Assembly (NCBI GenBank): GCA_021413865.1
Contig: JAIOPN010000006.1
Coordinates: forward strand, 105,409-169,408
DNA length: 64,000 nt
DNA from: Planctomycetota bacterium
Lineage (GTDB): Bacteria > Planctomycetota > Phycisphaerae > Phycisphaerales > Phycisphaeraceae
Reading direction: 5' to 3'
Numbering within the stretch: the stretch's first letter is position 1; each line of letters starts with the position of its first letter. This document shows, piece after piece, positions 1 through 64,000 of this stretch. The position numbers were made by a program, and so were the translations under genes. The notes below the pieces were generated by a model. It did no database searches. It saw only the letters and a program-made list of their open reading frames with translations, and was not told the origin of the DNA.

Positions 1-685
1 CGTGGTCGGCATCCTGGTAATTGGCGCGATCGTCCTCGCCATGCGCGATCGCAGGCTCATGCTCGCCTTGGGCATCGTCGCGGCGGGCCTTGCACCGGTG
101 TCGAACTTAATCCCGATCTTCAACCCGATCGCGGACCGGTACCTGTACCTGCCCATGATCGGACTTGTCACGATCGTGGCGGTGTTCTTGGCATCGGTGA
201 CCGGCAAGTGGTCTCGGCCGGTGGCCAGCGCCGTCATTGTGACCGCGCTGGTTGCAATCACAGCGCTCGGTGTGGGGACTGTGCGCCGCGTCGGCGTGTT
301 CCACGACGAGGTCCTTCTCACGGAAGACGCGATGGCGAAGAACCCACGGTCGTCCAAGGCCAAACAGAGCCTATCGCAGGCGCTGATCGACGCGAATCGG
401 CCCGGCGAGGCGGTGCCGATATATCAGAACATCGTGCTCGCCCGCCCTAACTACGGCGACTACTGGTGGGGGATGGCGATGGCCTTGGAGATGGTCGGCC
501 GTAAGGCGGAGGCCGACAACGCCTTTCTCCGCGCCGTTGTGCTCGACCCGCGCTACGCACAGGTTCCCAAGCGGGACACGGACGGTCCGGGATACACAAA
601 AAAGGACGAGGCAGTGCTTTCACTCATCAAGCGCTACCGCGGGGCAACCCCCGGTGCGCCCTCGACCCTGCCCGGCACGAAGTAG
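1..685 (+). CDS. C-terminal part of a TMTC-like membrane protein with TPR repeats (5' partial)
   Basis: The reading frame is open to the left edge, so only the last ~227 residues are seen. The first ~100 residues are hydrophobic, with several membrane segments and an ADRYLYLPMIG motif typical of TMTC/DUF1736-type integral membrane proteins. The remaining part is soluble and helical; residues ~115-190 look like two tetratricopeptide repeats (LIDANRPGEAVPIYQNIVL and a second unit ending in LDPRY). Family members are GT-C-like membrane proteins with a C-terminal TPR tail, some of which are O-mannosyltransferases; the substrate here cannot be told. The end is certain, the start lies outside the window. 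Confidence 0.7.
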   Translation, partial: VVGILVIGAIVLAMRDRRLMLALGIVAAGLAPVSNLIPIFNPIADRYLYLPMIGLVTIVAVFLASVTGKWSRPVASAVIVTALVAITALGVGTVRRVGVFHDEVLLTEDAMAKNPRSSKAKQSLSQALIDANRPGEAVPIYQNIVLARPNYGDYWWGMAMALEMVGRKAEADNAFLRAVVLDPRYAQVPKRDTDGPGYTKKDEAVLSLIKRYRGATPGAPSTLPGTK

Positions 686-697
686 CCGCCCGGTGTA

Positions 698-1420
698 TCA
701 CCGCGCGTGCTCGTGCGGCTCGGCGACGGCTACCACCGCCACGCCGATCCACGCCGCGCCCGATTCCTTCAGCAGCCGGGCGCAGGCGCTCAGCGTCGCC
801 CCGGTGGTCTTGACGTCGTCCACCAGCCAGACACCCCAGCCCGTCAGGTCGATCGGGTTCGCCGCGAAGGAGCCACGCACGTTTGCCGGCCGTTTCGACG
901 CGGGAACCGTCGTCTGCGAGCGCCGGTACCGGTTCCGCCTCAGCAGGGGCACGCAGGGCCAGCCCGCCGTCCGCGCCACCGCGTCCGCCAGCAACGCCGC
1001 CTGGTTGTACCCCCGGTTCCATCGCCGCAGGGCGTGCATCGGCACCGGGCAGACCGCCCATCGGGTCACGCCGTCCGCACGGACTTCACACGCGCGTACA
1101 GACTCCGCCAGTGTCGCGCCCAGCCGATCCGCCCAGCGCCACTGGCCGTGGTATTTCAGCGACCAGACCCAGCGCCGCAGTGGGTCGCGGTAAGGCCCCA
1201 GCCGCACCGCGCGGCGCCAGTGCAGATTGCTATCGATGCACCGGCCGCAACCCTCCTCCGTCACCGCCCCCTTGCCGATCGTCGCGCCGCATCGGTGGCA
1301 GTAGGCCGAGGGCTCCTCGACACCCCAGCCCCCCGCGGCGGCCTCGGCCCACTCGCGCTGCACGGGGGCGTGGAACAGCTCGTCGAGGGCGCTCGTGACC
1401 AGACGGGGCATTGCGGGCAT
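698..1420 (-). CDS. comF: ComF family phosphoribosyltransferase-like protein
   Basis: This 240-residue protein has the ComF layout. An N-terminal zinc-ribbon-like cluster (C41, C44, C58, C61) is followed by VPMHALRRWNRGYNQA (about 126-142), an RRSQTTVPASKRPANVRGSF block, and the PRPP-binding loop VWLVDDVKTTGATL (about 197-210). ComF proteins support uptake of single-stranded DNA during natural transformation in several bacteria. dprA, another competence/recombination gene, lies 36 kb away. The gene is divergent from pyrK. An in-frame ATG at 1411 is an alternative start three codons inside. Confidence 0.88.
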   Translation of the reverse strand: MPAMPRLVTSALDELFHAPVQREWAEAAAGGWGVEEPSAYCHRCGATIGKGAVTEEGCGRCIDSNLHWRRAVRLGPYRDPLRRWVWSLKYHGQWRWADRLGATLAESVRACEVRADGVTRWAVCPVPMHALRRWNRGYNQAALLADAVARTAGWPCVPLLRRNRYRRSQTTVPASKRPANVRGSFAANPIDLTGWGVWLVDDVKTTGATLSACARLLKESGAAWIGVAVVAVAEPHEHAR

Positions 1421-1464
1421 GTGTCTGTAACCCCGGGGGATTGTGGCGGCGCGTCGAATTCTAA

Positions 1465-1491
1465 CCCCCTCTCCCGGAGGGAGAGAGGGGA
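1465..1491. repeat. Purine/pyrimidine hairpin repeat between comF and pyrK
   Basis: A C/T-rich tract is followed at once by its G/A-rich near-complement (CCCCCTCTCCC, then GGGAGAGAGGGG), giving an imperfect hairpin with one bulge. A longer perfect version of the same sequence lies at 27677-27706 between kdpA and kdpB, so this looks like a dispersed repeat and not a gene-specific signal. Confidence 0.6.
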
Positions 1492-1508
1492 GAAATCGAT
1501 GCGCCGGT

Positions 1509-1514
1509 TATACT
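1509..1514 (+). promoter_or_regulatory. -10 hexamer of pyrK, leaderless type
   Basis: TATACT ends 7 bases before the pyrK ATG at 1522. Transcription starting about 7 bases after a -10 element would begin at or next to the start codon. No Shine-Dalgarno sequence precedes the ATG and no clear -35 is seen. Confidence 0.6.
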
Positions 1515-1521
1515 CACGACC

Positions 1522-2580
1522 ATGCCCGCCGACCAGACTTTTTTTGATCCCGCGCACCCCAGGCGTGGCCGGTTCGACGCCCGCGTGGTGTTCAACCGCA
1601 TGCTCTGCCGGGAGCACTTCCTCCTCCGGCTGGTCATCGACGACACCGGCCCGTCGTTCCCGCAAACGTCGCCGGGGCAGTTCATCCAGCTCGGTTGCCG
1701 AACGCCCGACGGCGCGGCGGACATCGACGCGCTGCTGGGGGCGGAGATCGAGTGGCCCCCCGGAAACCCCGGGGGCCAGGCGGCGCTGCGCCAACCCGAG
1801 CTCTGCCAACGCCTCGCATTGCTGCGCCGGCCGTTTAGCCTCGCAGGCCGCGGCGAAGACGACGACGGCGTCTGGATCGAGGTGGTCCACCGTGTCGTCG
1901 GCGCGGGCACCGATTGGCTCTCACGCCTCAAGCCCGGTGAGGCCGTGGACCTCATCGGCCCACTGGGCAATGCCTTCACTCTCCCGGAAGACAAGCACGT
2001 CGCGCTGCTGGTGGGCGGGGGCGTCGGGCTGCCGCCGATGTTTTATCTGGCGGAAGAGCTCTGGCGTCAGGGGTGGACGGCGGTGGCGTTCGTCGGGGCG
2101 ATGACGCGCGACTTGCTGGCCGTGGATTTGAATGAGAATGTCGAGCCGGACGTGACGGGGCTGCCCAAGCTCAGCGCCAGGCAGTTCGCGCGTTTCATGT
2201 TTCCAAGCGTGGTCACGACCGACGACGGGAGCGCGGGCCTCAAGGGGCGGATCACCGCGGGCCTCGAGGGCGTGCTGGAAAACCTGCCCGGCGCCTCGGC
2301 GGCGCAGGCGGTGATTTTCACCTGCGGGCCCGAGCCGATGATGCACGCGGTCGCCAAACTCGCCGCGCACCACGGGATTGACTGCCAGGTCTGCCTCGAG
2401 CAGGCGATGGCGTGCGGGATGGGGACGTGCCAGTCCTGCATCGTGAAGATCGACCCGAAGATGTTCCACCCCGAGCGCAACGAGCCGGCGCAGGGGGCAG
2501 ACGCGGTGGGCCGGCCCTGGCGGTTCAAGCTCGCTTGCACCGACGGGCCGGTGTTTGATTCGAAGATGGTGGTGTGGTGA
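1522..2580 (+). CDS. pyrK: Dihydroorotate dehydrogenase electron transfer subunit (PyrK-like)
   Basis: The 352-residue protein has a ferredoxin-reductase fold: an FAD-binding barrel, then a nucleotide-binding half with LVGGGVGLPPMFYLAEEL. Near the C-terminus is the PyrK [2Fe-2S] pattern C298-x4-C303-x2-C306-x32-C339 (ACGMGTCQSCIVKI then LACTDGPVF). PyrK passes electrons from the flavin of PyrD to NAD in type 1B dihydroorotate dehydrogenase, the fourth step of pyrimidine synthesis. It is ~90 residues longer than typical PyrK (about 260), the extra being mostly in the N-terminal half. No pyrD or other pyrimidine gene is in the window; the downstream neighbour is a hydrolase starting 8 bases after the stop. 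Confidence 0.85.
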   Translation: MPADQTFFDPAHPRRGRFDARVVFNRMLCREHFLLRLVIDDTGPSFPQTSPGQFIQLGCRTPDGAADIDALLGAEIEWPPGNPGGQAALRQPELCQRLALLRRPFSLAGRGEDDDGVWIEVVHRVVGAGTDWLSRLKPGEAVDLIGPLGNAFTLPEDKHVALLVGGGVGLPPMFYLAEELWRQGWTAVAFVGAMTRDLLAVDLNENVEPDVTGLPKLSARQFARFMFPSVVTTDDGSAGLKGRITAGLEGVLENLPGASAAQAVIFTCGPEPMMHAVAKLAAHHGIDCQVCLEQAMACGMGTCQSCIVKIDPKMFHPERNEPAQGADAVGRPWRFKLACTDGPVFDSKMVVW

Positions 2581-2588
2581 GGGCCGAG

Positions 2589-3323
2589 ATGTTGGACGAC
2601 GGCTCATCGATCGTGTCGTTCTCGGGTGGGCGGTACCGCGTCTGGCCGGCACATGACCCGGCTGCGCCGCGCGGGCGATGGGCGGTGCTGCTGCACGGGC
2701 GGGGCGGGGGGATGCAGGATTGCCACCTCACGCTGCCCGAGTTGTTCCCGCTGCGGGATTTGTTCCGGGAGCGCGGAGTGACGGTGGTGGCGCCCGACTA
2801 CGGGAGCGATTGCTGGATGAACCCAGCGGCCGAGGCGTTTGTGCTCGGCGTGATGGCGCATGTGGCGGCGACGCGGCCGGTCGGTGCAGCGCGGGCGGGG
2901 CTGATGGGTGTTTCGATGGGCGGCGGCGGGGCGTTGACGCTGGCGGCGCACCACCCCGAGCGGTTTGATCGTGTCTGCGCGGTGATGCCGGTCACGGACT
3001 ACGCGCGGTTTTACGAGGAGCGTCCGGACTACCGGGCGTCGTTGGGCGCGGCGTACGGCGGGTCGCCGGGCGAGAAGGGGAGTTTGTACCGGGACCGCTC
3101 GGCGGTGTCGCACGTCGGCGTGCTATCGCGGCTGCCGGTGCTGTTGATCCATGGGGCGACGGACGCGCTGGTGACGCCGGATTACAGCCGGCGGTTGCAC
3201 GAGTTGCTCATGCCAGGCGGGAACGTGGAGTTGATCGAGATCCCGGACCGCGGGCACGAGAACGGGATATTTGTTGGTTTGGAGGAGCGGGTGGTGGGGT
3301 GGCTGCAGGGAGAGGGGAGCTAG
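2589..3323 (+). CDS. Alpha/beta hydrolase (prolyl-oligopeptidase/esterase-like)
   Basis: The 244-residue protein has an HGRGGGMQD oxyanion-hole region near the start, a nucleophile elbow GVSMGGGGA (Ser about 109), an acid in IHGATDALVTPD and a catalytic His in DRGHENG near the end. This is a complete Ser-Asp-His set of the alpha/beta hydrolase fold. No signal peptide is seen, so a cytoplasmic esterase or peptidase is likely; the substrate is unknown. The ATG at 2589 is preceded by GAGGG and lies 8 bases after the pyrK stop. GTG codons at 2574 and 2577 overlap the pyrK stop and are alternatives. The 3' end overlaps the fliM end by 4 bases, convergently. Confidence 0.75.
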   Translation: MLDDGSSIVSFSGGRYRVWPAHDPAAPRGRWAVLLHGRGGGMQDCHLTLPELFPLRDLFRERGVTVVAPDYGSDCWMNPAAEAFVLGVMAHVAATRPVGAARAGLMGVSMGGGGALTLAAHHPERFDRVCAVMPVTDYARFYEERPDYRASLGAAYGGSPGEKGSLYRDRSAVSHVGVLSRLPVLLIHGATDALVTPDYSRRLHELLMPGGNVELIEIPDRGHENGIFVGLEERVVGWLQGEGS

Positions 3324-4345
3324 ACGCGGTCCTTGGGCGTGATGGGGCGGAGAACCTTGAAGGCGCGGTTGCCCTTGAACTGGCCCAGGTGGCCGATGTA
3401 TTTACGCCGCCCCTCGATCTCGATGGAGAGCGGGCTGCTGGCGGGTTTTTCGGTGAGGACCAGGTCGCCGACTTGGAGGTGGATCAGGTCGTTGAGCTTG
3501 ATGGTGGTGTCCGCCAGGATGGCGGTGACCGTGAGCCGGGCGCTGGTCAGGTGCTCGGCGACGCGGCTGCGGAGCGCGTCGTAGCGGCTGTTGCGCTTGT
3601 AAGCGGCCCAGGACTGGTTGCTGAGTTTCTCGATCACCGGCTCGATGACGTTGTAGGGGATGCAGAGGCTCATCGTGCCGGCGCGGCCGCCCATCTTCAG
3701 CTCGAAGCCGACCACCACGACGACCTCGTTGGGCGGGACGATCTGCACAAGCTGCGGGTTGCTCTCGGACTCTTCGGTCTTGAACTTGGCGGGCAGGATG
3801 TTCTGCCACGCCTCTTCGAGCGCCCTCACCGCCCGGTCGAGGATCTTCGATACCAGCCGCAGCTCGATCGCGGTGAGCGGGCGCTGCGGGATAAAGAGGT
3901 CCGCATTGGACCCGCCCAGCAGGCGGTCGATGACGGGGTAGATGATCAGCGGGCTGATCTCCAGGCACATGTTGCCCTCGAGCGGCTCGCAGGAGAGCAG
4001 GTTGAAGCAGGTGGGGTTGGGCAGCGAGTGGGTGAACTCGCTGAAGGTCATCTGCTCGATGGTGGCGACCTTCACCTCCATGATGGTGCGGAGGAAGCCC
4101 GAGAGGGCCGCGCCGAAGTTGCGGCTGAACCCCTCGTGAAGGTTCTCCAGGGCCCGCATCTGGTCTTTCGAGACGCGTTCGGGGCGTTTGAAGTCGTAGG
4201 GCTTGATCTCGACGTCTTTTTTCGCCGCGTCGCGCTTGGAGGAGAAAATCTTGGACGAGGCGGTCGCCCCGTCCCCGGGGGTGTCCCCCGCATCGACGGC
4301 GGCGAGCAGGGCATCGACTTCGGATTGGTTGAGCACTTCGGCCAT
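3320..4345 (-). CDS. fliM: Flagellar motor switch protein FliM
   Basis: The protein begins with the conserved CheY-P-binding peptide LNQSEVDALLAAV (residues 5-17). A linker follows, then the middle domain shared with CheC/FliY (including PLEGNMCLEISPLIIYPVIDRLLGG), and a C-terminal SpoA/FliN-like domain (VGDLVLTEKPASSPLSIEIEG). FliM forms part of the C-ring, which sets rotation direction and binds phosphorylated CheY. Its length (341) is usual. No other flagellar gene is in the window, so it is isolated from the main clusters. A possible FliA-type promoter lies upstream. Confidence 0.95.
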   Translation of the reverse strand: MAEVLNQSEVDALLAAVDAGDTPGDGATASSKIFSSKRDAAKKDVEIKPYDFKRPERVSKDQMRALENLHEGFSRNFGAALSGFLRTIMEVKVATIEQMTFSEFTHSLPNPTCFNLLSCEPLEGNMCLEISPLIIYPVIDRLLGGSNADLFIPQRPLTAIELRLVSKILDRAVRALEEAWQNILPAKFKTEESESNPQLVQIVPPNEVVVVVGFELKMGGRAGTMSLCIPYNVIEPVIEKLSNQSWAAYKRNSRYDALRSRVAEHLTSARLTVTAILADTTIKLNDLIHLQVGDLVLTEKPASSPLSIEIEGRRKYIGHLGQFKGNRAFKVLRPITPKDRV

Positions 4346-4380
4346 GGGGTCGCGCGATCAAAATTGACGACTCGCATCCT

Positions 4381-4409
4381 TTATCGGGCGTGGCGTGACG
4401 CGGGCTTCA
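4381..4409 (-). promoter_or_regulatory. Possible sigma-28 (FliA)-type promoter of fliM
   Basis: On the minus strand CCCGATAA (4381-4388) resembles the FliA -10 consensus GCCGATAA and TGAAGCCC (4402-4409) weakly resembles the -35 TAAAGTTT. The 13-base gap is longer than the usual 11. It lies ~36 bases before the fliM ATG. Confidence 0.25.
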
Positions 4410-4490
4410 ATAGGAAGGGAATATGGCCGACCCGTTTGGGGGTTGGCTCCCGGGGCCTACAATCCGCCTGCCGTGAAGACAGGGATACGC

Positions 4491-6356
4491 ATGGTGCGCC
4501 GCGGTCGGATGATCGGAATAAGGGTGTTGCTCGCCTGGCTGGCCCTCGTTTCCGGGTCGATCACTGTGGCGGCAGCCGCGCCGAACACGCCCCACGTGGC
4601 CGTCGAGACGGCCTGGTCGGTGGAACGCGCCCGGCCGGGTGATTTCCGGGCGCTGGCGGTGGTGCTGAATATCGCGCCAGGGCTGCACATCTACCCGCTT
4701 GAGGTCCCCAGGGATTCCATGCTGCTGCCCACGACGATCGCGGTCGTTGACGCCCCCGCGTGGCTGAACGTCGGGCGGGTTCAGTCGCCGCCGACGCAGA
4801 GCCTCGAGGTGCGCGACACGGGGGAGCTTTCCAAAATCCAGGCCTACGAGGGGCGGCGGGTTTTTTTCATCCCATTCACGGTCGGCCCGGGCGCGCCGGT
4901 GGGGGATGCCGCGATCACGGTGCGGGTGGGTTATGTGGCGTGCAGCGATCAGGTGTGCTACCCGCCGGTGAAGGTTGACGTGCCGGTGACGCTCCACGTC
5001 GTCGCCGCGGGCGCGGACCTGGGCGAGCCGGGCGGGGATGATTTCCGCGCGTTCGATGCGACCGTGTTCGCCTCCTCGTCCACGATAAGGTTTCACGCGC
5101 CGGTGGAGTTCCCTTTTTTCGGATGGACCTTCGAGATCGACGCGAGCAACGGCTCCGGGCTCGCAGCGTTGCTGCTGCTCGCGGCGGCGGGGGGGTTGCT
5201 CCTGAACCTCACACCCTGCGTGTTGCCGGTGATCCCGATCAAGATCATGGGGTTGAGCCGTGGGGCGGGGAACCGCGGGCGGACGCTGCTGCTCGGGGCG
5301 GCCATGTCGGCGGGGGTGGTGGCGTTCTGGCTGGGATTGGCGTGGGTGATCAAGGGGATATCGGGGTTCGACGCCATCAGTTCGCTCTTCAGGTACCACG
5401 GGTTCACGATCGGCGTGGGCCTCTTCATCGCGGTCATGGCGGTGGGGATGTGCGGGCTGTTCGCGCTGCGGCTGCCGCAGTGGGTCTATCGGATCAACCC
5501 GAAGCAGGACAGCGTGGCGGGCGCGGTGGGGTTCGGCGTGATGACGGCCGTGCTCTCGACGCCCTGCACCGCGCCGCTCATGGGCGCGGCGGCGGCGTGG
5601 GCGGTGACGCAGTACCGCGGGGTGACGCTGGCGGTCTTCGGCGCGATCGGCGTGGGCATGGCGCTGCCCTACCTGATTTTGTCGGCGTTCCCCAGGCTGG
5701 TGGCCCGCATGCCGCGCTCCGGGCCGGCGAGCGAGGTGGTGAAGCAGGTGATGGGCCTGCTGATGCTCGCGGCGGCGGCCTACTTCATCGGGACGGGCCT
5801 GGCGGGATGGGCGGTGCGTGCCCCGGACCCGCCGACGAAGCTCTACTGGTGGGCGGTAATGGGGCTGATCGCGGCGGCGGGGGGGTGGTTGGCGTGGCGC
5901 ACGTGGCGGATCACGCCGTCCGCGGCGCGGCGCGTGATTTTTGTCGGATTGGGCGCGGTGATGATCGCAGGCTCGGCGCTGGGCGCGGCGAGCCTGACCA
6001 GCAAGGGGCCGATCGACTGGGTCTACTACACCCCCGATCGGCTCGCGCATGAATTGAAGCAGGGCAACGCGGTCGTGATCGACTTCACCGCCGACTGGTG
6101 TTTGAACTGCAAGGTGCTGGAGGCGACGGTGCTGCACTCCGACGATGTCGTGGCCGTGCTCAAACGGCCCGGCGTGACGGCGATGAAAGTCGATCTCTCC
6201 GGCGATAACCCCGACGGCTGGGGAAAACTCGGCGAGGTCGGCCAGGTCGCGATCCCGGTGCTCGTCGTGCTCAGGCCCAACGGCACGCAGGTCCTCAACT
6301 CCTCCGCCTACACCCGCGGGCAGGTGATCGAAGCGGTCGAGAAGGCAAAGAAGTAA
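4491..6356 (+). CDS. dsbD: Thiol:disulfide interchange protein DsbD
   Basis: DsbD carries electrons from cytoplasmic thioredoxin across the inner membrane to periplasmic partners. All three modules are present in this ~621-residue protein. They are a signal peptide plus an N-terminal periplasmic domain with C151/C156 (CSDQVCYPPVK); a multi-helix membrane core with the redox cysteines C243 (NLTPCVLPVIPIK) and C359 (STPCTAPLMG); and a C-terminal thioredoxin domain with C537-LN-C540 (FTADWCLNCK). ATG 4491 is chosen because AGGG lies at a good distance before it and a TACAAT -10 (4458-4463) leaves a short leader. GTG 4473 and ATG 4509 are alternatives. Confidence 0.92.
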   Translation: MVRRGRMIGIRVLLAWLALVSGSITVAAAAPNTPHVAVETAWSVERARPGDFRALAVVLNIAPGLHIYPLEVPRDSMLLPTTIAVVDAPAWLNVGRVQSPPTQSLEVRDTGELSKIQAYEGRRVFFIPFTVGPGAPVGDAAITVRVGYVACSDQVCYPPVKVDVPVTLHVVAAGADLGEPGGDDFRAFDATVFASSSTIRFHAPVEFPFFGWTFEIDASNGSGLAALLLLAAAGGLLLNLTPCVLPVIPIKIMGLSRGAGNRGRTLLLGAAMSAGVVAFWLGLAWVIKGISGFDAISSLFRYHGFTIGVGLFIAVMAVGMCGLFALRLPQWVYRINPKQDSVAGAVGFGVMTAVLSTPCTAPLMGAAAAWAVTQYRGVTLAVFGAIGVGMALPYLILSAFPRLVARMPRSGPASEVVKQVMGLLMLAAAAYFIGTGLAGWAVRAPDPPTKLYWWAVMGLIAAAGGWLAWRTWRITPSAARRVIFVGLGAVMIAGSALGAASLTSKGPIDWVYYTPDRLAHELKQGNAVVIDFTADWCLNCKVLEATVLHSDDVVAVLKRPGVTAMKVDLSGDNPDGWGKLGEVGQVAIPVLVVLRPNGTQVLNSSAYTRGQVIEAVEKAKK

Positions 6357-6376
6357 AGGCCCTCCCCTCGGCGGCC

Positions 6377-6409
6377 TTGACACGGCGTTTGCGTGCATTT
6401 ATATATAAC
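6377..6409 (+). promoter_or_regulatory. Sigma-70-type promoter of the arsR-SRPBCC operon
   Basis: TTGACA (6377-6382) is a perfect -35. The AT-rich run that follows offers TATATA (6400-6405, 17-base spacer) or TATAAC (6404-6409) as the -10. It is the strongest canonical promoter in the window. Confidence 0.7.
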
Positions 6410-6434
6410 CATATAGTTAAATAACCAATTGGTT
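6407..6434. promoter_or_regulatory. Probable ArsR-family operator (two palindromic sites)
   Basis: AACCAATTGGTT (6423-6434) is a perfect 12-base palindrome. AACCATATAGTT (6407-6418) is a degenerate copy 16 bases upstream, overlapping the -10 and transcription start region. This is the expected position for autorepression by the ArsR-type regulator encoded next. Confidence 0.65.
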
Positions 6435-6441
6435 GAATACG

Positions 6442-6816
6442 ATGCACGACGCCCTCAGCCAAACCTTTGCGGCCCTGGCCGACCCCACCCGGCGGGCGAT
6501 CCTGTCGCGGCTGTCGAAGGGGGAGGCGAGCGTCACCGATGTGGCGCGGCCGTTCCTGCGTGACATGAGCCTGCCCGCGGTGACCAAGCACCTGAAGGTG
6601 CTCGAGCGGTCCGGGCTGATCACCAAGACCCGTCAAGCCCAGTGGCGCCCCTGCAAGATCAACGCCCAGGGCCTGCGCGGCGCGGCGGATTGGATCGAGG
6701 ACTACCGCCGGTTCTGGGAAGAGAGCTTTGACCGGCTGGAAGCGTATCTGAAGACCGTCACCGCCAAACCCGCCATGAAAGGAAGAAAGCGTGGCAAACC
6801 AAAGCAAGCCCAATGA
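6442..6816 (+). CDS. ArsR-family winged-helix transcriptional regulator
   Basis: This 124-residue protein matches the ArsR subgroup that sits beside SRPBCC genes. It opens with LSQTFAALADPTRRAILSRL, has the recognition-helix block LPAVTKHLKVLERSGLI, and ends with IEDYRRFWEESFDRLEAYLK, which is typical of this subgroup. No CxC metal site is seen, so it is probably not an arsenic or metal sensor. ATG 6442 fits the family start better than the TTG at 6433. The stop overlaps the next gene by 26 bases, so the two are one operon. The palindromes just upstream suggest autorepression. Confidence 0.88.
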   Translation: MHDALSQTFAALADPTRRAILSRLSKGEASVTDVARPFLRDMSLPAVTKHLKVLERSGLITKTRQAQWRPCKINAQGLRGAADWIEDYRRFWEESFDRLEAYLKTVTAKPAMKGRKRGKPKQAQ

Positions 6817-7744
6817 GATCCGCATCATCCGCGTGTACGATGCGCCCGTGAAGGCGGTCTGGGACGCGTGGACCGACCCCGAGCAGCGAGCGCAGTGGCT
6901 GGGGCCGCGCGGCTTCACGTCCACGACACACAGCAAAGACATGCGTCCCGGCGGCATCTGGCATTACACGATGTACGGCCCAGACGGCACCGTGTACCCC
7001 AACAAGACCGTCTATCACGAGATCGTCGAGCACGCCAAGCTCGTCTACGACCACGGCGGCTACGACGACCGCCCGCCGTTGTTCCGCGTCACCGTGCTGT
7101 TCAAGGAGGTGAAGGGCAAGACGCACATGGAGATGACCATGACGCTGCCCACGGCCGAGGCCGCGAAGGAGATCAGCGTATTCATCAAGAAGGCCGGCGG
7201 CAATGCCACATGGGACCGCTTGGCGGAGTACCTGGAAGAACAGGCAACGGGGAAGCAGATGTTCGTGATCAACCGCTCCTTCGCCGTGCCGATCGAGAAG
7301 ATGTTCGAGATGTGGACCGACCCGAAACATTTCTCGCTGTGGCTGCCGCCGACCGGGTTCACGATGGAGTTCATCGAGGCGGACATCAAGCCGGGCGGGA
7401 GCACGTTCTACTGCATGACCGGGCAGGGCAACATGAAGATGTACGGCAAGGCTCACTATCTGAAGATTGAAAAGCCCGACCGCCTGGTTTACACGCAGCA
7501 GTTCTGCGACGAGAAGGGGAACATGGCGCGTCACCCGATGGCGCCGACGTGGCCGGAGTTCATGCTGACCTCGGTCGAGTTCACGGCGGAGGGGCCTGAG
7601 CAGACGCGCGTGACGGTGACGTGGGAGCCGCACGGGAAGTTCACGCCGGAGGAGCTTGCGGTCTTTGTCCAGGCGCGCGGCGGCATGACGCAGGGCTGGA
7701 CGGGGTCGTTCGACAAACTGGAGGCGTACCTGGCGCCGGCGTGA
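6791..7744 (+). CDS. Tandem SRPBCC (AHSA1/START-like) domain protein
   Basis: The 317 residues contain two copies of the activator-of-Hsp90-like SRPBCC fold. Copy 1 (about 8-152) has VKAVWDAWTDPEQRAQWLGP and ends in WDRLAEYLEEQ. Copy 2 (about 155-317) has IEKMFEMWTDPKHFSLWLPP and ends in GSFDKLEAYLAPA. The domain forms a hydrophobic ligand pocket; ArsR-linked members are mostly uncharacterised. Most family members have one domain, so this is an internal duplication or fusion. It starts at a GTG inside the end of the arsR gene and is translationally coupled to it. Confidence 0.82.
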   Translation: MANQSKPNEIRIIRVYDAPVKAVWDAWTDPEQRAQWLGPRGFTSTTHSKDMRPGGIWHYTMYGPDGTVYPNKTVYHEIVEHAKLVYDHGGYDDRPPLFRVTVLFKEVKGKTHMEMTMTLPTAEAAKEISVFIKKAGGNATWDRLAEYLEEQATGKQMFVINRSFAVPIEKMFEMWTDPKHFSLWLPPTGFTMEFIEADIKPGGSTFYCMTGQGNMKMYGKAHYLKIEKPDRLVYTQQFCDEKGNMARHPMAPTWPEFMLTSVEFTAEGPEQTRVTVTWEPHGKFTPEELAVFVQARGGMTQGWTGSFDKLEAYLAPA

Positions 7745-7795
7745 CCCTGCGCGTCCGATGGGCAACCGGCGGTGGTTCCGCTCGGCCGTGGTTCT

Positions 7796-7801
7796 TACAA
7801 T
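7796..7801 (+). promoter_or_regulatory. -10 hexamer of ridA, leaderless type
   Basis: TACAAT ends 6 bases before the ATG at 7808 and no ribosome-binding site is present, so the transcript probably starts at the start codon. Confidence 0.6.
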
Positions 7802-7807
7802 GCCCTC

Positions 7808-8269
7808 ATGGACCTACACGCCAAACTCGCATCGTTGGGGTTGAAGTTGCCCGTGGCCCCCAAGCCCGTGGCGGCCTATGTGCCGGCGGTGCGGACGGGG
7901 AACCTGATCGTTGTATCGGGGCAATTGCCGATGGTGGAGGGGAAGCTCTCGGCCGTTGGTCGGGTGCCGTCGGCGGTGACGCCGGAGGCGGCGCAACTGG
8001 CGGCGAGGCAGTGTGCGTTGAACGCGCTGGCGGTGGTGGGGGACCAGATCGGGGGGGATTGGTCGCGTTTCGTGCGGGTGGTGCGGATCGGGGTGTTCGT
8101 TGCGTCGGAGAACGATTTTACCGAGCAGCCCAGGGTCGCCAACGGGGCGAGTGAGCTGCTGGGCCAGTTGTTCGGCGAGGCGGGCCGTCACGCCCGGGCG
8201 GCGGTGGGGGTGAACGTGCTCCCGCTTGGGGCGGTGGTCGAGGTGGAGATGATGGTGGAAGTGAAATAG
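7808..8269 (+). CDS. RidA/YjgF/YER057c/UK114 family protein
   Basis: The 153-residue protein belongs to the longer RidA branch. KLASLGLKLPVAPKPVAAYV near the start and the GNLIVVSGQLP block are characteristic of this subgroup, followed by the AAQLAARQCALNALAVV helix and a C-terminal VGVNVLPLGAVVEVEMMVEV strand pair. Canonical RidA hydrolyses reactive enamine/imine intermediates formed by PLP enzymes; many of this longer subgroup lack proven activity. The gene is monocistronic, and the -10 abuts the ATG. An upstream GTG at 7772 lies before the -10 and is unlikely to be used. Confidence 0.87.
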   Translation: MDLHAKLASLGLKLPVAPKPVAAYVPAVRTGNLIVVSGQLPMVEGKLSAVGRVPSAVTPEAAQLAARQCALNALAVVGDQIGGDWSRFVRVVRIGVFVASENDFTEQPRVANGASELLGQLFGEAGRHARAAVGVNVLPLGAVVEVEMMVEVK

Positions 8270-8304
8270 GATAAATCGTCTGCCCCGGGCCGGGTTGTCG
8301 GCAC

Positions 8305-8333
8305 TTGACGAAAGCACCGCAGCCAAGGACACT
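8305..8333 (+). promoter_or_regulatory. Promoter of the membrane coiled-coil gene
   Basis: TTGACG (8305-8310), a 17-base spacer and GACACT (8328-8333) precede a GGAG ribosome-binding site at 8349-8352. Confidence 0.5.
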
Positions 8334-8360
8334 TAGCGAACACTTTTTGGAGCAGGCAGC

Positions 8361-9722
8361 ATGGCACGGATTCGAGCTGCAAGTACGACGGCTTACGCTG
8401 TCGCGCTGGTGATTTTCGTGGTTCTGTTTGTGTTCAGCCTGATCGCGGCGATCTTGTTCTACACCAAGATCGCGCAGGCGAACCTTGCCGCCGAGACGGC
8501 GACGGCCAGCCTCAAAGCCGTGGCCAACGACCAGCAGATCGACGCCCTGAAGAAGAACCAGGCTGCCAAGGCGTCGGGCGGCACGCTGGTCCAGCGTCTC
8601 CAGGAGGAGCTGGCCGCCATGCAGCAGATCGCCGCGGGGACGACGTCCACCTCCGCCGCGTCCCTCAAGAAAGACATGGCCACGCTGGGCTTGTCGGATC
8701 AGTCCAGTTTGCTCGGTGAGTTGCGTCGCCTCCAGGCCGAGGTCGCGTCTGACGTCCGCCGGGTTTCCGAGGCCGAGGGTGTCGCCAAAACGGCACAGGA
8801 AGAGGTGCTCAAGGCGCAGAAGGAGAAGCTCGACGCCGCGACGGCCTTCAACACCACCATCACGGAGCTGAAGGCCAAGGTGGACGCCATGGCGGCGCAG
8901 GACAGCCGCTACGAGACCTCGATCCAGGATCAGGGCAAGACCCTCACCGCGCAGTTGAACAGCGTCCGCGACGAGACCAAGGCCGCGATGACCGCCCTGC
9001 GCACCACGCTGGATCAGAAGGACAAAGAGATCGACGCGCTCAACAAGCGCATCCGCGACCTGCAGCAGCGCACCACGGCCAAGGCGGCGATCGACCCCTC
9101 GCTCGAGCCCAAGGGCCGCATCGTCTCGATCATCTCGGAGCGGGGCCTGGTGTACCTGGACCGCGGCCGGACCCACCACGTCCAGCCGGGTATGACGTTC
9201 CTGGTCGGCGACCGCATCACCGGCCTGACCCGTGACACCAAGAACGAGCTGCAGGGCAAGGCTGTCGTCGAGGTCATCAACGTGCTCGACGATTCGTCGG
9301 TGGCCCGCATCGTGCAGTCCACGCGCGGCAACACGGTGGTCGAGGGCGACCTGATCTACAACGCCGCCTACGACGCCAACATGCACTACAAGTTCGTGGT
9401 GTACGGCGAGTTCGACATCGACAACACCGGTTCGCCCAGCGTCGGTGACCGACGCCGCATCGAGACGCTCATCTCCCAGGCGGGCGGCTCGGTCTCCCCG
9501 GAGATGACCTACGACACCGACTTCCTCGTCCTGGCGCCCGAGCCCAAGGCGCCCGATCCGCTCCGCGCCGACGAGATCGACCAGACCCGCATCACCGAGC
9601 ACGCCGAGCAGACGCGCCGCTACAAGACGTGGCAGGGGCTGCTCAATCAGGCCAAGGCGCTCTCCATCCCCGTGCTCAACCAGAATCGCTTCCTGACGCT
9701 GGTCGGCTATTACCAGCGGTGA
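8361..9722 (+). CDS. Membrane-anchored coiled-coil protein with a possible BRCT-like C-terminal module
   Basis: The family is not recognised by name. Residues ~11-35 form one membrane helix. Residues ~36-245 are a long Ala/Lys/Glu/Gln-rich coiled coil. Residues ~250-330 form a beta-rich domain (GRIVSIISERGLVYLDRG, then FLVGDRITGL). Residues ~345-395 read KFVVYGEFDID, then RRIETLISQAGGSVS, then DTDFLVLAPEP, which follows the BRCT pattern of a first strand, helix, Gly-Gly turn and second strand. The N-in, C-out or reverse orientation is unclear. A spacer or scaffold role at the envelope is inference. It stands alone with its own promoter and GGAG site. Confidence 0.7.
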   Translation: MARIRAASTTAYAVALVIFVVLFVFSLIAAILFYTKIAQANLAAETATASLKAVANDQQIDALKKNQAAKASGGTLVQRLQEELAAMQQIAAGTTSTSAASLKKDMATLGLSDQSSLLGELRRLQAEVASDVRRVSEAEGVAKTAQEEVLKAQKEKLDAATAFNTTITELKAKVDAMAAQDSRYETSIQDQGKTLTAQLNSVRDETKAAMTALRTTLDQKDKEIDALNKRIRDLQQRTTAKAAIDPSLEPKGRIVSIISERGLVYLDRGRTHHVQPGMTFLVGDRITGLTRDTKNELQGKAVVEVINVLDDSSVARIVQSTRGNTVVEGDLIYNAAYDANMHYKFVVYGEFDIDNTGSPSVGDRRRIETLISQAGGSVSPEMTYDTDFLVLAPEPKAPDPLRADEIDQTRITEHAEQTRRYKTWQGLLNQAKALSIPVLNQNRFLTLVGYYQR

Positions 9723-9737
9723 GTTCCCACGCGGTTG

Positions 9738-9837
9738 GTTAGCCGTCGGCCGCGGCCGACGCTGGCCACCGGATACGCCGTGGAAACGCACCGCCCCTGT
9801 CGCCGGAGAGCAGCGTTGGCCGAGGCCGACGGCTAAC
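9738..9837. repeat. REPIN-like paired inverted repeat (element 1)
   Basis: Arms at 9738-9764 and 9811-9837 are inverted copies matching at 25 of 27 positions, separated by 46 bases. The left arm itself contains the perfect 18-base palindrome CGTCGGCCGCGGCCGACG. It fills most of the gap before the acyltransferase gene. Confidence 0.65.
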
Positions 9838-9858
9838 AAAACCGGTGTGCGGCCTCAC

Positions 9859-10872
9859 ATGGCGCGAGATTCCTCCGCGATCACCTACGGCACCCAGTAC
9901 CTGGCCGCGCGCCTGGCGGCGATGGGCTTGACCATGTTCGACGTCGAGTCGAACCTGCGCACCGCCGGCGCCATCGGTCGGCTCATGTACCGCATCGACC
10001 GCCGCCACCGTGAGCGCACCCTGCGCCACCTGGCGCTGGCGTTCCCCGATCTCTCCCCCGCTCAGGCGGACGACCTGGCACGCCGCGCGTTCGAGCACTT
10101 CATCCAGCTCATCGTCGAGGTGCTCCACACCCCCCACGCGATCCACCGTGATTCATGGTCCCGCCTCATCACGCTCCGCAACATCGCCCCGGCGCTCGAG
10201 GTTCTCAACGCCGGCAAGCCCGCCATCATGCTCACCGGCCACCTGGGCAACTGGGAGGTGCTCGGCACGCTCATGGCCGTCCTGGGGTACCCCTGCCAGG
10301 CCATCGCACGGCCGATCGACAACCCCTACATCAACCGCTGGCTCCTGGGCGTCCGCGAGAAGCGCGGCATGAAGATCATCACCAAGTGGGACGCGACGGA
10401 TCACATGGTCGGCGTGCTCCAGTCCGGCGGCGTGCTGGGCTTCATCGCCGACCAGAACGCGGGGGATAAGGGGCTGTTTGTTCCTTTCTTCGGCAAACTC
10501 GCCAGCACCTACAAGTCGATCGCGCTGCTGGCCATCAGCCAGGAGGTGCCTATCCTCTGCGGCTACGCCCGCCGGATCGGCGAGGGCTACCGCTACGAGA
10601 TGGGCGTCCAGGACGTCATCCGCCCGGCCGACTGGGCCGGCCGGCACGACCCGCTCTACTACGTCACCGCCCGGTACATGCGCGCCATCGAGGACATGAT
10701 CCGCTTGGCACCTGAGCAATACCTCTGGATGCACCGCCGCTGGAAGAGCCGCCCCCGCCACGAGCGCCAGGGCAAGCCCATGCCCGACCATCTGCGGCGT
10801 AACCTCGAAGAGCTGCCATGGATGGACCAACAGACGCTCGCCGGCCTCTCCCAGCCGTTACAGATCATGTAA
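9859..10872 (+). CDS. LpxL/HtrB-type lysophospholipid/lipid A acyltransferase
   Basis: The 337-residue protein carries the acyltransferase motif H128-LGNW-E133 and later blocks FIADQNAGDKGLFVPFFGK and PEQYLWMHRRWKSRP, both diagnostic of the LpxL/LpxM family. These inner-membrane-associated enzymes add secondary acyl chains to lipid A. The N-terminus lacks an obvious strong membrane helix but has a hydrophobic stretch. Somewhat longer than E. coli LpxL (306). The presence of an LpxH-like gene at 31 kb is consistent with lipid A synthesis, although LPS in planctomycetes is not universal. GTG 9847 is an alternative start; neither start has a clear ribosome-binding site. Confidence 0.85.
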   Translation: MARDSSAITYGTQYLAARLAAMGLTMFDVESNLRTAGAIGRLMYRIDRRHRERTLRHLALAFPDLSPAQADDLARRAFEHFIQLIVEVLHTPHAIHRDSWSRLITLRNIAPALEVLNAGKPAIMLTGHLGNWEVLGTLMAVLGYPCQAIARPIDNPYINRWLLGVREKRGMKIITKWDATDHMVGVLQSGGVLGFIADQNAGDKGLFVPFFGKLASTYKSIALLAISQEVPILCGYARRIGEGYRYEMGVQDVIRPADWAGRHDPLYYVTARYMRAIEDMIRLAPEQYLWMHRRWKSRPRHERQGKPMPDHLRRNLEELPWMDQQTLAGLSQPLQIM

Positions 10873-11021
10873 AATCGGCGTGAATCTGCGCGGGGTGCTC
10901 GCCGCGGCGGAATCCCGTGGTAGAATGTGTCAGCCTTGGCTGTCCGCAGACCGATTCGAGACCGCTTCCCGCCCACCCTGTAGTTACCCGGCCTTACACA
11001 CCCCCACGACGAGGTTGAGCC

Positions 11022-11423
11022 GTGATCATGGACCAATCCACAGAGATGCGTCTTCGTGACAAGAAAATCCTTGTGGTCGACGACGACCCCGAGGTGCTCG
11101 AGAGCATTAACCAGGCGCTGCAGCTTGAGGGCGCCCTCACGCAGACCTGCGCCGACGGCAACACCGCCGTCCGCGTCTGCGAGGTCGATCCGCCCGAGCT
11201 GGTCGTGCTCGACATGATGCTCCCCAAGCGCAGCGGCTTCCTCGTGCTGGAGCGCATCAAGCGTCTGCCCAACCCGCCGCGGGTGATCATGGTCACCGCC
11301 AACGAGGGCAAGCGCCACCAGGAATACGCCGAGAACCTGGGCGTGGACGGCTACCTGCTCAAGCCCGTCCGCCTCGAACGGCTCGTCACCCTGGCGCTCG
11401 AGCTCTTCGAGAGCACGAAGTAA
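11022..11423 (+). CDS. Stand-alone CheY-like receiver domain
   Basis: The protein is a single receiver domain with no output domain. The acidic pair D20/D21 (ILVVDDDPEV), phosphoacceptor D64 (VVLDMMLPKRSG), T92 and K114 (YLLKPV) are all present. Such proteins act as phosphorelay or chemotaxis intermediates by protein contact. No histidine kinase is adjacent, so the partner is unknown. GTG 11022 is favoured over ATG 11028 because GAGG lies 7 bases before it. A TAGAAT hexamer at 10921-10926 may be its -10. Confidence 0.85.
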   Translation: MIMDQSTEMRLRDKKILVVDDDPEVLESINQALQLEGALTQTCADGNTAVRVCEVDPPELVVLDMMLPKRSGFLVLERIKRLPNPPRVIMVTANEGKRHQEYAENLGVDGYLLKPVRLERLVTLALELFESTK

Positions 11424-11688
11424 GCCGCAAACGGGCCGGGCTGACTCGGCCCCGGCGACTCTTCTCTCTCGCCAAACTTCAACCCCTCGCGTCCCGCCGG
11501 GCGCGAGACGGGACGGCTCGCCTATGCAGCGGCGCGCCCGCCCGTTTTTCGGAACCGCGCCGCTCCCGGCCGCGTCTAAAACATTGGTGGTTTCCACAGT
11601 TGAGGCACGGTCTTATACTGGGGGCCAACCTTACAGCCCACCTCCCTGCGATCAGGGGGTTTCCCGGGTTGATTCTCGCGGAGGCATC

Positions 11689-13023
11689 ATGAGGCTTTAC
11701 TCACGTGATCGAGTCGCGGCGCTCCTGCTGGCCTTTGGGGCTTGCCTGACGCTCGCTTCGGGGGCGTTGGCCAAGGTCGCCGTCGTCACGCTCAACGACG
11801 GCAGCCAGCGCACCGGCGAGGTCGTCTCTGACGAGGCCGCCGGCGTCATCCTGCTCATCTCCAACATCCGCGTGACCATTCCCCGCGCCGATATCCGCTC
11901 CATCGATTACCCCCAGACCATCGAGACCCAGTACGCCGAACGCCGCGCCAAGATCGCCGACGACAACCTTCAGGAACGCCTGGTCCTGGGCCGCTGGCTC
12001 TTCGAGAACAAGTCCTACGTTCTGGCCAAAAAGGAGGTTGACGACCTCAAGGTCCGCTTCCCCAACGACACGAACGTGGACAATCTCGCCCGCGCGATCG
12101 ATGCACGCCTCAAGCTCGCCGAGGAGACCGCCAAGGCCGTCAAACCCGCCGAGCCCGTCAAGCCCCCCACGATGGGCGGCAACGGCAAGACCCAGGCCGC
12201 GCCCGGCGTGGTCCAGAAGTACGACGAGAACGGCCTGCCCACCGAGCGCATGCCCGACAAGGACGTCAACACCATCCGCGTTTACGAAGTCGATTTCTCG
12301 GCCCGCCCGCGCATCAGCGTCCCGCGCGACGTGATCGACGAGTTCCTCACCAAGTATTCCGACCGCGAAGAGGTTCCCAAGGGTGAGGCCCGGCGCAAGT
12401 TCAAGTCGGCCCCCGCCGAAGAGCAGCTTCGCAAGATATTCGAGCTTAAGGCCCGCGAGTTCTACGGGTTGGTCACCGTCAAGGACGACCCCGCCTTTAT
12501 CCAAAGCTTCCGGTCCACGATCCACCGCACCTACGTCCTGAACTATTGCGGCACGGCCAATTGCCACGGCGGCGCCAACGGCGGGGGCCTGTACCTCTTC
12601 CACGACCGGGCCACCTCCGACAACACCATCTACACCAATTTCCTCACCCTGGCCCGTTACGAAGATTCCCGGGGCAACATGATCGACCTCCAGAAGCCCG
12701 ACAAGTCCTATCTCCTGCAATACGGCAGGCCACGCACCGAAGTAGGCCTTCCCCACCCCGAGGCCAAAGGATGGCGTCCCTTCTCCGCCAACCCCAGCGA
12801 CCCCGTCCTTATCATGGTTGAGAAGTGGATCGCTGACATGGCCAAGGCGGACAACAGCAGCAAGCGGTTCGCCTACCCGGTCACGTTCCCCCCCGCGCGG
12901 GTCATGCCGCCCACGCCCAAGGCGAGCCCGGCCCCCGTCATCACCCCCGCGCCAGCGCCCACGTCGCCACCGCCCGTGACCCCCGCCGGTGAAACGCCGC
13001 CCCCGTCCGCGCCCCAGGGTTGA
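11689..13023 (+). CDS. Secreted protein with Sm-like N-terminal domain and a CX4CH motif
   Basis: A signal peptide (residues ~1-24, ending ALA) leads a mature protein of ~420 residues; the family is not recognised. Residues ~25-70 (VAVVTLNDGSQRTGEVVSDE, then IPRADIRSIDYP) resemble a small beta-barrel found in planctomycete envelope proteins. A linker follows. The C-terminal half carries NYCGTANCHGG with C287, C292 and H293, a c-type-heme-like attachment site with four residues between the cysteines. The C-terminus is Pro/Ala-rich. ATG 11689 follows a GCGGAGG-type site; TATACT at 11614-11619 is a likely -10. A cytochrome or other redox role is inference. Confidence 0.7.
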   Translation: MRLYSRDRVAALLLAFGACLTLASGALAKVAVVTLNDGSQRTGEVVSDEAAGVILLISNIRVTIPRADIRSIDYPQTIETQYAERRAKIADDNLQERLVLGRWLFENKSYVLAKKEVDDLKVRFPNDTNVDNLARAIDARLKLAEETAKAVKPAEPVKPPTMGGNGKTQAAPGVVQKYDENGLPTERMPDKDVNTIRVYEVDFSARPRISVPRDVIDEFLTKYSDREEVPKGEARRKFKSAPAEEQLRKIFELKAREFYGLVTVKDDPAFIQSFRSTIHRTYVLNYCGTANCHGGANGGGLYLFHDRATSDNTIYTNFLTLARYEDSRGNMIDLQKPDKSYLLQYGRPRTEVGLPHPEAKGWRPFSANPSDPVLIMVEKWIADMAKADNSSKRFAYPVTFPPARVMPPTPKASPAPVITPAPAPTSPPPVTPAGETPPPSAPQG

Positions 13024-13114
13024 GCCGGCCGGTGTTGCCGCTCCCCCCGCTTCCCGTCCGGCCCGCCTTCGGGTATCCTCACCCGATCAACCCCCGCAGG
13101 TGAAAGGGTCACAC

Positions 13115-14503
13115 GTGCGTCGAGCACTGTTTGTCATCGGTATGGTCGCCCTGCTGGCCGGTTGCGTGGACGAGAACGCCCACCAGCAAGCCAAGGCCCG
13201 CGAAGAATTTACCAAAGCCGTCGCGCTGGTCCGTGACGCCCAGGTCGGGTACGTCCCCAAGGGGCAGGAGCCCGCTGGCGCCGACGGCAAGACGTCGCAC
13301 GACCTCCAGCAGTTCCGCCAGAATAAACTCGCCGAGGCCTCCAAGGCGCTCACCGCCCTTTTGAACAGCGGGCCCGATTCGCAGAAGGCGGCCGTCCGCC
13401 GCCTGCTGGCCGACATCGAGGCCTCCGCGTCACGCTACCAGGCGCGTGCCGCGCTGACGCAGTGGACCGATATCTCACGCCGCTCGGGACACCTGATCTT
13501 CCTCCTATCCGAGGTGGACCGCGCCGCCTCCCGCGCGGGCTCCTTCAACCCCGACGCCAGGACGCCGTTGATCAACAGCTTCAAGGATCGCACCACCGCC
13601 GCCGAGCGCAAGCTGGCGGACGAGCAGCTCTCCGCCTCGGGCCTGCAGCCCAAGATCAACGAGCTGACCGCCCAGCGCGACAAGCTCAAATCCGACGGCG
13701 AGGCACAGATCGCCCGCGCCCAGGCGTTGCGTGACGAGGCGTTCGTCGCCGAGGGCGACGAGCAGGTGAAGCTCCACGACCAGGCCGACACCGCCGAACG
13801 CACCGGCCAGAAGGCGATCGCCGCCAGCCGCGAGGCCGCCACCAAGCTCGAATTGTTCGAGAACGAGATGAAGATCGTCGCCAAGCAGATCGAGTTGGCC
13901 AAGGAGGCGTTGGATCAGCTCTCGAAGCAGGCCTCGGTTGCCGAGAAGGCGCAGGCCCAGACGCGCGGCCTGCGGGACGCCGCCGTGAGCGATCAGGCCG
14001 CCGCCGTGGACGCACTGGTCAAGGAGCTGGCCGAGACCAGCAAGGATTTCGCGCAGATTGAGACCGGCTTCACCTCCGCCGAAGACCACGCCGCCAAGGC
14101 GACCGACCACCTCAAGCAGGCGCTGGGGTCGGAGAAGGGCCTGGCCCAGTTCGAGCTGCTCTCCCGGCAGATCAACCGCATCGACATCCTCACGCAGCAC
14201 CAGATGGCGCTCGACACCTTCCGCAGGACGCTCGACACCATCGCCGGCCAGACCGAACGGCTCATGCCCGGCCGGACCGTCTTCGCCGAGGCGGCGCGCA
14301 GCCTCCAGGAACGGCAGGATGCCGTCTCCAACTCCCTCTCCGCGTTGATCGGCGAAAGCCTGGGGCTGGCGAGCGAGCTGGCGACCACCTACGCCAAGGA
14401 CGACGCCAACACCCCCGACCTCAACGAGGCCGATTACGTCAAGACCATCCAGGCGCGCCTCCAGCACTACAGCGCCCTCTCCCGCGGCGTCCCGGGCGCA
14501 TGA
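13115..14503 (+). CDS. Lipoprotein with long coiled coil
   Basis: A lipoprotein signal (RRALFVIGMVALLAGC, lipobox LAGC) puts the mature ~445-residue protein on a membrane. Nearly the whole chain is helical, Ala/Lys/Glu/Gln-rich with heptad-like spacing (for example QAQTRGLRDAAVSDQAAAVD). No enzyme motif is seen and the family is not recognised. It follows the CX4CH protein after 91 bases and may be co-expressed with it. Start chosen at GTG 13115 because AAAGGG lies upstream and the signal peptide begins there; GTG 13100 is an alternative. Confidence 0.68.
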   Translation: MRRALFVIGMVALLAGCVDENAHQQAKAREEFTKAVALVRDAQVGYVPKGQEPAGADGKTSHDLQQFRQNKLAEASKALTALLNSGPDSQKAAVRRLLADIEASASRYQARAALTQWTDISRRSGHLIFLLSEVDRAASRAGSFNPDARTPLINSFKDRTTAAERKLADEQLSASGLQPKINELTAQRDKLKSDGEAQIARAQALRDEAFVAEGDEQVKLHDQADTAERTGQKAIAASREAATKLELFENEMKIVAKQIELAKEALDQLSKQASVAEKAQAQTRGLRDAAVSDQAAAVDALVKELAETSKDFAQIETGFTSAEDHAAKATDHLKQALGSEKGLAQFELLSRQINRIDILTQHQMALDTFRRTLDTIAGQTERLMPGRTVFAEAARSLQERQDAVSNSLSALIGESLGLASELATTYAKDDANTPDLNEADYVKTIQARLQHYSALSRGVPGA

Positions 14504-14533
14504 TTCTTTCTCTATTTACACGCCAAGCCCGTT

Positions 14534-14579
14534 GACGAGTCCGTGAGTCGTCGGGGTCCGCTTCTTTGATGTTTTTTTT
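14534..14579 (+). terminator. Possible terminator after the coiled-coil lipoprotein
   Basis: A GACGA/TCGTC stem with one internal mismatch (14534-14552) is followed 19 bases later by eight T residues. The distance makes this weak. Confidence 0.25.
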
Positions 14580-14612
14580 GTGCCAAGCCCCGCGAAGCGT
14601 CGGCAACCCCCG

Positions 14613-14951
14613 TCACAAGTTGATCTGCAGCTTCGTCAGCGCCGTGGGCACGTCCGGGGCGAACTCGAAAACCTTGTCCAGCCCCGTGGTGATGAAGACC
14701 GCCCAGATCACATCGTTGGGGTTCGCCATCACCATCCGGCCGTCGCGGTCGATCGTCAGCTTCCGCAGCCGCAGGAGCTGCGACAGGTTCGATGAATTGA
14801 GCTGATGCACCCCACCCAGGTCGAGCACGAGGCGCGGCATCGTCTTGGACGATTCCGCCTTGTCCCTGACGTTGAGCAGGTCTTCCGACAGCCCGGGCTC
14901 ATCGCCCAGCTCGACCACCCATATGCTGTCGGACCACTGCTTGATCGGCAT
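14613..14951 (-). CDS. STAS-domain protein (anti-sigma factor antagonist-like)
   Basis: The 112 residues form one STAS domain: MPRLVLDLGGVHQLNSSNLSQLL contains the central strand and the usual Ser site (S53/S54), where antagonists of the SpoIIAA/RsbV type are phosphorylated by a partner kinase. A TGLDKVFEFAPDVPTAL tail follows. It would act in a partner-switching stress response, but no anti-sigma kinase is nearby. It follows gyrA by 37 bases on the same strand and is probably co-transcribed. ATG 14951 is chosen because the STAS fold starts there; the open frame upstream runs into the end of gyrA. Confidence 0.8.
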   Translation of the reverse strand: MPIKQWSDSIWVVELGDEPGLSEDLLNVRDKAESSKTMPRLVLDLGGVHQLNSSNLSQLLRLRKLTIDRDGRMVMANPNDVIWAVFITTGLDKVFEFAPDVPTALTKLQINL

Positions 14952-14988
14952 GGGCAACTCCGTGGGCCATGCGGGCTTTGGGCCTGAT

Positions 14989-17628
14989 TCAGCCCTGCGC
15001 GGCCGTCCCCTCGCCGTTGCTTTCATCGGCTATCCGGGCCACCGACGCCAAAGTATCTCCCTCCACCAGGTCGATCACCTTCACCCCCTGCGCCGACCGC
15101 CCCGTCTGCCGCACCGTGTCCGCCTTGATGCGCACGATCATCCCCCCCGTGCTGATGAGCATCAGGTCGTCGCCCGGCTCGACCGCCTTGAGCGTGACGA
15201 GGTGCCCGTTCTTGTCGGTCAGGTCCATGCTGATCCGGCCCTTGCCGCCGCGCGACTGCACCCGCGTCGATCCGTCCTCGCTGTGCACGAGGTACTCCGA
15301 CAACGGCGTGCGTTTGCCATAACCCCGGCTGGTCACCGAGAGCAGGTCGTGCCTGTCCTCCGCCGAGCAGCGCACCAGGCCGATCACCCGGTCGCCCTCC
15401 TCCAGGTCGATGCCCTTGACGCCGCTGGCGTTGCGGCCCATCGCGCGGGCGTCGTCCTCGTGGAAGCGGATCGCCATGCCGTTGCGCGTCCCCAGCAGGA
15501 TGTGGTCGCCGCCCGTCGTCCACGTCACGCCGATCAGCGAGTCCCCCTCGCGCAGGCTGATCGCGATGATCCCCGCGCGGTGCACGTTGCGGTAGTCTTT
15601 CAGCGCCGTGCGCTTCACCACGCCGTTGGCGGTGGCGAAGAGCAGGAAGCTCTCCCCCTTCTCGAAGTCCTCGATGGGCATGAACGCGCAGACGCGCTCG
15701 CCCTCTTTCAGATCAAGCAGGTTCACGATCGCGCGCCCACGGCTCGTCCGCGAGCCCTCGGGGATCTCGTACACCGCGATCTTGAACACCCGCCCCGTGT
15801 TCGTGAAACAAAGCAGGTCGTCGTGCGTCGAGGCGACGAACACCTCCTCGGTGAAGTCGTCCTCCTTCGTGTCCGTGCCGATCACGCCACGGCCGCCGCG
15901 CCCCTGCGTGCGGTACTGGTCCACCGGCAGACGCTTGACGTACCCCTGGTGCGTGATCGTCACCGCGACCTGCTGCACGGGCGTCAGCGCCGCAAGGTCC
16001 AGCTCGCCCACCTCGCCCTCGACGATCACCGTCCGCCGGGCGTCGGCGTACTTGTCCCGCATCTCGCGCACGTCCGCCTTCACGATCGCCAGCACACGCT
16101 CCTGGCTCGACAGGATCAGCTCGTACTCCTCGATCTGCGCGATCAGTTTCGAGTACTCCGCCACCAGTTCCTCGATCGCCAGCCCGACCAGTTGGATCAG
16201 TTGCAGCCGCCCGATCGCTTCCGCCTGCGCCTTGGAGAGCAGCGCCTCGGCCGTCGCCGTCTGCGCCTTGAACCGCTCGGGGATCTGCGGGGCGTACTTA
16301 TGGCTCGCCGGGATGCGGAACCCGCGCCGCATCAGCTTCTCGATCGCCTCGTCGCGCGTGCGCGACTCGCGGATCAGCTTGATCACCTCGTCGATGTCGC
16401 ACACCGCGTAGATCAACCCTTCGATCCGGTGCGCCTCCTGCTGCGCCTGCCGCAGGCGGAACGCCGTGCGACGGCGGATCACCTCGACCCGGTGCTCCAC
16501 GTAAAGCCGGAGCATCTCCTTGAGCGAGAGCGTCTGCGGCTGCCCCTTGACCAGCGCGATGTTGATGATGCTGAACGTGTCCTGCAGCGGCGTGAGGTCG
16601 TAGAGCTTGTTCTCCACCACCGCCGGGTCGGCGTCCTTCTTCATCTCGATCACCAGCCGCATGCCCACACGGTTGGACGACTCGTCCACGACGTTCGAGA
16701 CCTCCGTGATCCGCTCGTCGCGGATGCACTCCTTGATCTTCTCGATCACGCCGTCGTTCTTCGTCACCTGGTACGGCAGCTCGGTGATGACCAGCCGGTT
16801 CCGCCCGTTCTTCTCCTCGTGCGTGATCTTCGCCCGCACCGCGATCCGCCCGCGCCCGGTGGCGTACGCCTCGGCGATCCCGACCCGCCCGTGGATCGAC
16901 CCGCCCGTCGGGAAGTCCGGCCCGGGCACGATCTTCATCAGCTCCGCCAACCCCAGATCGGGGTTGTCGATCATCGCCGTCAGCGCGTCGCAGATCTCGC
17001 CCAGGTTGTGCGGCGGGATGCTCGTCGCCATGCCCACCGCGATGCCCACCGCGCCGTTCACCAGCAGGTTCGGGAACTTGCCCGGCAGCACCGTCGGCTC
17101 CTGCAGCCGGCCGTCGTAGTTCTCCTTCCACTCGACCGTGTCCAGCTCCAGGTCCTGCAGCATGTCGGCCGCGGGCCCCGCCATCCGCGCCTCGGTGTAA
17201 CGCATCGCCGCCGGCGGGTCCGGGTCCACCGAGCCGAAGTTTCCCTGAGACGCCACCAGCGGGTGACGCATCCGCCACGGCTGGGCCATGCCCACCAGCG
17301 TCGGGTAGATCACCGCCTCGCCGTGCGGGTGGTAGTTGCCCGAGGTGTCGCCGCAGATCTTGGCGCACTTGAGGTGCTTGCGGCCGGGCGTCAGATTAAG
17401 GTCGTGCATCGCGACGAGGATGCGCCGCTGCGAGGGCTTCAAGCCGTCGCGCACGTCCGGCAGCGCCCGGTCCACGATTGTGCTCATCGCGTACGTCAGG
17501 TAGCTGTCCGCCAGCTCGCGGTCGATCGCCGCGTCCACCGTCCGCCCCGGCGGCGGCAACGCCTCGTCGCCCCCGGACGCGCCATTTCCGCCGTTCACCG
17601 GCACCTGTTTTTCTGGGCTCTCCGACAT
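14989..17628 (-). CDS. gyrA: DNA gyrase subunit A
   Basis: The 879-residue protein has the type IIA topoisomerase breakage-reunion domain with active-site Tyr144 (AAMRYTEARM), then a C-terminal beta-pinwheel carrying the GyrA box QGRGGRG, which separates GyrA from ParC. It works with GyrB to introduce negative supercoils. The quinolone-determining region reads NYHPHGEAVIYPTL, so the positions equal to E. coli S83 and D87 are Ala105 and Pro109. A ~15-residue Gly-rich N-terminal extension precedes the domain. ATG 17628 has GGAAGGCGG upstream. gyrB is not in the window. A STAS gene follows. Confidence 0.97.
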   Translation of the reverse strand: MSESPEKQVPVNGGNGASGGDEALPPPGRTVDAAIDRELADSYLTYAMSTIVDRALPDVRDGLKPSQRRILVAMHDLNLTPGRKHLKCAKICGDTSGNYHPHGEAVIYPTLVGMAQPWRMRHPLVASQGNFGSVDPDPPAAMRYTEARMAGPAADMLQDLELDTVEWKENYDGRLQEPTVLPGKFPNLLVNGAVGIAVGMATSIPPHNLGEICDALTAMIDNPDLGLAELMKIVPGPDFPTGGSIHGRVGIAEAYATGRGRIAVRAKITHEEKNGRNRLVITELPYQVTKNDGVIEKIKECIRDERITEVSNVVDESSNRVGMRLVIEMKKDADPAVVENKLYDLTPLQDTFSIINIALVKGQPQTLSLKEMLRLYVEHRVEVIRRRTAFRLRQAQQEAHRIEGLIYAVCDIDEVIKLIRESRTRDEAIEKLMRRGFRIPASHKYAPQIPERFKAQTATAEALLSKAQAEAIGRLQLIQLVGLAIEELVAEYSKLIAQIEEYELILSSQERVLAIVKADVREMRDKYADARRTVIVEGEVGELDLAALTPVQQVAVTITHQGYVKRLPVDQYRTQGRGGRGVIGTDTKEDDFTEEVFVASTHDDLLCFTNTGRVFKIAVYEIPEGSRTSRGRAIVNLLDLKEGERVCAFMPIEDFEKGESFLLFATANGVVKRTALKDYRNVHRAGIIAISLREGDSLIGVTWTTGGDHILLGTRNGMAIRFHEDDARAMGRNASGVKGIDLEEGDRVIGLVRCSAEDRHDLLSVTSRGYGKRTPLSEYLVHSEDGSTRVQSRGGKGRISMDLTDKNGHLVTLKAVEPGDDLMLISTGGMIVRIKADTVRQTGRSAQGVKVIDLVEGDTLASVARIADESNGEGTAAQG

Positions 17629-17782
17629 CGCAAGACCGCCTTCCTGGCTGAGAAAACCGACCCCGAAACGAGGCCCGAATCCTACCAGAAAAACACCCGC
17701 CCCGCGACCGGCTCCGCACCACAAAACACCCCAAAAATCCCGTGAAAAATCGCGTATTTTCGTAGCGCGGTCCCGCCCCGGA

Positions 17783-17925
17783 GAGCCGCGGGCTGTCAGC
17801 CCGCGCGTCTTCGCGTGCGGAAGCATTTTGGCTTCCTGTACGAGGGGAATGCACGGCCGATGCACGCCTGCGTGGGTGTGCACGACGCCGGGGGGCAAGA
17901 CGCGCGGGCTGTCAGTCCGCGGCTC
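17783..17925. repeat. REPIN-like paired inverted repeat (element 2)
   Basis: Arms at 17783-17811 and 17897-17925 are inverted copies matching at 27 of 29 positions, separated by 85 bases. Each arm can fold on itself around the core GCGGGCTGTCAGCCCGC. Confidence 0.65.
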
Positions 17926-17961
17926 GTCCAGAACTCGCTCGCGTCCGCCCCGCACCGGCCC

Positions 17962-17967
17962 TACAAT
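17962..17967 (+). promoter_or_regulatory. -10 hexamer of tRNA-Lys
   Basis: TACAAT ends 9 bases before the first base of the tRNA. The same hexamer precedes dsbD, ridA, the cyclopropane synthase and the isochorismatase-like gene. Confidence 0.55.
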
Positions 17968-17976
17968 GCCCATCCC

Positions 17977-18049
17977 GACCGGGTAGCTCAGTTGGTAGAG
18001 CATCGGCCTTTTAAGCCGTGGGTCGCGGGTTCGAATCCCGCCCCGGTCA
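17977..18049 (+). tRNA. tRNA-Lys (anticodon TTT)
   Basis: The 73-base cloverleaf has a perfect 7-pair acceptor stem (GACCGGG/CCCGGTC), a D arm GCTC-AGTTGGTA-GAGC, an anticodon loop CTTTTAA, a T arm GCGGG-TTCGAAT-CCCGC and discriminator A. The first anticodon-stem pair (27-43) is T-T, a mismatch. CCA is not encoded. Confidence 0.95.
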
Positions 18050-18131
18050 TTGCACTTCATCCGACAACGGCCTGCGAACCGAGGACGCCCGACCTCAACC
18101 CGGTATGATCGCACCTCCAGAGAAGAAACCC

Positions 18132-19706
18132 ATGGCCGAAGCCCTGAAATTTTTGGCGCACGGCGGCGCGGTCTCGGCGTCTGCAAGGCCACGGCCCGGT
18201 GCACGGCGATCCATCGCGGCGCTGGCGGCGCTGCTGCTCGTGGTGGCGGGCGTCGATCTGCTCTGCATGCCCGCGGGGTTCTCGGCCGGCGACCCCCCAA
18301 TCTGGCGCGAAGAGGCCAAGGCGGTGCTGCGTGGGCAACTCTCCGTTGACAGCAGATTGATAGACACGTTTGGAAAGAACGGTGAGTACCTTGTTCAAAA
18401 TACCAGGAACGCGCGGTGGTATTCAAAGTACGGAATTGTCAATTCGCTCATGGCGCTGCCGCCGATGCTCATTGATCGCTGGGTCGCGGGCGCGCTGCGG
18501 CCGATGGGCGTGGAGCCGGACCTATGGATCTTCAATCTCTACCAGATATTCCTGAGCCTGCTCGTCTGTGCCGTGCTCTACCGTCTGACGGGCTGGTACA
18601 CGCCGCGGATCACGACGCGGGTGTTGTATGTGCTGGCGGTGTTCTACGGGACGTACTTCTGGTACTACCAGCGGGCGCAGAGCTCGGAGGTGTACCAGGT
18701 TCTGTTTTTCACGGCATTCTTCTCGTTCTTTGTGGGTTATCTGCGGAAGCTATGGCGGACCGAGGGCCGACCGGGGTGGGGCGGCGGCGCGGGGCTGCTG
18801 GCGGCGTGGCTCTTCGTGGGGGTGCTGGTGCTGACGCGGATTCTTTTCGGGCTGCTGATCCCCGCCATGATCGTGGCGGCGGTGGCGGTCATTTGGCGGC
18901 TCGGCCCGGTGCGGCGGTGGGGCGTGCTGCTACGGCAGGTGGGGCTGCTGGCGGGACCGCCGTGCGTGATCGTCGGGGTGCTGGGGTGGATCAACTGGGT
19001 GAAATTCGGCTCACCACTTTTGACCGGTTACCACGTGTCGCACCTCTCGGACAGCGTGCCGCGGGGCCGGCTGTGGGACGGCGTGTGGGGCCTGCTGTTT
19101 GATATGCAGGGGAGCGTGCTCTGGTATTTCCCGGTGCTGCTCTTCGCCTTGGCGGCGCTGCCGCGGTTCTATCGCAAATATAAGATCGACGCGGTCGTGA
19201 TGGCGGTGGTGGTGGGGGTGTTCGTGTTGGTGCTGGCGAAGATCCCGATATGGCGAGGGGAGTGGACTTATGGGCCGCGTTATATGCTGTTTGCGCTGCC
19301 GGTGCTGGGGCTGCCGTTCCTGACCTGGGTGGATGGCTTGCTGGATGAGCCGCGACGCTGGAAGACATGGGCGGCGGTGGTGGTGACGGCGGTGACACTG
19401 CTCTACTCCGGTTACCTGACGGAGCGGCAGAACCGACTGGATTTTTACATCTACTACCAGGTGAGTATGCCGCTGGAAGGTCTGTGGGACCGCGACATGG
19501 CCCGATCTTTCCTGGACCACCACCTGGGGTGGTTCTGTACCGAGTTGTTGGAACACGAGCAGAATCTGGACGACCTGCCGTTCATCAAGCAATTGATCCG
19601 CCAGGGGCTGCCGCCGACTGCCGTCCGCGAGTACGAGCAGAGGTTGGCGCGGCTGATCGCGAACCGGAATTACTATTGGTGGCGGCAGGGGCGGCAGGGG
19701 CGGTGA
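18132..19706 (+). CDS. Polytopic membrane protein, possibly GT-C-type glycosyltransferase
   Basis: The 524-residue protein has about 10 predicted membrane helices, with long hydrophobic stretches throughout residues 25-430 and a soluble tail. The first periplasmic-type loop (PIWREEAKAVLRGQL then RWYSKYGIVNSLMALPPML) resembles loops of GT-C membrane glycosyltransferases, but no decisive motif was seen. A role in moving a lipid-linked sugar is inference. ATG 18132 follows GAGAAGAAA, and TATGAT at 18104-18109 is a plausible -10. The gene is alone, just after tRNA-Lys. Confidence 0.6.
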   Translation: MAEALKFLAHGGAVSASARPRPGARRSIAALAALLLVVAGVDLLCMPAGFSAGDPPIWREEAKAVLRGQLSVDSRLIDTFGKNGEYLVQNTRNARWYSKYGIVNSLMALPPMLIDRWVAGALRPMGVEPDLWIFNLYQIFLSLLVCAVLYRLTGWYTPRITTRVLYVLAVFYGTYFWYYQRAQSSEVYQVLFFTAFFSFFVGYLRKLWRTEGRPGWGGGAGLLAAWLFVGVLVLTRILFGLLIPAMIVAAVAVIWRLGPVRRWGVLLRQVGLLAGPPCVIVGVLGWINWVKFGSPLLTGYHVSHLSDSVPRGRLWDGVWGLLFDMQGSVLWYFPVLLFALAALPRFYRKYKIDAVVMAVVVGVFVLVLAKIPIWRGEWTYGPRYMLFALPVLGLPFLTWVDGLLDEPRRWKTWAAVVVTAVTLLYSGYLTERQNRLDFYIYYQVSMPLEGLWDRDMARSFLDHHLGWFCTELLEHEQNLDDLPFIKQLIRQGLPPTAVREYEQRLARLIANRNYYWWRQGRQGR

Positions 19707-19732
19707 GGGCGGGGCCTGTTTTTTCGGCGTGC

Positions 19733-19819
19733 TCACGGCGTCTTGGCGAACTCCTGCGCCGGGTCTTTGCCCTGGAGGAGCCACATGATCGCGGTCGAGG
19801 CGGTGGTGACGCAGCCTGT
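19733..19819 (-). pseudogene. Remnant of an SGNH hydrolase C-terminus
   Basis: The last ~27 residues of a minus-strand frame (STAIMWLLQGKDPAQEFAK) match the C-terminus of the intact SGNH gene at 20126 (STAIMWLIEGKNPAEEFAR), with 15 of 26 positions identical. Everything upstream of this tail is unrelated: no nucleophile or Gly block is present. It is best read as what is left of a tandem duplicate after deletion. Confidence 0.65.
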
Positions 19820-19853
19820 AGGCTGTGGGGCTAGATATTGAAGGGTGCTCGAT

Positions 19854-20114
19854 ATGGCTTGGAATCCAACACACAAACGCTTAGCTCTTGCCGGCGGCGT
19901 CGCGATCATCGCAGCGGCGGTAGCAAACTGCGTATAAGTGTTCTTCTTTGACCCCGACAAAGCGGCGAAAGCGGGAGACTTCGTCCTGATCCGCATGAAC
20001 CTCGCGTTAGCGATCGCGCTTCTGCTGATCGTCGTCCTAGGCGCGATTGCTTGTCTCGCGGGGATTCTGCTGCATTGGCGGGCGGCCGCAAATACCGGAC
20101 AATCGAAAATATAA
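19854..20114 (+). pseudogene. Small two-helix membrane protein gene interrupted by an in-frame TAA
   Basis: ATG 19854, preceded by GAAGGG, opens a frame of 27 codons that ends at TAA 19935-19937. The same frame continues at once with GTG and 57 more codons to TAA 20112-20114. Read through, the product would be ~86 residues with one hydrophobic segment before the stop (LALAGGVAIIAAAVANCV), a charged loop (DPDKAAKAGDFVLIRM) and a second long membrane helix (NLALAIALLLIVVLGAIACL). The two halves look like one two-helix protein, so a nonsense mutation is likely; separate translation of the second half is possible. The family is unknown. Confidence 0.5.
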
Positions 20115-20125
20115 ATCGGCGTCCC

Positions 20126-20776
20126 TCACCCCCTCCGTGCAAACTCCTCCGCCGGATTCTTCCCCTCGATCAGCCACATGATCGCCGTCGACGTCACCGA
20201 GACGTAGGCCGTCTGGCCCGCGCCGGTGAGGTGGACGCCGTCGTCGTTGACCAGCGCGGTCCAGGGCGTTTCGCCCAGTTGAAAAACCTTCGCCATGTCG
20301 AGGAAGACCGCGCCGGCGTTCCGCGCGGCGGCCTCGGCACGGTCGGTGTAGACGGCGCGGGCCTGGTCGTAGGCGAGCCCAGTCGGCAGGATGGTGATGC
20401 GGTTGGCGCGGTGGTTGCCGTACACCAGCACCTTCGCGTTCAGCTCTTTCATGCAGCGCGTGGCCATGTGTTCGAGGTGGGCCTGGAACTCGTCGGGGGT
20501 GCTCAGCGGGAGCGCGCCGCGCGAGCCGTCGTGGCGCATGTCGTTGAAGCCGAACTGGATGATGACGACATTGGGCTTGTGGGCGGCGACCTTCTCGTCG
20601 AACTGCTCGCGGGCCTTGGCGGCGGGCATGCCGCCGATGCCGGAGTTGACCATGCGGATGGTCTGGCCGGTGTTCTGCGCGACGTTGTGCGAGAACTCCA
20701 CCTGCTGCGGCCAGCCCGACGCGGCGATCGAATCCCCCCACACCACCACGACCCAGGGTTCATTCGGCTGCGACAT
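20126..20776 (-). CDS. SGNH/GDSL hydrolase
   Basis: The 216-residue protein shows the four SGNH blocks: nucleophile WGDSIAAS (Ser16), GIGG (46-49), GFND (Asn78) and DDGVHLTGAG with Asp179 and His182. The lack of a signal peptide suggests a cytoplasmic esterase or deacetylase; the substrate is unknown. The start is the ATG at 20776, with AAAGGATC before it; the longer frame upstream overlaps the divergent GNAT gene. A fragment of a second copy lies ~310 bases beyond its 3' end. Confidence 0.85.
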   Translation of the reverse strand: MSQPNEPWVVVVWGDSIAASGWPQQVEFSHNVAQNTGQTIRMVNSGIGGMPAAKAREQFDEKVAAHKPNVVIIQFGFNDMRHDGSRGALPLSTPDEFQAHLEHMATRCMKELNAKVLVYGNHRANRITILPTGLAYDQARAVYTDRAEAAARNAGAVFLDMAKVFQLGETPWTALVNDDGVHLTGAGQTAYVSVTSTAIMWLIEGKNPAEEFARRG

Positions 20777-20807
20777 GATTTGATCCTTTATTAGAACGGG
20801 GCGCTGG

Positions 20808-20813
20808 TAATCT
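20808..20813 (+). promoter_or_regulatory. -10 hexamer of the GNAT gene, leaderless type
   Basis: TAATCT ends 6 bases before the ATG at 20820. No ribosome-binding site is seen. Confidence 0.5.
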
Positions 20814-20819
20814 ATCCGC

Positions 20820-21428
20820 ATGTCTTCAACCCCAACGCCCACGATCCCCACCGAACGCATCCAGCCGCAGCTCGTCATGTGGCGGCCGTCGATCGACGCG
20901 CTCGACCCCGTGAAGCTCGCGCCGGGCTACGCGATCCGCCACTGGCGGCCCGATGACGGTCCCGCGTGGGAGAACGTCATCCTGCACACCTTCGGCGGTA
21001 CGCCGAACTTCGAGACCGGTATGCGCGCCGACCCCGCCTTCAGGCCCGAGCGTGTGCTGCTGGTGATGCGGGGTGACACCGCCGTCGCCACTGCCTCCGC
21101 ATGGCACATCCCGAAATACGGCATGGAGACCGGCTACCTCCACATGGTCGCCACGCTTCCCGACCACCAGGGCAAGGGCCTGGGCGCGGCCGTCTCGCTC
21201 ACGGCCATGCACCACATGCGCGGCGAGGCCCGCCGCTCCGCCATGCTGCAGACCGACGACTTCCGCCTCCCCGCGGTCAAGGCGTACCTCCGCCTGGGCT
21301 TCGAACCGCTGCTCATCCACGAGAACCAGCGCGACCGCTGGCGCAATGTGTTGACGCACATCGGCCGCGCGGAGTGCATCCCACAATTCAAGGCGCAGCT
21401 CGAAGCGCCGGTGCGTGTGTTCGGGTGA
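20820..21428 (+). CDS. GNAT-family N-acetyltransferase
   Basis: The 202-residue protein has the GNAT acetyl-CoA site: strand LHMVATLPDHQGKGLGAAVS, in which HQGKGLG matches the Q/R-x-x-G-x-G/A pyrophosphate loop, then a helix and the C-terminal KAYLRLGFEPLLIHE strand-helix. The acceptor is unknown. It is divergent from the SGNH hydrolase with a 43-base gap, so the two may share control. Its end lies 16 bases from the convergent end of kdpE. Confidence 0.85.
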   Translation: MSSTPTPTIPTERIQPQLVMWRPSIDALDPVKLAPGYAIRHWRPDDGPAWENVILHTFGGTPNFETGMRADPAFRPERVLLVMRGDTAVATASAWHIPKYGMETGYLHMVATLPDHQGKGLGAAVSLTAMHHMRGEARRSAMLQTDDFRLPAVKAYLRLGFEPLLIHENQRDRWRNVLTHIGRAECIPQFKAQLEAPVRVFG

Positions 21429-21443
21429 GGCAGATTGGACGTG

Positions 21444-22136
21444 TCACTCGCTCGCGAGCCGGTAGCCCACGCCCTGTTCGGTGAGCAGGTAGCGCGGGCG
21501 TGAGGGGTTTTCCTCGATCTTGTGACGCAGGTTGGCCATGAAGACGCGGAGGTAGTGCGTCTCGTTTTCGCTGGGCGGGCCCCAGACCTCTCGAAGAAGG
21601 TAGGAGTGCGTGAGCACCTTGCCCGCGTGTTTGACCAGCGTGGTGAGCAGGCGGTACTCGATGGGGGTGAGGCGGACCTCGCGCTGGCCGACGAACACGC
21701 GGCGGGCGACACGGTCCACCTTGAGATCGGCGACGGTGAAGAGGGGGCTCTGGTCGTCGGGCCTGGCGGCGTGGCGGAGGGCGACGCGGATGCGTGCCAG
21801 CAATTCGCCGACGCTGAAGGGTTTGGTGAGGTAGTCGTCGGCGCCCAGGTCGAGCGCGGCGACCTTGTCTTTTTCCTGCCCGCGTGCCGAGAGGACGATG
21901 ATCGGGGTGCTCGACCAGTCGCGCACCTGCCGCGTGACCTCGAGCCCGTCCATGTCCGGCAGGCCCAGGTCGAGGATGATCAGGTCGGGCGGCTGCATGG
22001 CCGCCTGCGCCAGGCCCGCCTTGCCGGTCTCCGCCTCGGTCAGGCGGTAGCCGTGCTCGGTGAGCGACGTGTGGAGGAACCGCCTGATCTGCGGCTCGTC
22101 TTCGATGAGCAGGATGATCGGCTGGTCTTCAGGCAT
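21444..22136 (-). CDS. kdpE: KdpE, OmpR/PhoB-family response regulator of potassium transport
   Basis: The 230-residue protein has a receiver domain with E12/D13 and phosphoacceptor D56 (LIILDLGLPDMDG), then a winged-helix DNA-binding domain (RVFVGQREVRLTPIEYRLLTTLVKHAG onward; LREVWGPPSENETHYLRVFM). KdpE is phosphorylated by KdpD and activates the kdp structural genes when potassium is limiting or osmolarity rises. The start overlaps the kdpD end by 8 bases, so they are translationally coupled. The phased repeat arrays upstream of kdp and of the gene at 29892 are candidate binding sites. Confidence 0.93.
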   Translation of the reverse strand: MPEDQPIILLIEDEPQIRRFLHTSLTEHGYRLTEAETGKAGLAQAAMQPPDLIILDLGLPDMDGLEVTRQVRDWSSTPIIVLSARGQEKDKVAALDLGADDYLTKPFSVGELLARIRVALRHAARPDDQSPLFTVADLKVDRVARRVFVGQREVRLTPIEYRLLTTLVKHAGKVLTHSYLLREVWGPPSENETHYLRVFMANLRHKIEENPSRPRYLLTEQGVGYRLASE

Positions 22137-24879
22137 TGGGTGTAACTCCGTCGGGCTCGCCGCGGGAAGGGTCGAGCGCGGGCGGCGCGCCATCGACCGG
22201 GATCGTGAAACGGAAGACCGCGCCGTGGAGCGGGGGCGTGCGGTTCTGCGCCCAGACGCGGCCGCCGTGGGCCTCGATGATAGCCCGGCAGATCGGCAGG
22301 CCCAGGCCCGCGCCGCGCTGGCCGTGCGACAGCCCGCCGCGGTAAAACTTCTCGAACACCTTGCGCTCCTCGCCCGGTTCGAGCCCGGGACCCGAGTCGG
22401 CGACCTCCACGACCACCTGCCCGTCCGCCGCGCGGGCCGTCACCTCGATCGGCGAATCGGCGGGCGTGTACTTGATCGCGTTCTCGATCAAGTGGATCAG
22501 CGCCTGCTCCAGCAGCACCCCGTCCACCGCCACCATGGGCAGATCGCCGGGGATATTCGTCTCCACCGCGCGGCCGGTCAGGCGTATGTCCATCCGCCCC
22601 AGCGCCGAGCCGACGACCTCCTCCAGCGGCTGCCACTGCTTGTTGAGCGCGATGGTGCCGGACTCCAGCCGCGTGATGTCCAGGAGATTCCCGACCAGCC
22701 GGGTGAGCCGCTCGGACTCGTCCTGGATGATGCGGAGCAGCTCACGGCTGGATTCGTCGGCGGGCTTGCGGTCGAGCAGGCTCGAACTCGCGCCGGTGAT
22801 GACGGCCAGCGGGGTGCGCAGGTCGTGGGAGACGGAGCTGAGCAGGGAGCTGCGCAGCTTCTCGGTCTCCGCCTGGACCTGCGAGGTCCGGGCCTCGTGG
22901 GCGAAGCGGTTGCGCTCCACCGCCAGGGCAATCTGGTTGCAGAGCGCATCGAGCAACTGGCGCTGCTCGGGCGCCAGGAGCTGGGGCGTCTGCGCCGTCT
23001 GGATAGCCAGCACGCCGACCGCCTGCCCGCCCGCCATGAGCGGGACGTAGAGCGATTCCGAGGAGGGGAGAGTGTCCGTGCCGTGGCCCGCGATGCTGCG
23101 GTGCTCGAAGACCCATTGCGCGACGGCGACCTCTGAATCCTTGTCGGCGATCTGCGGGTCCGATGGCGCGCGGAGCATCAGCCGGCCGTCTTCACCCGGC
23201 AGGAGCAACGCCACCCGCGCGTGGAACACGTCGCGCAGGTGCCGCGTCGCGGTGTCCACCAGCGCCGAGGTCCCGCCCGCCCCTGCGAGCTGCTGGGTCA
23301 TCTGGTAGAGCGCCTCGGTGCGCCGCTCGCGGTTGCGCGAGGCGTCCACCTGGTCGCGCAGCCGGACCGTGAGCGTGCCGATCAGCAGCGCCACGCCCAG
23401 CATGACCAGGAACGCGATCAGGTACTGCGTGTCGCCCACGGCGAAGGAGAGCCTCGGGTGGACGAAGAAATAATCGAACACCGCGACGCTCAGGAACGAC
23501 GCGTACGCCGACGGCCCGCGCCCGTACCGCGCGGCGATGAAGGCGACCCCGACCAGATAGATCATCAGGAGGTTCGACCGGTCCACGTCGTGCCCCCAGC
23601 CGTACACCATCAGCCCGACGATCGCCGAGCAGGTCATGATGACCAGCGTGGTCCAGCCGTAGGCGGGCCAGTCAATGCCGGGCTCGGCAACGGGGGCCGA
23701 GTCGTCCACCTCCGGGCCTGCCTCCTCGCCGATGCCGCGCACGACATACAGGTCGATCTCCCCGGTGCGGCGCATCAGCACGTCGGCGGTGGAGCGGAAC
23801 AACTGGTCGATCCACCAGGGCCGGTCAGATTTGCCCACGACGATCTTGGAGACGTTGCGCGAGCGGGCGTAGCTGACGATCTCGTCGGCGGTGCTCGGGC
23901 CGGTGAGCGTGACGGTCTCGGCGCCCAGACGCTCGGCGAGGCGGAAGTGGCGCAGGAGCAGGTTGCGGTCGTGCGCGCCGATGTCGCGGAGGCGCGGGGT
24001 CTCGACGTAGGCGGCGATCAGGTCGGCGTGCAGCGACACGGCCAGCCGCTTGGCCGAGCGGATCACCCGTGCCGACGACCGGCTCGGGCTGACGCAGACC
24101 AGCACGCGCTCGGCGGTGGGCCAGGTCTTGCGCGTGAACTGCTCCCGCCGCGCGGTGAGCACCTGGTCGCCCACGCGGTCCGCTGTTTTACGCAGCGCCA
24201 GCTCGCGCAGTGCCGTCAGGTTCGGCTTGCGGAAAAACCCCTCCAGGGCGTAACGCGCCTGGTCCGGCACGTACACCTTCCCCTCCGCCAGCCGCTCGAG
24301 CAGCTCGTCGGGCGAGAGGTCCACCAGCTCGATCTCGTCCGCCTCCTCGAAGACGCGGTCGGGCAGCGTCTCGCGCACGATCACGCCGCTGATCTGGGCC
24401 ACCACGTCGTTGAGGCTCTCGAGATGCTGCACGTTGACGGTGGTGTAAACGTCGATGCCCGCCTGGAGGAGTTCCTCGATGTCCTGCCAACGTCTGTCGT
24501 GGCGCGAGCCCGGTGCGTTGGAGTGCGCCAGCTCGTCCACGAGGATCAGCTCGGGCTTGCGCTTCAGGGCCGCGTCGAGGTCGAACTCCTTGAGCGTGGT
24601 CCCGCGGTACTCGACGATGCGGTGGGGCAGCAGGTCCAGGCCCAGGAGGATCGCCTCCGTCTCTGGCCGGGCGTGCGGCTCGGCGTAACCGACGACGACG
24701 TCCACCCCCTCGCCCGCCTTGGCGCGGCCGGCGGTGAGCATGGCGTAGGTCTTCCCGACCCCCGCCGCCGCGCCGAAGAATATCTTCAGCTTCCCGCGCC
24801 GACGACGCGCCTCCTGCGCCTGCACGTCGGCGAGCAGCGCGTCGGGGTCCGGGCGTTTGTCGTTCTTGTCCGTCGCCAT
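22129..24879 (-). CDS. kdpD: KdpD sensor histidine kinase
   Basis: The 916 residues have the full KdpD layout: an N-terminal KdpD domain with Walker A GAAAGVGKT, a universal-stress-like domain, four closely spaced membrane helices (about 405-505), a GAF-like domain, HisKA with phosphoacceptor His685 (SSVSHDLRTPLAVI) and an HATPase domain ending GLGLPICRAIIEAHGG. It senses potassium and ionic stress and controls KdpE. The start is ATG 24879; the codon before it is TTG. It lies 63 bases after kdpC and overlaps kdpE, so structural and regulatory genes probably form one transcription unit. Confidence 0.95.
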   Translation of the reverse strand: MATDKNDKRPDPDALLADVQAQEARRRRGKLKIFFGAAAGVGKTYAMLTAGRAKAGEGVDVVVGYAEPHARPETEAILLGLDLLPHRIVEYRGTTLKEFDLDAALKRKPELILVDELAHSNAPGSRHDRRWQDIEELLQAGIDVYTTVNVQHLESLNDVVAQISGVIVRETLPDRVFEEADEIELVDLSPDELLERLAEGKVYVPDQARYALEGFFRKPNLTALRELALRKTADRVGDQVLTARREQFTRKTWPTAERVLVCVSPSRSSARVIRSAKRLAVSLHADLIAAYVETPRLRDIGAHDRNLLLRHFRLAERLGAETVTLTGPSTADEIVSYARSRNVSKIVVGKSDRPWWIDQLFRSTADVLMRRTGEIDLYVVRGIGEEAGPEVDDSAPVAEPGIDWPAYGWTTLVIMTCSAIVGLMVYGWGHDVDRSNLLMIYLVGVAFIAARYGRGPSAYASFLSVAVFDYFFVHPRLSFAVGDTQYLIAFLVMLGVALLIGTLTVRLRDQVDASRNRERRTEALYQMTQQLAGAGGTSALVDTATRHLRDVFHARVALLLPGEDGRLMLRAPSDPQIADKDSEVAVAQWVFEHRSIAGHGTDTLPSSESLYVPLMAGGQAVGVLAIQTAQTPQLLAPEQRQLLDALCNQIALAVERNRFAHEARTSQVQAETEKLRSSLLSSVSHDLRTPLAVITGASSSLLDRKPADESSRELLRIIQDESERLTRLVGNLLDITRLESGTIALNKQWQPLEEVVGSALGRMDIRLTGRAVETNIPGDLPMVAVDGVLLEQALIHLIENAIKYTPADSPIEVTARAADGQVVVEVADSGPGLEPGEERKVFEKFYRGGLSHGQRGAGLGLPICRAIIEAHGGRVWAQNRTPPLHGAVFRFTIPVDGAPPALDPSRGEPDGVTPNA

Positions 24880-24942
24880 CAATGACTATCATCCGGCGAA
24901 TCGGGGATTCCACAACTCATCAAGTCTTCTACGCCCCGTGTT

Positions 24943-25512
24943 TTACCGCCCATCCAGCGCGAGATTCAACTCCAGCACGTTCACCCCCGGCTCGCCCAGC
25001 ACGTGCAGCCCCCGCCGCTGCGTGTGCGCGTGGACCATCTTCCGCACCGCGGCGGGTTCCATCCCGCGCAGGCGCGCGACGCGTTCCACCTGGTACTCCG
25101 CGGCGGCGGGGCTGATGTGCGGGTCCAGCCCGCTGCCCGAGGCGGTCACCAGGTCCGCCGGCACCGGCGATGTGTTCCCTGGGTCGGCCGCGCGCAGCGC
25201 GGCGAGGCGTGACTTGACGTTTTCCAGCAGCGCCGGGTTCAGCGGGCCGAGGTTCGACCCGCTCGACGCCGCCGCGTTGTACGCCATCGGCGCCGTTGCC
25301 GACGGGCGACCCCAGAAATATTTCGGGTCGTCGAACGGCTGCCCGATCAGCGCCGAGCCGACGGCCTGGCCTCCGCGCAGGACCAGGCTGCCGTTCGCCT
25401 CATGCGGGAAGAGCGCCTGCGCGATCCCCGTCACCGCCAGCGGGTAAACCACGCCGGTCAGCAGGGTCAGCAGGAGTAACATCACGATCGCGGAACGAAT
25501 CTGCTTTAGCAT
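24943..25512 (-). CDS. kdpC: Potassium-transporting ATPase subunit KdpC
   Basis: The 189-residue protein has one N-terminal membrane helix ([20 protein letters not shown]) and the conserved blocks [50 protein letters not shown] and [14 protein letters not shown]. KdpC stabilises the KdpFABC complex and promotes ATP use by KdpB. A GGAGAA site precedes the ATG. It sits 20 bases after kdpB. Confidence 0.96.
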
Positions 25513-25532
25513 GGCGTATTCTCCAATTTCGA

Positions 25533-27662
25533 TCAGACCAGGTGCAGGCCCACGAGCGCAAGGTCGATCGCCTTGATGCCGATGAACGGCACGATCAGCC
25601 CGCCCAGGCCGTAGATCAGCACGTTGCTCCGCAGGAGCTGCGCCGCCCCCACGGGCCGGTATTTCACGCCCCTCAGCGCCAGCGGGATCAGGAAGATGAT
25701 GACCACCGCGTTGAAGATCACCGACGACAGGATCGCGCTGGCGGGCGAGTGCAGGTCCATCACGTTCAGCTTGTTCAGCACCGGGTAGGTCGTCGCGAAG
25801 GCGGCGGGGATGATCGCGAAATATTTGGCGACGTCGTTGCTGATGCTGAAGGTCGTCAGCGCCCCTCGCGTCATGAGCAACTGCTTGCCGGTCTCCACAA
25901 TCTCGATGAGCTTGGTCGGGTTGCTGTCGAGGTCCACCATGTTGCCGGCCTCCTTGGCGGCCTGCGTGCCCGTGTTCATCGCCACCGCCACGTCCGCCTG
26001 CGCCAGCGCCGGCGCGTCGTTCGTGCCGTCGCCGGTCATCGCGACCAGCCGCCCGCCCGCCTGGTATTCACGGATGAGCTTGAGCTTCGCCTCCGGCGTC
26101 GCCTGGGCGAGGAAGTCGTCCACGCCCGCCTCCGCCGCGATCGCCGCCGCCGTCAGCGGGTTGTCGCCCGTGATCATCACGGTCTTGATCCCCATGCGGC
26201 GCAGCTCGACGAACCGCTCCTTGATCCCGCCCTTGACGATGTCCTTGAGCTGCACCACGCCCATGACCCGCGCGCCGTCCGCGACCACCAGCGGCGTGCC
26301 GCCCTGTTTGGAGATTGCTTCGACATTGGCTCGGACCGATCCGTCGAAGCCCCCGCCCAGGCTGGTGACGAAGGCCTCGATCGCGTCGGCCGCGCCCTTG
26401 CGCACCTCACGGTGGTCCATGTTGACGCCGCTCATACGGGTCTGGGCCGTGAAGGGGACGAAGGTCGCGCCCAGGGCGTGGATGTCCCGGCCGCGCAGGC
26501 CGTACTTCTCCTTCGCCAGCACGACGATGCTCCGCCCCTCGGGCGTCTCGTCGGCGAGCGAGGAGAGCTGCGCGGCGTCGGCTAGCTCCTCGATCTTCAC
26601 GCCGTCGGCGGGGAGGAAGGCGGTCGCCTGGCGGTTGCCCAGCGTGATCGTGCCGGTCTTGTCGAGCAGGAGCACGTCCACGTCGCCCGCCGCCTCGACC
26701 GCACGGCCGGACATGGCGATCACGTTCGCCTGGATCATGCGGTCCATCCCCGCGATGCCGATTGCCGAGAGCAGCCCGCCGATCGTCGTGGGGATCAGGC
26801 AAACCAGCAGCGCGACCAGCGCCGTGACCGTGATGGGCACGCCGACCCCCGCCGATTTCACGCTGTAGAGCGAGAAGGGCAGCAGTGTCGCGCACGCCAG
26901 GAGGAAGATGATCGTCAGCGCGGCGAGCAGGATGTTCAGCGCGATCTCGTTGGGGGTCTTCTGCCGCTTGGCGCCCTCGACCATGGCGATCATGCGGTCC
27001 AGGAAGCTCTCGCCGGGGTCGGCGGTGATGCGGATGATGAGCCAGTCGGAGAGGACGCGCGTCCCGCCCGTGACGGCCGAGCGGTCGCCGCCGGACTCGC
27101 GCACGACCGGCGCGCTCTCGCCCGTGATCGCGCTCTCGTCCACCGAGGCGATGCCCTCGACCACCTCGCCGTCGCCGGGGATCAACTCGCCCGTCTCGAC
27201 GACCACGGTGTCGTGCTTGCGAAGCTGCGAGGCGAAGACCGATTCGATCGTCGAGAGCGCCGGCTTGGATTTGTCTTTCTTGGCGGCGCGCTGCTGCAAG
27301 GCGTCGTGGAACATCCGCTTGGCGTGGACGTCCTTGCGGGTCTTGCGCAGGTTGTCCGCCTGGGCCTTGCCCCGGCCCTCGGCGATCGCCTCGGCGAAGT
27401 TGGCGAACAGCACCGTGAACCAGAGCCAGAGCGAGATCGCCAGCACGAACCAGGGCGAGCCCATCTCCGTCCCCGCCGCCTCGCCCCGTCCCATCAGCGC
27501 CGCGACGAACAGCCCCAGCGTGAAGATGCTGCCGATGAACACGACGAACATCACCGGGTTCTTCACCTGCAGGCGCGGGTCGAGCTTGCGGAACGAATCG
27601 ACGACCGCGCGTTGGACGATCGGGCCGTTGAAAAGCGGGCTTTTGTTCTGTTTTGTGCTCAT
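25533..27662 (-). CDS. kdpB: Potassium-transporting ATPase ATP-binding subunit KdpB
   Basis: KdpB is the P-type ATPase that powers high-affinity potassium import through KdpA. This 709-residue copy has the phosphorylated Asp334 in [16 protein letters not shown], the hinge [20 protein letters not shown] and [20 protein letters not shown], plus about seven membrane helices. It is slightly longer than E. coli KdpB (682), with extra Lys-rich sequence around KKDKSKPAL before the actuator region. The start is taken as ATG 27662; the open frame upstream runs through the hairpin repeat and is not coding. Confidence 0.97.
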
Positions 27663-27676
27663 GTCATCGGTTCCCT

Positions 27677-27706
27677 CTCCCCCTCTCCCCAAGGGGAGAG
27701 GGGGAG
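27677..27706. repeat. Perfect 14-base hairpin between kdpA and kdpB
   Basis: CTCCCCCTCTCCCC, a two-base AA spacer and its exact complement GGGGAGAGGGGGAG lie in the 47-base gap between kdpA and kdpB. A related imperfect copy is at 1465-1491. It may be a dispersed repeat that also affects mRNA stability or the kdpA:kdpB ratio; no T run follows in either direction, so it is not a typical terminator. Confidence 0.7.
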
Positions 27707-27709
27707 ACG

Positions 27710-29527
27710 TCATCGCGTCATCATCAGGTGCTCGACGATCGGCCCCAGCGCCAGCGCCGGGATGAACGTCAGCGCCGCCACGATCAGCACCACGCCGGTC
27801 AGCGTCGCGATGAACAGAGGCGTGTGCGTCGGCAGCGTGCCGGCGCCGGTGGGGATGATCTTCTTGGCCGCCAGCGACCCCGCGATCGCCAGCGCGGCGA
27901 TCTTCACCCAGTACCGCCCCATCAGCATCGCGACGCCCAGGGTCAGGTTGTAGAACGGCGTGTTGGCGCTCAGCCCGGCGAACGCGCTGCCGTTGTTGTT
28001 GCCCGCCGAGGAGTAGGCATACAAAATCTCCGAGAAGCCGTGCGGCCCGGGGTTATAGACACTCGACACGCCCTCCGGCATCACCACCGCGACCGCGGTG
28101 CCCACCAGCACCACCGCGCAGGGGATGAGAATCCCCAGCGACGCCATCTTCATCTCATACGCCTCGATCTTCTTTCCGAGGTATTCCGGCGTCCGTCCCA
28201 CCATCAGCCCGGCGATGAACACCGTCACGATCGCAAACAGCAGCATGCCGTAGAGCCCCGAGCCCACGCCGCCGAAGATCACCTCGCCCAGTTGCATGAG
28301 CAGCATCGGTACCATTCCGCCCAGCGGGGTGAAGGAATCGTGCATGGCGTTGACCGAGCCGTTGGAGGCCGCCGTCGTCGCCGTCGCCCAGAGCGCCGAG
28401 TTCACGACGCCGAACCGCACCTCCTTGCCCTCCATGTTCCCGCCGCTCTGCACCGCCTGCGGCCTGGCGTCCGCTGCCGTCTGATCCACTCCCAGCGCGG
28501 CGATCCCGGGGTTTCCCGACTGCTCCGCCCAGACGCACACGCCCAGGAAGCCCACGAAGATCAGCGTCATGACCGCCAGCACCGCCCAGCCCTGCCGCGT
28601 GTCGCCGACCATTTTCCCGAACGTGTAGCAGAGCGCCGCCGGGATCAGCAGGATCGCCAGCACCTCCAGGAAGTTGGAGAGCGGCGTGGGGTTTTCCAGC
28701 GGGTGCGCCGAGTTGGTGTTGAAGAACCCGCCGCCGTTGGTGCCCAGTTGCTTGATGGCGATCTGCGACGCCGTCGGGCCCACGGCGATCGTCTGCTGCG
28801 TCAGCGCGGTTTTCTCCGTGACCGCGTTGCCCTTGTCGTCCTTCACCGCATTGCCGTCTTTGTCCAATTTAGGGGTGTCGTACGTCGTCGGCTGCACCAG
28901 CGTCACCGTCGCGTAAGGCCCGAGCGTCTGCACCACGCCCTGTGACACCAGCACGACCGCGAAGATCAGCGACATGGGCAGCAGGATGTAGAGCGTCGTG
29001 CGGGTCAGGTCGGCCCAGAAGTTGCCGATCGCCGCCGCGTTCCGCCGTGCGAAGCCACGGATCAGCGCCGCCATCACCGCCATGCCCGCCGCCGCGGAGA
29101 CGAAGTTCTGCGTCGTGAGCCCGACCATCTGCGTCAGGTAGCTCATCGTGGTCTCGCCGCCGTACCCCTGCCAGTTGGTGTTCGTGGCGAAGCTCACCGC
29201 CGTGTTGAACGAGGAATCAGGCGTGATCGAGGCCATCCTCGCCGGGTTCATCGGGAGCGACGCCTGCAGCCGCTGCAGACCGTACACCAGCGCCAGCCCC
29301 GCGAAGTTGAAGAGCAGCATCGCCACCGCGTAGGCCTTCCAGCCCATCTCCTGCTCGGGCTTCACCCCGCACAGCCGGTAGATCGCGCGCTCCACCGGCC
29401 CGAGCAGGCGGTCGATCCCCACGCCACGCCCCTCGTACACCCGGGCCATGTACGCGCCCAGCGGTTTGACGCAGAGCAGCAGCACGCCCATGTACAGGCA
29501 CAATTGAATGAAACCGTTGGTGGTCAT
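27710..29527 (-). CDS. kdpA: Potassium-transporting ATPase potassium-binding subunit KdpA
   Basis: The 605-residue protein begins [21 protein letters not shown] like KdpA, and has about ten membrane helices. Conserved filter-type segments are [40 protein letters not shown] and [20 protein letters not shown]. KdpA binds and passes potassium. It is ~50 residues longer than E. coli KdpA; a Lys/Asp-rich loop (around [18 protein letters not shown]) accounts for much of this. The ATG overlaps the kdpF stop by one base (TAATG). Confidence 0.97.
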
Positions 29528-29616
29528 TAGAAAATCTCCGGCTTCATCATTGCCACGAACAGATAGACCAGCAGCCCGCCCGCGACGACCGCACCGATGA
29601 CATACACCCAATCCAT
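29527..29616 (-). CDS. kdpF: KdpF small membrane subunit
   Basis: A 29-residue frame encodes one membrane helix ([20 protein letters not shown]) and ends in KPEIF, as KdpF usually does. KdpF is a lipid-like stabiliser of the KdpFABC complex. Its GAGGAG ribosome-binding site and its one-base overlap with kdpA (TAATG) confirm that it is translated. Confidence 0.9.
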
Positions 29617-29627
29617 GGTTGAACTCC

Positions 29628-29708
29628 TCAAAGTTTCCCGCACAGCCAGACCAGCCCGTACGTCAACACGAAGAAGCCCGCCGCGATCGAAAGATAAAAC
29701 GCGTCCAT
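29628..29708 (-). CDS. 26-residue membrane peptide gene at the head of the kdp operon
   Basis: An ATG at 29708, preceded by GGAG, opens a 26-codon frame ending at TGA 29628-29630. The peptide is almost entirely one hydrophobic helix (starting [20 protein letters not shown]) with a short LCGKL tail. The kdpF ATG follows 11 bases after its stop, so the peptide is the first cistron of the operon. It is not KdpF, which is present next to it. A role as an accessory subunit or as a leader peptide is inference. Confidence 0.65.
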
Positions 29709-29785
29709 CGATGAACTCCGGTTCAGTTGTTTCATGTGACGCGGGAAGTATTGCCGCGTCCGAGTCCGGCGTCGATGCAGAAACC

Positions 29786-29823
29786 GTCAAGAAGGGCGTC
29801 CCCCGCGTCAAGGTTCCGTCAAA
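29786..29823 (-). promoter_or_regulatory. Phased GTCAAG repeat array upstream of the kdp operon
   Basis: Seen from the plus strand, GTCAAG occurs at 29786 and 29807 and GTCAAA at 29818: offsets of 0, 21 and 32 bases, near two and three helical turns. Direct repeats at 11-base steps are how OmpR/PhoB-family regulators bind. The array lies 78 bases before the first kdp ORF, on the side expected of an activator. The same array is found at 30952-30989. Confidence 0.6.
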
Positions 29824-29891
29824 CCCCGGCGGTTATCTCCCCCATCTCCCTCATTTTGCGGAGGCCTTCTATTACTTAGCGCACCGGACTA

Positions 29892-30851
29892 CTATTTGCC
29901 GTTCCCCTCCAGCTCGCGCGGCCTCACCTCACCGCCGTACGGCCCACCCGCGATCGGCTCTGCCTCGATCGCGCGCCGCAGCGCGTCCAAAACCTCCTGG
30001 CAGAGGGTCACCACCTTGCGCTTCTGGTTCAGCGACACCGCCAGGGAGTGCACGTTGGTATTTTCGCGCGAAAATATCAAAATCTGCGCTTTGATCTTCC
30101 CGAACTCGGTGTAGCCCGCGACCGCCTCCGCCAGGTCCGCCTTGCCGGTAAGGTCGGGGACCGCCGCCAGCCCGTCCAGCGCGGCCTGCACCTTCGCCTC
30201 CTCCGCCTCCATCACCGCCTCCATCGCGTCCATCTTCTGGTCGCTCTCTTCCGCGATGTGCGGCGGGAGCAGCGTCTGGAGGCGCAGCACCGCCGTCTGC
30301 GCCGTGAACGCCAGCGTGGTGATTTTCTTGGTCTCAGGCGCGTTCTCGTTGGCGGCCGCCACGCGCAAGAGCGCCGCTTTCATCTTCTCGACCGCCTGCG
30401 CCGCCGGCCCGAACGCCAGGCCGTACGCCTTGAGATTCGTCCCCTTCACCGCCAGGTTCAGCAGCTCCCCGTCCACCCGCTGATATTCCGCGAAGTCCTT
30501 CGTGAACTGCCCGAGCAGCTCCCGCTCGCCCGGCGTGCCGCTCGTCTTCAGCAGCCCATCGAGTGTTCTAATCTCCCGCTCCACCCCTGCGGCCGACGCC
30601 CGCGCCTGGTCGGCGAAGGCGGTCGCCTCCCGGTCCGTGCCCGCCATGACCGCGCTCTTCTCCGCCTCCGACGCTGCCGCCAGCCCTAATTGCATGCGCG
30701 TCACCGCGTCCGCCCGAGCCGCCCGCGACGCCATCTGCGACGCCGGGTCCCGCCCCTCGCGCGAGTGCGCCACCACCGCGATGAAGCCGGCGAACAGGGC
30801 CGCCCCGATCGCCATCCACATCGCTTCACGGATGCTCGGCCTGAGGGTCAT
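29892..30851 (-). CDS. Single-pass membrane protein with a four-helix-bundle MCP-like sensor domain
   Basis: The 319-residue protein has one membrane helix near the N-terminus (MWMAIGAALFAGFIAVVA) and then ~280 residues of almost pure helix (for example DGLLKTSGTPGERELLGQF), like the 4HB_MCP ligand-binding domain of chemoreceptors. It ends without a HAMP or signalling domain. It may be a sensor subunit lacking its output domain or a scaffold. ATG 30851 has a GGAG site. It lies upstream of the kdp operon on the same strand, 183 bases away, and its upstream region carries the same phased repeat array, so joint regulation with kdp is likely. Confidence 0.6.
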   Translation of the reverse strand: MTLRPSIREAMWMAIGAALFAGFIAVVAHSREGRDPASQMASRAARADAVTRMQLGLAAASEAEKSAVMAGTDREATAFADQARASAAGVEREIRTLDGLLKTSGTPGERELLGQFTKDFAEYQRVDGELLNLAVKGTNLKAYGLAFGPAAQAVEKMKAALLRVAAANENAPETKKITTLAFTAQTAVLRLQTLLPPHIAEESDQKMDAMEAVMEAEEAKVQAALDGLAAVPDLTGKADLAEAVAGYTEFGKIKAQILIFSRENTNVHSLAVSLNQKRKVVTLCQEVLDALRRAIEAEPIAGGPYGGEVRPRELEGNGK

Positions 30852-31196
30852 GGGTGCTCCAAAATAAAACCACGGTGCGACATCCCCGCCGCAAGGGGGA
30901 AATCGACAGCTAATCATTCCTTTGAGATTCCCAATCGGCTATACGGAAACGGTCAAGAATGGGCGTGTCTGTGTCAAGGATGGGTTAAGAACACGGAACC
31001 TCGGATGCACACGGGCACGAGGTGACGGCGTGCGCGCCCCGTTTGCCGGGCAACCTGGTGTTCCTGAAGAAAAGTCTGCTTAACACATGAAACTCACACT
31101 CTTCTATCCTCGCCCGCACATCCGCGGTCGATAGTTCCGGGGTACCCGTGGCGGCACGCTTTACTTCCCACCTGAAAGCTCGGGCGGATTACCTGG
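30852..31196. other. 345-base divergent intergenic region
   Basis: It contains the second phased GTCAAG array (30952-30989) and presumably the promoters of the two flanking divergent genes. No supported gene is seen. Confidence 0.6.
30952..30989 (-). promoter_or_regulatory. Second phased GTCAAG repeat array
   Basis: GTCAAG at 30952 and 30973 and GTTAAG at 30984 have exactly the offsets (0, 21, 32) of the kdp array. Bases between the first two repeats (AAxGGGCGT) and on the outer flank (GAAAC before the first repeat) are also shared. It lies ~100 bases before the start of the helix-bundle gene. Confidence 0.6.
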
Positions 31197-32204
31197 ATGA
31201 AACTCCGTTACCGCACCGTCTGGATCAGCGACACGCACCTGGGCAGCCGGGGCTCGCGCGCCGGCGAGCTTTCCGCCTTCCTCAAGCGGGTGCGCTGCGA
31301 CAAGCTCTACCTGGTCGGCGACATCATTGACATGCAGTCGCTCCGGCAGCGCTGGTTTTGGCCGGTGGAGCACAACGACGTCATCCGCCGCCTCCTCAAG
31401 ATGGCCAAGCGCGGCGTCGAGATCATCTACATCCCCGGCAACCACGACGCCGGGGCGCGGCAGTACCTCTTCTTGAGCTTTGGCGGACTGCGCCTGTGCC
31501 TGCAGGACATCCACGACCTGGCCGACGGCCGACGCCTGCTCGTCACCCACGGGGATCAGTACGACCTCATCGTCACCAACTCCCCCTGGCTGGCGCACCT
31601 GGGCACGTGGACCTACGACTGGCTCCTGCTCTTCAACCGCCTGTTCAACGGTGCGCGCACGCTGCTCGGGCTGCCGTACTACTCGCTCTCGCAGCGCATC
31701 AAGATGCGGGTCAAGTCCGCCTGCCAGTTCATGAGCCGCTTCGAGCAGACGCTCGGCGGCGCCGCCAGACACAAGGGCCTGGCGGGCGTCGTCTGCGGCC
31801 ACATCCACAAGGCGGAATCCAAGATCGTTCAAGGCGTCTCCTACTACAACTGCGGCGACTGGGTCGAGCGGTGCACCGCCCTGGTTGAGCACGACGACGG
31901 CCGGGTCGAGGTGATCGACGCCACCGCTCTGCTCGCCGATCTCGTCGCCCGGGAGGCCGCGATGGCTCCTGCGAGCGTTGATGCCGACGCCGTGAGCGAT
32001 ACCTCCGGTGGCGGCGGGGTCGTGACCCAGCCGGTCGGCGTTGTCGCCGAGTCGCTCTCATCCATGCCCGGCTGGCACACCGATCTCGACGGTGCTTCCG
32101 AAGACGATCTAGTCGCCGAGATCGACGATGACGATGAGGGCGACGACTCTGGCGACGCTCCACGAAGTCCGCGCCGCTGCGCCGCGATTGCCGCGGCGCG
32201 TTGA
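31197..32204 (+). CDS. LpxH-like metallophosphoesterase (UDP-2,3-diacylglucosamine diphosphatase family)
   Basis: The N-terminal ~240 residues carry every calcineurin-like metal block: VWISDTHLGS (D12, H14), LVGDIID, IPGNHD, VTHGDQYD and VCGHIHKAE. The insertion and spacing match the LpxH-like branch, which cleaves UDP-diacylglucosamine in lipid A synthesis. The ~90-residue C-terminal tail is acidic and low in complexity (for example EIDDDDEGDDSGDAP) and is not part of the enzyme domain. The LpxL-type gene at 9.9 kb is consistent with a lipid A role. A hairpin terminator follows. Confidence 0.8.
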   Translation: MKLRYRTVWISDTHLGSRGSRAGELSAFLKRVRCDKLYLVGDIIDMQSLRQRWFWPVEHNDVIRRLLKMAKRGVEIIYIPGNHDAGARQYLFLSFGGLRLCLQDIHDLADGRRLLVTHGDQYDLIVTNSPWLAHLGTWTYDWLLLFNRLFNGARTLLGLPYYSLSQRIKMRVKSACQFMSRFEQTLGGAARHKGLAGVVCGHIHKAESKIVQGVSYYNCGDWVERCTALVEHDDGRVEVIDATALLADLVAREAAMAPASVDADAVSDTSGGGGVVTQPVGVVAESLSSMPGWHTDLDGASEDDLVAEIDDDDEGDDSGDAPRSPRRCAAIAAAR

Positions 32205-32235
32205 TGGAGCCGCTCGGCCACGCCACGACACCGGG

Positions 32236-32262
32236 CACGCCGAGTCGGCGTGAGTTTCGTTC
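32236..32262 (+). terminator. Terminator after the LpxH-like gene
   Basis: A perfect 7-pair stem CACGCCG-AGT-CGGCGTG (32236-32252) is followed by a short T-rich stretch (AGTTTCGTTC). Confidence 0.5.
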
Positions 32263-32305
32263 ACATATCAATCGCCCATGCACCAGCCACGGTTCTCCGC
32301 CTCCC

Positions 32306-32327
32306 CGTGATTCAATTATGATTCACG
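32306..32327. promoter_or_regulatory. Palindrome over the -10 of the Kelch gene
   Basis: CGTGATTCA and TGATTCACG form an inverted repeat (8 of 9 pairs, 4-base spacer) that encloses the probable -10 TATGAT (32317-32322), 24 bases before the ATG. A dimeric repressor site is likely. Confidence 0.4.
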
Positions 32328-32345
32328 GCCGTCACGGAGAACCCC

Positions 32346-33281
32346 ATGCCGACCTACCGCTGGACCAAGGTGACCGAGAACGCCGCGTTCGCGCCGCGCG
32401 ACGGCGCGGGGGCGCTGACGTTCCGCGACCGCATGTGGCTGTTGGGCGGGTGGAACCCCGGTGACAAGGTCCATTTCCCCAAGGTGTGCAACAGTGAGGT
32501 CTGGTCCTCCACCGACGGCGCGGATTGGAAGCTGGAGCTGAAAGAGGCGCCGTGGGAAGGCCGGCACACCGGCGGGTACGTGCTCCACCGCGACCGCATG
32601 TGGATGGTCGGCGGGGACCCGATCCAGAAGCACTATCAAGACGATGTCTGGTCCTCCGCCGACGGCCTGAAGTGGGATTGCGTGACCGACAAGGTGCCCT
32701 GGCACACGCGGGCGTTGCACTACGCCGTCGTCCACCGCGGGAAGATATTCGTGATGGGCGGGCAGACCGTTCCCCCCTTCGCCCCCGAGCCGGAGGTTTT
32801 TTATTCCGACGTCTGGTCGTCGGAGGACGGGCGCGACTGGGAAAAGATCGGCGACAACATGCCCTGGGGCCCGCGCGGGATGATCGGCGGCACGACCGTC
32901 TTCAAGGACCGCATCTGGATCCTCGGCGGTGGGACGTACGACACGCCGACGACGCCCAGCCGTAATTTTTACAACGACGTGTGGTCCAGCGCGGACGGCG
33001 TGAAGTGGGAGTGCGTCGCTAAATCCACGGCGTGGCATCCGCGGCAGTACCACGACGTGGCGGTCTTCGACGACCGGCTTTGGGTGCTCGAGGGGTACCA
33101 CAAAAACGGCGGCAACCGCAAGGACGTCTGGCACTCCGCCGACGGCGTGAACTGGGAAGAAGTCCCCGACACCCCCTGGCTCCCGCGCCACGCGGCGAGC
33201 GTCTTCGTGTACCGGAACGCGCTCTGGATGGTTGCGGGGAACAACATGACGCCCGACGCGTGGAAGCTCACGCGCGTGTGA
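32346..33281 (+). CDS. Kelch/galactose-oxidase-like beta-propeller protein
   Basis: The 311-residue protein has five repeats carrying a VWSSxDGxxW motif (VWSSTDGADWKLE, VWSSADGLKWDCV, VWSSEDGRDWEKI, VWSSADGVKWECV, VWHSADGVNWEEV), each followed by a Kelch-type IxxMGG/WxLGG strand. This predicts a propeller of 5-6 blades. No signal peptide or catalytic residues of galactose oxidase are seen; sugar or protein binding is more likely than catalysis. It is convergent with the YetA-like gene across a bidirectional terminator. Confidence 0.75.
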   Translation: MPTYRWTKVTENAAFAPRDGAGALTFRDRMWLLGGWNPGDKVHFPKVCNSEVWSSTDGADWKLELKEAPWEGRHTGGYVLHRDRMWMVGGDPIQKHYQDDVWSSADGLKWDCVTDKVPWHTRALHYAVVHRGKIFVMGGQTVPPFAPEPEVFYSDVWSSEDGRDWEKIGDNMPWGPRGMIGGTTVFKDRIWILGGGTYDTPTTPSRNFYNDVWSSADGVKWECVAKSTAWHPRQYHDVAVFDDRLWVLEGYHKNGGNRKDVWHSADGVNWEEVPDTPWLPRHAASVFVYRNALWMVAGNNMTPDAWKLTRV

Positions 33282-33313
33282 GCGTTGAAGCGGCGCGCGA
33301 CAAAAAGAAAAAG

Positions 33314-33333
33314 CCAGGCATGGCCATGCCTGG
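33314..33333. terminator. Bidirectional terminator between Kelch and YetA-like genes
   Basis: CCAGGCATGGCCATGCCTGG is a perfect 20-base palindrome, with AAAAAGAAAAAG on the left and CTTGCTTCGTTT on the right. It can terminate the two convergent genes in both directions. Confidence 0.75.
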
Positions 33334-33367
33334 GCTTGCTTCGTTTATTGACTTGTCGTTACGCGCT

Positions 33368-35647
33368 TCATTTGTTGAACTGTTCCAGCTCCCCGAGACG
33401 ATCCAACTCGCCCAGGTAGAAGTGCATGTCGTTCCCGCCCCAGGGGAAGCCCTCCTTGCGTTCCATGAGGAAGTTCAGGAAGGGGTAATTGTCCTCGAGG
33501 ATGGCCCGGTCGCCCGTGAGCTTGTAGAGCGCCCAGCAGGGGAACATGTCGTTGCACCCCCAGCCGCCGGGCATGTGGCCGGGGCGGAACTTGTACACCT
33601 TGCCCAGCGCGCCGATGAGGAACTCCTTCACGTCCTCGCGCCCCGTCAGTTCGTAGAAGAAATAGAGGGCACGCCACGCGACGAACTCGCCGTAGCTGGT
33701 GAGCATGGTCCCCACGCCGTGCGGTAGCTCGTAGAGGATGACGCCGTCGTCGTTCACTTTTTCCTTCAGGTGGTGGAAGATCTCGTCGAGGGCGGCGAGC
33801 CACTTGTCGTCCTTGGTGAACTCGTAGAGCCGGCAGTAAAGCAGGCCGGGCCAGCCGCACTCGCGGGAGTCGGCGTAGAAGATGGTCGGGTCGTCCTTCT
33901 GCCAGCGGAGCATGTTCTCGCCGACGGAGAGGGCTGCATCGCGCAGGTCCTCGTTGCCGGTGATGGTGTAGGCGGCCAGCAGGCCGTTGCCCCACATGTG
34001 GGAGGGGTAGGTCGAGCCGTCGGTGTGCTCGGGGCAGTGGGCGGGCATGGTGCCCTCGCGGAGCGGGTCGGGGTCGAAGGCGATGAAATCGACGTGGGCG
34101 TTGTGGCGGGCCTTGGTCAGTGCGCCGCGCAGCCGGCCGGGCGCCCGCATGCGGTAATACTCGCGGATGTTGTTGAGGGCGTTGTCGTCCTCGTTGTTGT
34201 GCGCCCAGGAGCGGTCGGGGTTGATGAAGTCTCCGAAGTCCCACATGCCCTTGTTCGACACGCCGAACGCGATGTCGCCCAGGCCGCCCGCGGTGCCGAG
34301 CTTGGTCTCGACGAGGAGGTACTTCGTTTCGTCGTAGCGCAGCCACTCGTGCAGGTTGAGCACCTTGCATCCCTCGACGTAGGCCGGGTCGAGCGTGATG
34401 TGGATGGGCAACGTGTCCTTGATCTCATGGTCGAAGTAGATTGCCTCGAGCTCCTCGGCCGTATGCGGTTTGTCATCGAAGGCGATGTAGAGATCGTGCT
34501 CCTTGGACTGGCCGCGTCGGACCTTCACCTCGCCGGCATAAGCGGGCCAGATGTCGAAATCGATCACGCCCCGGTCGGAGCGCATGGATTTCGGATGGTT
34601 GAACCCCATCTCGAGGAAGTACGCCAGTGCCGACGCCGACGAACCACTCATGGCGATATACGGATAGACCTGCCGCAGCCCGCCGGTCATGTCGGTGCGG
34701 GCGTTGCCGGGGCGGAGGTAGTAGGGGTATTCGCCGAGGTTTTCGCGGAGGGAGGCGAGGTCGCGGATGACAATCAGCCCCTCGCCGCCCACGCCGTAGC
34801 GTGCCTTGGCGACCTCGCTGATCGCACCGGTGGCGATGATCTCCAGATTCTCCGGCACCTGAACGAAGCGCGAGAACCAGTGCCGGCCGTGGTTCGCCTG
34901 CCGCACCTGGTGCACGCTCGTCTTGCCCACGTTCGTCGGCACGTGCAGGGTGATCTGCGTCAGCTTGATGCCCTGCTCGGGCTTCTCGCGGTTGGTGAAC
35001 TTGTACGACACCAGCACGCCCGGCTCGTTGGGGCGGAAGACGTAACGCACGCGGAAGGAGAGCAATTCAGCCCCGTCGCCCGCCGTGTGCCGCCCGCTCG
35101 TTTCCACCACCACGCGCTGCGGGCCGGATTCCGCGATGCGCACCTTCAGGTCTTTCGCGTTCGAGGCGTAGTACCGCTTGCCCATCGGTTCTTCGAGGAA
35201 GATGTCGGACTCCTTCGCGACCATCTCCTTGCCATTGACCTTGTACGACTCGAAGAGCGAGAAGGATTTCTTGCTGATCGCGACGCGCAGCTTCGGCGTC
35301 GTGACGATGACACGGCTCTTGTCCTCTTCCACCGTGACGACGTTGCGGTCCGCCGGCTTGCGGGCGCGGACCAGCGTGGCCGTGTGGCCCTTCACGTTCT
35401 TCGGGATCGGCAGGTCGAAGTTGAGCAGCAGCCACTTCGCCGAGCCGTCGAACCACGTCTCCAGCACGCGCGTCTGCACCGGGCGGAGCTTGCCGTTTTC
35501 GAGGCGGATCGCCAGGCCTTTCACCTCACCGCCGAGTTCGCCCCTGAGCACCCCCTCGGGGATCGGCACGCCGTACGTCACGGCGTGCGAGGCGATGTCG
35601 CGGTTGGAACTGTTCTGGAAGCGGATCGACACAAGCTCGTCGGCCAT
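33368..35647 (-). CDS. PcRGLX/YetA-like protein (exo-rhamnogalacturonan lyase family, PL26-like)
   Basis: The 759-residue protein starts with a RIFT-barrel domain whose opening (LVSIRFQNSSNRDIASHAVT) and FDGSAKWLLLNFDL match the N-terminal domain of PcRGLX/YetA proteins. A central beta-domain follows (SFRVRYVFRPNEPGVLVSYK), then a C-terminal alpha/alpha barrel (MWGNGLLAAYTITGNEDLRD; GGWGCNDMFPCWALYKLTGD). Characterised relatives cleave rhamnogalacturonan by elimination; activity here is inference. No signal peptide is visible from ATG 35647, so it would be cytoplasmic unless the start is further upstream. It is next to a sialidase-like gene on the same strand, 107 bases away. Confidence 0.78.
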   Translation of the reverse strand: MADELVSIRFQNSSNRDIASHAVTYGVPIPEGVLRGELGGEVKGLAIRLENGKLRPVQTRVLETWFDGSAKWLLLNFDLPIPKNVKGHTATLVRARKPADRNVVTVEEDKSRVIVTTPKLRVAISKKSFSLFESYKVNGKEMVAKESDIFLEEPMGKRYYASNAKDLKVRIAESGPQRVVVETSGRHTAGDGAELLSFRVRYVFRPNEPGVLVSYKFTNREKPEQGIKLTQITLHVPTNVGKTSVHQVRQANHGRHWFSRFVQVPENLEIIATGAISEVAKARYGVGGEGLIVIRDLASLRENLGEYPYYLRPGNARTDMTGGLRQVYPYIAMSGSSASALAYFLEMGFNHPKSMRSDRGVIDFDIWPAYAGEVKVRRGQSKEHDLYIAFDDKPHTAEELEAIYFDHEIKDTLPIHITLDPAYVEGCKVLNLHEWLRYDETKYLLVETKLGTAGGLGDIAFGVSNKGMWDFGDFINPDRSWAHNNEDDNALNNIREYYRMRAPGRLRGALTKARHNAHVDFIAFDPDPLREGTMPAHCPEHTDGSTYPSHMWGNGLLAAYTITGNEDLRDAALSVGENMLRWQKDDPTIFYADSRECGWPGLLYCRLYEFTKDDKWLAALDEIFHHLKEKVNDDGVILYELPHGVGTMLTSYGEFVAWRALYFFYELTGREDVKEFLIGALGKVYKFRPGHMPGGWGCNDMFPCWALYKLTGDRAILEDNYPFLNFLMERKEGFPWGGNDMHFYLGELDRLGELEQFNK

Positions 35648-35754
35648 GGCGGGGCTCTCGTATGGGGTTGGTTGTGCAGGGGGAGAAGCGGCGAACCCAG
35701 TAGGGAGGCGGGCGGATATTGGAGCAAAGAGGCCGGGCGGGGGCAAACGGGGTA

Positions 35755-36876
35755 TCACCCCTTCATCCGCAGCCGCACGCACCGCACCCCCGCGTGCTCC
35801 TTCTCGCCGTACCAGAGCGCCAGCACGACCGTGCCGTCTTTCAGAACCGCCGCCGAGGGCTCGCCGAAGTTGTAGCTCGTCCACTCCTCATGGCGTTTGC
35901 TCTCGCCCCGCGTCGAGGCGCTCTGGGCGGACCAGACGCGCTCCATGGACTGGATGCCCAGGTCGGCGTCGGTCGGCTTGCAGACCGCCATCCAGATGCC
36001 GATGTCGCTCGCGGGCGACCGTTTCACCACGGTGAAGATCACGCGGCCGTCGGGCAGGGGGGTCAGCGCGGTGGTGTGGCCCATCACGCCCGTGGAGCGC
36101 GTCGGGGTCCACGTCTCCCCGCCGTCGTGCGAGAGCGCGAACTTGTTGGTGTACTCCGCCTTGTTCGCCGCGGTCGAGAGGTTGGTGTGCCACGACGTGC
36201 CCAGCAGCCGGCCGTCCGCCAGCTCTACCACCCACGCCTCCGCGCCGCCCGATTCCGCCTCGGCGAAGCGCAGCATCGAGCGGTGATGCCACGTCTTGCC
36301 CTTATCGTCGCTCAGCACCACGACCACCTGCCCGCGGTCCACCTTCACCGCCGGGTCGAACGTGTTGTAGGGCGAGTAAGGCCCGACCCACCGCCCGGCG
36401 CGCGTCACGCAGAGCGGCCCCGGCGCCTCGGCCGATCCGGGGATCGGCAGCTTTGCCGCGCTTGGCGTCGGCCACGTCCGGCCCTCGTCGCCCGAGATCG
36501 CCCACGTCAATTCATTCTGCATCAACCCCGCCGTCGCGTCCGACCAGAACGATTCGCCCGGTGTGACGATCGCCGTGCGTGAGCCGTACATCGCCAGCTC
36601 GCCGGCCGGAGTCGCCGAGAGGTTTGCAAAGACCGACCACCTGCCGCGCCACTGCGGCCAGATCGGTGCACCGGCGTCCCACGTCGCGCCGCCGTCGCGC
36701 GAGCTTGCCAGGTAGGGGACGAAGTCGTTGATCGCCAGCTTCGACTGCCGCATGTACGAACAGAGCAGCACGCCGCCGCGCGTCACGGCCACTCTCGGCC
36801 CGGAGCAGACCGGCTCATCCGCCGTCAACGGCAGCCGCGTCACGTCACCCACGCCAAGTGTTTCAAAGGTCGGCAT
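35755..36876 (-). CDS. Sialidase-like BNR-repeat beta-propeller protein
   Basis: The 373-residue protein has at least four Asp-box repeats (SRDGGATWDAG, SGDEGRTWPTP, SDDKGKTWHHR, SHDGGETWTPT) spaced along a six-bladed propeller. The Arg of GPRVAVTRGG near the N-terminus may correspond to the start of the arginine triad, but the full sialidase active site is not confirmed. No signal peptide is seen. Homologues in planctomycetes are often labelled exo-alpha-sialidase without proof. It is divergent from dprA, and its TATGCT -10 leads straight to the ATG. Confidence 0.78.
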   Translation of the reverse strand: MPTFETLGVGDVTRLPLTADEPVCSGPRVAVTRGGVLLCSYMRQSKLAINDFVPYLASSRDGGATWDAGAPIWPQWRGRWSVFANLSATPAGELAMYGSRTAIVTPGESFWSDATAGLMQNELTWAISGDEGRTWPTPSAAKLPIPGSAEAPGPLCVTRAGRWVGPYSPYNTFDPAVKVDRGQVVVVLSDDKGKTWHHRSMLRFAEAESGGAEAWVVELADGRLLGTSWHTNLSTAANKAEYTNKFALSHDGGETWTPTRSTGVMGHTTALTPLPDGRVIFTVVKRSPASDIGIWMAVCKPTDADLGIQSMERVWSAQSASTRGESKRHEEWTSYNFGEPSAAVLKDGTVVLALWYGEKEHAGVRCVRLRMKG

Positions 36877-36884
36877 GGGCGTCG

Positions 36885-36890
36885 AGCATA
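36885..36890 (-). promoter_or_regulatory. -10 hexamer of the sialidase-like gene, leaderless type
   Basis: On the minus strand TATGCT ends 8 bases before the ATG at 36876. Confidence 0.5.
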
Positions 36891-36923
36891 GCGGGCCGGG
36901 CGGTGGTGGTACATCCCACAAGG

Positions 36924-36929
36924 TACACT
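36924..36929 (+). promoter_or_regulatory. -10 hexamer of dprA, leaderless type
   Basis: TACACT ends 7 bases before the dprA ATG at 36937. No ribosome-binding site lies between. Confidence 0.55.
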
Positions 36930-36936
36930 TGCCCGC

Positions 36937-38097
36937 ATGGAATCGGACGAACGCGACGCGCTGCTCACGCTCACCCTCGCGTCGGGGCTGGCCCCGCTCC
37001 CCACGCGGCGGCTGCTCGACACGCTTGGCTCCGCGCGGGCGGTGCTCGAAGCGGAGCGCGACACGCTCGTCCGGGTCGGCAACGTGCGCCAGGCTACGGC
37101 GGATAAGGTCTATACCCAGTTCCGGGATCTCGCCGACGGCCGGAAGCTCGACGCCGAAAAACGCCTCATCGAAGAGCACCGCGTCACGTTGCTGGCCACT
37201 GGCGACCCCGCCTACCCCGCGCTGCTGCGCCACATCGGGGATCCCCCGCCGCTGCTCTTTGTGCGCGGCAGGATCGAGGAGGGCGACTCCCTCGCCCTGG
37301 GCATGGTCGGGTCGCGCAAGTGTTCCTTATATGGTCGTGAGCAGGCGGACCGCTTCGCCTCGCTCTGCGCCTCGGCGGGCTTGTGCATCGTCAGCGGCGG
37401 GGCGTATGGCGTGGACGCGGCGGCGCACCGCGCGGCCCTGCGTGCCGGCGGGCGCACCATCGCCGTGCTCGGCAGCGGGCTGGCCAACCCTTACCCCACC
37501 GATCACCGCGATCTGTTCGATGAGATCGCGAGCGGTGACGAGCCGCGCGGGGCGGTGGTCAGCGAGCTACCCATGACCGCGCCGCCCATCCCCGAGAACT
37601 TCCCGGCACGCAACCGCATCATCTCCGGCCTGTCGTTGGGTGTGCTGGTTGTCGAGGCGTCGCTGCGCTCCGGCGCGCTCATCACCGCCCGCCTCGCCGC
37701 CGAGGACCATGGCCGCGAGGTCATGGCCATCCCGGGCCGCGTTGATAACGAGACCGCCGCCGGCTGCCACAAGATCATCCGTGAGGGCTGGGCGACGCTC
37801 GTCACCTCCGCCGCCGACGTGCTCGACGTGCTGGGCGAGGCCGGCCAGACCCTCAAGGCCGCCGTCACCAGCCGCCCCGGCGAAACCGCGACGCCCGCCG
37901 CGCCGAGCCTCTTCGAGCAGCAACTCACCGAGACGCAGCGCCGCGTGACCGACGCGCTGGCCGAGCCGCGCTCCATCGACCAGGTCGTCGCCGCGACCAA
38001 CCTGCCCGCCGCCACCGTGCAGGCGGACCTCACTATGCTGCAGGTGCGCGGCGTGGTCGCCAAGCAGGATGGGCGGTTCGTGATCCGGCGGCGTTAG
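36937..38097 (+). CDS. dprA: DNA-processing protein DprA (Smf)
   Basis: The 386-residue protein has an N-terminal helical SAM-like domain, the Rossmann DprA core with GMVGSRKCSLYG, SGGAYGVDAAAHRAAL, TIAVLGSGLANPYP and FPARNRIISGLS, and a C-terminal winged helix (about 320-386). DprA loads RecA onto incoming single-stranded DNA during transformation. With the comF gene at 698 it suggests that the competence machinery is present. It is divergent from the sialidase-like gene and its transcript is probably leaderless. Confidence 0.95.
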   Translation: MESDERDALLTLTLASGLAPLPTRRLLDTLGSARAVLEAERDTLVRVGNVRQATADKVYTQFRDLADGRKLDAEKRLIEEHRVTLLATGDPAYPALLRHIGDPPPLLFVRGRIEEGDSLALGMVGSRKCSLYGREQADRFASLCASAGLCIVSGGAYGVDAAAHRAALRAGGRTIAVLGSGLANPYPTDHRDLFDEIASGDEPRGAVVSELPMTAPPIPENFPARNRIISGLSLGVLVVEASLRSGALITARLAAEDHGREVMAIPGRVDNETAAGCHKIIREGWATLVTSAADVLDVLGEAGQTLKAAVTSRPGETATPAAPSLFEQQLTETQRRVTDALAEPRSIDQVVAATNLPAATVQADLTMLQVRGVVAKQDGRFVIRRR

Positions 38098-38115
38098 GCG
38101 GCGGCTCTGGTGGGT

Positions 38116-38182
38116 CAGGCGTCCCGCCTGCCTTTTCCTAATTCATCCGGCCTCGGAAGGCCGGCGACAGGCGGGACGCCTG
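38116..38182. repeat. REPIN-like paired inverted repeat (element 3)
   Basis: CAGGCGTCCCGCCTG (38116-38130) and its exact inverse (38168-38182) flank an inner hairpin CCGGCCT-CGGA-AGGCCGG (38147-38164). Each arm is itself a stem-loop. Weaker similarity extends a few bases outside both arms. Confidence 0.65.
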
Positions 38183-38264
38183 CCCAACCAGATTTGCGTA
38201 GCCGTTCATTCGGCCGTCACGTCCCGTATCATGTCCAGCCCCGTAATTTCACAGGAAACCGCGC

Positions 38265-39590
38265 GTGAGCCTCAAAACACTGGACCTGAGCACCCCCGGC
38301 GGGCGTCGGGCGCTGGCGAAACTCATCGAGCGCCTCCGCGCGTCGGCCTCGGTCGGCGGTGAGGAAGGCAAGACTGTCGCGAAGATCATCGACGACGTCC
38401 GCCGCCGCGGCGACCGCGCGGTGGTCGGCTACATGCGGCGCTGGACGGACCCGAAGTTCAGCGCGTCGCGCCTCCGGGTGGAGCCTTCAGAGTTCCGCTC
38501 GGCGCTGCGCGGGCTGGATTCCGCGATGCGGCGGACGCTGGAAACCTCGATCCAGAACGTGCGGGCGTACCAGGGCCACATCCGGCCGCGCGACCCCTCG
38601 CCGATCGTGCTCGACGGCGCGACGCTCGGCCTGCGCTTCACGCCGGTGTCGAGCGTCGGCCTGGTCGTGCCGGGCGGGCGGGCGGCATACCCCTCGACGG
38701 TCATCATGCTGGCGGTGCCCGCGATGGCGGCGGGTGTTCCCGTCGAGGCGATCAGCGTGGTGACGCCCCCGCCGACGCGCCGCGCCGGCGAACTCGTCGG
38801 AGATGTCTCGCCGCTGGTGCTGGCGACCTGCGCGATGCTCGGCATCGAACGCGTCTATCGGATCGGCGGAGCCCAGGGGGTCGCGGCCCTGGCGCTGGGC
38901 ACGAAATCGGTTTCGCCTGTCGACCTGATCGTCGGGCCTGGCAATGTTTTCACGCAGCTCGCCAAGCAGCAGCTCGCCGGCCGGGTGGGCATCGACGGGT
39001 TCTACGGCCCGAGCGAGATCGTCACGATCGCCGACGCCAGCGCCGACCCGGCGCGCGTCGCCTCCGACCTGATCGCGCAGGCGGAGCACGACCCGGGGCG
39101 CTGCTTCCTCGTGTCGTGGTCGCGTGGAGTCATCGACGGCATACGCAAAGAGATCGCCGCGCAGCTGCGGTCGCGCAAACGGCGGTCGGCGGTGGAGCAG
39201 TCGCTGCGCGACTGGTCGGCGGCGGTGCTGGTGCGGGACGTGAAACAGGCCGTCGAGGTCGCCGACCTTTTCGCGGCGGAGCACGTGAACCTCGCGGTGC
39301 GGAAGCCCGAGGCGCTGCTGGAGAAGCTGAGCCACGGCGGGGAGTTTTTCCTGGGCGATGCGACGCCGGTGGCGGCCGGGGACTACATCGCCGGGCCCAG
39401 CCACTGCCTGCCGACGGGGACGACGGCCCGTTTCGCCAGCGGGATCAGCGTCTATACTTTCCTCAAGCGCAGCGGGACGGTCTGGTACCGCAAGGGGATG
39501 AGTCGTGCGACGGTGGATGCGGTCGCGCGGTTCGCGGAGGCCGAGGGGTTGGACGGGCACGCGGAGTCGGCGCGGGTGCGGGGACGCTAA
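38265..39590 (+). CDS. hisD: Histidinol dehydrogenase
   Basis: HisD oxidises histidinol to histidine in two NAD-dependent steps. The 441-residue protein keeps the family signature region (GLVVPGGRAAYPSTVIMLA; YRIGGAQGVAALALGT; DLIVGPGNVF) and the zinc and catalytic residues in FYGPSEIVTIAD, IAQAEHDPGR, DYIAGPSHCLPTG and the C-terminal EGLDGHAES. GTG 38265 follows AGGAAA; TATCAT at 38227-38232 is a likely -10. No other his gene is in the window. It is convergent with the PH-domain gene. Confidence 0.96.
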   Translation: MSLKTLDLSTPGGRRALAKLIERLRASASVGGEEGKTVAKIIDDVRRRGDRAVVGYMRRWTDPKFSASRLRVEPSEFRSALRGLDSAMRRTLETSIQNVRAYQGHIRPRDPSPIVLDGATLGLRFTPVSSVGLVVPGGRAAYPSTVIMLAVPAMAAGVPVEAISVVTPPPTRRAGELVGDVSPLVLATCAMLGIERVYRIGGAQGVAALALGTKSVSPVDLIVGPGNVFTQLAKQQLAGRVGIDGFYGPSEIVTIADASADPARVASDLIAQAEHDPGRCFLVSWSRGVIDGIRKEIAAQLRSRKRRSAVEQSLRDWSAAVLVRDVKQAVEVADLFAAEHVNLAVRKPEALLEKLSHGGEFFLGDATPVAAGDYIAGPSHCLPTGTTARFASGISVYTFLKRSGTVWYRKGMSRATVDAVARFAEAEGLDGHAESARVRGR

Positions 39591-39606
39591 GCCGCAAGCG
39601 GCAGTG

Positions 39607-40197
39607 TCAGCGGTAGCGTTCGATGGTGGTGATGACGACCTGGTGGGTTTCGACGGGCTTGGGGATCATGACCCAGTAGGCCTCGGTGAATCCCGTGCCG
39701 GCGGTGGCGAAGCTGATGGTGCCCAGGCCGAAAAACCGTTCGCGCAGGCTGAAGGTGAGGTTGGTGTGCTGAATCTTGTTGAGTGACGCCTCGAAGATTC
39801 GGATACGCGCCACGCCCACCACGCGGATCACGCGCCGGTCGGTGAGCACGTAGGTCCGCCCCATCCATTCGAGGAACTGCCAGAAGAGCCGGATCGCACA
39901 GACCAGCACGGCGAGGGAGAGGATGTCGTGGCGGCCGATGTGGGTGGCGCCCACGTTGTCGAGCCAGAGCGTGGCCATGGTGAACAGGGCGACGACCGCG
40001 AGGAAGCGCAGCGGCACCAGCAGGATGAACCACGCGCTGGGCTTGAGCAGGAGGACGATGATCTCGCCGGGCTGGAGGAGGTCGGCGGGGAGCATGGAGG
40101 CGGCGCGGGCGCGCGGGTCTTCGGCGGCCTCGCCGGGCGCGGGCTCGGCCTCGGCGCGGGCCGCGCGGGACGGCTCGATTGTCTGGCCCTGTTTCAT
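39607..40197 (-). CDS. Membrane protein with a bacterial PH (bPH2/DUF304) domain
   Basis: The 196-residue protein has a Pro/Ala/Glu-rich N-terminus, two membrane helices (about 50-75 and 88-108) and a C-terminal bacterial PH domain (RTYVLTDRRVIRVVGVARI; ISFATAGTGFTEAYWVMIPK). These proteins are inner-membrane and of unknown function. Its ATG overlaps the hpt stop (ATGA), so it is translated from the hpt mRNA, an uncommon pairing. Confidence 0.8.
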   Translation of the reverse strand: MKQGQTIEPSRAARAEAEPAPGEAAEDPRARAASMLPADLLQPGEIIVLLLKPSAWFILLVPLRFLAVVALFTMATLWLDNVGATHIGRHDILSLAVLVCAIRLFWQFLEWMGRTYVLTDRRVIRVVGVARIRIFEASLNKIQHTNLTFSLRERFFGLGTISFATAGTGFTEAYWVMIPKPVETHQVVITTIERYR

Positions 40198-40799
40198 GCC
40201 GCGCCCCCCGGTTTCGCGTGGTCCTGCGCCAGGCCGCGGCGGATCGCCTCGGGCCGCAGCGTCACGATGTCGGGCAGGTTGCGGTAGTAGTCGTTGTAGT
40301 CCAGCCCGAACCCGACGACGAACTCGTCGGGGATGTCGAAGCCGGTGTAGTCCACGCTGAACTCCATCGCCTCGGGCCGCCGCTTGCGCAGGAGCACGCA
40401 GGTCCGCAGCGTGGCGGGCTCCTTCTCGCGGATCAGGTCGGTCACCAGCCGCAGTGTCCGGCCGGAGTCGAGGATGTCGTCGATCACCAGCACGTGCGCC
40501 CCGCGCAGCGAGCGAGGCAGGGTGTCCAGGTCCTCGCGGATGTGCGCGTCTTTGCTCGCCGTCGCCGCACCGGGGTAGGAGCTGACGGAGATGAGCCTGA
40601 TCTGGGCCATGATCGGCAGGTGGCGCACAAGGTCGGCGACGAAGACGATGCTGCCAGTGAGGATGGGCACGAGCGTGATCTCGGCGGGGCCGTTGCCGCC
40701 GTCCCGCGCGATGTCGGCGGTGATGAGACGGCCAAGCTCCTCCACCCGTTTGGCGATGGCGGCCCGGTCGATCAGCACCCGCGCGATATCGCTCTGCAT
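40194..40799 (-). CDS. hpt: Hypoxanthine phosphoribosyltransferase
   Basis: The 201-residue protein has the purine PRTase PRPP loop HVLVIDDILDSGRTLRLV, the early flexible-loop/metal block VPILTGSIVFVADLVRHLP and the base-binding FVVGFGLDYNDYYRNLPDI near the C-terminus. It salvages hypoxanthine and guanine with PRPP to IMP and GMP. It is the first gene of a two-gene unit with the PH-domain gene and is divergent from a PhyH gene. Confidence 0.93.
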   Translation of the reverse strand: MQSDIARVLIDRAAIAKRVEELGRLITADIARDGGNGPAEITLVPILTGSIVFVADLVRHLPIMAQIRLISVSSYPGAATASKDAHIREDLDTLPRSLRGAHVLVIDDILDSGRTLRLVTDLIREKEPATLRTCVLLRKRRPEAMEFSVDYTGFDIPDEFVVGFGLDYNDYYRNLPDIVTLRPEAIRRGLAQDHAKPGGAA

Positions 40800-40805
40800 G
40801 CGACC

Positions 40806-40811
40806 AGTGTA
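40806..40811 (-). promoter_or_regulatory. -10 hexamer of hpt, leaderless type
   Basis: On the minus strand TACACT ends 6 bases before the ATG at 40799. No ribosome-binding site is seen. Confidence 0.55.
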
Positions 40812-40911
40812 ACACCCCGTCGCGGCCCTCCAATCGCCTGATAAGGCACGGAAACACCGCCGTCCTGCTATAACTCCGTCATCCCCCTGTCACCCCGATC
40901 GCGGAGCCGTC

Positions 40912-41805
40912 GTGCGTGTAGCGCAGAAACACATGGACCACCTCGTCGAGCACGGCTACGCCGTCGTGCCGGGGTTTTTGTCGCGCCGCGAGGTGGCGGC
41001 GGGCCGCGCGGAGGTCCTCCGCTACTTCCCGGCGGCGCGGGAGCTGGCGGCCGCCCCGATGCGCTACGAGGGCATGATGGAGCAGAGCGCCCACCTGCAG
41101 GTCGAGTTCCCGTTCATCGGCGACGCGCTGAACCACGCCGCCACGCACCCGCGCGTCGTGGAGATGGTCGAGCGCCTCCTGGGCTCCACCGAGGTACTGC
41201 TCTCGCAGGCCGCGATCTGGGCGAAGTACGCCGGCGGCGAGGTGTACGGCCAGTCGCTCCACGTGGACTTCGAGGGCAATACCCTGGTCGTCCCCCGCGA
41301 CGACGCCGACTACCGCCAGGTCAATGTGATCCTGTATTACACCGACGTGACGCGCGACATGGGCCCGACCTATGTCGTGCCGCTCAGGTACACGCGCGAC
41401 GTTCCGCTCTGGCCGCCGCACCGGCCGAGGGAGAAATACCCGGCGTTGTATCGCCACGAGAAGCCGATCCTCGCCCCCGCCGGGTCGGCGCTGCTCTTTG
41501 GCATGGGCACCTTCCACCGCGCCTCGGAGATCACCGCGCCGCTGGGCGCGCGGTTCACGCAGCACCTGGTTTACCGCGCGGCGCGTCACCCGTTCGCCGG
41601 GCACCACATCTGGTCCCACTTCGGCGAGCGGCCGGAGCTGCAGCACTTCCTCGAACGCGCCACGCCTCGGCAGCGCGAGGTCGTGGGTTTCCCCGCGCCG
41701 GGTGATGCGTACTGGACCGCGCGGACCCTGCGTGGCGTGGCGCAGCGCTACCCGGGAATGGACATGAAGCCCTACCTGCGGGCGGCGGGCAGGCGGGGGC
41801 GGTGA
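40912..41805 (+). CDS. PhyH-family Fe(II)/2-oxoglutarate dioxygenase (copy 1)
   Basis: The 297-residue protein has the jelly-roll core of phytanoyl-CoA-dioxygenase-like enzymes. The iron triad is readable: H117-V-D119 (SLHVDFEG) and H202 (GTFHRASEI), with an Arg near GARFTQHLVYR for 2-oxoglutarate. The hydroxylated substrate is unknown. The start is GTG 40912, with GGAG upstream and a TATAAC -10 at 40869-40874. It is divergent from hpt. It is one of three PhyH genes in the window. Confidence 0.85.
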   Translation: MRVAQKHMDHLVEHGYAVVPGFLSRREVAAGRAEVLRYFPAARELAAAPMRYEGMMEQSAHLQVEFPFIGDALNHAATHPRVVEMVERLLGSTEVLLSQAAIWAKYAGGEVYGQSLHVDFEGNTLVVPRDDADYRQVNVILYYTDVTRDMGPTYVVPLRYTRDVPLWPPHRPREKYPALYRHEKPILAPAGSALLFGMGTFHRASEITAPLGARFTQHLVYRAARHPFAGHHIWSHFGERPELQHFLERATPRQREVVGFPAPGDAYWTARTLRGVAQRYPGMDMKPYLRAAGRRGR

Positions 41806-41941
41806 GGCCCGGCCCGGTGCGGTGAACATGTGCCAATAATCCGTCTGTTGCGGCATCTGTGCCGCGGTCTCACTCATCTATATATCAGGGCAATGATGCT
41901 CCCGAGCGAATTTTTTGCTTTGTATCGGGAGACCCGCCAAA

Positions 41942-41947
41942 TACAAT
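41942..41947 (+). promoter_or_regulatory. -10 hexamer of the cyclopropane synthase operon
   Basis: TACAAT lies 33 bases before the ATG at 41981; TTTGTA at 41919-41924 is a weak -35 with a 17-base spacer. Confidence 0.45.
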
Positions 41948-41980
41948 GCGTAGTTGGTCAGTTCTGTATTGGGGGTTGCG

Positions 41981-43264
41981 ATGCATCAGAACAAAAGCAA
42001 CGCTGTTGATGTCGCGGCGGAGGTGGGTGGCGGCACGAATGACTTCGCGCCCGCGCCGATCGGGGCCGGGATGGGCCTGCGCGGTGTCGAGCGGTGGCTT
42101 GCCCGCAGGATGCTCAGCTACCTGCACGACCCGCCGATCCGCATCGTGCTGTGGAACGGGGAAGAGGTCGCCTGCTCGCGTGAGTCGCCGGTGGCACGGG
42201 TCGTCATGCGTGACCGCGGGGCGCTCTACCGGCTCATCAGCGACCCGGATTTTCAGTTCGGCGAGCTTTACAGCAGCGGCCGGCTCACGATCGAGGGCGA
42301 CCTCATGGCGTTCCTCGACGCGACCTACCGCAGCACGTCCGCCAACGGCACGTACCGCGGGTATCTCTCCGACTGGTTCCACCGTCCGCGGCTCAACACC
42401 GCCCGCCGCGCCCGCGAAAACGTCCACCAGCACTACGACATCGGCAACGACTTCTACCGCCTGTGGCTCGACGAGGCGATGGTTTACACCTGCGCCTACT
42501 TCCCCACACGCGACGCGACGCTCGAGGCCGCGCAGCAGGCGAAGCTCGAGCACGTCTGCCGCAAGCTCCGCCTCACGCCCGGGGAGCGCGTCGTCGAGGC
42601 GGGGTGCGGCTGGGGCTCGCTGGCGATGTACATGGCCGAGCACCACGGCGTGAAGGTCAAGGCCTACAACATCTCGCACCAGCAGATCATCTTCGCGCGG
42701 GAGCGCGCCGCGGCCAAGGGGTTGGCCGACCGCGTGGAGTTCATCGAGGACGACTACCGCAACATCACCGGCACGTACGACGCCTTCGTCTCCGTCGGCA
42801 TGCTCGAGCACGTCGGCCCCAAGGACTACCCCACGCTCGGCCGCGTGATCGACCGCTGCCTGACCGACTCGGGTCGAGGGCTGATCCACTCCATCGGCCG
42901 CAACCGCCCGCTGCGGATGAACGCATGGATCGCCACGCGCATCTTCCCCGGAGGCTACACGCCCGCCATCAGCGAGATGACGCGGATCCTCGAGCCCTAC
43001 TCGCTCTCGGTCCTGGACGTAGAAAACCTCCGGCTGCACTACGCGCTGACGCTCGAACACTGGCTCGCGCGGTTCGAGCGTTCCACGGACAAGGTCCGGC
43101 AGATGTTCGACGAGCGGTTCGTCCGCATGTGGCGGCTCTACCTGGCCGGTTCGCTCATGGCCTTCGCCACCGGGTGGATGCAGCTCTTCCAGATCACCTT
43201 CGCACGCCCGCTCAACAACGACCTGCCACTGACGCGCGGGCACCTGTACCGAACCGGAAAGTAG
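41981..43264 (+). CDS. Cyclopropane-fatty-acyl-phospholipid synthase family methyltransferase
   Basis: The 427-residue protein has an N-terminal lipid-binding part (SDPDFQFGELYSSGRLTIEG) and a class I SAM methyltransferase core (ARENVHQHYDIGNDFYRLWL; GERVVEAGCGWGSLAMYMAE; SVGMLEHVGPKDY). The enzyme transfers a methylene or methyl group from SAM to the double bond of a membrane acyl chain. It is followed after 6 bases by a flavoprotein reductase, so the final product may be something other than a plain cyclopropane. ATG 41981 is chosen; an in-frame ATG at 41954 is upstream of good context. Confidence 0.92.
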   Translation: MHQNKSNAVDVAAEVGGGTNDFAPAPIGAGMGLRGVERWLARRMLSYLHDPPIRIVLWNGEEVACSRESPVARVVMRDRGALYRLISDPDFQFGELYSSGRLTIEGDLMAFLDATYRSTSANGTYRGYLSDWFHRPRLNTARRARENVHQHYDIGNDFYRLWLDEAMVYTCAYFPTRDATLEAAQQAKLEHVCRKLRLTPGERVVEAGCGWGSLAMYMAEHHGVKVKAYNISHQQIIFARERAAAKGLADRVEFIEDDYRNITGTYDAFVSVGMLEHVGPKDYPTLGRVIDRCLTDSGRGLIHSIGRNRPLRMNAWIATRIFPGGYTPAISEMTRILEPYSLSVLDVENLRLHYALTLEHWLARFERSTDKVRQMFDERFVRMWRLYLAGSLMAFATGWMQLFQITFARPLNNDLPLTRGHLYRTGK

Positions 43265-43270
43265 CGTGTC

Positions 43271-44389
43271 ATGGAAACGTGCGATGTCCTGATCGTCGGC
43301 GGCGGCCCTGCCGGTTCGACCTGCGCGTGGAAGCTGCGCCAGGCGGGGATGGACGTGGTGATCATGGACAAGAAGGCATTTCCGCGCGACAAGACGTGCG
43401 CCGGCTGGATCACGCCTGCGGTCGTCGAAGAGTTGCAGCTCGACACCGCCGATTACGCCCGGTCGCGCGTGTTCCAGCCCATCACGGGCTTCCGCGCCGG
43501 CACCATCGGCGGCAAGGTGACGGAGGCTCATTACGACCACCCGGTGAGCTACGGCATCCGCCGGCGGGAGTTCGACCACTACCTGCTCGAGCGCAGCGGG
43601 GCGCGGCTGCGGCTTGGCGAAAAGCTGGACACGATCGAGCAATCCGCTGAGGGTTGGACGATCAACGGCGCCATCCGCGCGCCGCTGCTGATCGGCGCCG
43701 GCGGCCACTTCTGCCCCATCGCCAAACGGCTTGGCGGCGCCGAGGGGAAAGAAACCGTCGTCGCCGCGCAGGAGATCGAGTTCGAACTGAGCGAGAGTCA
43801 GATGGCAGACTGCAAGGTCTCGGAGACGACGCCCGAGCTTTATTTCTGCCCCGACCTCAAGGGCTATGCGTGGTGCTTCCGTAAGGGCGGTTACCTCAAC
43901 GTCGGCCTGGGCCGCGAGGACAACGTGCGCATCAGCGAGCACGTCGCCGCCTTCTGCGACTGGATGAAATCCCAGGGCCGCATCCCGCGCGACACGCCCG
44001 TCCAGTTCCACGGCCACGCCTACATCCTCTACGGCCACGCGCCGCGCCCGCTCGTCGCCGACGCCGCACTCCTGATCGGCGACGCCGCGGGACTGGCGTA
44101 CCCTGAGAGCGGGGAGGGCATCCGGCCCGCAATCGAATCGGCGCTCATCGCGGCCCGGGTGATCGTCGACGCACAGGGCGACTACAGCCGCGCCAACCTC
44201 GAACCCTATCAGCGGCGGCTCATCGCGCGGCTCGGGAAACGCGAGCCCGCCGGCGCAGCCTCTTCCTTCCTCCCCGAGAAGCTCACGCGGACCCTCGCCG
44301 CGCACCTACTGGCCACGCACTGGTTCGTGCGCCACGTCGTACTGGACCGCTGGTTCCTGCACACCCAGCAGCGGGCGCTGGCGCTCTGA
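43271..44389 (+). CDS. FAD-dependent oxidoreductase, geranylgeranyl-reductase family
   Basis: The 372-residue protein has the dinucleotide fold VLIVGGGPAGSTCAWKLRQA, the family segment FPRDKTCAGWITPAVVEEL and the second FAD motif ALLIGDAAGLAYPESGEGI. Geranylgeranyl-reductase-family enzymes saturate double bonds in isoprenoids or oxidise and reduce lipid-like substrates. The 6-base gap to the cyclopropane synthase points to a two-step lipid modification; the actual substrate is inference. Confidence 0.85.
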   Translation: METCDVLIVGGGPAGSTCAWKLRQAGMDVVIMDKKAFPRDKTCAGWITPAVVEELQLDTADYARSRVFQPITGFRAGTIGGKVTEAHYDHPVSYGIRRREFDHYLLERSGARLRLGEKLDTIEQSAEGWTINGAIRAPLLIGAGGHFCPIAKRLGGAEGKETVVAAQEIEFELSESQMADCKVSETTPELYFCPDLKGYAWCFRKGGYLNVGLGREDNVRISEHVAAFCDWMKSQGRIPRDTPVQFHGHAYILYGHAPRPLVADAALLIGDAAGLAYPESGEGIRPAIESALIAARVIVDAQGDYSRANLEPYQRRLIARLGKREPAGAASSFLPEKLTRTLAAHLLATHWFVRHVVLDRWFLHTQQRALAL

Positions 44390-44497
44390 CCCGGCTCGGC
44401 CGCGCCGCCTTGTGGCCCCGTCCTGTGCGCCGTATTCCCTTACAATCCCGCCATTCTCCCGGCCTGTCCGGCCGCCGACGTGACCGCGAGCCACGCC

Positions 44498-45325
44498 ATG
44501 AAGACGATCCCCATCCGAGCCGACTACTACCAACAGTTCGGCGCGGACTACACGCGCGACGTGCCGGGCGAGGGGTACGGCGGGTGGAAGTCGGCCGACA
44601 TCGAGATATCCGCGGAGCGCACGGCCGTGGTGGTCATGCACGCGTGGGATGTCAGGCCGATGGCGCAGGACCCGGCGGGGTACAACGAGTGCGAGTACCT
44701 CCCTCGCGCCGACGCCATCTGCAAGACCGTGTTCCCCAAACTGCTCTCGGCAATCCGGGTGAGCGGGTTCAAGCTGTTCCACGTCGTCGGCCGCGGTGGT
44801 TACTACGAGCACCTGCCCGGTTTTCAGCGTGCCGTCGCGCTGGCGGGTCCCGCGCCGGCAGGCCAACCGAGGGTGGAGAACGATCCGGTCCGTTCAAAGC
44901 TTGATCGGTTCAGGTACGAGAACGTCTGGCCGGGCAGGCCCAACATCGCGAGCTACGAGCGGAGTTGGGCAGGCACGCGTTTCCATCCCGCCGCGCAGCC
45001 GCACGGTGAGGAGGGCATCGCCGCCGATGCGCACCAGCTCACCGCGCTCTGCCGGGACGCCGGCGTCAACCACCTCATTTATGCCGGCTTCGCGATCGGC
45101 GCTTGTCTGCTGATCTCCCCCGGCGGTATGGTGGACATGCAGCGGCGGGGCGTGATGTGCTCCGTGCTCCGCGAGGCCGTCACCGCTGTTGAAAACAAGG
45201 AGACCGCCCGGCGCGAGACCACCAAGGAGGTCGAGCTCTGGCGTGTCGCGCTGAACTTTGGGTTCGTGTTCGGCGTCGAAGAGTTCATCACCGCGATCGG
45301 GCGTCGGCCAGGGGATAACCCATGA
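44498..45325 (+). CDS. Isochorismatase-like cysteine hydrolase
   Basis: The 275-residue protein has the isochorismatase-type Rossmann-like fold: a first strand RTAVVVMHAWDVRP, then FKLFHVVGRGG, and the nucleophile region HLIYAGFAIGACLLISP with Cys203. The family hydrolyses amides, ureas and vinyl ethers. The first-strand Asp is D51, placed as in the family. It is longer than most members (~180-210), with extra sequence at 115-165. ATG 44498 is preferred, with GTG 44480 as an alternative; TACAAT at 44441-44446 is a plausible -10. It overlaps the creatininase gene by 4 bases (ATGA). Confidence 0.72.
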   Translation: MKTIPIRADYYQQFGADYTRDVPGEGYGGWKSADIEISAERTAVVVMHAWDVRPMAQDPAGYNECEYLPRADAICKTVFPKLLSAIRVSGFKLFHVVGRGGYYEHLPGFQRAVALAGPAPAGQPRVENDPVRSKLDRFRYENVWPGRPNIASYERSWAGTRFHPAAQPHGEEGIAADAHQLTALCRDAGVNHLIYAGFAIGACLLISPGGMVDMQRRGVMCSVLREAVTAVENKETARRETTKEVELWRVALNFGFVFGVEEFITAIGRRPGDNP

Positions 45326-46122
45326 AAAAGAAATCGCAAACACCCCGTGGTCCGGGCCGTATTCCCGGTGTGCTCGAAGAGATGACCGTCGAGGAGGTCC
45401 GCGCTTTCAAGCCCGAGGTCGTCATGCTCCCCCTGGGGTCCACCGAGCCGCACGGGCCCCACCTGCCCATGGGCACGGACACCTACCAGGCCGTGCACCT
45501 GGCGCGCCTGGCCACCGCCAAGGCCAACGCTCGCATGGCACGCTGCCTGCTCTACCCCGTGCTGCCGATCACCAACAATGCCAACATGCACGCATTCCCC
45601 TTCGCGCTCCGCATCGGGGTCCGCACGCTCATGTCGCTCCTGATGGACATCATCACGCAGGTGCGCAGCGACGGCGTGAAAAAGGTCATCATTCTTAATG
45701 GCCACGGCGGCAACCCCGGCGCGCTCGACGCGCTGCTCCGCGAGCTGGCCGGCATGAAGGACATGCCCTTCGTCTGCTGGACCTACGGCGACCCGCCCGC
45801 GGATTGGAAGTCGCCCGTCGTGCATGCCTCCGACCACGGCGGCGAGGACGAGACCGGCCGGATGATGTACCTCCGGCCCGACCTGGTGCACACGGACAAA
45901 CTGGTAAACAACCCCGTGGGGAAACTGAAGGTCCCCGCGCTGGCGGGGGCGCACTGGGTCCGCCCGTGGCATGTGTACGTGCCACGCTCCGCCGGGGGTG
46001 AGACGCGGCTTGCTTCGGCCGAAAAGGGTCGCGACGTGATGGAGGCGACGGCGGACGGGTTGTCGCGGCTGATCGTGGAGCTGTCTCAGGCGAAGATCAA
46101 TGAGAAGTTTCCATACAAGTGA
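45322..46122 (+). CDS. Creatininase/MftE-family metal-dependent amidohydrolase
   Basis: The 266-residue protein has the creatininase metal block VMLPLGSTEPHGPHLPMGTD (E42, H44, H47, D53), the VIILNGHGGN segment (H128) and a further Glu in DHGGEDETGRMM. The family opens cyclic amides or cleaves peptides (creatininase, FAPy deformylase, MftE). It is translationally coupled to the isochorismatase-like gene, so the two probably act in sequence on one amide substrate. The substrate is not known; creatinine is only one possibility. Confidence 0.85.
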   Translation: MKKKSQTPRGPGRIPGVLEEMTVEEVRAFKPEVVMLPLGSTEPHGPHLPMGTDTYQAVHLARLATAKANARMARCLLYPVLPITNNANMHAFPFALRIGVRTLMSLLMDIITQVRSDGVKKVIILNGHGGNPGALDALLRELAGMKDMPFVCWTYGDPPADWKSPVVHASDHGGEDETGRMMYLRPDLVHTDKLVNNPVGKLKVPALAGAHWVRPWHVYVPRSAGGETRLASAEKGRDVMEATADGLSRLIVELSQAKINEKFPYK

Positions 46123-46147
46123 TTACTGATCGCGGGTGAGGTGTCTG

Positions 46148-46885
46148 ATGTCGCAGCGGGGCGTCGTGTGGATCACTTATGGGAGGCACGAGCCGGAGAC
46201 GCTGTGGCGTTCCCTCGCGTCGGTCAAGAAACTCGGCCTGCCCGCCTGCCTGATCTGTGAGCACGAGCCTGTCGATCCCCGCGTGACCGGTTTCGACCTC
46301 GTCCGCCGTTTCACGCCGGCGGTGCAGGACTGCCGTTGCCGCGCGGCGGTGCTCGCCGACACCGCGCCGTTTGACCTGACCCTGATGATCGACACGGACT
46401 GCGTCGCGCTACGGGATATTGCTTTCGGTTTCGACATGGCCCAGCGGCACGGTGTAGCGATGTGCATCGCCGCGGCGCCGCACGCGGTGCTCTGCCACGG
46501 CATGTCGCCGGAGTACCCCGGCGACCTGATCCAGTACAACGCGGGGGTGATTTTCTTCGACCGTGTGCGCGCCGCCGGGCTCATGCGCCGCTGGTCGGAC
46601 TACGCGCTCAATCGGAAGCTGAGCCACCTGGCGACCAAGGACCAGCCCGCGCTCGCCGCCGCGGTGTACGACGAGGCGGTGAACCCCTTCGTGCTGCCCG
46701 CCACGTGGAACCTGCGGCCGATGTTCGGCCAGACCGTTGGGTTCGGCCCGGTGACGATCTGGCACGCCCCGTGGCCCGTGCCCGAGGGGCTCGACAGCCA
46801 GCGCGGCTTCTGGCGGCTCACGCCATTCGACGGCCGGGAGCCGCAGCGCGTCGTCCCGCTGAACAGGCGGATGCAGCCGGGGTGA
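46148..46885 (+). CDS. Putative GT-A-fold glycosyltransferase-like protein
   Basis: The 245-residue protein begins GVVWITYGRHEPETLWRSLA, contains TLMIDTDCVALRDIAFGFDM with a D82-T-D84 that fits a GT-A metal motif, and has a late IQYNAGVIFFDR block resembling sugar-acceptor regions of GT8-like enzymes. No family name is certain. ATG 46148 with a GAGG upstream is preferred over GTG 46136. It lies 25 bases after the creatininase gene and may belong to the same transcription unit. Confidence 0.55.
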   Translation: MSQRGVVWITYGRHEPETLWRSLASVKKLGLPACLICEHEPVDPRVTGFDLVRRFTPAVQDCRCRAAVLADTAPFDLTLMIDTDCVALRDIAFGFDMAQRHGVAMCIAAAPHAVLCHGMSPEYPGDLIQYNAGVIFFDRVRAAGLMRRWSDYALNRKLSHLATKDQPALAAAVYDEAVNPFVLPATWNLRPMFGQTVGFGPVTIWHAPWPVPEGLDSQRGFWRLTPFDGREPQRVVPLNRRMQPG

Positions 46886-46956
46886 AAACGACGGCATTTT
46901 TTTTGACACCGTGATCCGGCAACGGGTACGGTAGCGCGTCAGAGGGAGGGCCTTTC

Positions 46957-48093
46957 GTGCCGGAAACGCCGCAGCAGAAGCAGATCAAGTGCCGGGTGGA
47001 CGACTCCTTCGCGGCGTGGCTGTCGGCGGCGGGCGGGTCGATCGCCGTCACGACCTACCAGGCGGGCAAGGTCGCGCTTGTGGGGTGGAACGGCAAGCAG
47101 GTCTCGATCGTGATGCGTGACTTTCCGCGCCCGATGGGCCTGGCCGTCCACGGCCAGCAGCTCGCGATGGCCACGCTCAACGAGCTGACGCTCTTCGCTA
47201 ACTCTTCGCTGCTGGCGCCGGAGTTCCTCGAACCCGCGCGGTACGACGGGCTCTACCTTCCGCGGATGTCCTATTTCACCGGCGGTCTCAACCTGCACGA
47301 CATGGCCTTCGGCGACGACGGGCTCTGGCTCGTCAACACGCGCTTCTCCTGCCTCGTCCAGCTCGACGGCGTTTATAGCTTCGTGCCGCGCTGGCAGCCG
47401 CCCTTCATCACGCTGCTCGCGCCGGAGGACCGCTGCCACCTCAACGGCCTGGCGATGGTCGGCGGCAAGCCGCGCTACGTCACCGCGCTGGGCAGAGCAG
47501 ACACCCCGCGCGGCTGGCACCCCAACCGCACCACCGGCGGCCTGCTCATGGACGTCAACCAGCCCGAGCCGATCGTCAGCGACCTGTGCATGCCGCACTC
47601 GCCGCGCTGGCACGACGGGAAGCTCTGGGTGCTCAACTCGGCGCAGGGGGAGCTGTGTCTTGTCGATCTTGCAACGGGGAAACGCACGGTGGTCTGTGCC
47701 ATGCCCGGTTACCTGCGCGGGCTTTGTTTTGTGGGGCCTTACGCGCTGATCGGCATGAGCAAGGTGCGGGAGAAGTATCTTTTCGCGGGGCTGCCGCTTC
47801 AGTCGCGGTTCCCGAAGCTGACGTGCGGCGTGGCGGCGGTGGACCTGCGGAGCGGCCGGCCGGTGGGCCTCTTCGAGTTCACCGAGGCGTGCGAGGAGTT
47901 GTACGACGTGCAGTTCCTGCCCGGCGTGCTCAGGCCGATGATCCTCGATCCCGGCAAGCCGTCGTGCCACGACGCGATCACGACGCCCGAGTTTTCCTAC
48001 TGGATGTCGCCCAAGCCCGGGGCGAGGGACTTCCCGCCGGCACAGCCGCCGGGCCCCAATGCCCCGCCGCTCCCGCAGCCCTCCACGATGTAA
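46957..48093 (+). CDS. TIGR03032-family protein (DUF4915-like)
   Basis: The 378-residue protein matches the TIGR03032 pattern: the opening SFAAWLSAAGGSIAVTTYQ, RYDGLYLPRMSYFTGGLNLH, CHLNGLAMVGGKPRYVTALG, MPHSPRWHDGKLWVLNS and YLRGLCFVGPYALIGMSKVR. It is predicted to form a beta-propeller, and its function is unknown. GTG 46957 has a strong GGAGGG site. A Pro-rich tail (PPAQPPGPNAPPLPQPS) ends the protein. It precedes the giant secreted protein gene by 53 bases. Confidence 0.85.
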   Translation: MPETPQQKQIKCRVDDSFAAWLSAAGGSIAVTTYQAGKVALVGWNGKQVSIVMRDFPRPMGLAVHGQQLAMATLNELTLFANSSLLAPEFLEPARYDGLYLPRMSYFTGGLNLHDMAFGDDGLWLVNTRFSCLVQLDGVYSFVPRWQPPFITLLAPEDRCHLNGLAMVGGKPRYVTALGRADTPRGWHPNRTTGGLLMDVNQPEPIVSDLCMPHSPRWHDGKLWVLNSAQGELCLVDLATGKRTVVCAMPGYLRGLCFVGPYALIGMSKVREKYLFAGLPLQSRFPKLTCGVAAVDLRSGRPVGLFEFTEACEELYDVQFLPGVLRPMILDPGKPSCHDAITTPEFSYWMSPKPGARDFPPAQPPGPNAPPLPQPSTM

Positions 48094-48146
48094 CATATGG
48101 CGTTGATCCTCCGCCCAGCACGTCGCCAACGTCAGGAATCCAGGTC

Positions 48147-51100
48147 ATGAAGAATGCCGGCCGCCGCAACGCACGACGAAGGAAGCAAGGCGCCCGTCCC
48201 GCGTCGCCCGCGCGGCGCGTGAACCGGGACGGCGTCACCTGGTTCGAGCCGTGCGAGCCCCGGCTCCACATGACCTCCGTGCCCACGCCCATCGGCTCGC
48301 CCACACAGGTGAACATCAGCACGCTGGACAGCGGCACGCACATGGCGATGGCGGCCATCCCCGGCGGCGGGCACATCCTGGCCTACACCAACAGCGGCGG
48401 CACCATCCTCGTCCGCCGTTACGACGCTCAGGGGACGGCGATCGGCGTCGAGACGCAGGTCAACCCGAATCTTCCCTCCCCCGGCACCACGCCGTCGATC
48501 GCGGCGGACGACGCCGGCGATTTCGTCGTCGCCTGGACCGGGGCCGATTCCGGCCAGGGCCGCGATGTTTTCGCCCAGCGTTTCAACGCCAACGGCACGG
48601 TCAATGGTTCCGCTTTCGTCGTCAACACCACGACCGCCGGCGACCAGTTCAGCCCGTCGGTGGCGATGGACAGCGCCGGTGATTTTGTCGTCGCGTGGAA
48701 CGAGGCCGGCTCGGGCACGCTGCCGGTCACCCAGGTCACTCCCAAGCGGACCACGCAGTACTTCGACGAGTACCTGAACCGCGTTGTGACGAGCGTGGAG
48801 CAGGATCGGTCGAGCTACACGTATCAGGCCTCGACCCAATCGGACCGGGTGATGGCGAGGCGCTTCAGCGCCGCCGGAAGCGGTGGCTCCGAGCTCCGGG
48901 TCGATGCCTCATCGAGCGATTCTAAAAAGGTGCTGGACGCGGACAGCCCCGCGGTCGCCATGGACCCGACCGGTGATTTCGTCATCGCCTGGGTCGGCCA
49001 CGCTAAGGCGGTGGTCAGCGCGAATATCCCCGCGCAGACGTACATCCACTACGGCTACAGCTACGGCGGCGCGTACGATTACACGCCCCGCAAGATCAAG
49101 CTGCAGGACGTCACCGAGGCTTTCACGCAGCAGGTGATCGGCACGGCGACCGAAACCGTTATGGCGCGGCGCTTCGCCGCCGACGTGACGCCCGGGCCGT
49201 TGACCACCGTGGACAGCCGCGACGCCAAGCCCCTCATCCCCAGCAGGGGCGACGCCCAGGTCGAGAACCTTGTGCGCACCGAGTCCGCCGACGTCGCTAT
49301 GGACCTGACGGGCAACTTCGTCGTCGGCTGGCACGTGAGCAACTACAAGTACACCGCGCCCTCCAGCAGCAACAGCTATTTCTACTCCATCGACGCGACG
49401 GGCGATCAGCTCTTCTACCGCCGGTTCAACACCGCCAGCGCCGCCCAGGGCGCGGCCGCCGGCGTGCTGCCCGCGTCGTATCCCTCCTCGATCTTCTCGG
49501 ACATGCACGTGGCCTCCGACCGCGGCGGCAACTTCACGGTCTCCTGGATCGCCAAGGATTTGAGCTACGGCGACAACTACGACCTGGCCGTGGACATGCA
49601 GGCCCGCCGGTTCAATGCCGCGGGCAAGGCGATCGAATCCGCCTTCAACGTCGCGACATTCAACGTCGGCAACTCCGCCGACGCCGCCGTGGACATCCTT
49701 AGCACCGGCAACCTGCTCTTCGCCTGGACCCCCGCGAACCCCATCAGTTCCGCGAACACCGACGTCTTCTTCCAGCAGTTCGAGCCGCCCAAGCCCGACC
49801 TCACCGGCCGCATCACCTCCGTCACCCTCAAGGGGGTCAACGTCGATAGCGACACGCCGCTTATCCCGGGCGACGTCATCGACGTGGTCATCACGGTGGA
49901 CAACCTGGGCAATCAAGCCGTCACCGACCCGCTGCCCATCCGTTTTTACACGTCGGCCGATCAGACCTACAGCCCGGACACCGACACCTTCCTGGCCGAC
50001 GCCGCCATCGCCAAGCCGGCGCTCACCGAGTCCGACGGGGCCACGCCGTCGAAGCAATACACGATCAAGCTCACCATCCCCACCGACGCCGCGACGGGCA
50101 GTTTCTTCCTCGTCGCCAAGATCGACCCGGACGACCTCCTGGTCGAGAAGGATGAAACGAACAACACCATGGCCAGCGGCAGCGCGGCGCTGGTCACGCT
50201 CTCCTTCGGCGACTTCGGCACGCGCACCGGCGTGCCCATCACCTTCACAACCTCCGACGGCACCGTCGTGACCTGCAAGCTCTCGGGCGGCGGGGGGGCG
50301 ACGCTCACGGCGTTGGGCGGCTTCTACGATGTGGTCCTCTTCGGCTCCACCGCCAAGTCCGTCATCACCATCACCACCAAGAAGGGTGAGAACCACCTCA
50401 TTATCCGCAACATCACCATCGGTGAGGCCGGCGGCCCCGCGCCCGAGCCGCTGAAGCTCAAGTCGCTGGCCGCGGCGCCCGGCGGCGGCGACGCCGCACC
50501 GGACAGCTCCGCGCTGGGCAAGCTCGTCGCCAAGACCGCGCGGCTCATCGGCAGCCTCAGCGCGCCAAACGGCATCGGCGCCATCACGCTCGAACAGGTG
50601 GATTCCGGCGCGGCGATCGACATCGGCGCGGGCGCCGATCCCACGACGCCCGTCACGCTCGCCTTCAACCTCGTCGAGGACGCCAAGATCACCTCGGCGC
50701 ACCCGATCAAGTCGCTCACCGTCACCAAGTGGTCGCGCTCCGATAGCGCGGACAGCTTCGTCCACGCCCCCTCCATCGGCACGCTCTCGGCCAAGGGCGA
50801 CAAGAAGTTCGCCGTCCCCGGCGATTTCGAGGCCGACCTCACCCTCGACGACGGCGGCGCCAAGACGCTCAACTCCGCCAAGATCGCCGGTTCGCTCTCC
50901 GACGCGGCGTGGCTCATCACCGGCGCGGTCGGTTCGGTCGCCGTCACCGGCGACGTGGACGATTTCACGCTCAACTCCTCCACGCTGATCAAGTCATTCA
51001 AGGCGGCGTCGATCAAGAACGCCGCGATCGTGGCCGGGACCGACGCGGGCAGCATCACCGCCTTCGACTGGCTGGCGGGGTCGCTCACAGCGCAGACCGC

Positions 51101-51875
51101 CAAGGCGCTGAGCTTCAAGGGCAATGCCGGCGCCGCTTCCGCCGGGAACTTCGCCGCGGCCGTCACGCTCACCGGCAACGTGCTGGCCAAGTCCACCCTC
51201 CCCTCCGCGAAGATCGCCGGGTCTATCCTCGGCGGCACCTGGACCCTCTCCGGCCCGGTGGCCTCCATCGCCACGCTGGCGACCGACCCCTCATGGATAT
51301 TGCAGTCCGGCGGCACCGGGCTCGACCTGGCCAAACTCGCCGTCACGCAGGACCTGGGCGGCACGATCGACATCAACTCGCTGGGCAAGGCGACCGTCGG
51401 CGGCAATATCCTCGACGGCACGGACATCACGCTCCGCCGTACTTTCGACGCGCTGACGCCCAAGGTGCTGGCGCTCTCGGGCCTGGCGGTCAAGGGCGCG
51501 ATCAACGGGCTGACGCTCCGCGCCGTGGGCGGCATCGGCGCGGTCAGCGCCGCCTCCATCACCGGCAGCGACATCTACGCCGGCCTTGCGCTGGGCTTCA
51601 CGGGCCTGCCCGATCAGTTGAGCGACCTCGCCACGCCGACCGCCCCGCTGGCGTCGCTCACGACCGCGGCCTTCGCCGACACGCGCGTCGCCTCGGGCGT
51701 CATCGGTACGCTCGCGCTGGGCACGATCGACACCACCAACGGCAGCGCCGTCCTGGGCGTCGCGGGCGACTCCATCGCCAAGTTCACCGGTATCGGCTCG
51801 GCCGGCGCGATCACCCTCCCGCTCGACGGCGAGGCGGTCATCGACGGCGATTTTATTCTCCGCCTTTTGGTGTGA
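48147..51875 (+). CDS. Giant secreted protein with planctomycete extracellular motif, repeats and a CARDB domain
   Basis: The 1,242-residue protein has a basic N-terminus (KNAGRRNARRRKQ) and the motif VTWFEPCEPRLHMTS, a variant of the FEPLEPRxLLS segment that opens many large planctomycete proteins. Residues ~50-540 have about five propeller-like repeats with VAxDxxGDFVVAW. Residues ~550-680 look like a CARDB adhesion domain (PGDVIDVVITVDNLGNQAV; DDLLVEKDETNNT). The last ~500 residues are a Gly/Ala/Thr/Ser-rich repeat region (GSLSDAAWLITGAVGSVAVT) like a beta-solenoid. It is probably a cell-surface or secreted adhesin. ATG 48147 follows AGGAATCCAGG; the open frame upstream overlaps the previous gene and is not coding. 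Confidence 0.8.
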   Translation: MKNAGRRNARRRKQGARPASPARRVNRDGVTWFEPCEPRLHMTSVPTPIGSPTQVNISTLDSGTHMAMAAIPGGGHILAYTNSGGTILVRRYDAQGTAIGVETQVNPNLPSPGTTPSIAADDAGDFVVAWTGADSGQGRDVFAQRFNANGTVNGSAFVVNTTTAGDQFSPSVAMDSAGDFVVAWNEAGSGTLPVTQVTPKRTTQYFDEYLNRVVTSVEQDRSSYTYQASTQSDRVMARRFSAAGSGGSELRVDASSSDSKKVLDADSPAVAMDPTGDFVIAWVGHAKAVVSANIPAQTYIHYGYSYGGAYDYTPRKIKLQDVTEAFTQQVIGTATETVMARRFAADVTPGPLTTVDSRDAKPLIPSRGDAQVENLVRTESADVAMDLTGNFVVGWHVSNYKYTAPSSSNSYFYSIDATGDQLFYRRFNTASAAQGAAAGVLPASYPSSIFSDMHVASDRGGNFTVSWIAKDLSYGDNYDLAVDMQARRFNAAGKAIESAFNVATFNVGNSADAAVDILSTGNLLFAWTPANPISSANTDVFFQQFEPPKPDLTGRITSVTLKGVNVDSDTPLIPGDVIDVVITVDNLGNQAVTDPLPIRFYTSADQTYSPDTDTFLADAAIAKPALTESDGATPSKQYTIKLTIPTDAATGSFFLVAKIDPDDLLVEKDETNNTMASGSAALVTLSFGDFGTRTGVPITFTTSDGTVVTCKLSGGGGATLTALGGFYDVVLFGSTAKSVITITTKKGENHLIIRNITIGEAGGPAPEPLKLKSLAAAPGGGDAAPDSSALGKLVAKTARLIGSLSAPNGIGAITLEQVDSGAAIDIGAGADPTTPVTLAFNLVEDAKITSAHPIKSLTVTKWSRSDSADSFVHAPSIGTLSAKGDKKFAVPGDFEADLTLDDGGAKTLNSAKIAGSLSDAAWLITGAVGSVAVTGDVDDFTLNSSTLIKSFKAASIKNAAIVAGTDAGSITAFDWLAGSLTAQTAKALSFKGNAGAASAGNFAAAVTLTGNVLAKSTLPSAKIAGSILGGTWTLSGPVASIATLATDPSWILQSGGTGLDLAKLAVTQDLGGTIDINSLGKATVGGNILDGTDITLRRTFDALTPKVLALSGLAVKGAINGLTLRAVGGIGAVSAASITGSDIYAGLALGFTGLPDQLSDLATPTAPLASLTTAAFADTRVASGVIGTLALGTIDTTNGSAVLGVAGDSIAKFTGIGSAGAITLPLDGEAVIDGDFILRLLV

Positions 51876-51965
51876 TGCACGTCACCCGGCATACTCGTTG
51901 AGATCAGCCACCCTCTGAGGCGGGCACTGCCCGACCGTCACGCCACCGCGATTGAAAGCCGCGCC

Positions 51966-53132
51966 ATGTTCCAAATCGATACGTCGATCCCCTGGCACGA
52001 GCACTTCGTGAAATACGGCTTCGCGGTGCTGCGCGACCAGGTTGACCGCGCCTGGGCTAAGCAGGCGCTCGAGCGCGTGCGCGACCACACCATCGGCGTG
52101 GGCCGCGACCTGCCCTTCGAGCAGTGGACCACCAGGAACGTCCGGCTCGACGACACCAAACCCGTCCCCGGCGACCCGCTGCTCGACTCCGTGTACGACC
52201 AGCCCAAGCTGCGTGACATCATGACCACCCTCTACGGCACGCCCGAGGTCGGCGCGCCCACCGGGTGGAACGGCCAGCGCGCCTACGGCATCTTCCTCAC
52301 CCCTTTCGACCCCGACGTCAAACCCGTCCAACTCTGGGGCGGGCACATCGACTTCGGCGGAAACCTCATCCCGCTCTTCGGCAACGCCTTCGTCATGCAG
52401 GTCGCCCTCCACGACACCGAGCCGCACGGCGGGAACATCACCATCACGCCCGGCTCGCACAAGCTCGTGCAGAAACGCGCCATCGACGACAGGCTCACGC
52501 AGTACCCGTACGACTTCGAGGACTTCCCCTTCACCGAGCCCTACGAGTTCGTCGCCAGGGCGGGCGACGTGCTGCTCATGCACCACCTGAGTTTTCACAC
52601 CGGCAACCCCTGCTGCGGCGCGACACGCAGGCCGCGCATCGCGCTGCACTGCCAGGTGCAGCGCACGACGTTTCTCACCCGTGCCGACCCGAACGACGCA
52701 ACCAATCCGCCCTGGGTGCGCAGCTTCACCCTCAACGGATTCATCGAAGACCCCGACGACGAGCAGCGCTACATCCGTTTCTGCGACGCGAAAAAAGCGT
52801 TGTGGGGCGTCTGGACCGGCGATGGCGGCAAGACGCGCTACAAAATCTACACCTTCTTCGACGGTTCCCTCCGCATTACGTTCCGCGAGGAGGGTGTCCC
52901 GGACCGCATCAGCATGAAGGCCCGGTTCGACGGCCGCCGGTTGACGTTCAGCGAGTCGATCCCCGCGGACTACGACAAGGACACCCTTGTCACGCCGTGG
53001 CCCGCGACGACGCTCGAACTCGACCCCGGCGACGCGGAGCACCTCCGCATCGGCGTGCGCGCCGCCGACGGGAGCGAGTCTCATCGCGTCCTCCGCCGTA
53101 CGGAAGCGGTCACGACGAGACAGAGTGTCTGA
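51966..53132 (+). CDS. PhyH-family dioxygenase with C-terminal extension (copy 2)
   Basis: The 388-residue protein has a PhyH jelly-roll core (about 1-235) with iron ligands H127-I-D129 (GGHIDFGG) and H211 (LSFHTGNPCCG), and an Arg in RRPRIALHCQVQR. The remaining ~150 residues (GVWTGDGGKTRYKIYTFFDG onward) form a separate beta domain not seen in the other two copies. The substrate is unknown. It opens the same-strand cluster of four further genes up to 58.7 kb; the gap to the SGNH gene is 52 bases. Confidence 0.82.
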   Translation: MFQIDTSIPWHEHFVKYGFAVLRDQVDRAWAKQALERVRDHTIGVGRDLPFEQWTTRNVRLDDTKPVPGDPLLDSVYDQPKLRDIMTTLYGTPEVGAPTGWNGQRAYGIFLTPFDPDVKPVQLWGGHIDFGGNLIPLFGNAFVMQVALHDTEPHGGNITITPGSHKLVQKRAIDDRLTQYPYDFEDFPFTEPYEFVARAGDVLLMHHLSFHTGNPCCGATRRPRIALHCQVQRTTFLTRADPNDATNPPWVRSFTLNGFIEDPDDEQRYIRFCDAKKALWGVWTGDGGKTRYKIYTFFDGSLRITFREEGVPDRISMKARFDGRRLTFSESIPADYDKDTLVTPWPATTLELDPGDAEHLRIGVRAADGSESHRVLRRTEAVTTRQSV

Positions 53133-53184
53133 GGCCGCCTTGCCCGTCGGCCGACATGATTTCATTGATTGAAAGCACGCCCCG

Positions 53185-54276
53185 ATGAGCCAATCACCGT
53201 TGCCCCTTTTTGTCACCCGCCGCGGGCTGCCGAGCGTCGCGCGAAAGCTCGAAGCCGGTGGGCCGGTCAACATTGCCTACTTCGGCGGCTCGATCACGCA
53301 GGCGGAGGGCTACCGGGCGCTGACGACGGCGTGGATCGCCGGCCGGTACCCGCGCGCGACGGTCAACGAGATCAACGCCGCGATCGGCGGCACGGGGAGC
53401 GACCTGGGCGCGTTCCGTCTGAGGCAGGACGTGCTGCGCCACCGCCCGGACCTGATGTTCGTCGAGTACTCCGTCAACGACAGCGGCGAGGGGCACGACG
53501 TCACCGCGGCGGTCGAGGGCATCGTCCGCCGCACGCGGCGCGACCTGCCGGGGTGCGACATCGCTTTCGTTTACACGCTCGCGCAAGGCGTGCTGGAGGA
53601 CCTCCGCGCCGACCGCCTGCCCGCCGCGGCGCGGCGGCACGAGCCGGTGGCGGAACACTACGGCCTGCCCTCGATCAACGTGGCCGTGGACGTCGCCCGC
53701 CGGTTGGATCGGGGAGAGCTGGCGTGGACGGACTTCTCTCACGATAGCTGCCACCCCAGCCCGCGCGGCCACGGGTTGTATGCCCAGACGATGGCCGAGG
53801 CGCTCGGCGAGGCATTCGCCGTTGCTCCCGCCGCGGCCGGCACGGTTCCCGCGCCGCTGACGCCCGACCCGTGGGAGCATGGCGACATGCTCACCATCGA
53901 CCCGAAGGTTCACCGGTTTGAGGGTTGGGAGTATCAACCGATGGTCAACCGCGGCGGGTGGGAATGTTTCGACGGCGTGCTCGCGTCGCAGACCCCCGGG
54001 CACGACGCGGTCTTCGATTTTCACGGCACGGTGGTCGGTCTCTATTACCACCTGGGCCCCGAGACCGGCGACCTGCTCTGGTCGGTGGACGATGCGCCCC
54101 TCGCGCCGCGCCGGGTCTTCGATTCTTACGCACCGAAATTCTGGCGTCCGCAATCCTGTGTGCTGACCGAGGGCCTCCGGCCCGGACCGCACCGCCTGCG
54201 GCTGCGGGTCGGCCCCGAGCGCGACCCGAGTTCCACGGGGAGCTGGGCGAGGATTGCGCACGTTTTGTACCGCTGA
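53185..54276 (+). CDS. SGNH hydrolase with C-terminal beta domain
   Basis: The 363-residue protein has the SGNH blocks YFGGSITQAEGY (nucleophile Ser), IGGTGSD, EYSVNDSGEG (Asn) and DSCHPSPRGHGLYA (Asp-x-x-His). Residues ~230-363 form an all-beta module (DAVFDFHGTVVGLYYHLGP; PHRLRLRVGPERDPS) of the kind attached to carbohydrate esterases, so removal of acyl groups from a glycan is plausible. No signal peptide is evident. It lies 52 bases after a PhyH gene and 73 bases before a BNR gene. Confidence 0.82.
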   Translation: MSQSPLPLFVTRRGLPSVARKLEAGGPVNIAYFGGSITQAEGYRALTTAWIAGRYPRATVNEINAAIGGTGSDLGAFRLRQDVLRHRPDLMFVEYSVNDSGEGHDVTAAVEGIVRRTRRDLPGCDIAFVYTLAQGVLEDLRADRLPAAARRHEPVAEHYGLPSINVAVDVARRLDRGELAWTDFSHDSCHPSPRGHGLYAQTMAEALGEAFAVAPAAAGTVPAPLTPDPWEHGDMLTIDPKVHRFEGWEYQPMVNRGGWECFDGVLASQTPGHDAVFDFHGTVVGLYYHLGPETGDLLWSVDDAPLAPRRVFDSYAPKFWRPQSCVLTEGLRPGPHRLRLRVGPERDPSSTGSWARIAHVLYR

Positions 54277-54349
54277 TCTGACAACACGCCGCCATCGAGC
54301 CGTTACGCGGTGTGGAGCAAGTCCCCGATTCATAAGGAAAAGCACGACC

Positions 54350-55405
54350 ATGCCAAGCGCCCCAACGATCCTCCGCCAGGTGGACCTCTGGTTCGACCCC
54401 GCGATGTACACCGCCTTCCCGCACGTCATCCGCCTTGATGGCGATGAGCTTCTGATGAGTTTCCGCCAGGCGCCGGCGACGAGCATGATCCACCACACGC
54501 ACCCCCGCTCGATCATCACCGTCGCGCGGTCGTACGACCTGGGCGAGACGTGGGACATGGCCAACGCGACGCAGGCCGCGGCCGGCGGCGGGCAGGAACT
54601 TGGTCTGCTCCACCTGGGCAAGGGGCGGGTCGTCGGCGCGCTGGCGTGGCACAACGTGGTTCACGAGCGCGAGCAGCAGCGCACCGGTTTGAACAACGCG
54701 GAGGGTGAGTACCGCTACGGCACGTCGGGCACGCTCTGGGCGTGGAGCGACGACTGGGGCCTCTCCTGGCCGACGCACCAGACGCGCTTCCTCGGCGCCG
54801 GCTCGATGCCCTGCGCCGCGCCGATCCGCTTGTACGACGGCGCGCTGCTCTGTCCCGCGTATGCGTTCGACGGCTCGGCGGCGACGATGGACTCGATCGC
54901 CTACCGATCCGCCGACGGCGGAGCGAATTGGAGCAGGCCCGTCGTCGTGGCGGCGCACCACGCCGGCGGCGGCATGTGTGAGCCTTCCGTCGTTGAGACC
55001 GCGCCCGGGAAGCTCCGCGCCCTCCACCGCGCGGAGACGAGCTCGTGGGACCTCACCCGCGCATTCTGGTCCAACCGATCCAATGACAACGGCGCGACAT
55101 GGTCCGCCCCGCGTCCCACCGGCATCCAGAGCGGCGCGTGCCCCCGCCTCTTCAACCTCGCCGACGGCCGTCTGCTCCTGACCTTCGGCCGCCGCTTCGC
55201 CCCCTGCGGAATCTACGCGGCCGTTAGCGACGACGGCGGAGAAACCTGGCCGCACGGCCCGTGGCTCCTGCGTCCCTCCCCCGACTCCGACCAGGGCTAC
55301 ACGTCCACCGTCGAGCTCTCCCCCGGCAATCTCCTGACCGTTTCCTACGGCCGCAACCCCGTGCACGTCGCCGGCATCATCGGCACGCACTGGCGTCTCC
55401 CGTAA
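54350..55405 (+). CDS. Sialidase-like BNR-repeat protein (second copy)
   Basis: The 351-residue protein has Asp-box-like repeats (ARSYDLGETWDMA, SDDWGLSWPTH, SADGGANWSRP, SNDNGATWSAP, SDDGGETWPHG), consistent with a six-bladed propeller. The family label in databases is usually exo-alpha-sialidase or BNR; activity is not shown by the sequence alone. It shares the fold but little sequence with the gene at 35755. ATG 54350 follows AAGGAAAA. Confidence 0.78.
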   Translation: MPSAPTILRQVDLWFDPAMYTAFPHVIRLDGDELLMSFRQAPATSMIHHTHPRSIITVARSYDLGETWDMANATQAAAGGGQELGLLHLGKGRVVGALAWHNVVHEREQQRTGLNNAEGEYRYGTSGTLWAWSDDWGLSWPTHQTRFLGAGSMPCAAPIRLYDGALLCPAYAFDGSAATMDSIAYRSADGGANWSRPVVVAAHHAGGGMCEPSVVETAPGKLRALHRAETSSWDLTRAFWSNRSNDNGATWSAPRPTGIQSGACPRLFNLADGRLLLTFGRRFAPCGIYAAVSDDGGETWPHGPWLLRPSPDSDQGYTSTVELSPGNLLTVSYGRNPVHVAGIIGTHWRLP

Positions 55406-55478
55406 TCACCGCTCACATGACCCGGCTGATAGCATGAGGTCTGTGCCTGGCATTCATTGCCCGCACCGGAGCAACGCG

Positions 55479-56360
55479 ATGAACCCGCCGATCGTTACCG
55501 CCGGCATGGATGAATACGAGATCGATTACCTCTTCGACCTCCACGGCTATCTCATCCTGAAAAACGCCGTGCCGCGTGAAGACGTCGCGCAGATGAACAA
55601 GTGGGTGGACGACCACTGGGAGTATGTGACGAACCCCGGGCAGCGTTTCGGCCCCACCGCCGGCGGGCAGTGGATCGGCAACGTGGAGACGCACACCTAC
55701 TCAGGCGAGGATGGGTGCAACTTCCAGAACATCGCCGAGGCCGGCGGCGTTTTCCAGCGGCTCATCGACTACCCCGCGTGGATCGGCCACATCCGCCGCT
55801 ATCTCAACCCGCAGAACGGCGTGACCATCCACGAGAACCTGCTCAACATCCGCGGCAAGGGCGGGTACATCGGCATCCACGGCGGCGGGCACATCCCGTA
55901 CAGCTATCTGACCTTCCGCCAGCCCAACACCGCCGAGTGGATGGTCGGCCAGATCAACGTCATCACCGCGCTGCGTGACATCGGCCCGGGCGACGGGCCC
56001 ACGACGCTCATCCCCGGCAGCCACAAGTCCGCCATGCCGCACCCCGCCCTGCGTGACCCCAAAGGCGGCAACACCGTTTACCGCAGCGACAAGGCCGCGG
56101 GGCTTGCGCGCGGCATGGTCGAGGTTTACGCCGAGGCGGGCGATGTCGTCATGTTCACCGACACGGTCACGCACGGCTCGGCGGAGCGCACCAGCGAGGG
56201 CTACCGCCGCATGGTCCTGTATCGCTACTCACCGCGCTGGATACGGACGCGGTTCAATTACCAGCCGTCCGCCGAGTTTCTGGCCGGGTTGACCAGGGAG
56301 CAGCGCGAGATCATCGAGCCGATCGCGCCGCGATGGAACCCGGCGGCAGCCGGCCGGTAG
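55479..56360 (+). CDS. PhyH-family dioxygenase with an HxG in place of HxD (copy 3)
   Basis: The 293-residue protein has the PhyH fold, with LHGYLILKNAVPREDVAQMN near the start and GPTTLIPGSHKS in the core. Where copies 1 and 2 have His-x-Asp, this one reads GYIGIHGGGHIPYS, that is H134-G-G136. The distal ligand H232 (DTVTHGSAERT) and an Arg in RRMVLYRYSPRW are kept. Loss of the carboxylate ligand is known in Fe/2OG halogenases; it may also mark a changed or inactive enzyme. ATG 55479 is preferred over ATG 55434; TAGCAT at 55430-55435 is a likely -10. Confidence 0.8.
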   Translation: MNPPIVTAGMDEYEIDYLFDLHGYLILKNAVPREDVAQMNKWVDDHWEYVTNPGQRFGPTAGGQWIGNVETHTYSGEDGCNFQNIAEAGGVFQRLIDYPAWIGHIRRYLNPQNGVTIHENLLNIRGKGGYIGIHGGGHIPYSYLTFRQPNTAEWMVGQINVITALRDIGPGDGPTTLIPGSHKSAMPHPALRDPKGGNTVYRSDKAAGLARGMVEVYAEAGDVVMFTDTVTHGSAERTSEGYRRMVLYRYSPRWIRTRFNYQPSAEFLAGLTREQREIIEPIAPRWNPAAAGR

Positions 56361-56389
56361 TTTGTTTCTCCGACGACAGGGAATCATCA

Positions 56390-58699
56390 ATGGCCAGCGA
56401 GCCGGAGCGTTCGGTCGGAAAAACATCGCGCCTTCTCGCGGTCGCGGCGCTGTTGTTCGTTTTCTTCGCTACCGGCTGCGCCCCGACCGCGGGGAGCGGT
56501 GTGAACACCGCCGATGCTCAACCGGCGCCGGCGGTGAAGGCCGTGATGTTCCCCGACCTGATCACGCCCAAGTCCTACCCCGACGCGCTGCAGCGGCCGG
56601 ATTACGACCCGCTCGGCCTGATCCCGCGTGAGCTGCCGGCCCGGCCGCGCGTGTTCACGACCACCGCCCGGCTCAGGCGCGCCGCCGCACGGGTCGCCGC
56701 GGGCAGCCCGATCGACGTTGCCTGCCTGTCGAACCTGATCTCCAGGTGCCGGCTGACCGATCCGCTGCCCGATCCGGCGTCGGCGACGCAGTCCGGCGTC
56801 ACGGCGCTGCGGAACGCGGTGGCTTACGCGCTCACGGGCAGGCCGGCGCACCGGGAACGGGCGCTGGCGCTCATGCGGCTTATTGCGGAGGGCGTGCCGA
56901 AGGTTGCGTGGACCGGCTTCGAGAGCGAAACCATCACGATGCTGGCCGGGACGTACGACCTGCTGGCCGCCGAGCCGCTTGATCCCGCGGACGACCGCCT
57001 GTTCCGGGAAATGCTCGGGGCGTTCCCCGCGATCATCGACCGCATGCCGCACCGCCGATGCAACAACCACAACGCCTACGCCATCTCGGCGCGGCTCGCG
57101 GTGGGGCTTGCGCTGGACGACCGTCAGACGATCCATGATGCGCTCTACGGCTGCGGGCGCGGCGGCAACTGGCGCTACGGCCTGGTCCACCTGCTGCGGC
57201 ACGACTTCCTCGCCGACGGCATGCAGTGGGAAGGCTCGATGAGCTACCACATGCTGGTGCTCTGCGCGTTGAGTGAGACGCTCACCATGCTGGAAAACGT
57301 CGGCGTCGATCTCTGGCGGCGCGAGCTGCCGAGCCTGATGCAGAACGACGGCACCGACGAGCACCGGGACTGGGGGCCCAAGGGAACCAGGTGCATCCGC
57401 GCGGCCTACGACGCATTTTTCTACCAGGCGTTCAGCAACGGCGACTACAGCCTGCTGCACGACCAGATCATGGGCAATTTCCTGGGTGCGGGGGCATGGG
57501 GGCCGATCCTCAACAAGGCCTACGAGGTGTACGGCGACCCGCGCTACGCGTGGCTGCTCAACCGCATCGACCAGACGTTTGGGAGGACGCGCAGCAGCGA
57601 CGGGGCGATGGTGCCGGTCTGGTTCATCGGCGGGCAGGGCGACCTGGAGTGGGTCCGCCTGGAGAGCCGCGACATCCCGGCGGGGCATTTTTCCTTCGCC
57701 GACGACGCGAAAATCTCGCTGACGGGGAAACACGTCAACGGTTGCTCGCTCTTTCCCGCGTACGGTTCGGCGGTGCTGCGCGCCGACCCGCGGCGCGAGG
57801 ATTCACCGGCGGTGAGCCTCTACTTCGGCACGCACAACGCCGGGCACCGCTCGCCGGCGGCGCTGCACATGGAGGTCCACGCCGGCGGCAAACGGGTCAC
57901 CGACGCGCCGCACCACTCCGGCCTGGCGTACGACGACCCCAACTATCTCAAGTGGGTCCGCAGCACCATCGCCCACAACACCGTCACCGTGGACGAACGC
58001 CCGATGTTCCCCTACGACTTCGAGACCGATTCCATCTGGGAGACGGACCTCTGGCGGGACTCGATCTCCGATGGCGAGTTAGTCAGTTTTCAACCCGAGG
58101 CGTCGTTTAAGGCGGTGCGCGCGAGCAACGACAACGTGTACCCCGGCGTCAAGCTCGACCGCACGGTGGTGTTGACCGGCTCGATGCTGATCGACGTGTT
58201 CCGTGTGACCAGCCAAGCGCCGCACAGCTACGACTGGGCGGTCCACTGCCACGGCGAGATTCCCAAGCCGGCCGGCGCCGAAGCGGCGGTGCTCGGGCGG
58301 CAGCGCGGGTATCGGCACCTGTCGCAGGCGTGGCAACACCCGACGCGCAAGGGCTGGGTGGACCTGCCGCTCAGGGCGGGTGAACTGCCGGTGAACCTGC
58401 GCGTGCTCCTGCCCGGCGGCGCGTCGTCGCTGGTGGTTGCAAGCGACCCGCCGGTGGACGGCAACGTCCCGATCGGTGAGTTCGTCCACGCCGAGCCGCG
58501 CACGGCCATCCTGGTCCGATCACGGGCGGCGTCGGCGCTGTTCGTGTCGGTCTGGTCGTTCGGCGCCAAGGTGGAGGCAACGCTCGCGGCCGGCGCGGCG
58601 GATGGCGATGTTGTGGTTGTTACGAGCGAAAACGGCCGGGCGACCCGCTGGTCCCTCCCGCTGGCGGGTCCGGTTCAGGCAACGGGCCAGTCCAAATAG
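56390..58699 (+). CDS. Heparinase II/III-like lipoprotein (putative polysaccharide lyase)
   Basis: The 769-residue protein has a lipoprotein signal (LLFVFFATGC, Cys about 29). An alpha/alpha-barrel domain follows (about 60-430, with RRCNNHNAYAISARLAVGLA, and EGSMSYHMLVLCALSETLTM carrying the Tyr-His pair), then a C-terminal beta-sandwich (LYFGTHNAGHRSPAALHMEV; VRSTIAHNTVTVDERPMF). This layout is that of heparinase II/III-like lyases of acidic polysaccharides. The substrate is unknown. GGG precedes ATG 56390. It ends the plus-strand cluster and is convergent with the symporter gene. Confidence 0.85.
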   Translation: MASEPERSVGKTSRLLAVAALLFVFFATGCAPTAGSGVNTADAQPAPAVKAVMFPDLITPKSYPDALQRPDYDPLGLIPRELPARPRVFTTTARLRRAAARVAAGSPIDVACLSNLISRCRLTDPLPDPASATQSGVTALRNAVAYALTGRPAHRERALALMRLIAEGVPKVAWTGFESETITMLAGTYDLLAAEPLDPADDRLFREMLGAFPAIIDRMPHRRCNNHNAYAISARLAVGLALDDRQTIHDALYGCGRGGNWRYGLVHLLRHDFLADGMQWEGSMSYHMLVLCALSETLTMLENVGVDLWRRELPSLMQNDGTDEHRDWGPKGTRCIRAAYDAFFYQAFSNGDYSLLHDQIMGNFLGAGAWGPILNKAYEVYGDPRYAWLLNRIDQTFGRTRSSDGAMVPVWFIGGQGDLEWVRLESRDIPAGHFSFADDAKISLTGKHVNGCSLFPAYGSAVLRADPRREDSPAVSLYFGTHNAGHRSPAALHMEVHAGGKRVTDAPHHSGLAYDDPNYLKWVRSTIAHNTVTVDERPMFPYDFETDSIWETDLWRDSISDGELVSFQPEASFKAVRASNDNVYPGVKLDRTVVLTGSMLIDVFRVTSQAPHSYDWAVHCHGEIPKPAGAEAAVLGRQRGYRHLSQAWQHPTRKGWVDLPLRAGELPVNLRVLLPGGASSLVVASDPPVDGNVPIGEFVHAEPRTAILVRSRAASALFVSVWSFGAKVEATLAAGAADGDVVVVTSENGRATRWSLPLAGPVQATGQSK

Positions 58700-58811
58700 A
58701 GGGAACCGCCCCTTGATACTGAGCCAAGCCTGATGCTGAGGTCTTCCGAAGCGTCGAGGTCCGGATTTCCGCACCGGGGGGGGGCGACGGAAGACCCCGC
58801 CCTTCGCGGAT

Positions 58812-60899
58812 TCACGGATCGGGCTTGGCGGGCATCTCATGCTCCGGCTCGGGTTCACCCAGGTTGTGGTGATCCACGACCGAGCCGTCATCCAGCGGGT
58901 TGCGGCTGATCGTGGGCAGGTCACGGAAGAGCCGGATGAGGTCCCGCGCGCCGCCCCAGGTGAACCAGATGGTGGTGACGACCCCGATCAGCAGGGGCAT
59001 CAGGATGGCGTTGATATACCAGTAGGTGGACCAGACGCTCAGTGGCCAGGGGCGGAGGAGATACCAGAGCGTCATGACGACGAAGACGGCGAACCAGAAC
59101 ATGCTCCAGACAAAGACGCTGCCGGAGATGATCTTGTCCCCGGTGGTGAACTCGCGGTCGAACCCCATGAGCGAGCTCCACGTCCACTTCCGCCGGTTGC
59201 TCGCGGGGGAGAGGCCGTCGATGGCGTATTTCCCGCGGTGGAGCATGCGGTCGAGGTTGAAATCCTCCTTGTGCGTCAGCAGCGAGACGGCGACGTACAC
59301 GGTGGTGGCCAGCACCATCGAGAAGAGGAAAATGAACTGGCCGTTGATCGGGAACTTGTCGGCGTGGGCCGCCAGGTAATCCAGGGCGCTCTCCAGGAGA
59401 CCGCCGGCGGCTCCCGGTCCGCGTAGGTTCTCGATCCATCGGATGAGCGACGCATCCAGGCTTTTCCAGCCCTGCTCGATGATGATCCCCCCGACGCCCA
59501 TCACGGAGCCGGTGATCATCCCCGCCCAGGCGGCCGGTGTTGTTCCTTTTTTCCAGTAAAGCCCGCCCAGGATCACGCAGCCCGCGCCACCCAGAAAGAT
59601 CGCGCCGGTGATGGCGAAGAACATCACGATGTAGGTCGTCTGGTTGAACAGCAGGCTGAAGAAGAAGGCGAAGACCGCCACGCCCGTGATGGCCCAGCGG
59701 AGCAGGCGGATGTGCCGCCGCGGGGTCATGGGTTGTTTCTGGAAGGGGACGATCACGTCCTGAACCAGGATGCTCCCCCACGAGTGCAGGTACGAGCCGT
59801 CCACCGCGATCATGGCGAAGAACATGATCGCGGCGAACGCCCCCTTGATCCCGACGGGCAGCAGGTGCGCCAGCGCGACGGGGACGAGCATCTGCGAGCG
59901 GATCTGCGCGCTGTCGATCGCCTTGAGCTGTTCGTGCACCAGGCCCGCGTCCCGGGCGAAGTCGGGGTGCGTCATGTAGGTGAAGGCGCAGACTCCCAGC
60001 AGCGTGGTCATGACGGAGCGGGCGTAGCCGCGCCAGCCGCCCAGGATGTTGCCCATCTTGGCCTCGTGCGGGCTGGCCGCCGAAGAGCGGAAGGCGTGCC
60101 CGCCCTGCCAGGCCATCTGGGTGTAGAGCATGCCCACGATGCCGATGGCGACGTACCAGCCGTTGAAGTCCTCCGCCTCGGCCGTGTCAAAGGGGTTGAG
60201 CATCGACTGGCCCCTGGGGACGTTCGACATGGCCTGCGCGATCTGCGACCAACTGAACAGCCAGAGCAGCGCGACCGCCACGACGACATACAACACGCCC
60301 GAGAGAAGCCCCTCAATCGCGTCGCTGACCATGATGGTGAGCTGCCCGCCCGTCAGCGTGAGGAAGAGGGCGAACCCGAGGAAAAGGAACATCAGGACCG
60401 CGAAGGTCGGCACGCTATGGCCGAGCACGGAAAGCACCTGGGGCATGCCGCAGTAGTTGACGAAGAACCGCGCCCCGACCGCCGGGAAGATGCCGTAGTT
60501 CACGACGCCCGAGACGAAGGCCACGATGCCGGCGAAGACGCGGAAGCTACGGCTGTAGCGGACCTCGAAAAACTGTGAGAGCGTCATCGCCCGGGTTTCA
60601 CGGTAGCGGTATACGACGAAACCCGTCAGGGTGATGAGCAGGCCGGCGGGGACGCTGAGCGTCTGCCACCAGCTGATGGCGAAGCCCGCCTTGTAGAGGT
60701 ACTCGAAGGTGGCCACGGCGCTGATCGCGCCGAAGGCCGCCTCGCCGGACGCGGTGCAGACCAGGTAGCGCCCGGCGCAGCGGCTGGCGCTCATGAAGTC
60801 CGCCACGCTCTTCGAGTAGCGGCGCGTGCGCCACGACACCACGAGCACGACCACGAAGGGGATCAGGACGATGGCGTAGTCAATCCAGTGGAGCGTCAC
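58812..60899 (-). CDS. Sodium:solute symporter family transporter
   Basis: The 695-residue protein has about 14-15 membrane helices and the SSS opening (HWIDYAIVLIPFVVVLVVSW; YSKSVADFMSASRCAGRYLV; ASGEAAFGAISAVATFEYLY). It lacks a C-terminal kinase. It is longer than sugar- or sialic-acid-type members (~500), with an extended hydrophilic segment around 500-590. It probably imports the oligosaccharide or sugar acid released by the neighbouring enzymes. GTG 60899 overlaps the DUF4838 stop (GTGA), so the two are translationally coupled. Confidence 0.85.
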   Translation of the reverse strand: MTLHWIDYAIVLIPFVVVLVVSWRTRRYSKSVADFMSASRCAGRYLVCTASGEAAFGAISAVATFEYLYKAGFAISWWQTLSVPAGLLITLTGFVVYRYRETRAMTLSQFFEVRYSRSFRVFAGIVAFVSGVVNYGIFPAVGARFFVNYCGMPQVLSVLGHSVPTFAVLMFLFLGFALFLTLTGGQLTIMVSDAIEGLLSGVLYVVVAVALLWLFSWSQIAQAMSNVPRGQSMLNPFDTAEAEDFNGWYVAIGIVGMLYTQMAWQGGHAFRSSAASPHEAKMGNILGGWRGYARSVMTTLLGVCAFTYMTHPDFARDAGLVHEQLKAIDSAQIRSQMLVPVALAHLLPVGIKGAFAAIMFFAMIAVDGSYLHSWGSILVQDVIVPFQKQPMTPRRHIRLLRWAITGVAVFAFFFSLLFNQTTYIVMFFAITGAIFLGGAGCVILGGLYWKKGTTPAAWAGMITGSVMGVGGIIIEQGWKSLDASLIRWIENLRGPGAAGGLLESALDYLAAHADKFPINGQFIFLFSMVLATTVYVAVSLLTHKEDFNLDRMLHRGKYAIDGLSPASNRRKWTWSSLMGFDREFTTGDKIISGSVFVWSMFWFAVFVVMTLWYLLRPWPLSVWSTYWYINAILMPLLIGVVTTIWFTWGGARDLIRLFRDLPTISRNPLDDGSVVDHHNLGEPEPEHEMPAKPDP

Positions 60900-63550
60900 A
60901 TCTCATACTCATATTCGATGGCGATCTCCTCGCCGGGCTTGAGCGTGCGGGTGGGGGACCAGAACTCCAGCGTCAGTTGCCGCAGGGCGTAATCCACGTT
61001 GACGAAGTAGCGGCCCACTTCCCCCGAAATCACGCGTTGGGTCAGCCGCTCGTGGCTCGCGTCGTCCACGATGCTCCACACGCCCGCGGGGCGGTCATCG
61101 CCTTCAAGGAAACGGTCTGCGGCTGGTGTCTGGGCGTTGGCGGGCCTGGGCAAATCCACCGGGCGGTCTTTGCCCGCCGCGTCGCGCACGACCAGGCGCG
61201 TTGATTCGGGGTGCGTCATGTCAAAGACGGGATGGACCCGCAGCGTCGCCTCGCGCGGTTGGTCGGAGGCGTTGCGGATCGAGTCGCGGAAGCGGACGAC
61301 CGAGCCGCCCGCCAGCGTGACCCGCCGTTCCAGTTCCAGGCCGTTACCGAGCCTTGCCTTCATGACGACATGGTCCCCATCGCTCTGGATGACTTCGAAG
61401 GGTGTGGACCAGCCGGCGGACCGCCACGAGCGCTGGCTGTAGATATCGCTGCCGCTGTCCTCAACGAGGGAGTAACCCTTGGGGTGGTTCCCCTTGAGCC
61501 AGTCCCGCCCCGTGCGGCGGTTGATGAGCGCGTGGATCCGCCCGCCGAAGCCCGGGATGCACTCGACCTCGGCGTCGCGGTTGTGCAAGCGATGGATCAC
61601 CAACTCGCCCGGCGAGGCCATCCGCGGGAGGATGATCGGGTTGGGCTTGCCATCAAGGATGTGAACGTCGTTGATCCGTTTGATCGGCATCCCCTCCTGG
61701 TGGTGGGTGATCTTCTCGATCGCCACGACATCCCAGAACTCGCGCCACGCATCGACACCCGCCGGCGGCCCGGCGCTCCAGACCAGCCGGTCGCCGTGCC
61801 GCTCGTAGATAGGTCGCTCAAAGAGTGTCAGGTAGATCGCGCCCATGTGCGCCAGGCGCACGCGGCGCATCCGCACGGGGTCGTTGCTGACGGCCGAGCG
61901 TGCCCGACCGAACAGGGCGTGTGCTTTATTGAGGAAGTCTTTTTCCAGGTAGATGCCGGGATTGATCGCCGGTGACAGGCCGCACTGGAGGTGCGCCCCC
62001 CGGCCCTCTTTGAACGGCCGGTGCACCAGGTCGATGTATTGCCGCAGGTAGGGCGCCGCAGCCCCGTAGTAGGCCGGCAGGAACTCGTCGATGGAGCGAT
62101 CGGTGTCGGTGTCGGGGTCCCACAGCGCCCCGGCCATGATGTAGGTGCGCAGGGCCGCCATCTCACCGCCGGGTGAGAAGTAGTTGGCCTCTTCGTAGAT
62201 GCTCGTGGCCCCGTTTAAGACAAAGGTCTTGATGTTGGGCTGGAGCACGTAGAGATTCGGCCAGGGGCTGAGTGTGTGATAGAAGGGGATGACGTAGTCC
62301 CAGATGCTCACCCGCCTGCAGATGCGCGACCAGCCCCGGAGGTCCGCCATGAAAGCGACGTTCTCCGGGCAGCCGTCGAGGGGGTGGGAGAAGCAGCACT
62401 CCATGCTGCAGAGGCGGACGGTGACGTTCGGGGCGGGGCGGACGTGCAGGGGCGGCTTGCGCGTGTCGAGGTAGGCCAGCGTGTCGATGATCTTGTCGGG
62501 GTGGTCGCGGGCGATGTCTTCCGCGATGGCGTTGACGAAGTGCAGGAGCGGCCCGGCCTGACCGCCTTCTTCTTTCGCCAGCGCGGCGCATTTTTCGCAC
62601 TGGCAGAAGCCCCCGCCCCCGTCGTTCTGCGACACGGAGAAGACCTGGGCATCGGGGTCCTTGGCGATCCACTCCCGCACCGTCGCTTTGGCGATCGCCA
62701 GCACCTCGGGGTTGGTGAGGCAGAGCTGCGTCCGCATCGCCGCCGCCGTCCGCTTGCCGTCGATCAGCGAGTAATACTCCGGGTGCGATGCAAAATATTT
62801 CTCCGGCGGGACCAGTTGGTTGAAGCTGTGAACGCCCGGCTCGTGGTAGCTGACCTTCCCGCCGTGCGCCTCGTCCAGATCGGCGCCGGCGCTGGTCAGG
62901 CGGTTCCGCATGGCGAAGAGCGTGCCGCGGTGCTCGGGGTAGTCCAGCGCGCGGCACATCAGCGGCGGGACGTACCGCCGATCGATGGCGGCGAGCGAGA
63001 TCACGCCGCTGGTGGGCAGACGCGTGCAGTCGGCGGCGAACCAGCGGCAACCCAGGTACTCCTCGAGAAAGACCGACACCGCGTAGAGCACGCCGCGCTG
63101 GTTGCCCGTCAGTTGCAGGTCCGGCCCGTGGGAGCGGATCACCAGGCCCTCCACGCCCAACGCCGCCGACTCCGTTTCGGGAAGTGCATAGGCCCTGCAA
63201 TGACCGATGAAAAAGCCGTGCCGGCCGCCGCGCTGCGACTCGGGCAGGATGGCGAGTTCCCCGCCCGTGATCAGGCGCAGGTGCAGTTGCAGCTCTTGGG
63301 CCGCGGTGCGCTCCGTGGGCGTTGGCTGTTCGGGCAGGAAGATCGCGTGGGTCTCGGGCCTGACATCCCGGCCGGCAAGACGGATCGTGGCCGCGCCGGC
63401 CGACGGCTGATCCGGCGAGAGCACGGCCATCCCCGGCGCGCCCGCCTGGCAGCCGCCGCTGGCTAGGAGGAGCAGCGCCGATAGCCAGATGCAGAGAAGA
63501 TGATTCGCGGGCCGTATCGGGATCGCGCACGAAACAGTTTGAATCGGCAT
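60896..63550 (-). CDS. DUF4838-domain lipoprotein (glycoside-hydrolase-like)
   Basis: The 884-residue protein has a lipoprotein signal ending ASGGC. An N-terminal domain of the GH67/GH20-type alpha-beta kind follows (PTERTAAQELQLHLRLITGG; GNQRGVLYAVSVFLEEYLGC), then the DUF4838 TIM-barrel-like domain (VFSVSQNDGGGGFCQCEKCA; RRVSIWDYVIPFYHTLSPWP), and a C-terminal beta-sandwich (about 680-884). DUF4838 proteins are putative glycosidases of unknown specificity. It is coupled to the symporter gene. Confidence 0.85.
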   Translation of the reverse strand: MPIQTVSCAIPIRPANHLLCIWLSALLLLASGGCQAGAPGMAVLSPDQPSAGAATIRLAGRDVRPETHAIFLPEQPTPTERTAAQELQLHLRLITGGELAILPESQRGGRHGFFIGHCRAYALPETESAALGVEGLVIRSHGPDLQLTGNQRGVLYAVSVFLEEYLGCRWFAADCTRLPTSGVISLAAIDRRYVPPLMCRALDYPEHRGTLFAMRNRLTSAGADLDEAHGGKVSYHEPGVHSFNQLVPPEKYFASHPEYYSLIDGKRTAAAMRTQLCLTNPEVLAIAKATVREWIAKDPDAQVFSVSQNDGGGGFCQCEKCAALAKEEGGQAGPLLHFVNAIAEDIARDHPDKIIDTLAYLDTRKPPLHVRPAPNVTVRLCSMECCFSHPLDGCPENVAFMADLRGWSRICRRVSIWDYVIPFYHTLSPWPNLYVLQPNIKTFVLNGATSIYEEANYFSPGGEMAALRTYIMAGALWDPDTDTDRSIDEFLPAYYGAAAPYLRQYIDLVHRPFKEGRGAHLQCGLSPAINPGIYLEKDFLNKAHALFGRARSAVSNDPVRMRRVRLAHMGAIYLTLFERPIYERHGDRLVWSAGPPAGVDAWREFWDVVAIEKITHHQEGMPIKRINDVHILDGKPNPIILPRMASPGELVIHRLHNRDAEVECIPGFGGRIHALINRRTGRDWLKGNHPKGYSLVEDSGSDIYSQRSWRSAGWSTPFEVIQSDGDHVVMKARLGNGLELERRVTLAGGSVVRFRDSIRNASDQPREATLRVHPVFDMTHPESTRLVVRDAAGKDRPVDLPRPANAQTPAADRFLEGDDRPAGVWSIVDDASHERLTQRVISGEVGRYFVNVDYALRQLTLEFWSPTRTLKPGEEIAIEYEYEM

Positions 63551-63620
63551 CCGACGCCTCCACCGCTTTGACGTGACAGGGGACCGCAGCGATTCAAGAG
63601 CGGGCAGTGTATCCGTATCT

Positions 63621-64000
63621 TCAGGCCGGATGCGGTGTGTTCGTGCCGCGGCTACGGCCCACGACGGCGAAGAGCGGGTCGCTCCGACCCGGGTTCGGGC
63701 TCCGGTCGAGCATCTCGATGTGATCCCAGTTGTCTGCCTGGGCGAGCATGTCCGCCACCAGCCGCAGGTGACCGGCGTCGTCGAGCGACAACCAGGGCAG
63801 GATCGCCTTGGTCGGGAAACAGCGATTGGAAAAGGTGATCACCACCGGTCCGCCGGCGCGGACGACCCGGCCCAGTTCGCGCAGCACCTCGACCGGCCGC
63901 GTGAGGTAGTCGATCGAGACGCAGATCGTCGCGGCGTCGAACACGCTGTCCTCAAACGGCAGCCGCGGGTTGCGGTTGAGGTCCTGCACGACGCGGTGGT
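63621..64000 (-). CDS. Class I SAM-dependent methyltransferase (5' partial)
   Basis: The minus-strand frame is open to the right edge, so the N-terminal part with the SAM motif I is missing. The visible 120 or so residues show VVQDLNRNPRLPFEDSVFDA (motif II region), ATICVSIDYLTRPVEVLREL and VRAGGPVVITFSNRCFPTKA, which match the C-terminal half of a methyltransferase of the type-11 fold. The end at TGA 63621 is certain. The substrate is unknown. Confidence 0.75.
   Translation of the reverse strand, partial: HRVVQDLNRNPRLPFEDSVFDAATICVSIDYLTRPVEVLRELGRVVRAGGPVVITFSNRCFPTKAILPWLSLDDAGHLRLVADMLAQADNWDHIEMLDRSPNPGRSDPLFAVVGRSRGTNTPHPA

Follow-up and report, generated by a model that had tools for sequence, protein, structure and literature searches.

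The signal sensed by the kinase KdpD has long been debated, and regulators of the OmpR/PhoB family generally use direct repeats of about 11 bp. In E. coli, the site of the potassium-starvation regulator KdpE is TTTATA-N5-TTTACA, and residues R193, R200 and T215 of the regulator have been named as important for DNA contact (PMC3264566). The KdpE site of M. smegmatis was mapped by footprint and gel shift to CCGTAAAGAAACCATCAAGGCC (PMC5401905). In M. tuberculosis, the lipoproteins LprF and LprJ bind KdpD (table in PMC3610689).

Here we describe a kdp locus in a window of 64,000 nucleotides (the whole stretch of DNA that was analysed) from a planctomycete, in which the kdp genes and a gene for a helix-bundle protein just upstream of them are each preceded by a phased repeat array (Table 1). 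As at the kdpFABC promoter of E. coli, 6-bp direct half-sites lie 11 bp apart upstream of kdpF, and the locus encodes an orthologue of KdpE in which all three contact residues are kept. The locus differs from that of E. coli in that its half-sites are of the TTGAC type, a second pair lies 32 bp downstream of the first, and a second putative operator serves the neighbouring gene.

Table 1. Features of the kdp region; positions are counted from the first letter of the window.
Feature	Position	Strand	Basis
Helix-bundle array, putative KdpE operator	30940..30989	-	half-sites and profile score
Helix-bundle array half-sites	CTTAAC 30989-30984, CTTGAC 30978-30973, CTTGAC 30957-30952, degenerate CCGTAT 30946-30941	-	
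Inferred -10 box AATGAT (helix-bundle gene)	30913..30918	-	offset 71, same place as that of kdp
Helix-bundle gene, 319 aa	29892..30851	-	PF12729, family alignments, AlphaFold2 model, neighbourhoods
kdp array, putative KdpE operator	29774..29823	-	half-site offsets 0, 11, 32, 43
kdp array half-sites	TTTGAC 29823-29818, CTTGAC 29812-29807, CTTGAC 29791-29786, degenerate CTGCAT 29780-29775	-	
Inferred -10 box AATACT (kdp)	29747..29752	-	offset 71; ATCGAC-like -35 at 29776-29771, 18-bp spacer
Micro-ORF, conserved, 26 aa	29628..29708	-	directly before kdpF
kdpF, 29 aa	29527..29616	-	TIGR02115, E 4e-7
kdpA	27710..29581	-	PF03814, E 6e-249
kdpB	25533..27713	-	open frame; 66-75% identity to frames likewise after kdpA in other kdp loci
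kdpC	24943..25512	-	open frame; 59-64% identity to same-place frames in other kdp loci
kdpD, sensor kinase	22129..24882	-	PF02702, E 3.7e-96, plus HisKA and HATPase_c
kdpE, response regulator	21444..22193	-	domain and PDB matches

Results

Repeat arrays and promoter elements

The original prediction placed repeats of the GTCAAG type upstream of both genes, at offsets 0, 21 and 32, and a pattern scan of the window found them exactly there, at 29786-29823 and 30952-30989. Read along the genes, on the minus strand, the arrays take the form YTTRAC-N5-CTTGAC-N15-CTTGAC, followed by a fourth, degenerate half-site at +43; the full arrangement is TTTGAC-GGAAC-CTTGAC-N15-CTTGAC-GGTTT-CTGCAT on the kdp side and CTTAAC-CCATC-CTTGAC-N15-CTTGAC-CGTTT-CCGTAT on the helix-bundle side. 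Each array consists of two 11-bp-spaced pairs, the second lying 32 bp beyond the first and ending in the degenerate half-site, and the first pairs, TTTGAC-N5-CTTGAC and CTTAAC-N5-CTTGAC, show the 6-bp direct half-sites, 5-bp gap and 11-bp step of a KdpE operator. The arrays had been called identical, which holds for the phasing of the half-sites but not for their sequence, as the two 50-mers have 32 of 50 bases in common; the shared GGGCGT block is present in both arrays, its position differing by one base. The GAAAC said to precede the repeats was also seen, although we reread it as the 5-bp spacer (GTTTC) of the second, proximal pair, an explanation drawn from its likeness to the reverse-complemented M. 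smegmatis site (see below). It is this reading that brings out the fourth half-site at 43 in each array (CTGCAT, CCGTAT), which had not been listed earlier.

Putative -10 boxes lie at offset 71 of both arrays. The hexamer at this offset is AATACT or AATGAT at the window sites and CATGAT and CATACT in L006 and L007; L004 and L005 have a less distinct candidate, and that of L008 lies at offset 60. Relative to other phyla, the window's family has its putative -10 shifted downstream by 11 bp (71 vs 60), and this box, like the proximal half-site pair, is degenerate in the family. The start of the helix-bundle gene was taken as 30851, because the putative -10 box overlaps the ATG at 30917.

The micro-ORF before kdpF is hydrophobic, and at least 30 of 81 loci, spread over many phyla, have a similar frame of 26-42 aa ahead of kdp. 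No model in Pfam or NCBIfam matched it; it may encode an overlooked Kdp peptide.

Conservation of the architecture upstream of kdp

KdpA homologues were collected from five relatives within the organism's family and from 80 loci in many phyla. The architecture recurs in all five relatives, where it precedes the start of the KdpA match by 230-410 bp, as in CTTGATGGTTTCTTGAT-N15-TTTGACGG; the motif is thus positioned upstream of kdpF and kdpA and, as had been anticipated, is kept there in relatives, and in loci across phyla besides. Of 82 kdp upstream regions, 56 contained a loose pair pattern, where shuffled sequences predict 4.1. When an iterated, gap-free profile of 66 columns was built from kdp promoters, half-sites fell at 0, 11, 32 and 43, followed at 60 by a TAnnnT box. 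In leave-one-out scoring with a 50-column profile, 53 of 81 kdp upstream regions exceeded the 99.9% shuffle null, and a recognisable array is missing from about a third of kdp loci. Judged by these profiles, half-sites at 0/11/32/43 are the kdp promoter architecture of bacteria generally, in most of the 81 loci.

Specificity of the two sites

Genome-wide scanning was carried out with patterns and with a sequence-only profile (R1). The strict repeat pattern was absent from all 100 dinucleotide-shuffled versions of the window. Across the 67 contigs (4.37 Mb) of the host genome, where the window sits on G000:C33, it gave two matches, which are the two arrays, against none for the reversed control. 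The motif, then, is not scattered, occurring only at the arrays upstream of the kdp and helix-bundle starts. Loosening the pattern to three mismatches produced 61 genomic matches vs 31 in the reversed control, so that it is uninformative past the top two.

A profile trained on the kdp promoters of other genomes, with neither window site included, ranked the helix-bundle array first in the window (35.0 bits) and the kdp array second (26.8 bits), the next match reaching only 8.3 bits. After removal of all Planctomycetota from the profile, the two arrays still scored 30.8 and 21.6 bits, respectively, with the next match at 8.5 bits, whereas a Markov null of 2 Mb, scanned in both orientations, went no higher than 13.3 bits. 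In the genome-wide R1 search the helix-bundle array had an E-value of 0.0054 and the kdp array 0.0175, individually modest values, and the third match 0.39. The kdp promoter was the top R1 match in each of the five kdp-bearing relatives; because those sites belong to the training set, this shows rarity elsewhere in the genomes rather than independent detection. In G062, which lies outside the training set, the kdp promoter was again the top R1 match, albeit at E 0.23.

Two additional KdpE-like pairs were observed. In the same genome, CTTGATACTTTCTTGAT lies at G000:C58:60823-60839 (L155, L202), some 200 bp ahead of a gene that resembles ammonium transporters, with a third element, CTTGAT, at +34 and not +32; on sequence grounds this is a possible further KdpE target. 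The other, TTTGATGTTTTCTTGAT at G022:C522:7510-7526 (L200), lies between two cation/proton antiporter-like genes.

The regulator and its mapped sites

The window KdpE matches KdpE structures along its length (PDB 6lgq, E 4e-79; 4kny, E 7e-79), and its R216, R223 and T238, read off the alignment, correspond to R193, R200 and T215 of the E. coli protein; the locus therefore encodes a cognate KdpE with conserved contact residues. Reverse-complemented, the M. smegmatis site is GGCCTTGATGGTTTCTTTACGG and contains CTTGATGGTTTCTTTAC, near the sequences of the window and its relatives. The CTTGAT-GGTTT-CTTTAC of this reverse complement resembles the window motif (window GAAACCGTCAAG vs GAAACCATCAAG), although the site was reported as a single pair of 22 bp and comes from another phylum (PMC5401905).

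Predicted fold of the helix-bundle protein

In a Pfam search, only PF12729 (4HB_MCP_1) matched the helix-bundle protein above the cut-off, with an E-value of 1.2e-9 on the longer frame of the gene; the domain was found in all four members of alignment A1, the profile match being partial in the window protein. An AlphaFold2 model made from four sequences (mean pLDDT 81.5, pTM 0.53) has a single N-terminal membrane helix (residues 7-32), followed by helices packed as two four-helix bundles. Its top full-length fold matches were the sensor domains of PilJ, McpS and TorS, with Z of about 15, barely above chance for helical bundles. A four-helix-bundle sensor domain is thus matched by sequence or fold. 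Like these 4HB_MCP_1 sensors, the window protein is predicted to carry a double four-helix bundle after a membrane anchor; unlike them, it is stand-alone, without a second membrane helix, HAMP, kinase or chemoreceptor signalling part. Neither the Pfam search nor the model revealed an output domain. Identity as a methyl-accepting chemotaxis protein was rejected, as HAMP and the cytoplasmic signalling domain are missing from the 319 aa and the model ends after the bundles.

Twelve members align along their length and have the motifs EAEKSAVL..TD, LAV.NTNLKA, PHI and LSRENTNVRS in common; in the L047 and L078 homologues, a lipobox-like N-terminus can be read in place of the membrane helix. By this alignment the proteins are a coherent family, with a membrane anchor or lipobox, a predicted double four-helix bundle and no output domain. 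Three candidates (L183-L185) were rejected as members; their frames are long (about 460-710 aa) and low-scoring, and look like ordinary chemoreceptor-type proteins.

Neighbourhoods and distribution of the family

Besides the window gene, 10 of the 11 homologues with readable context have kdp, kup or KimA-like neighbours. Three of these were found by comparing the protein with kdp loci, and so were ascertained through kdp: in L043 (a Methylobacter MAG) the gene lies between kdpC and kdpD; in L047 it follows a kinase and a sigma-54 regulator and precedes kdpFAB; and in L078 it stands beside a KimA-like permease divergent from kdp. The remaining seven were found by protein search, irrespective of kdp, in 392 genomes of the planctomycete phylum and 395 genomes around G430, whose group proved identical to that sampled around G429. 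Among these seven, the L129 gene sits within the kdp cluster, flanked by kdpC and kdpD but on the opposite strand; the gene lies directly after kdpE in L181, and directly after kup (PF02705) in L182, a copy with an internal stop. It adjoins a KimA-like permease in L175 (PDB 6s3k, E 5e-59) and permeases of the same Pfam family in L176, L178 and L179, the last of which matches KimA with an E-value of 1.6e-7. The exception is L180, also from the protein searches, with only a two-component system nearby. A further homologue from these searches, L177, lies at a contig end beside an ammonium transporter-like gene (652-1983 and 2534-3364). The neighbourhoods provide independent support, at the level of sequence, that the family belongs to K+ uptake in general, beyond Kdp; the suggestion that an uncharacterised sensor-like protein is tied to potassium gains support in this way from other phyla.

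No further homologue was found in 369 genomes of G428's class, and 60 Phycisphaerales relatives, five of them with kdp, yielded none at a convincing score, so the distribution of the family is patchy. KdpE-type arrays near kdp were looked for and not found in L047 and L078, which indicates that not every member is under KdpE control; for the L129 helix-bundle gene, no operator of its own was found. Since some members stand beside Kup or KimA-like genes without a visible KdpD, KdpD cannot be the only partner of the family. A literature search for a kdp- or KimA-linked four-helix-bundle protein gave nothing relevant, subscription journals being mostly outside its coverage.

The kdp control region of L047 (2174-7480) is split: it encodes a short protein corresponding to the KdpD N-terminus, a separate kinase with HAMP/PAS, and a sigma-54 activator, and the helix-bundle gene and kdpF come next.

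Discussion

The sequence evidence argues that both arrays are very probably KdpE operators, co-regulating kdp and the helix-bundle gene. That the arrays are candidate KdpE operators had been proposed, and the proposal has gained from their conservation at kdp across phyla, their rarity, their match to mapped sites and the conserved contact residues of the regulator; the kdp-wide architecture, the mapped sites and the ranking of the window sites as first and second by a profile trained outside the genome together support the KdpE reading well.

We consider it improbable that the upstream array is a second, distal promoter of kdp and the helix-bundle gene a passenger without a potassium role. 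The gene is co-directional with kdp, with its stop about 70 bp before the kdp array, and the failure to find the family convincingly in the Phycisphaerales relatives, including those with kdp, would suit a passenger; however, one would not expect a passenger to accompany K+ importers of different kinds, and homologues in other phyla lie in or by kdp, after kup and beside KimA-like genes, in varied arrangements. Still less probable is that the arrays serve a different member of the OmpR/PhoB family, for instance a phosphate or envelope-stress regulator. Repeats of about 11 bp are family-wide and, from what is known of the family, the genome probably holds further such regulators, but here the half-sites and their spacing agree with mapped KdpE sites (PMC3264566, PMC5401905). 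Moreover, the motif fronts kdp across phyla, and the two best matches of the genome flank kdp.

TTGAC is the consensus of the -35 element, and the repeats might be taken for ordinary sigma-70 -35 hexamers of overlapping promoters; this is highly improbable, as no convincing -10 lies about 17 bp past any of the three TTGAC elements at either window site, so that the spacing is wrong, and the three to four phased copies kept across phyla would be left unexplained. That two clusters of a short motif with low-identity spacers are alike merely by chance is scarcely credible, given the empty shuffles, the two genomic matches against none in the control and the independent profiles that rank the sites first.

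If the arrays are KdpE operators, head-to-tail dimers of phosphorylated KdpE would bind the half-site pairs spaced by 11 bp, namely the distal one at 0/11 and, three helical turns on, the weaker, proximal one at 32/43. These dimers would bring RNA polymerase to a weak promoter a short way downstream. One operator would drive the micro-ORF-kdpF-kdpA-B-C-D-E operon, and the other the membrane-anchored double four-helix-bundle gene immediately upstream. With one operator each, the pump and the helix-bundle protein would be induced together upon K+ limitation.

Lacking an output domain, a stand-alone envelope sensor must act through a partner. The predicted fold and the linkage of the family to Kdp, Kup and KimA-like genes lead us to suggest, tentatively, that the protein acts as an envelope-facing accessory sensor or adaptor, which would tune K+ uptake or its two-component control, possibly by giving KdpD an outward-facing input. 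LprF and LprJ, which are likewise envelope-anchored and have been proposed as sensors feeding KdpD, offer a functional analogy; the helix-bundle family differs from them in its genetic linkage to K+ transport genes, and they are a precedent for function, not relationship. The family may perhaps be a widespread, unrecognised accessory sensor serving three K+ importers (Kdp, Kup and KimA-like), one that in this organism KdpE co-induces and through which KdpD gains its outward-facing input.

If this is true, a co-regulated, envelope-facing partner linked to several K+ importers would be a concrete, testable molecule for KdpD sensing. The cross-phylum operator model, with half-sites at 0, 11, 32 and 43, offers a practical search for KdpE targets beyond kdp in genomes without experimental data. 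Together, the arrays and the neighbourhoods suggest that bacterial potassium uptake has an accessory component that has gone unrecognised.
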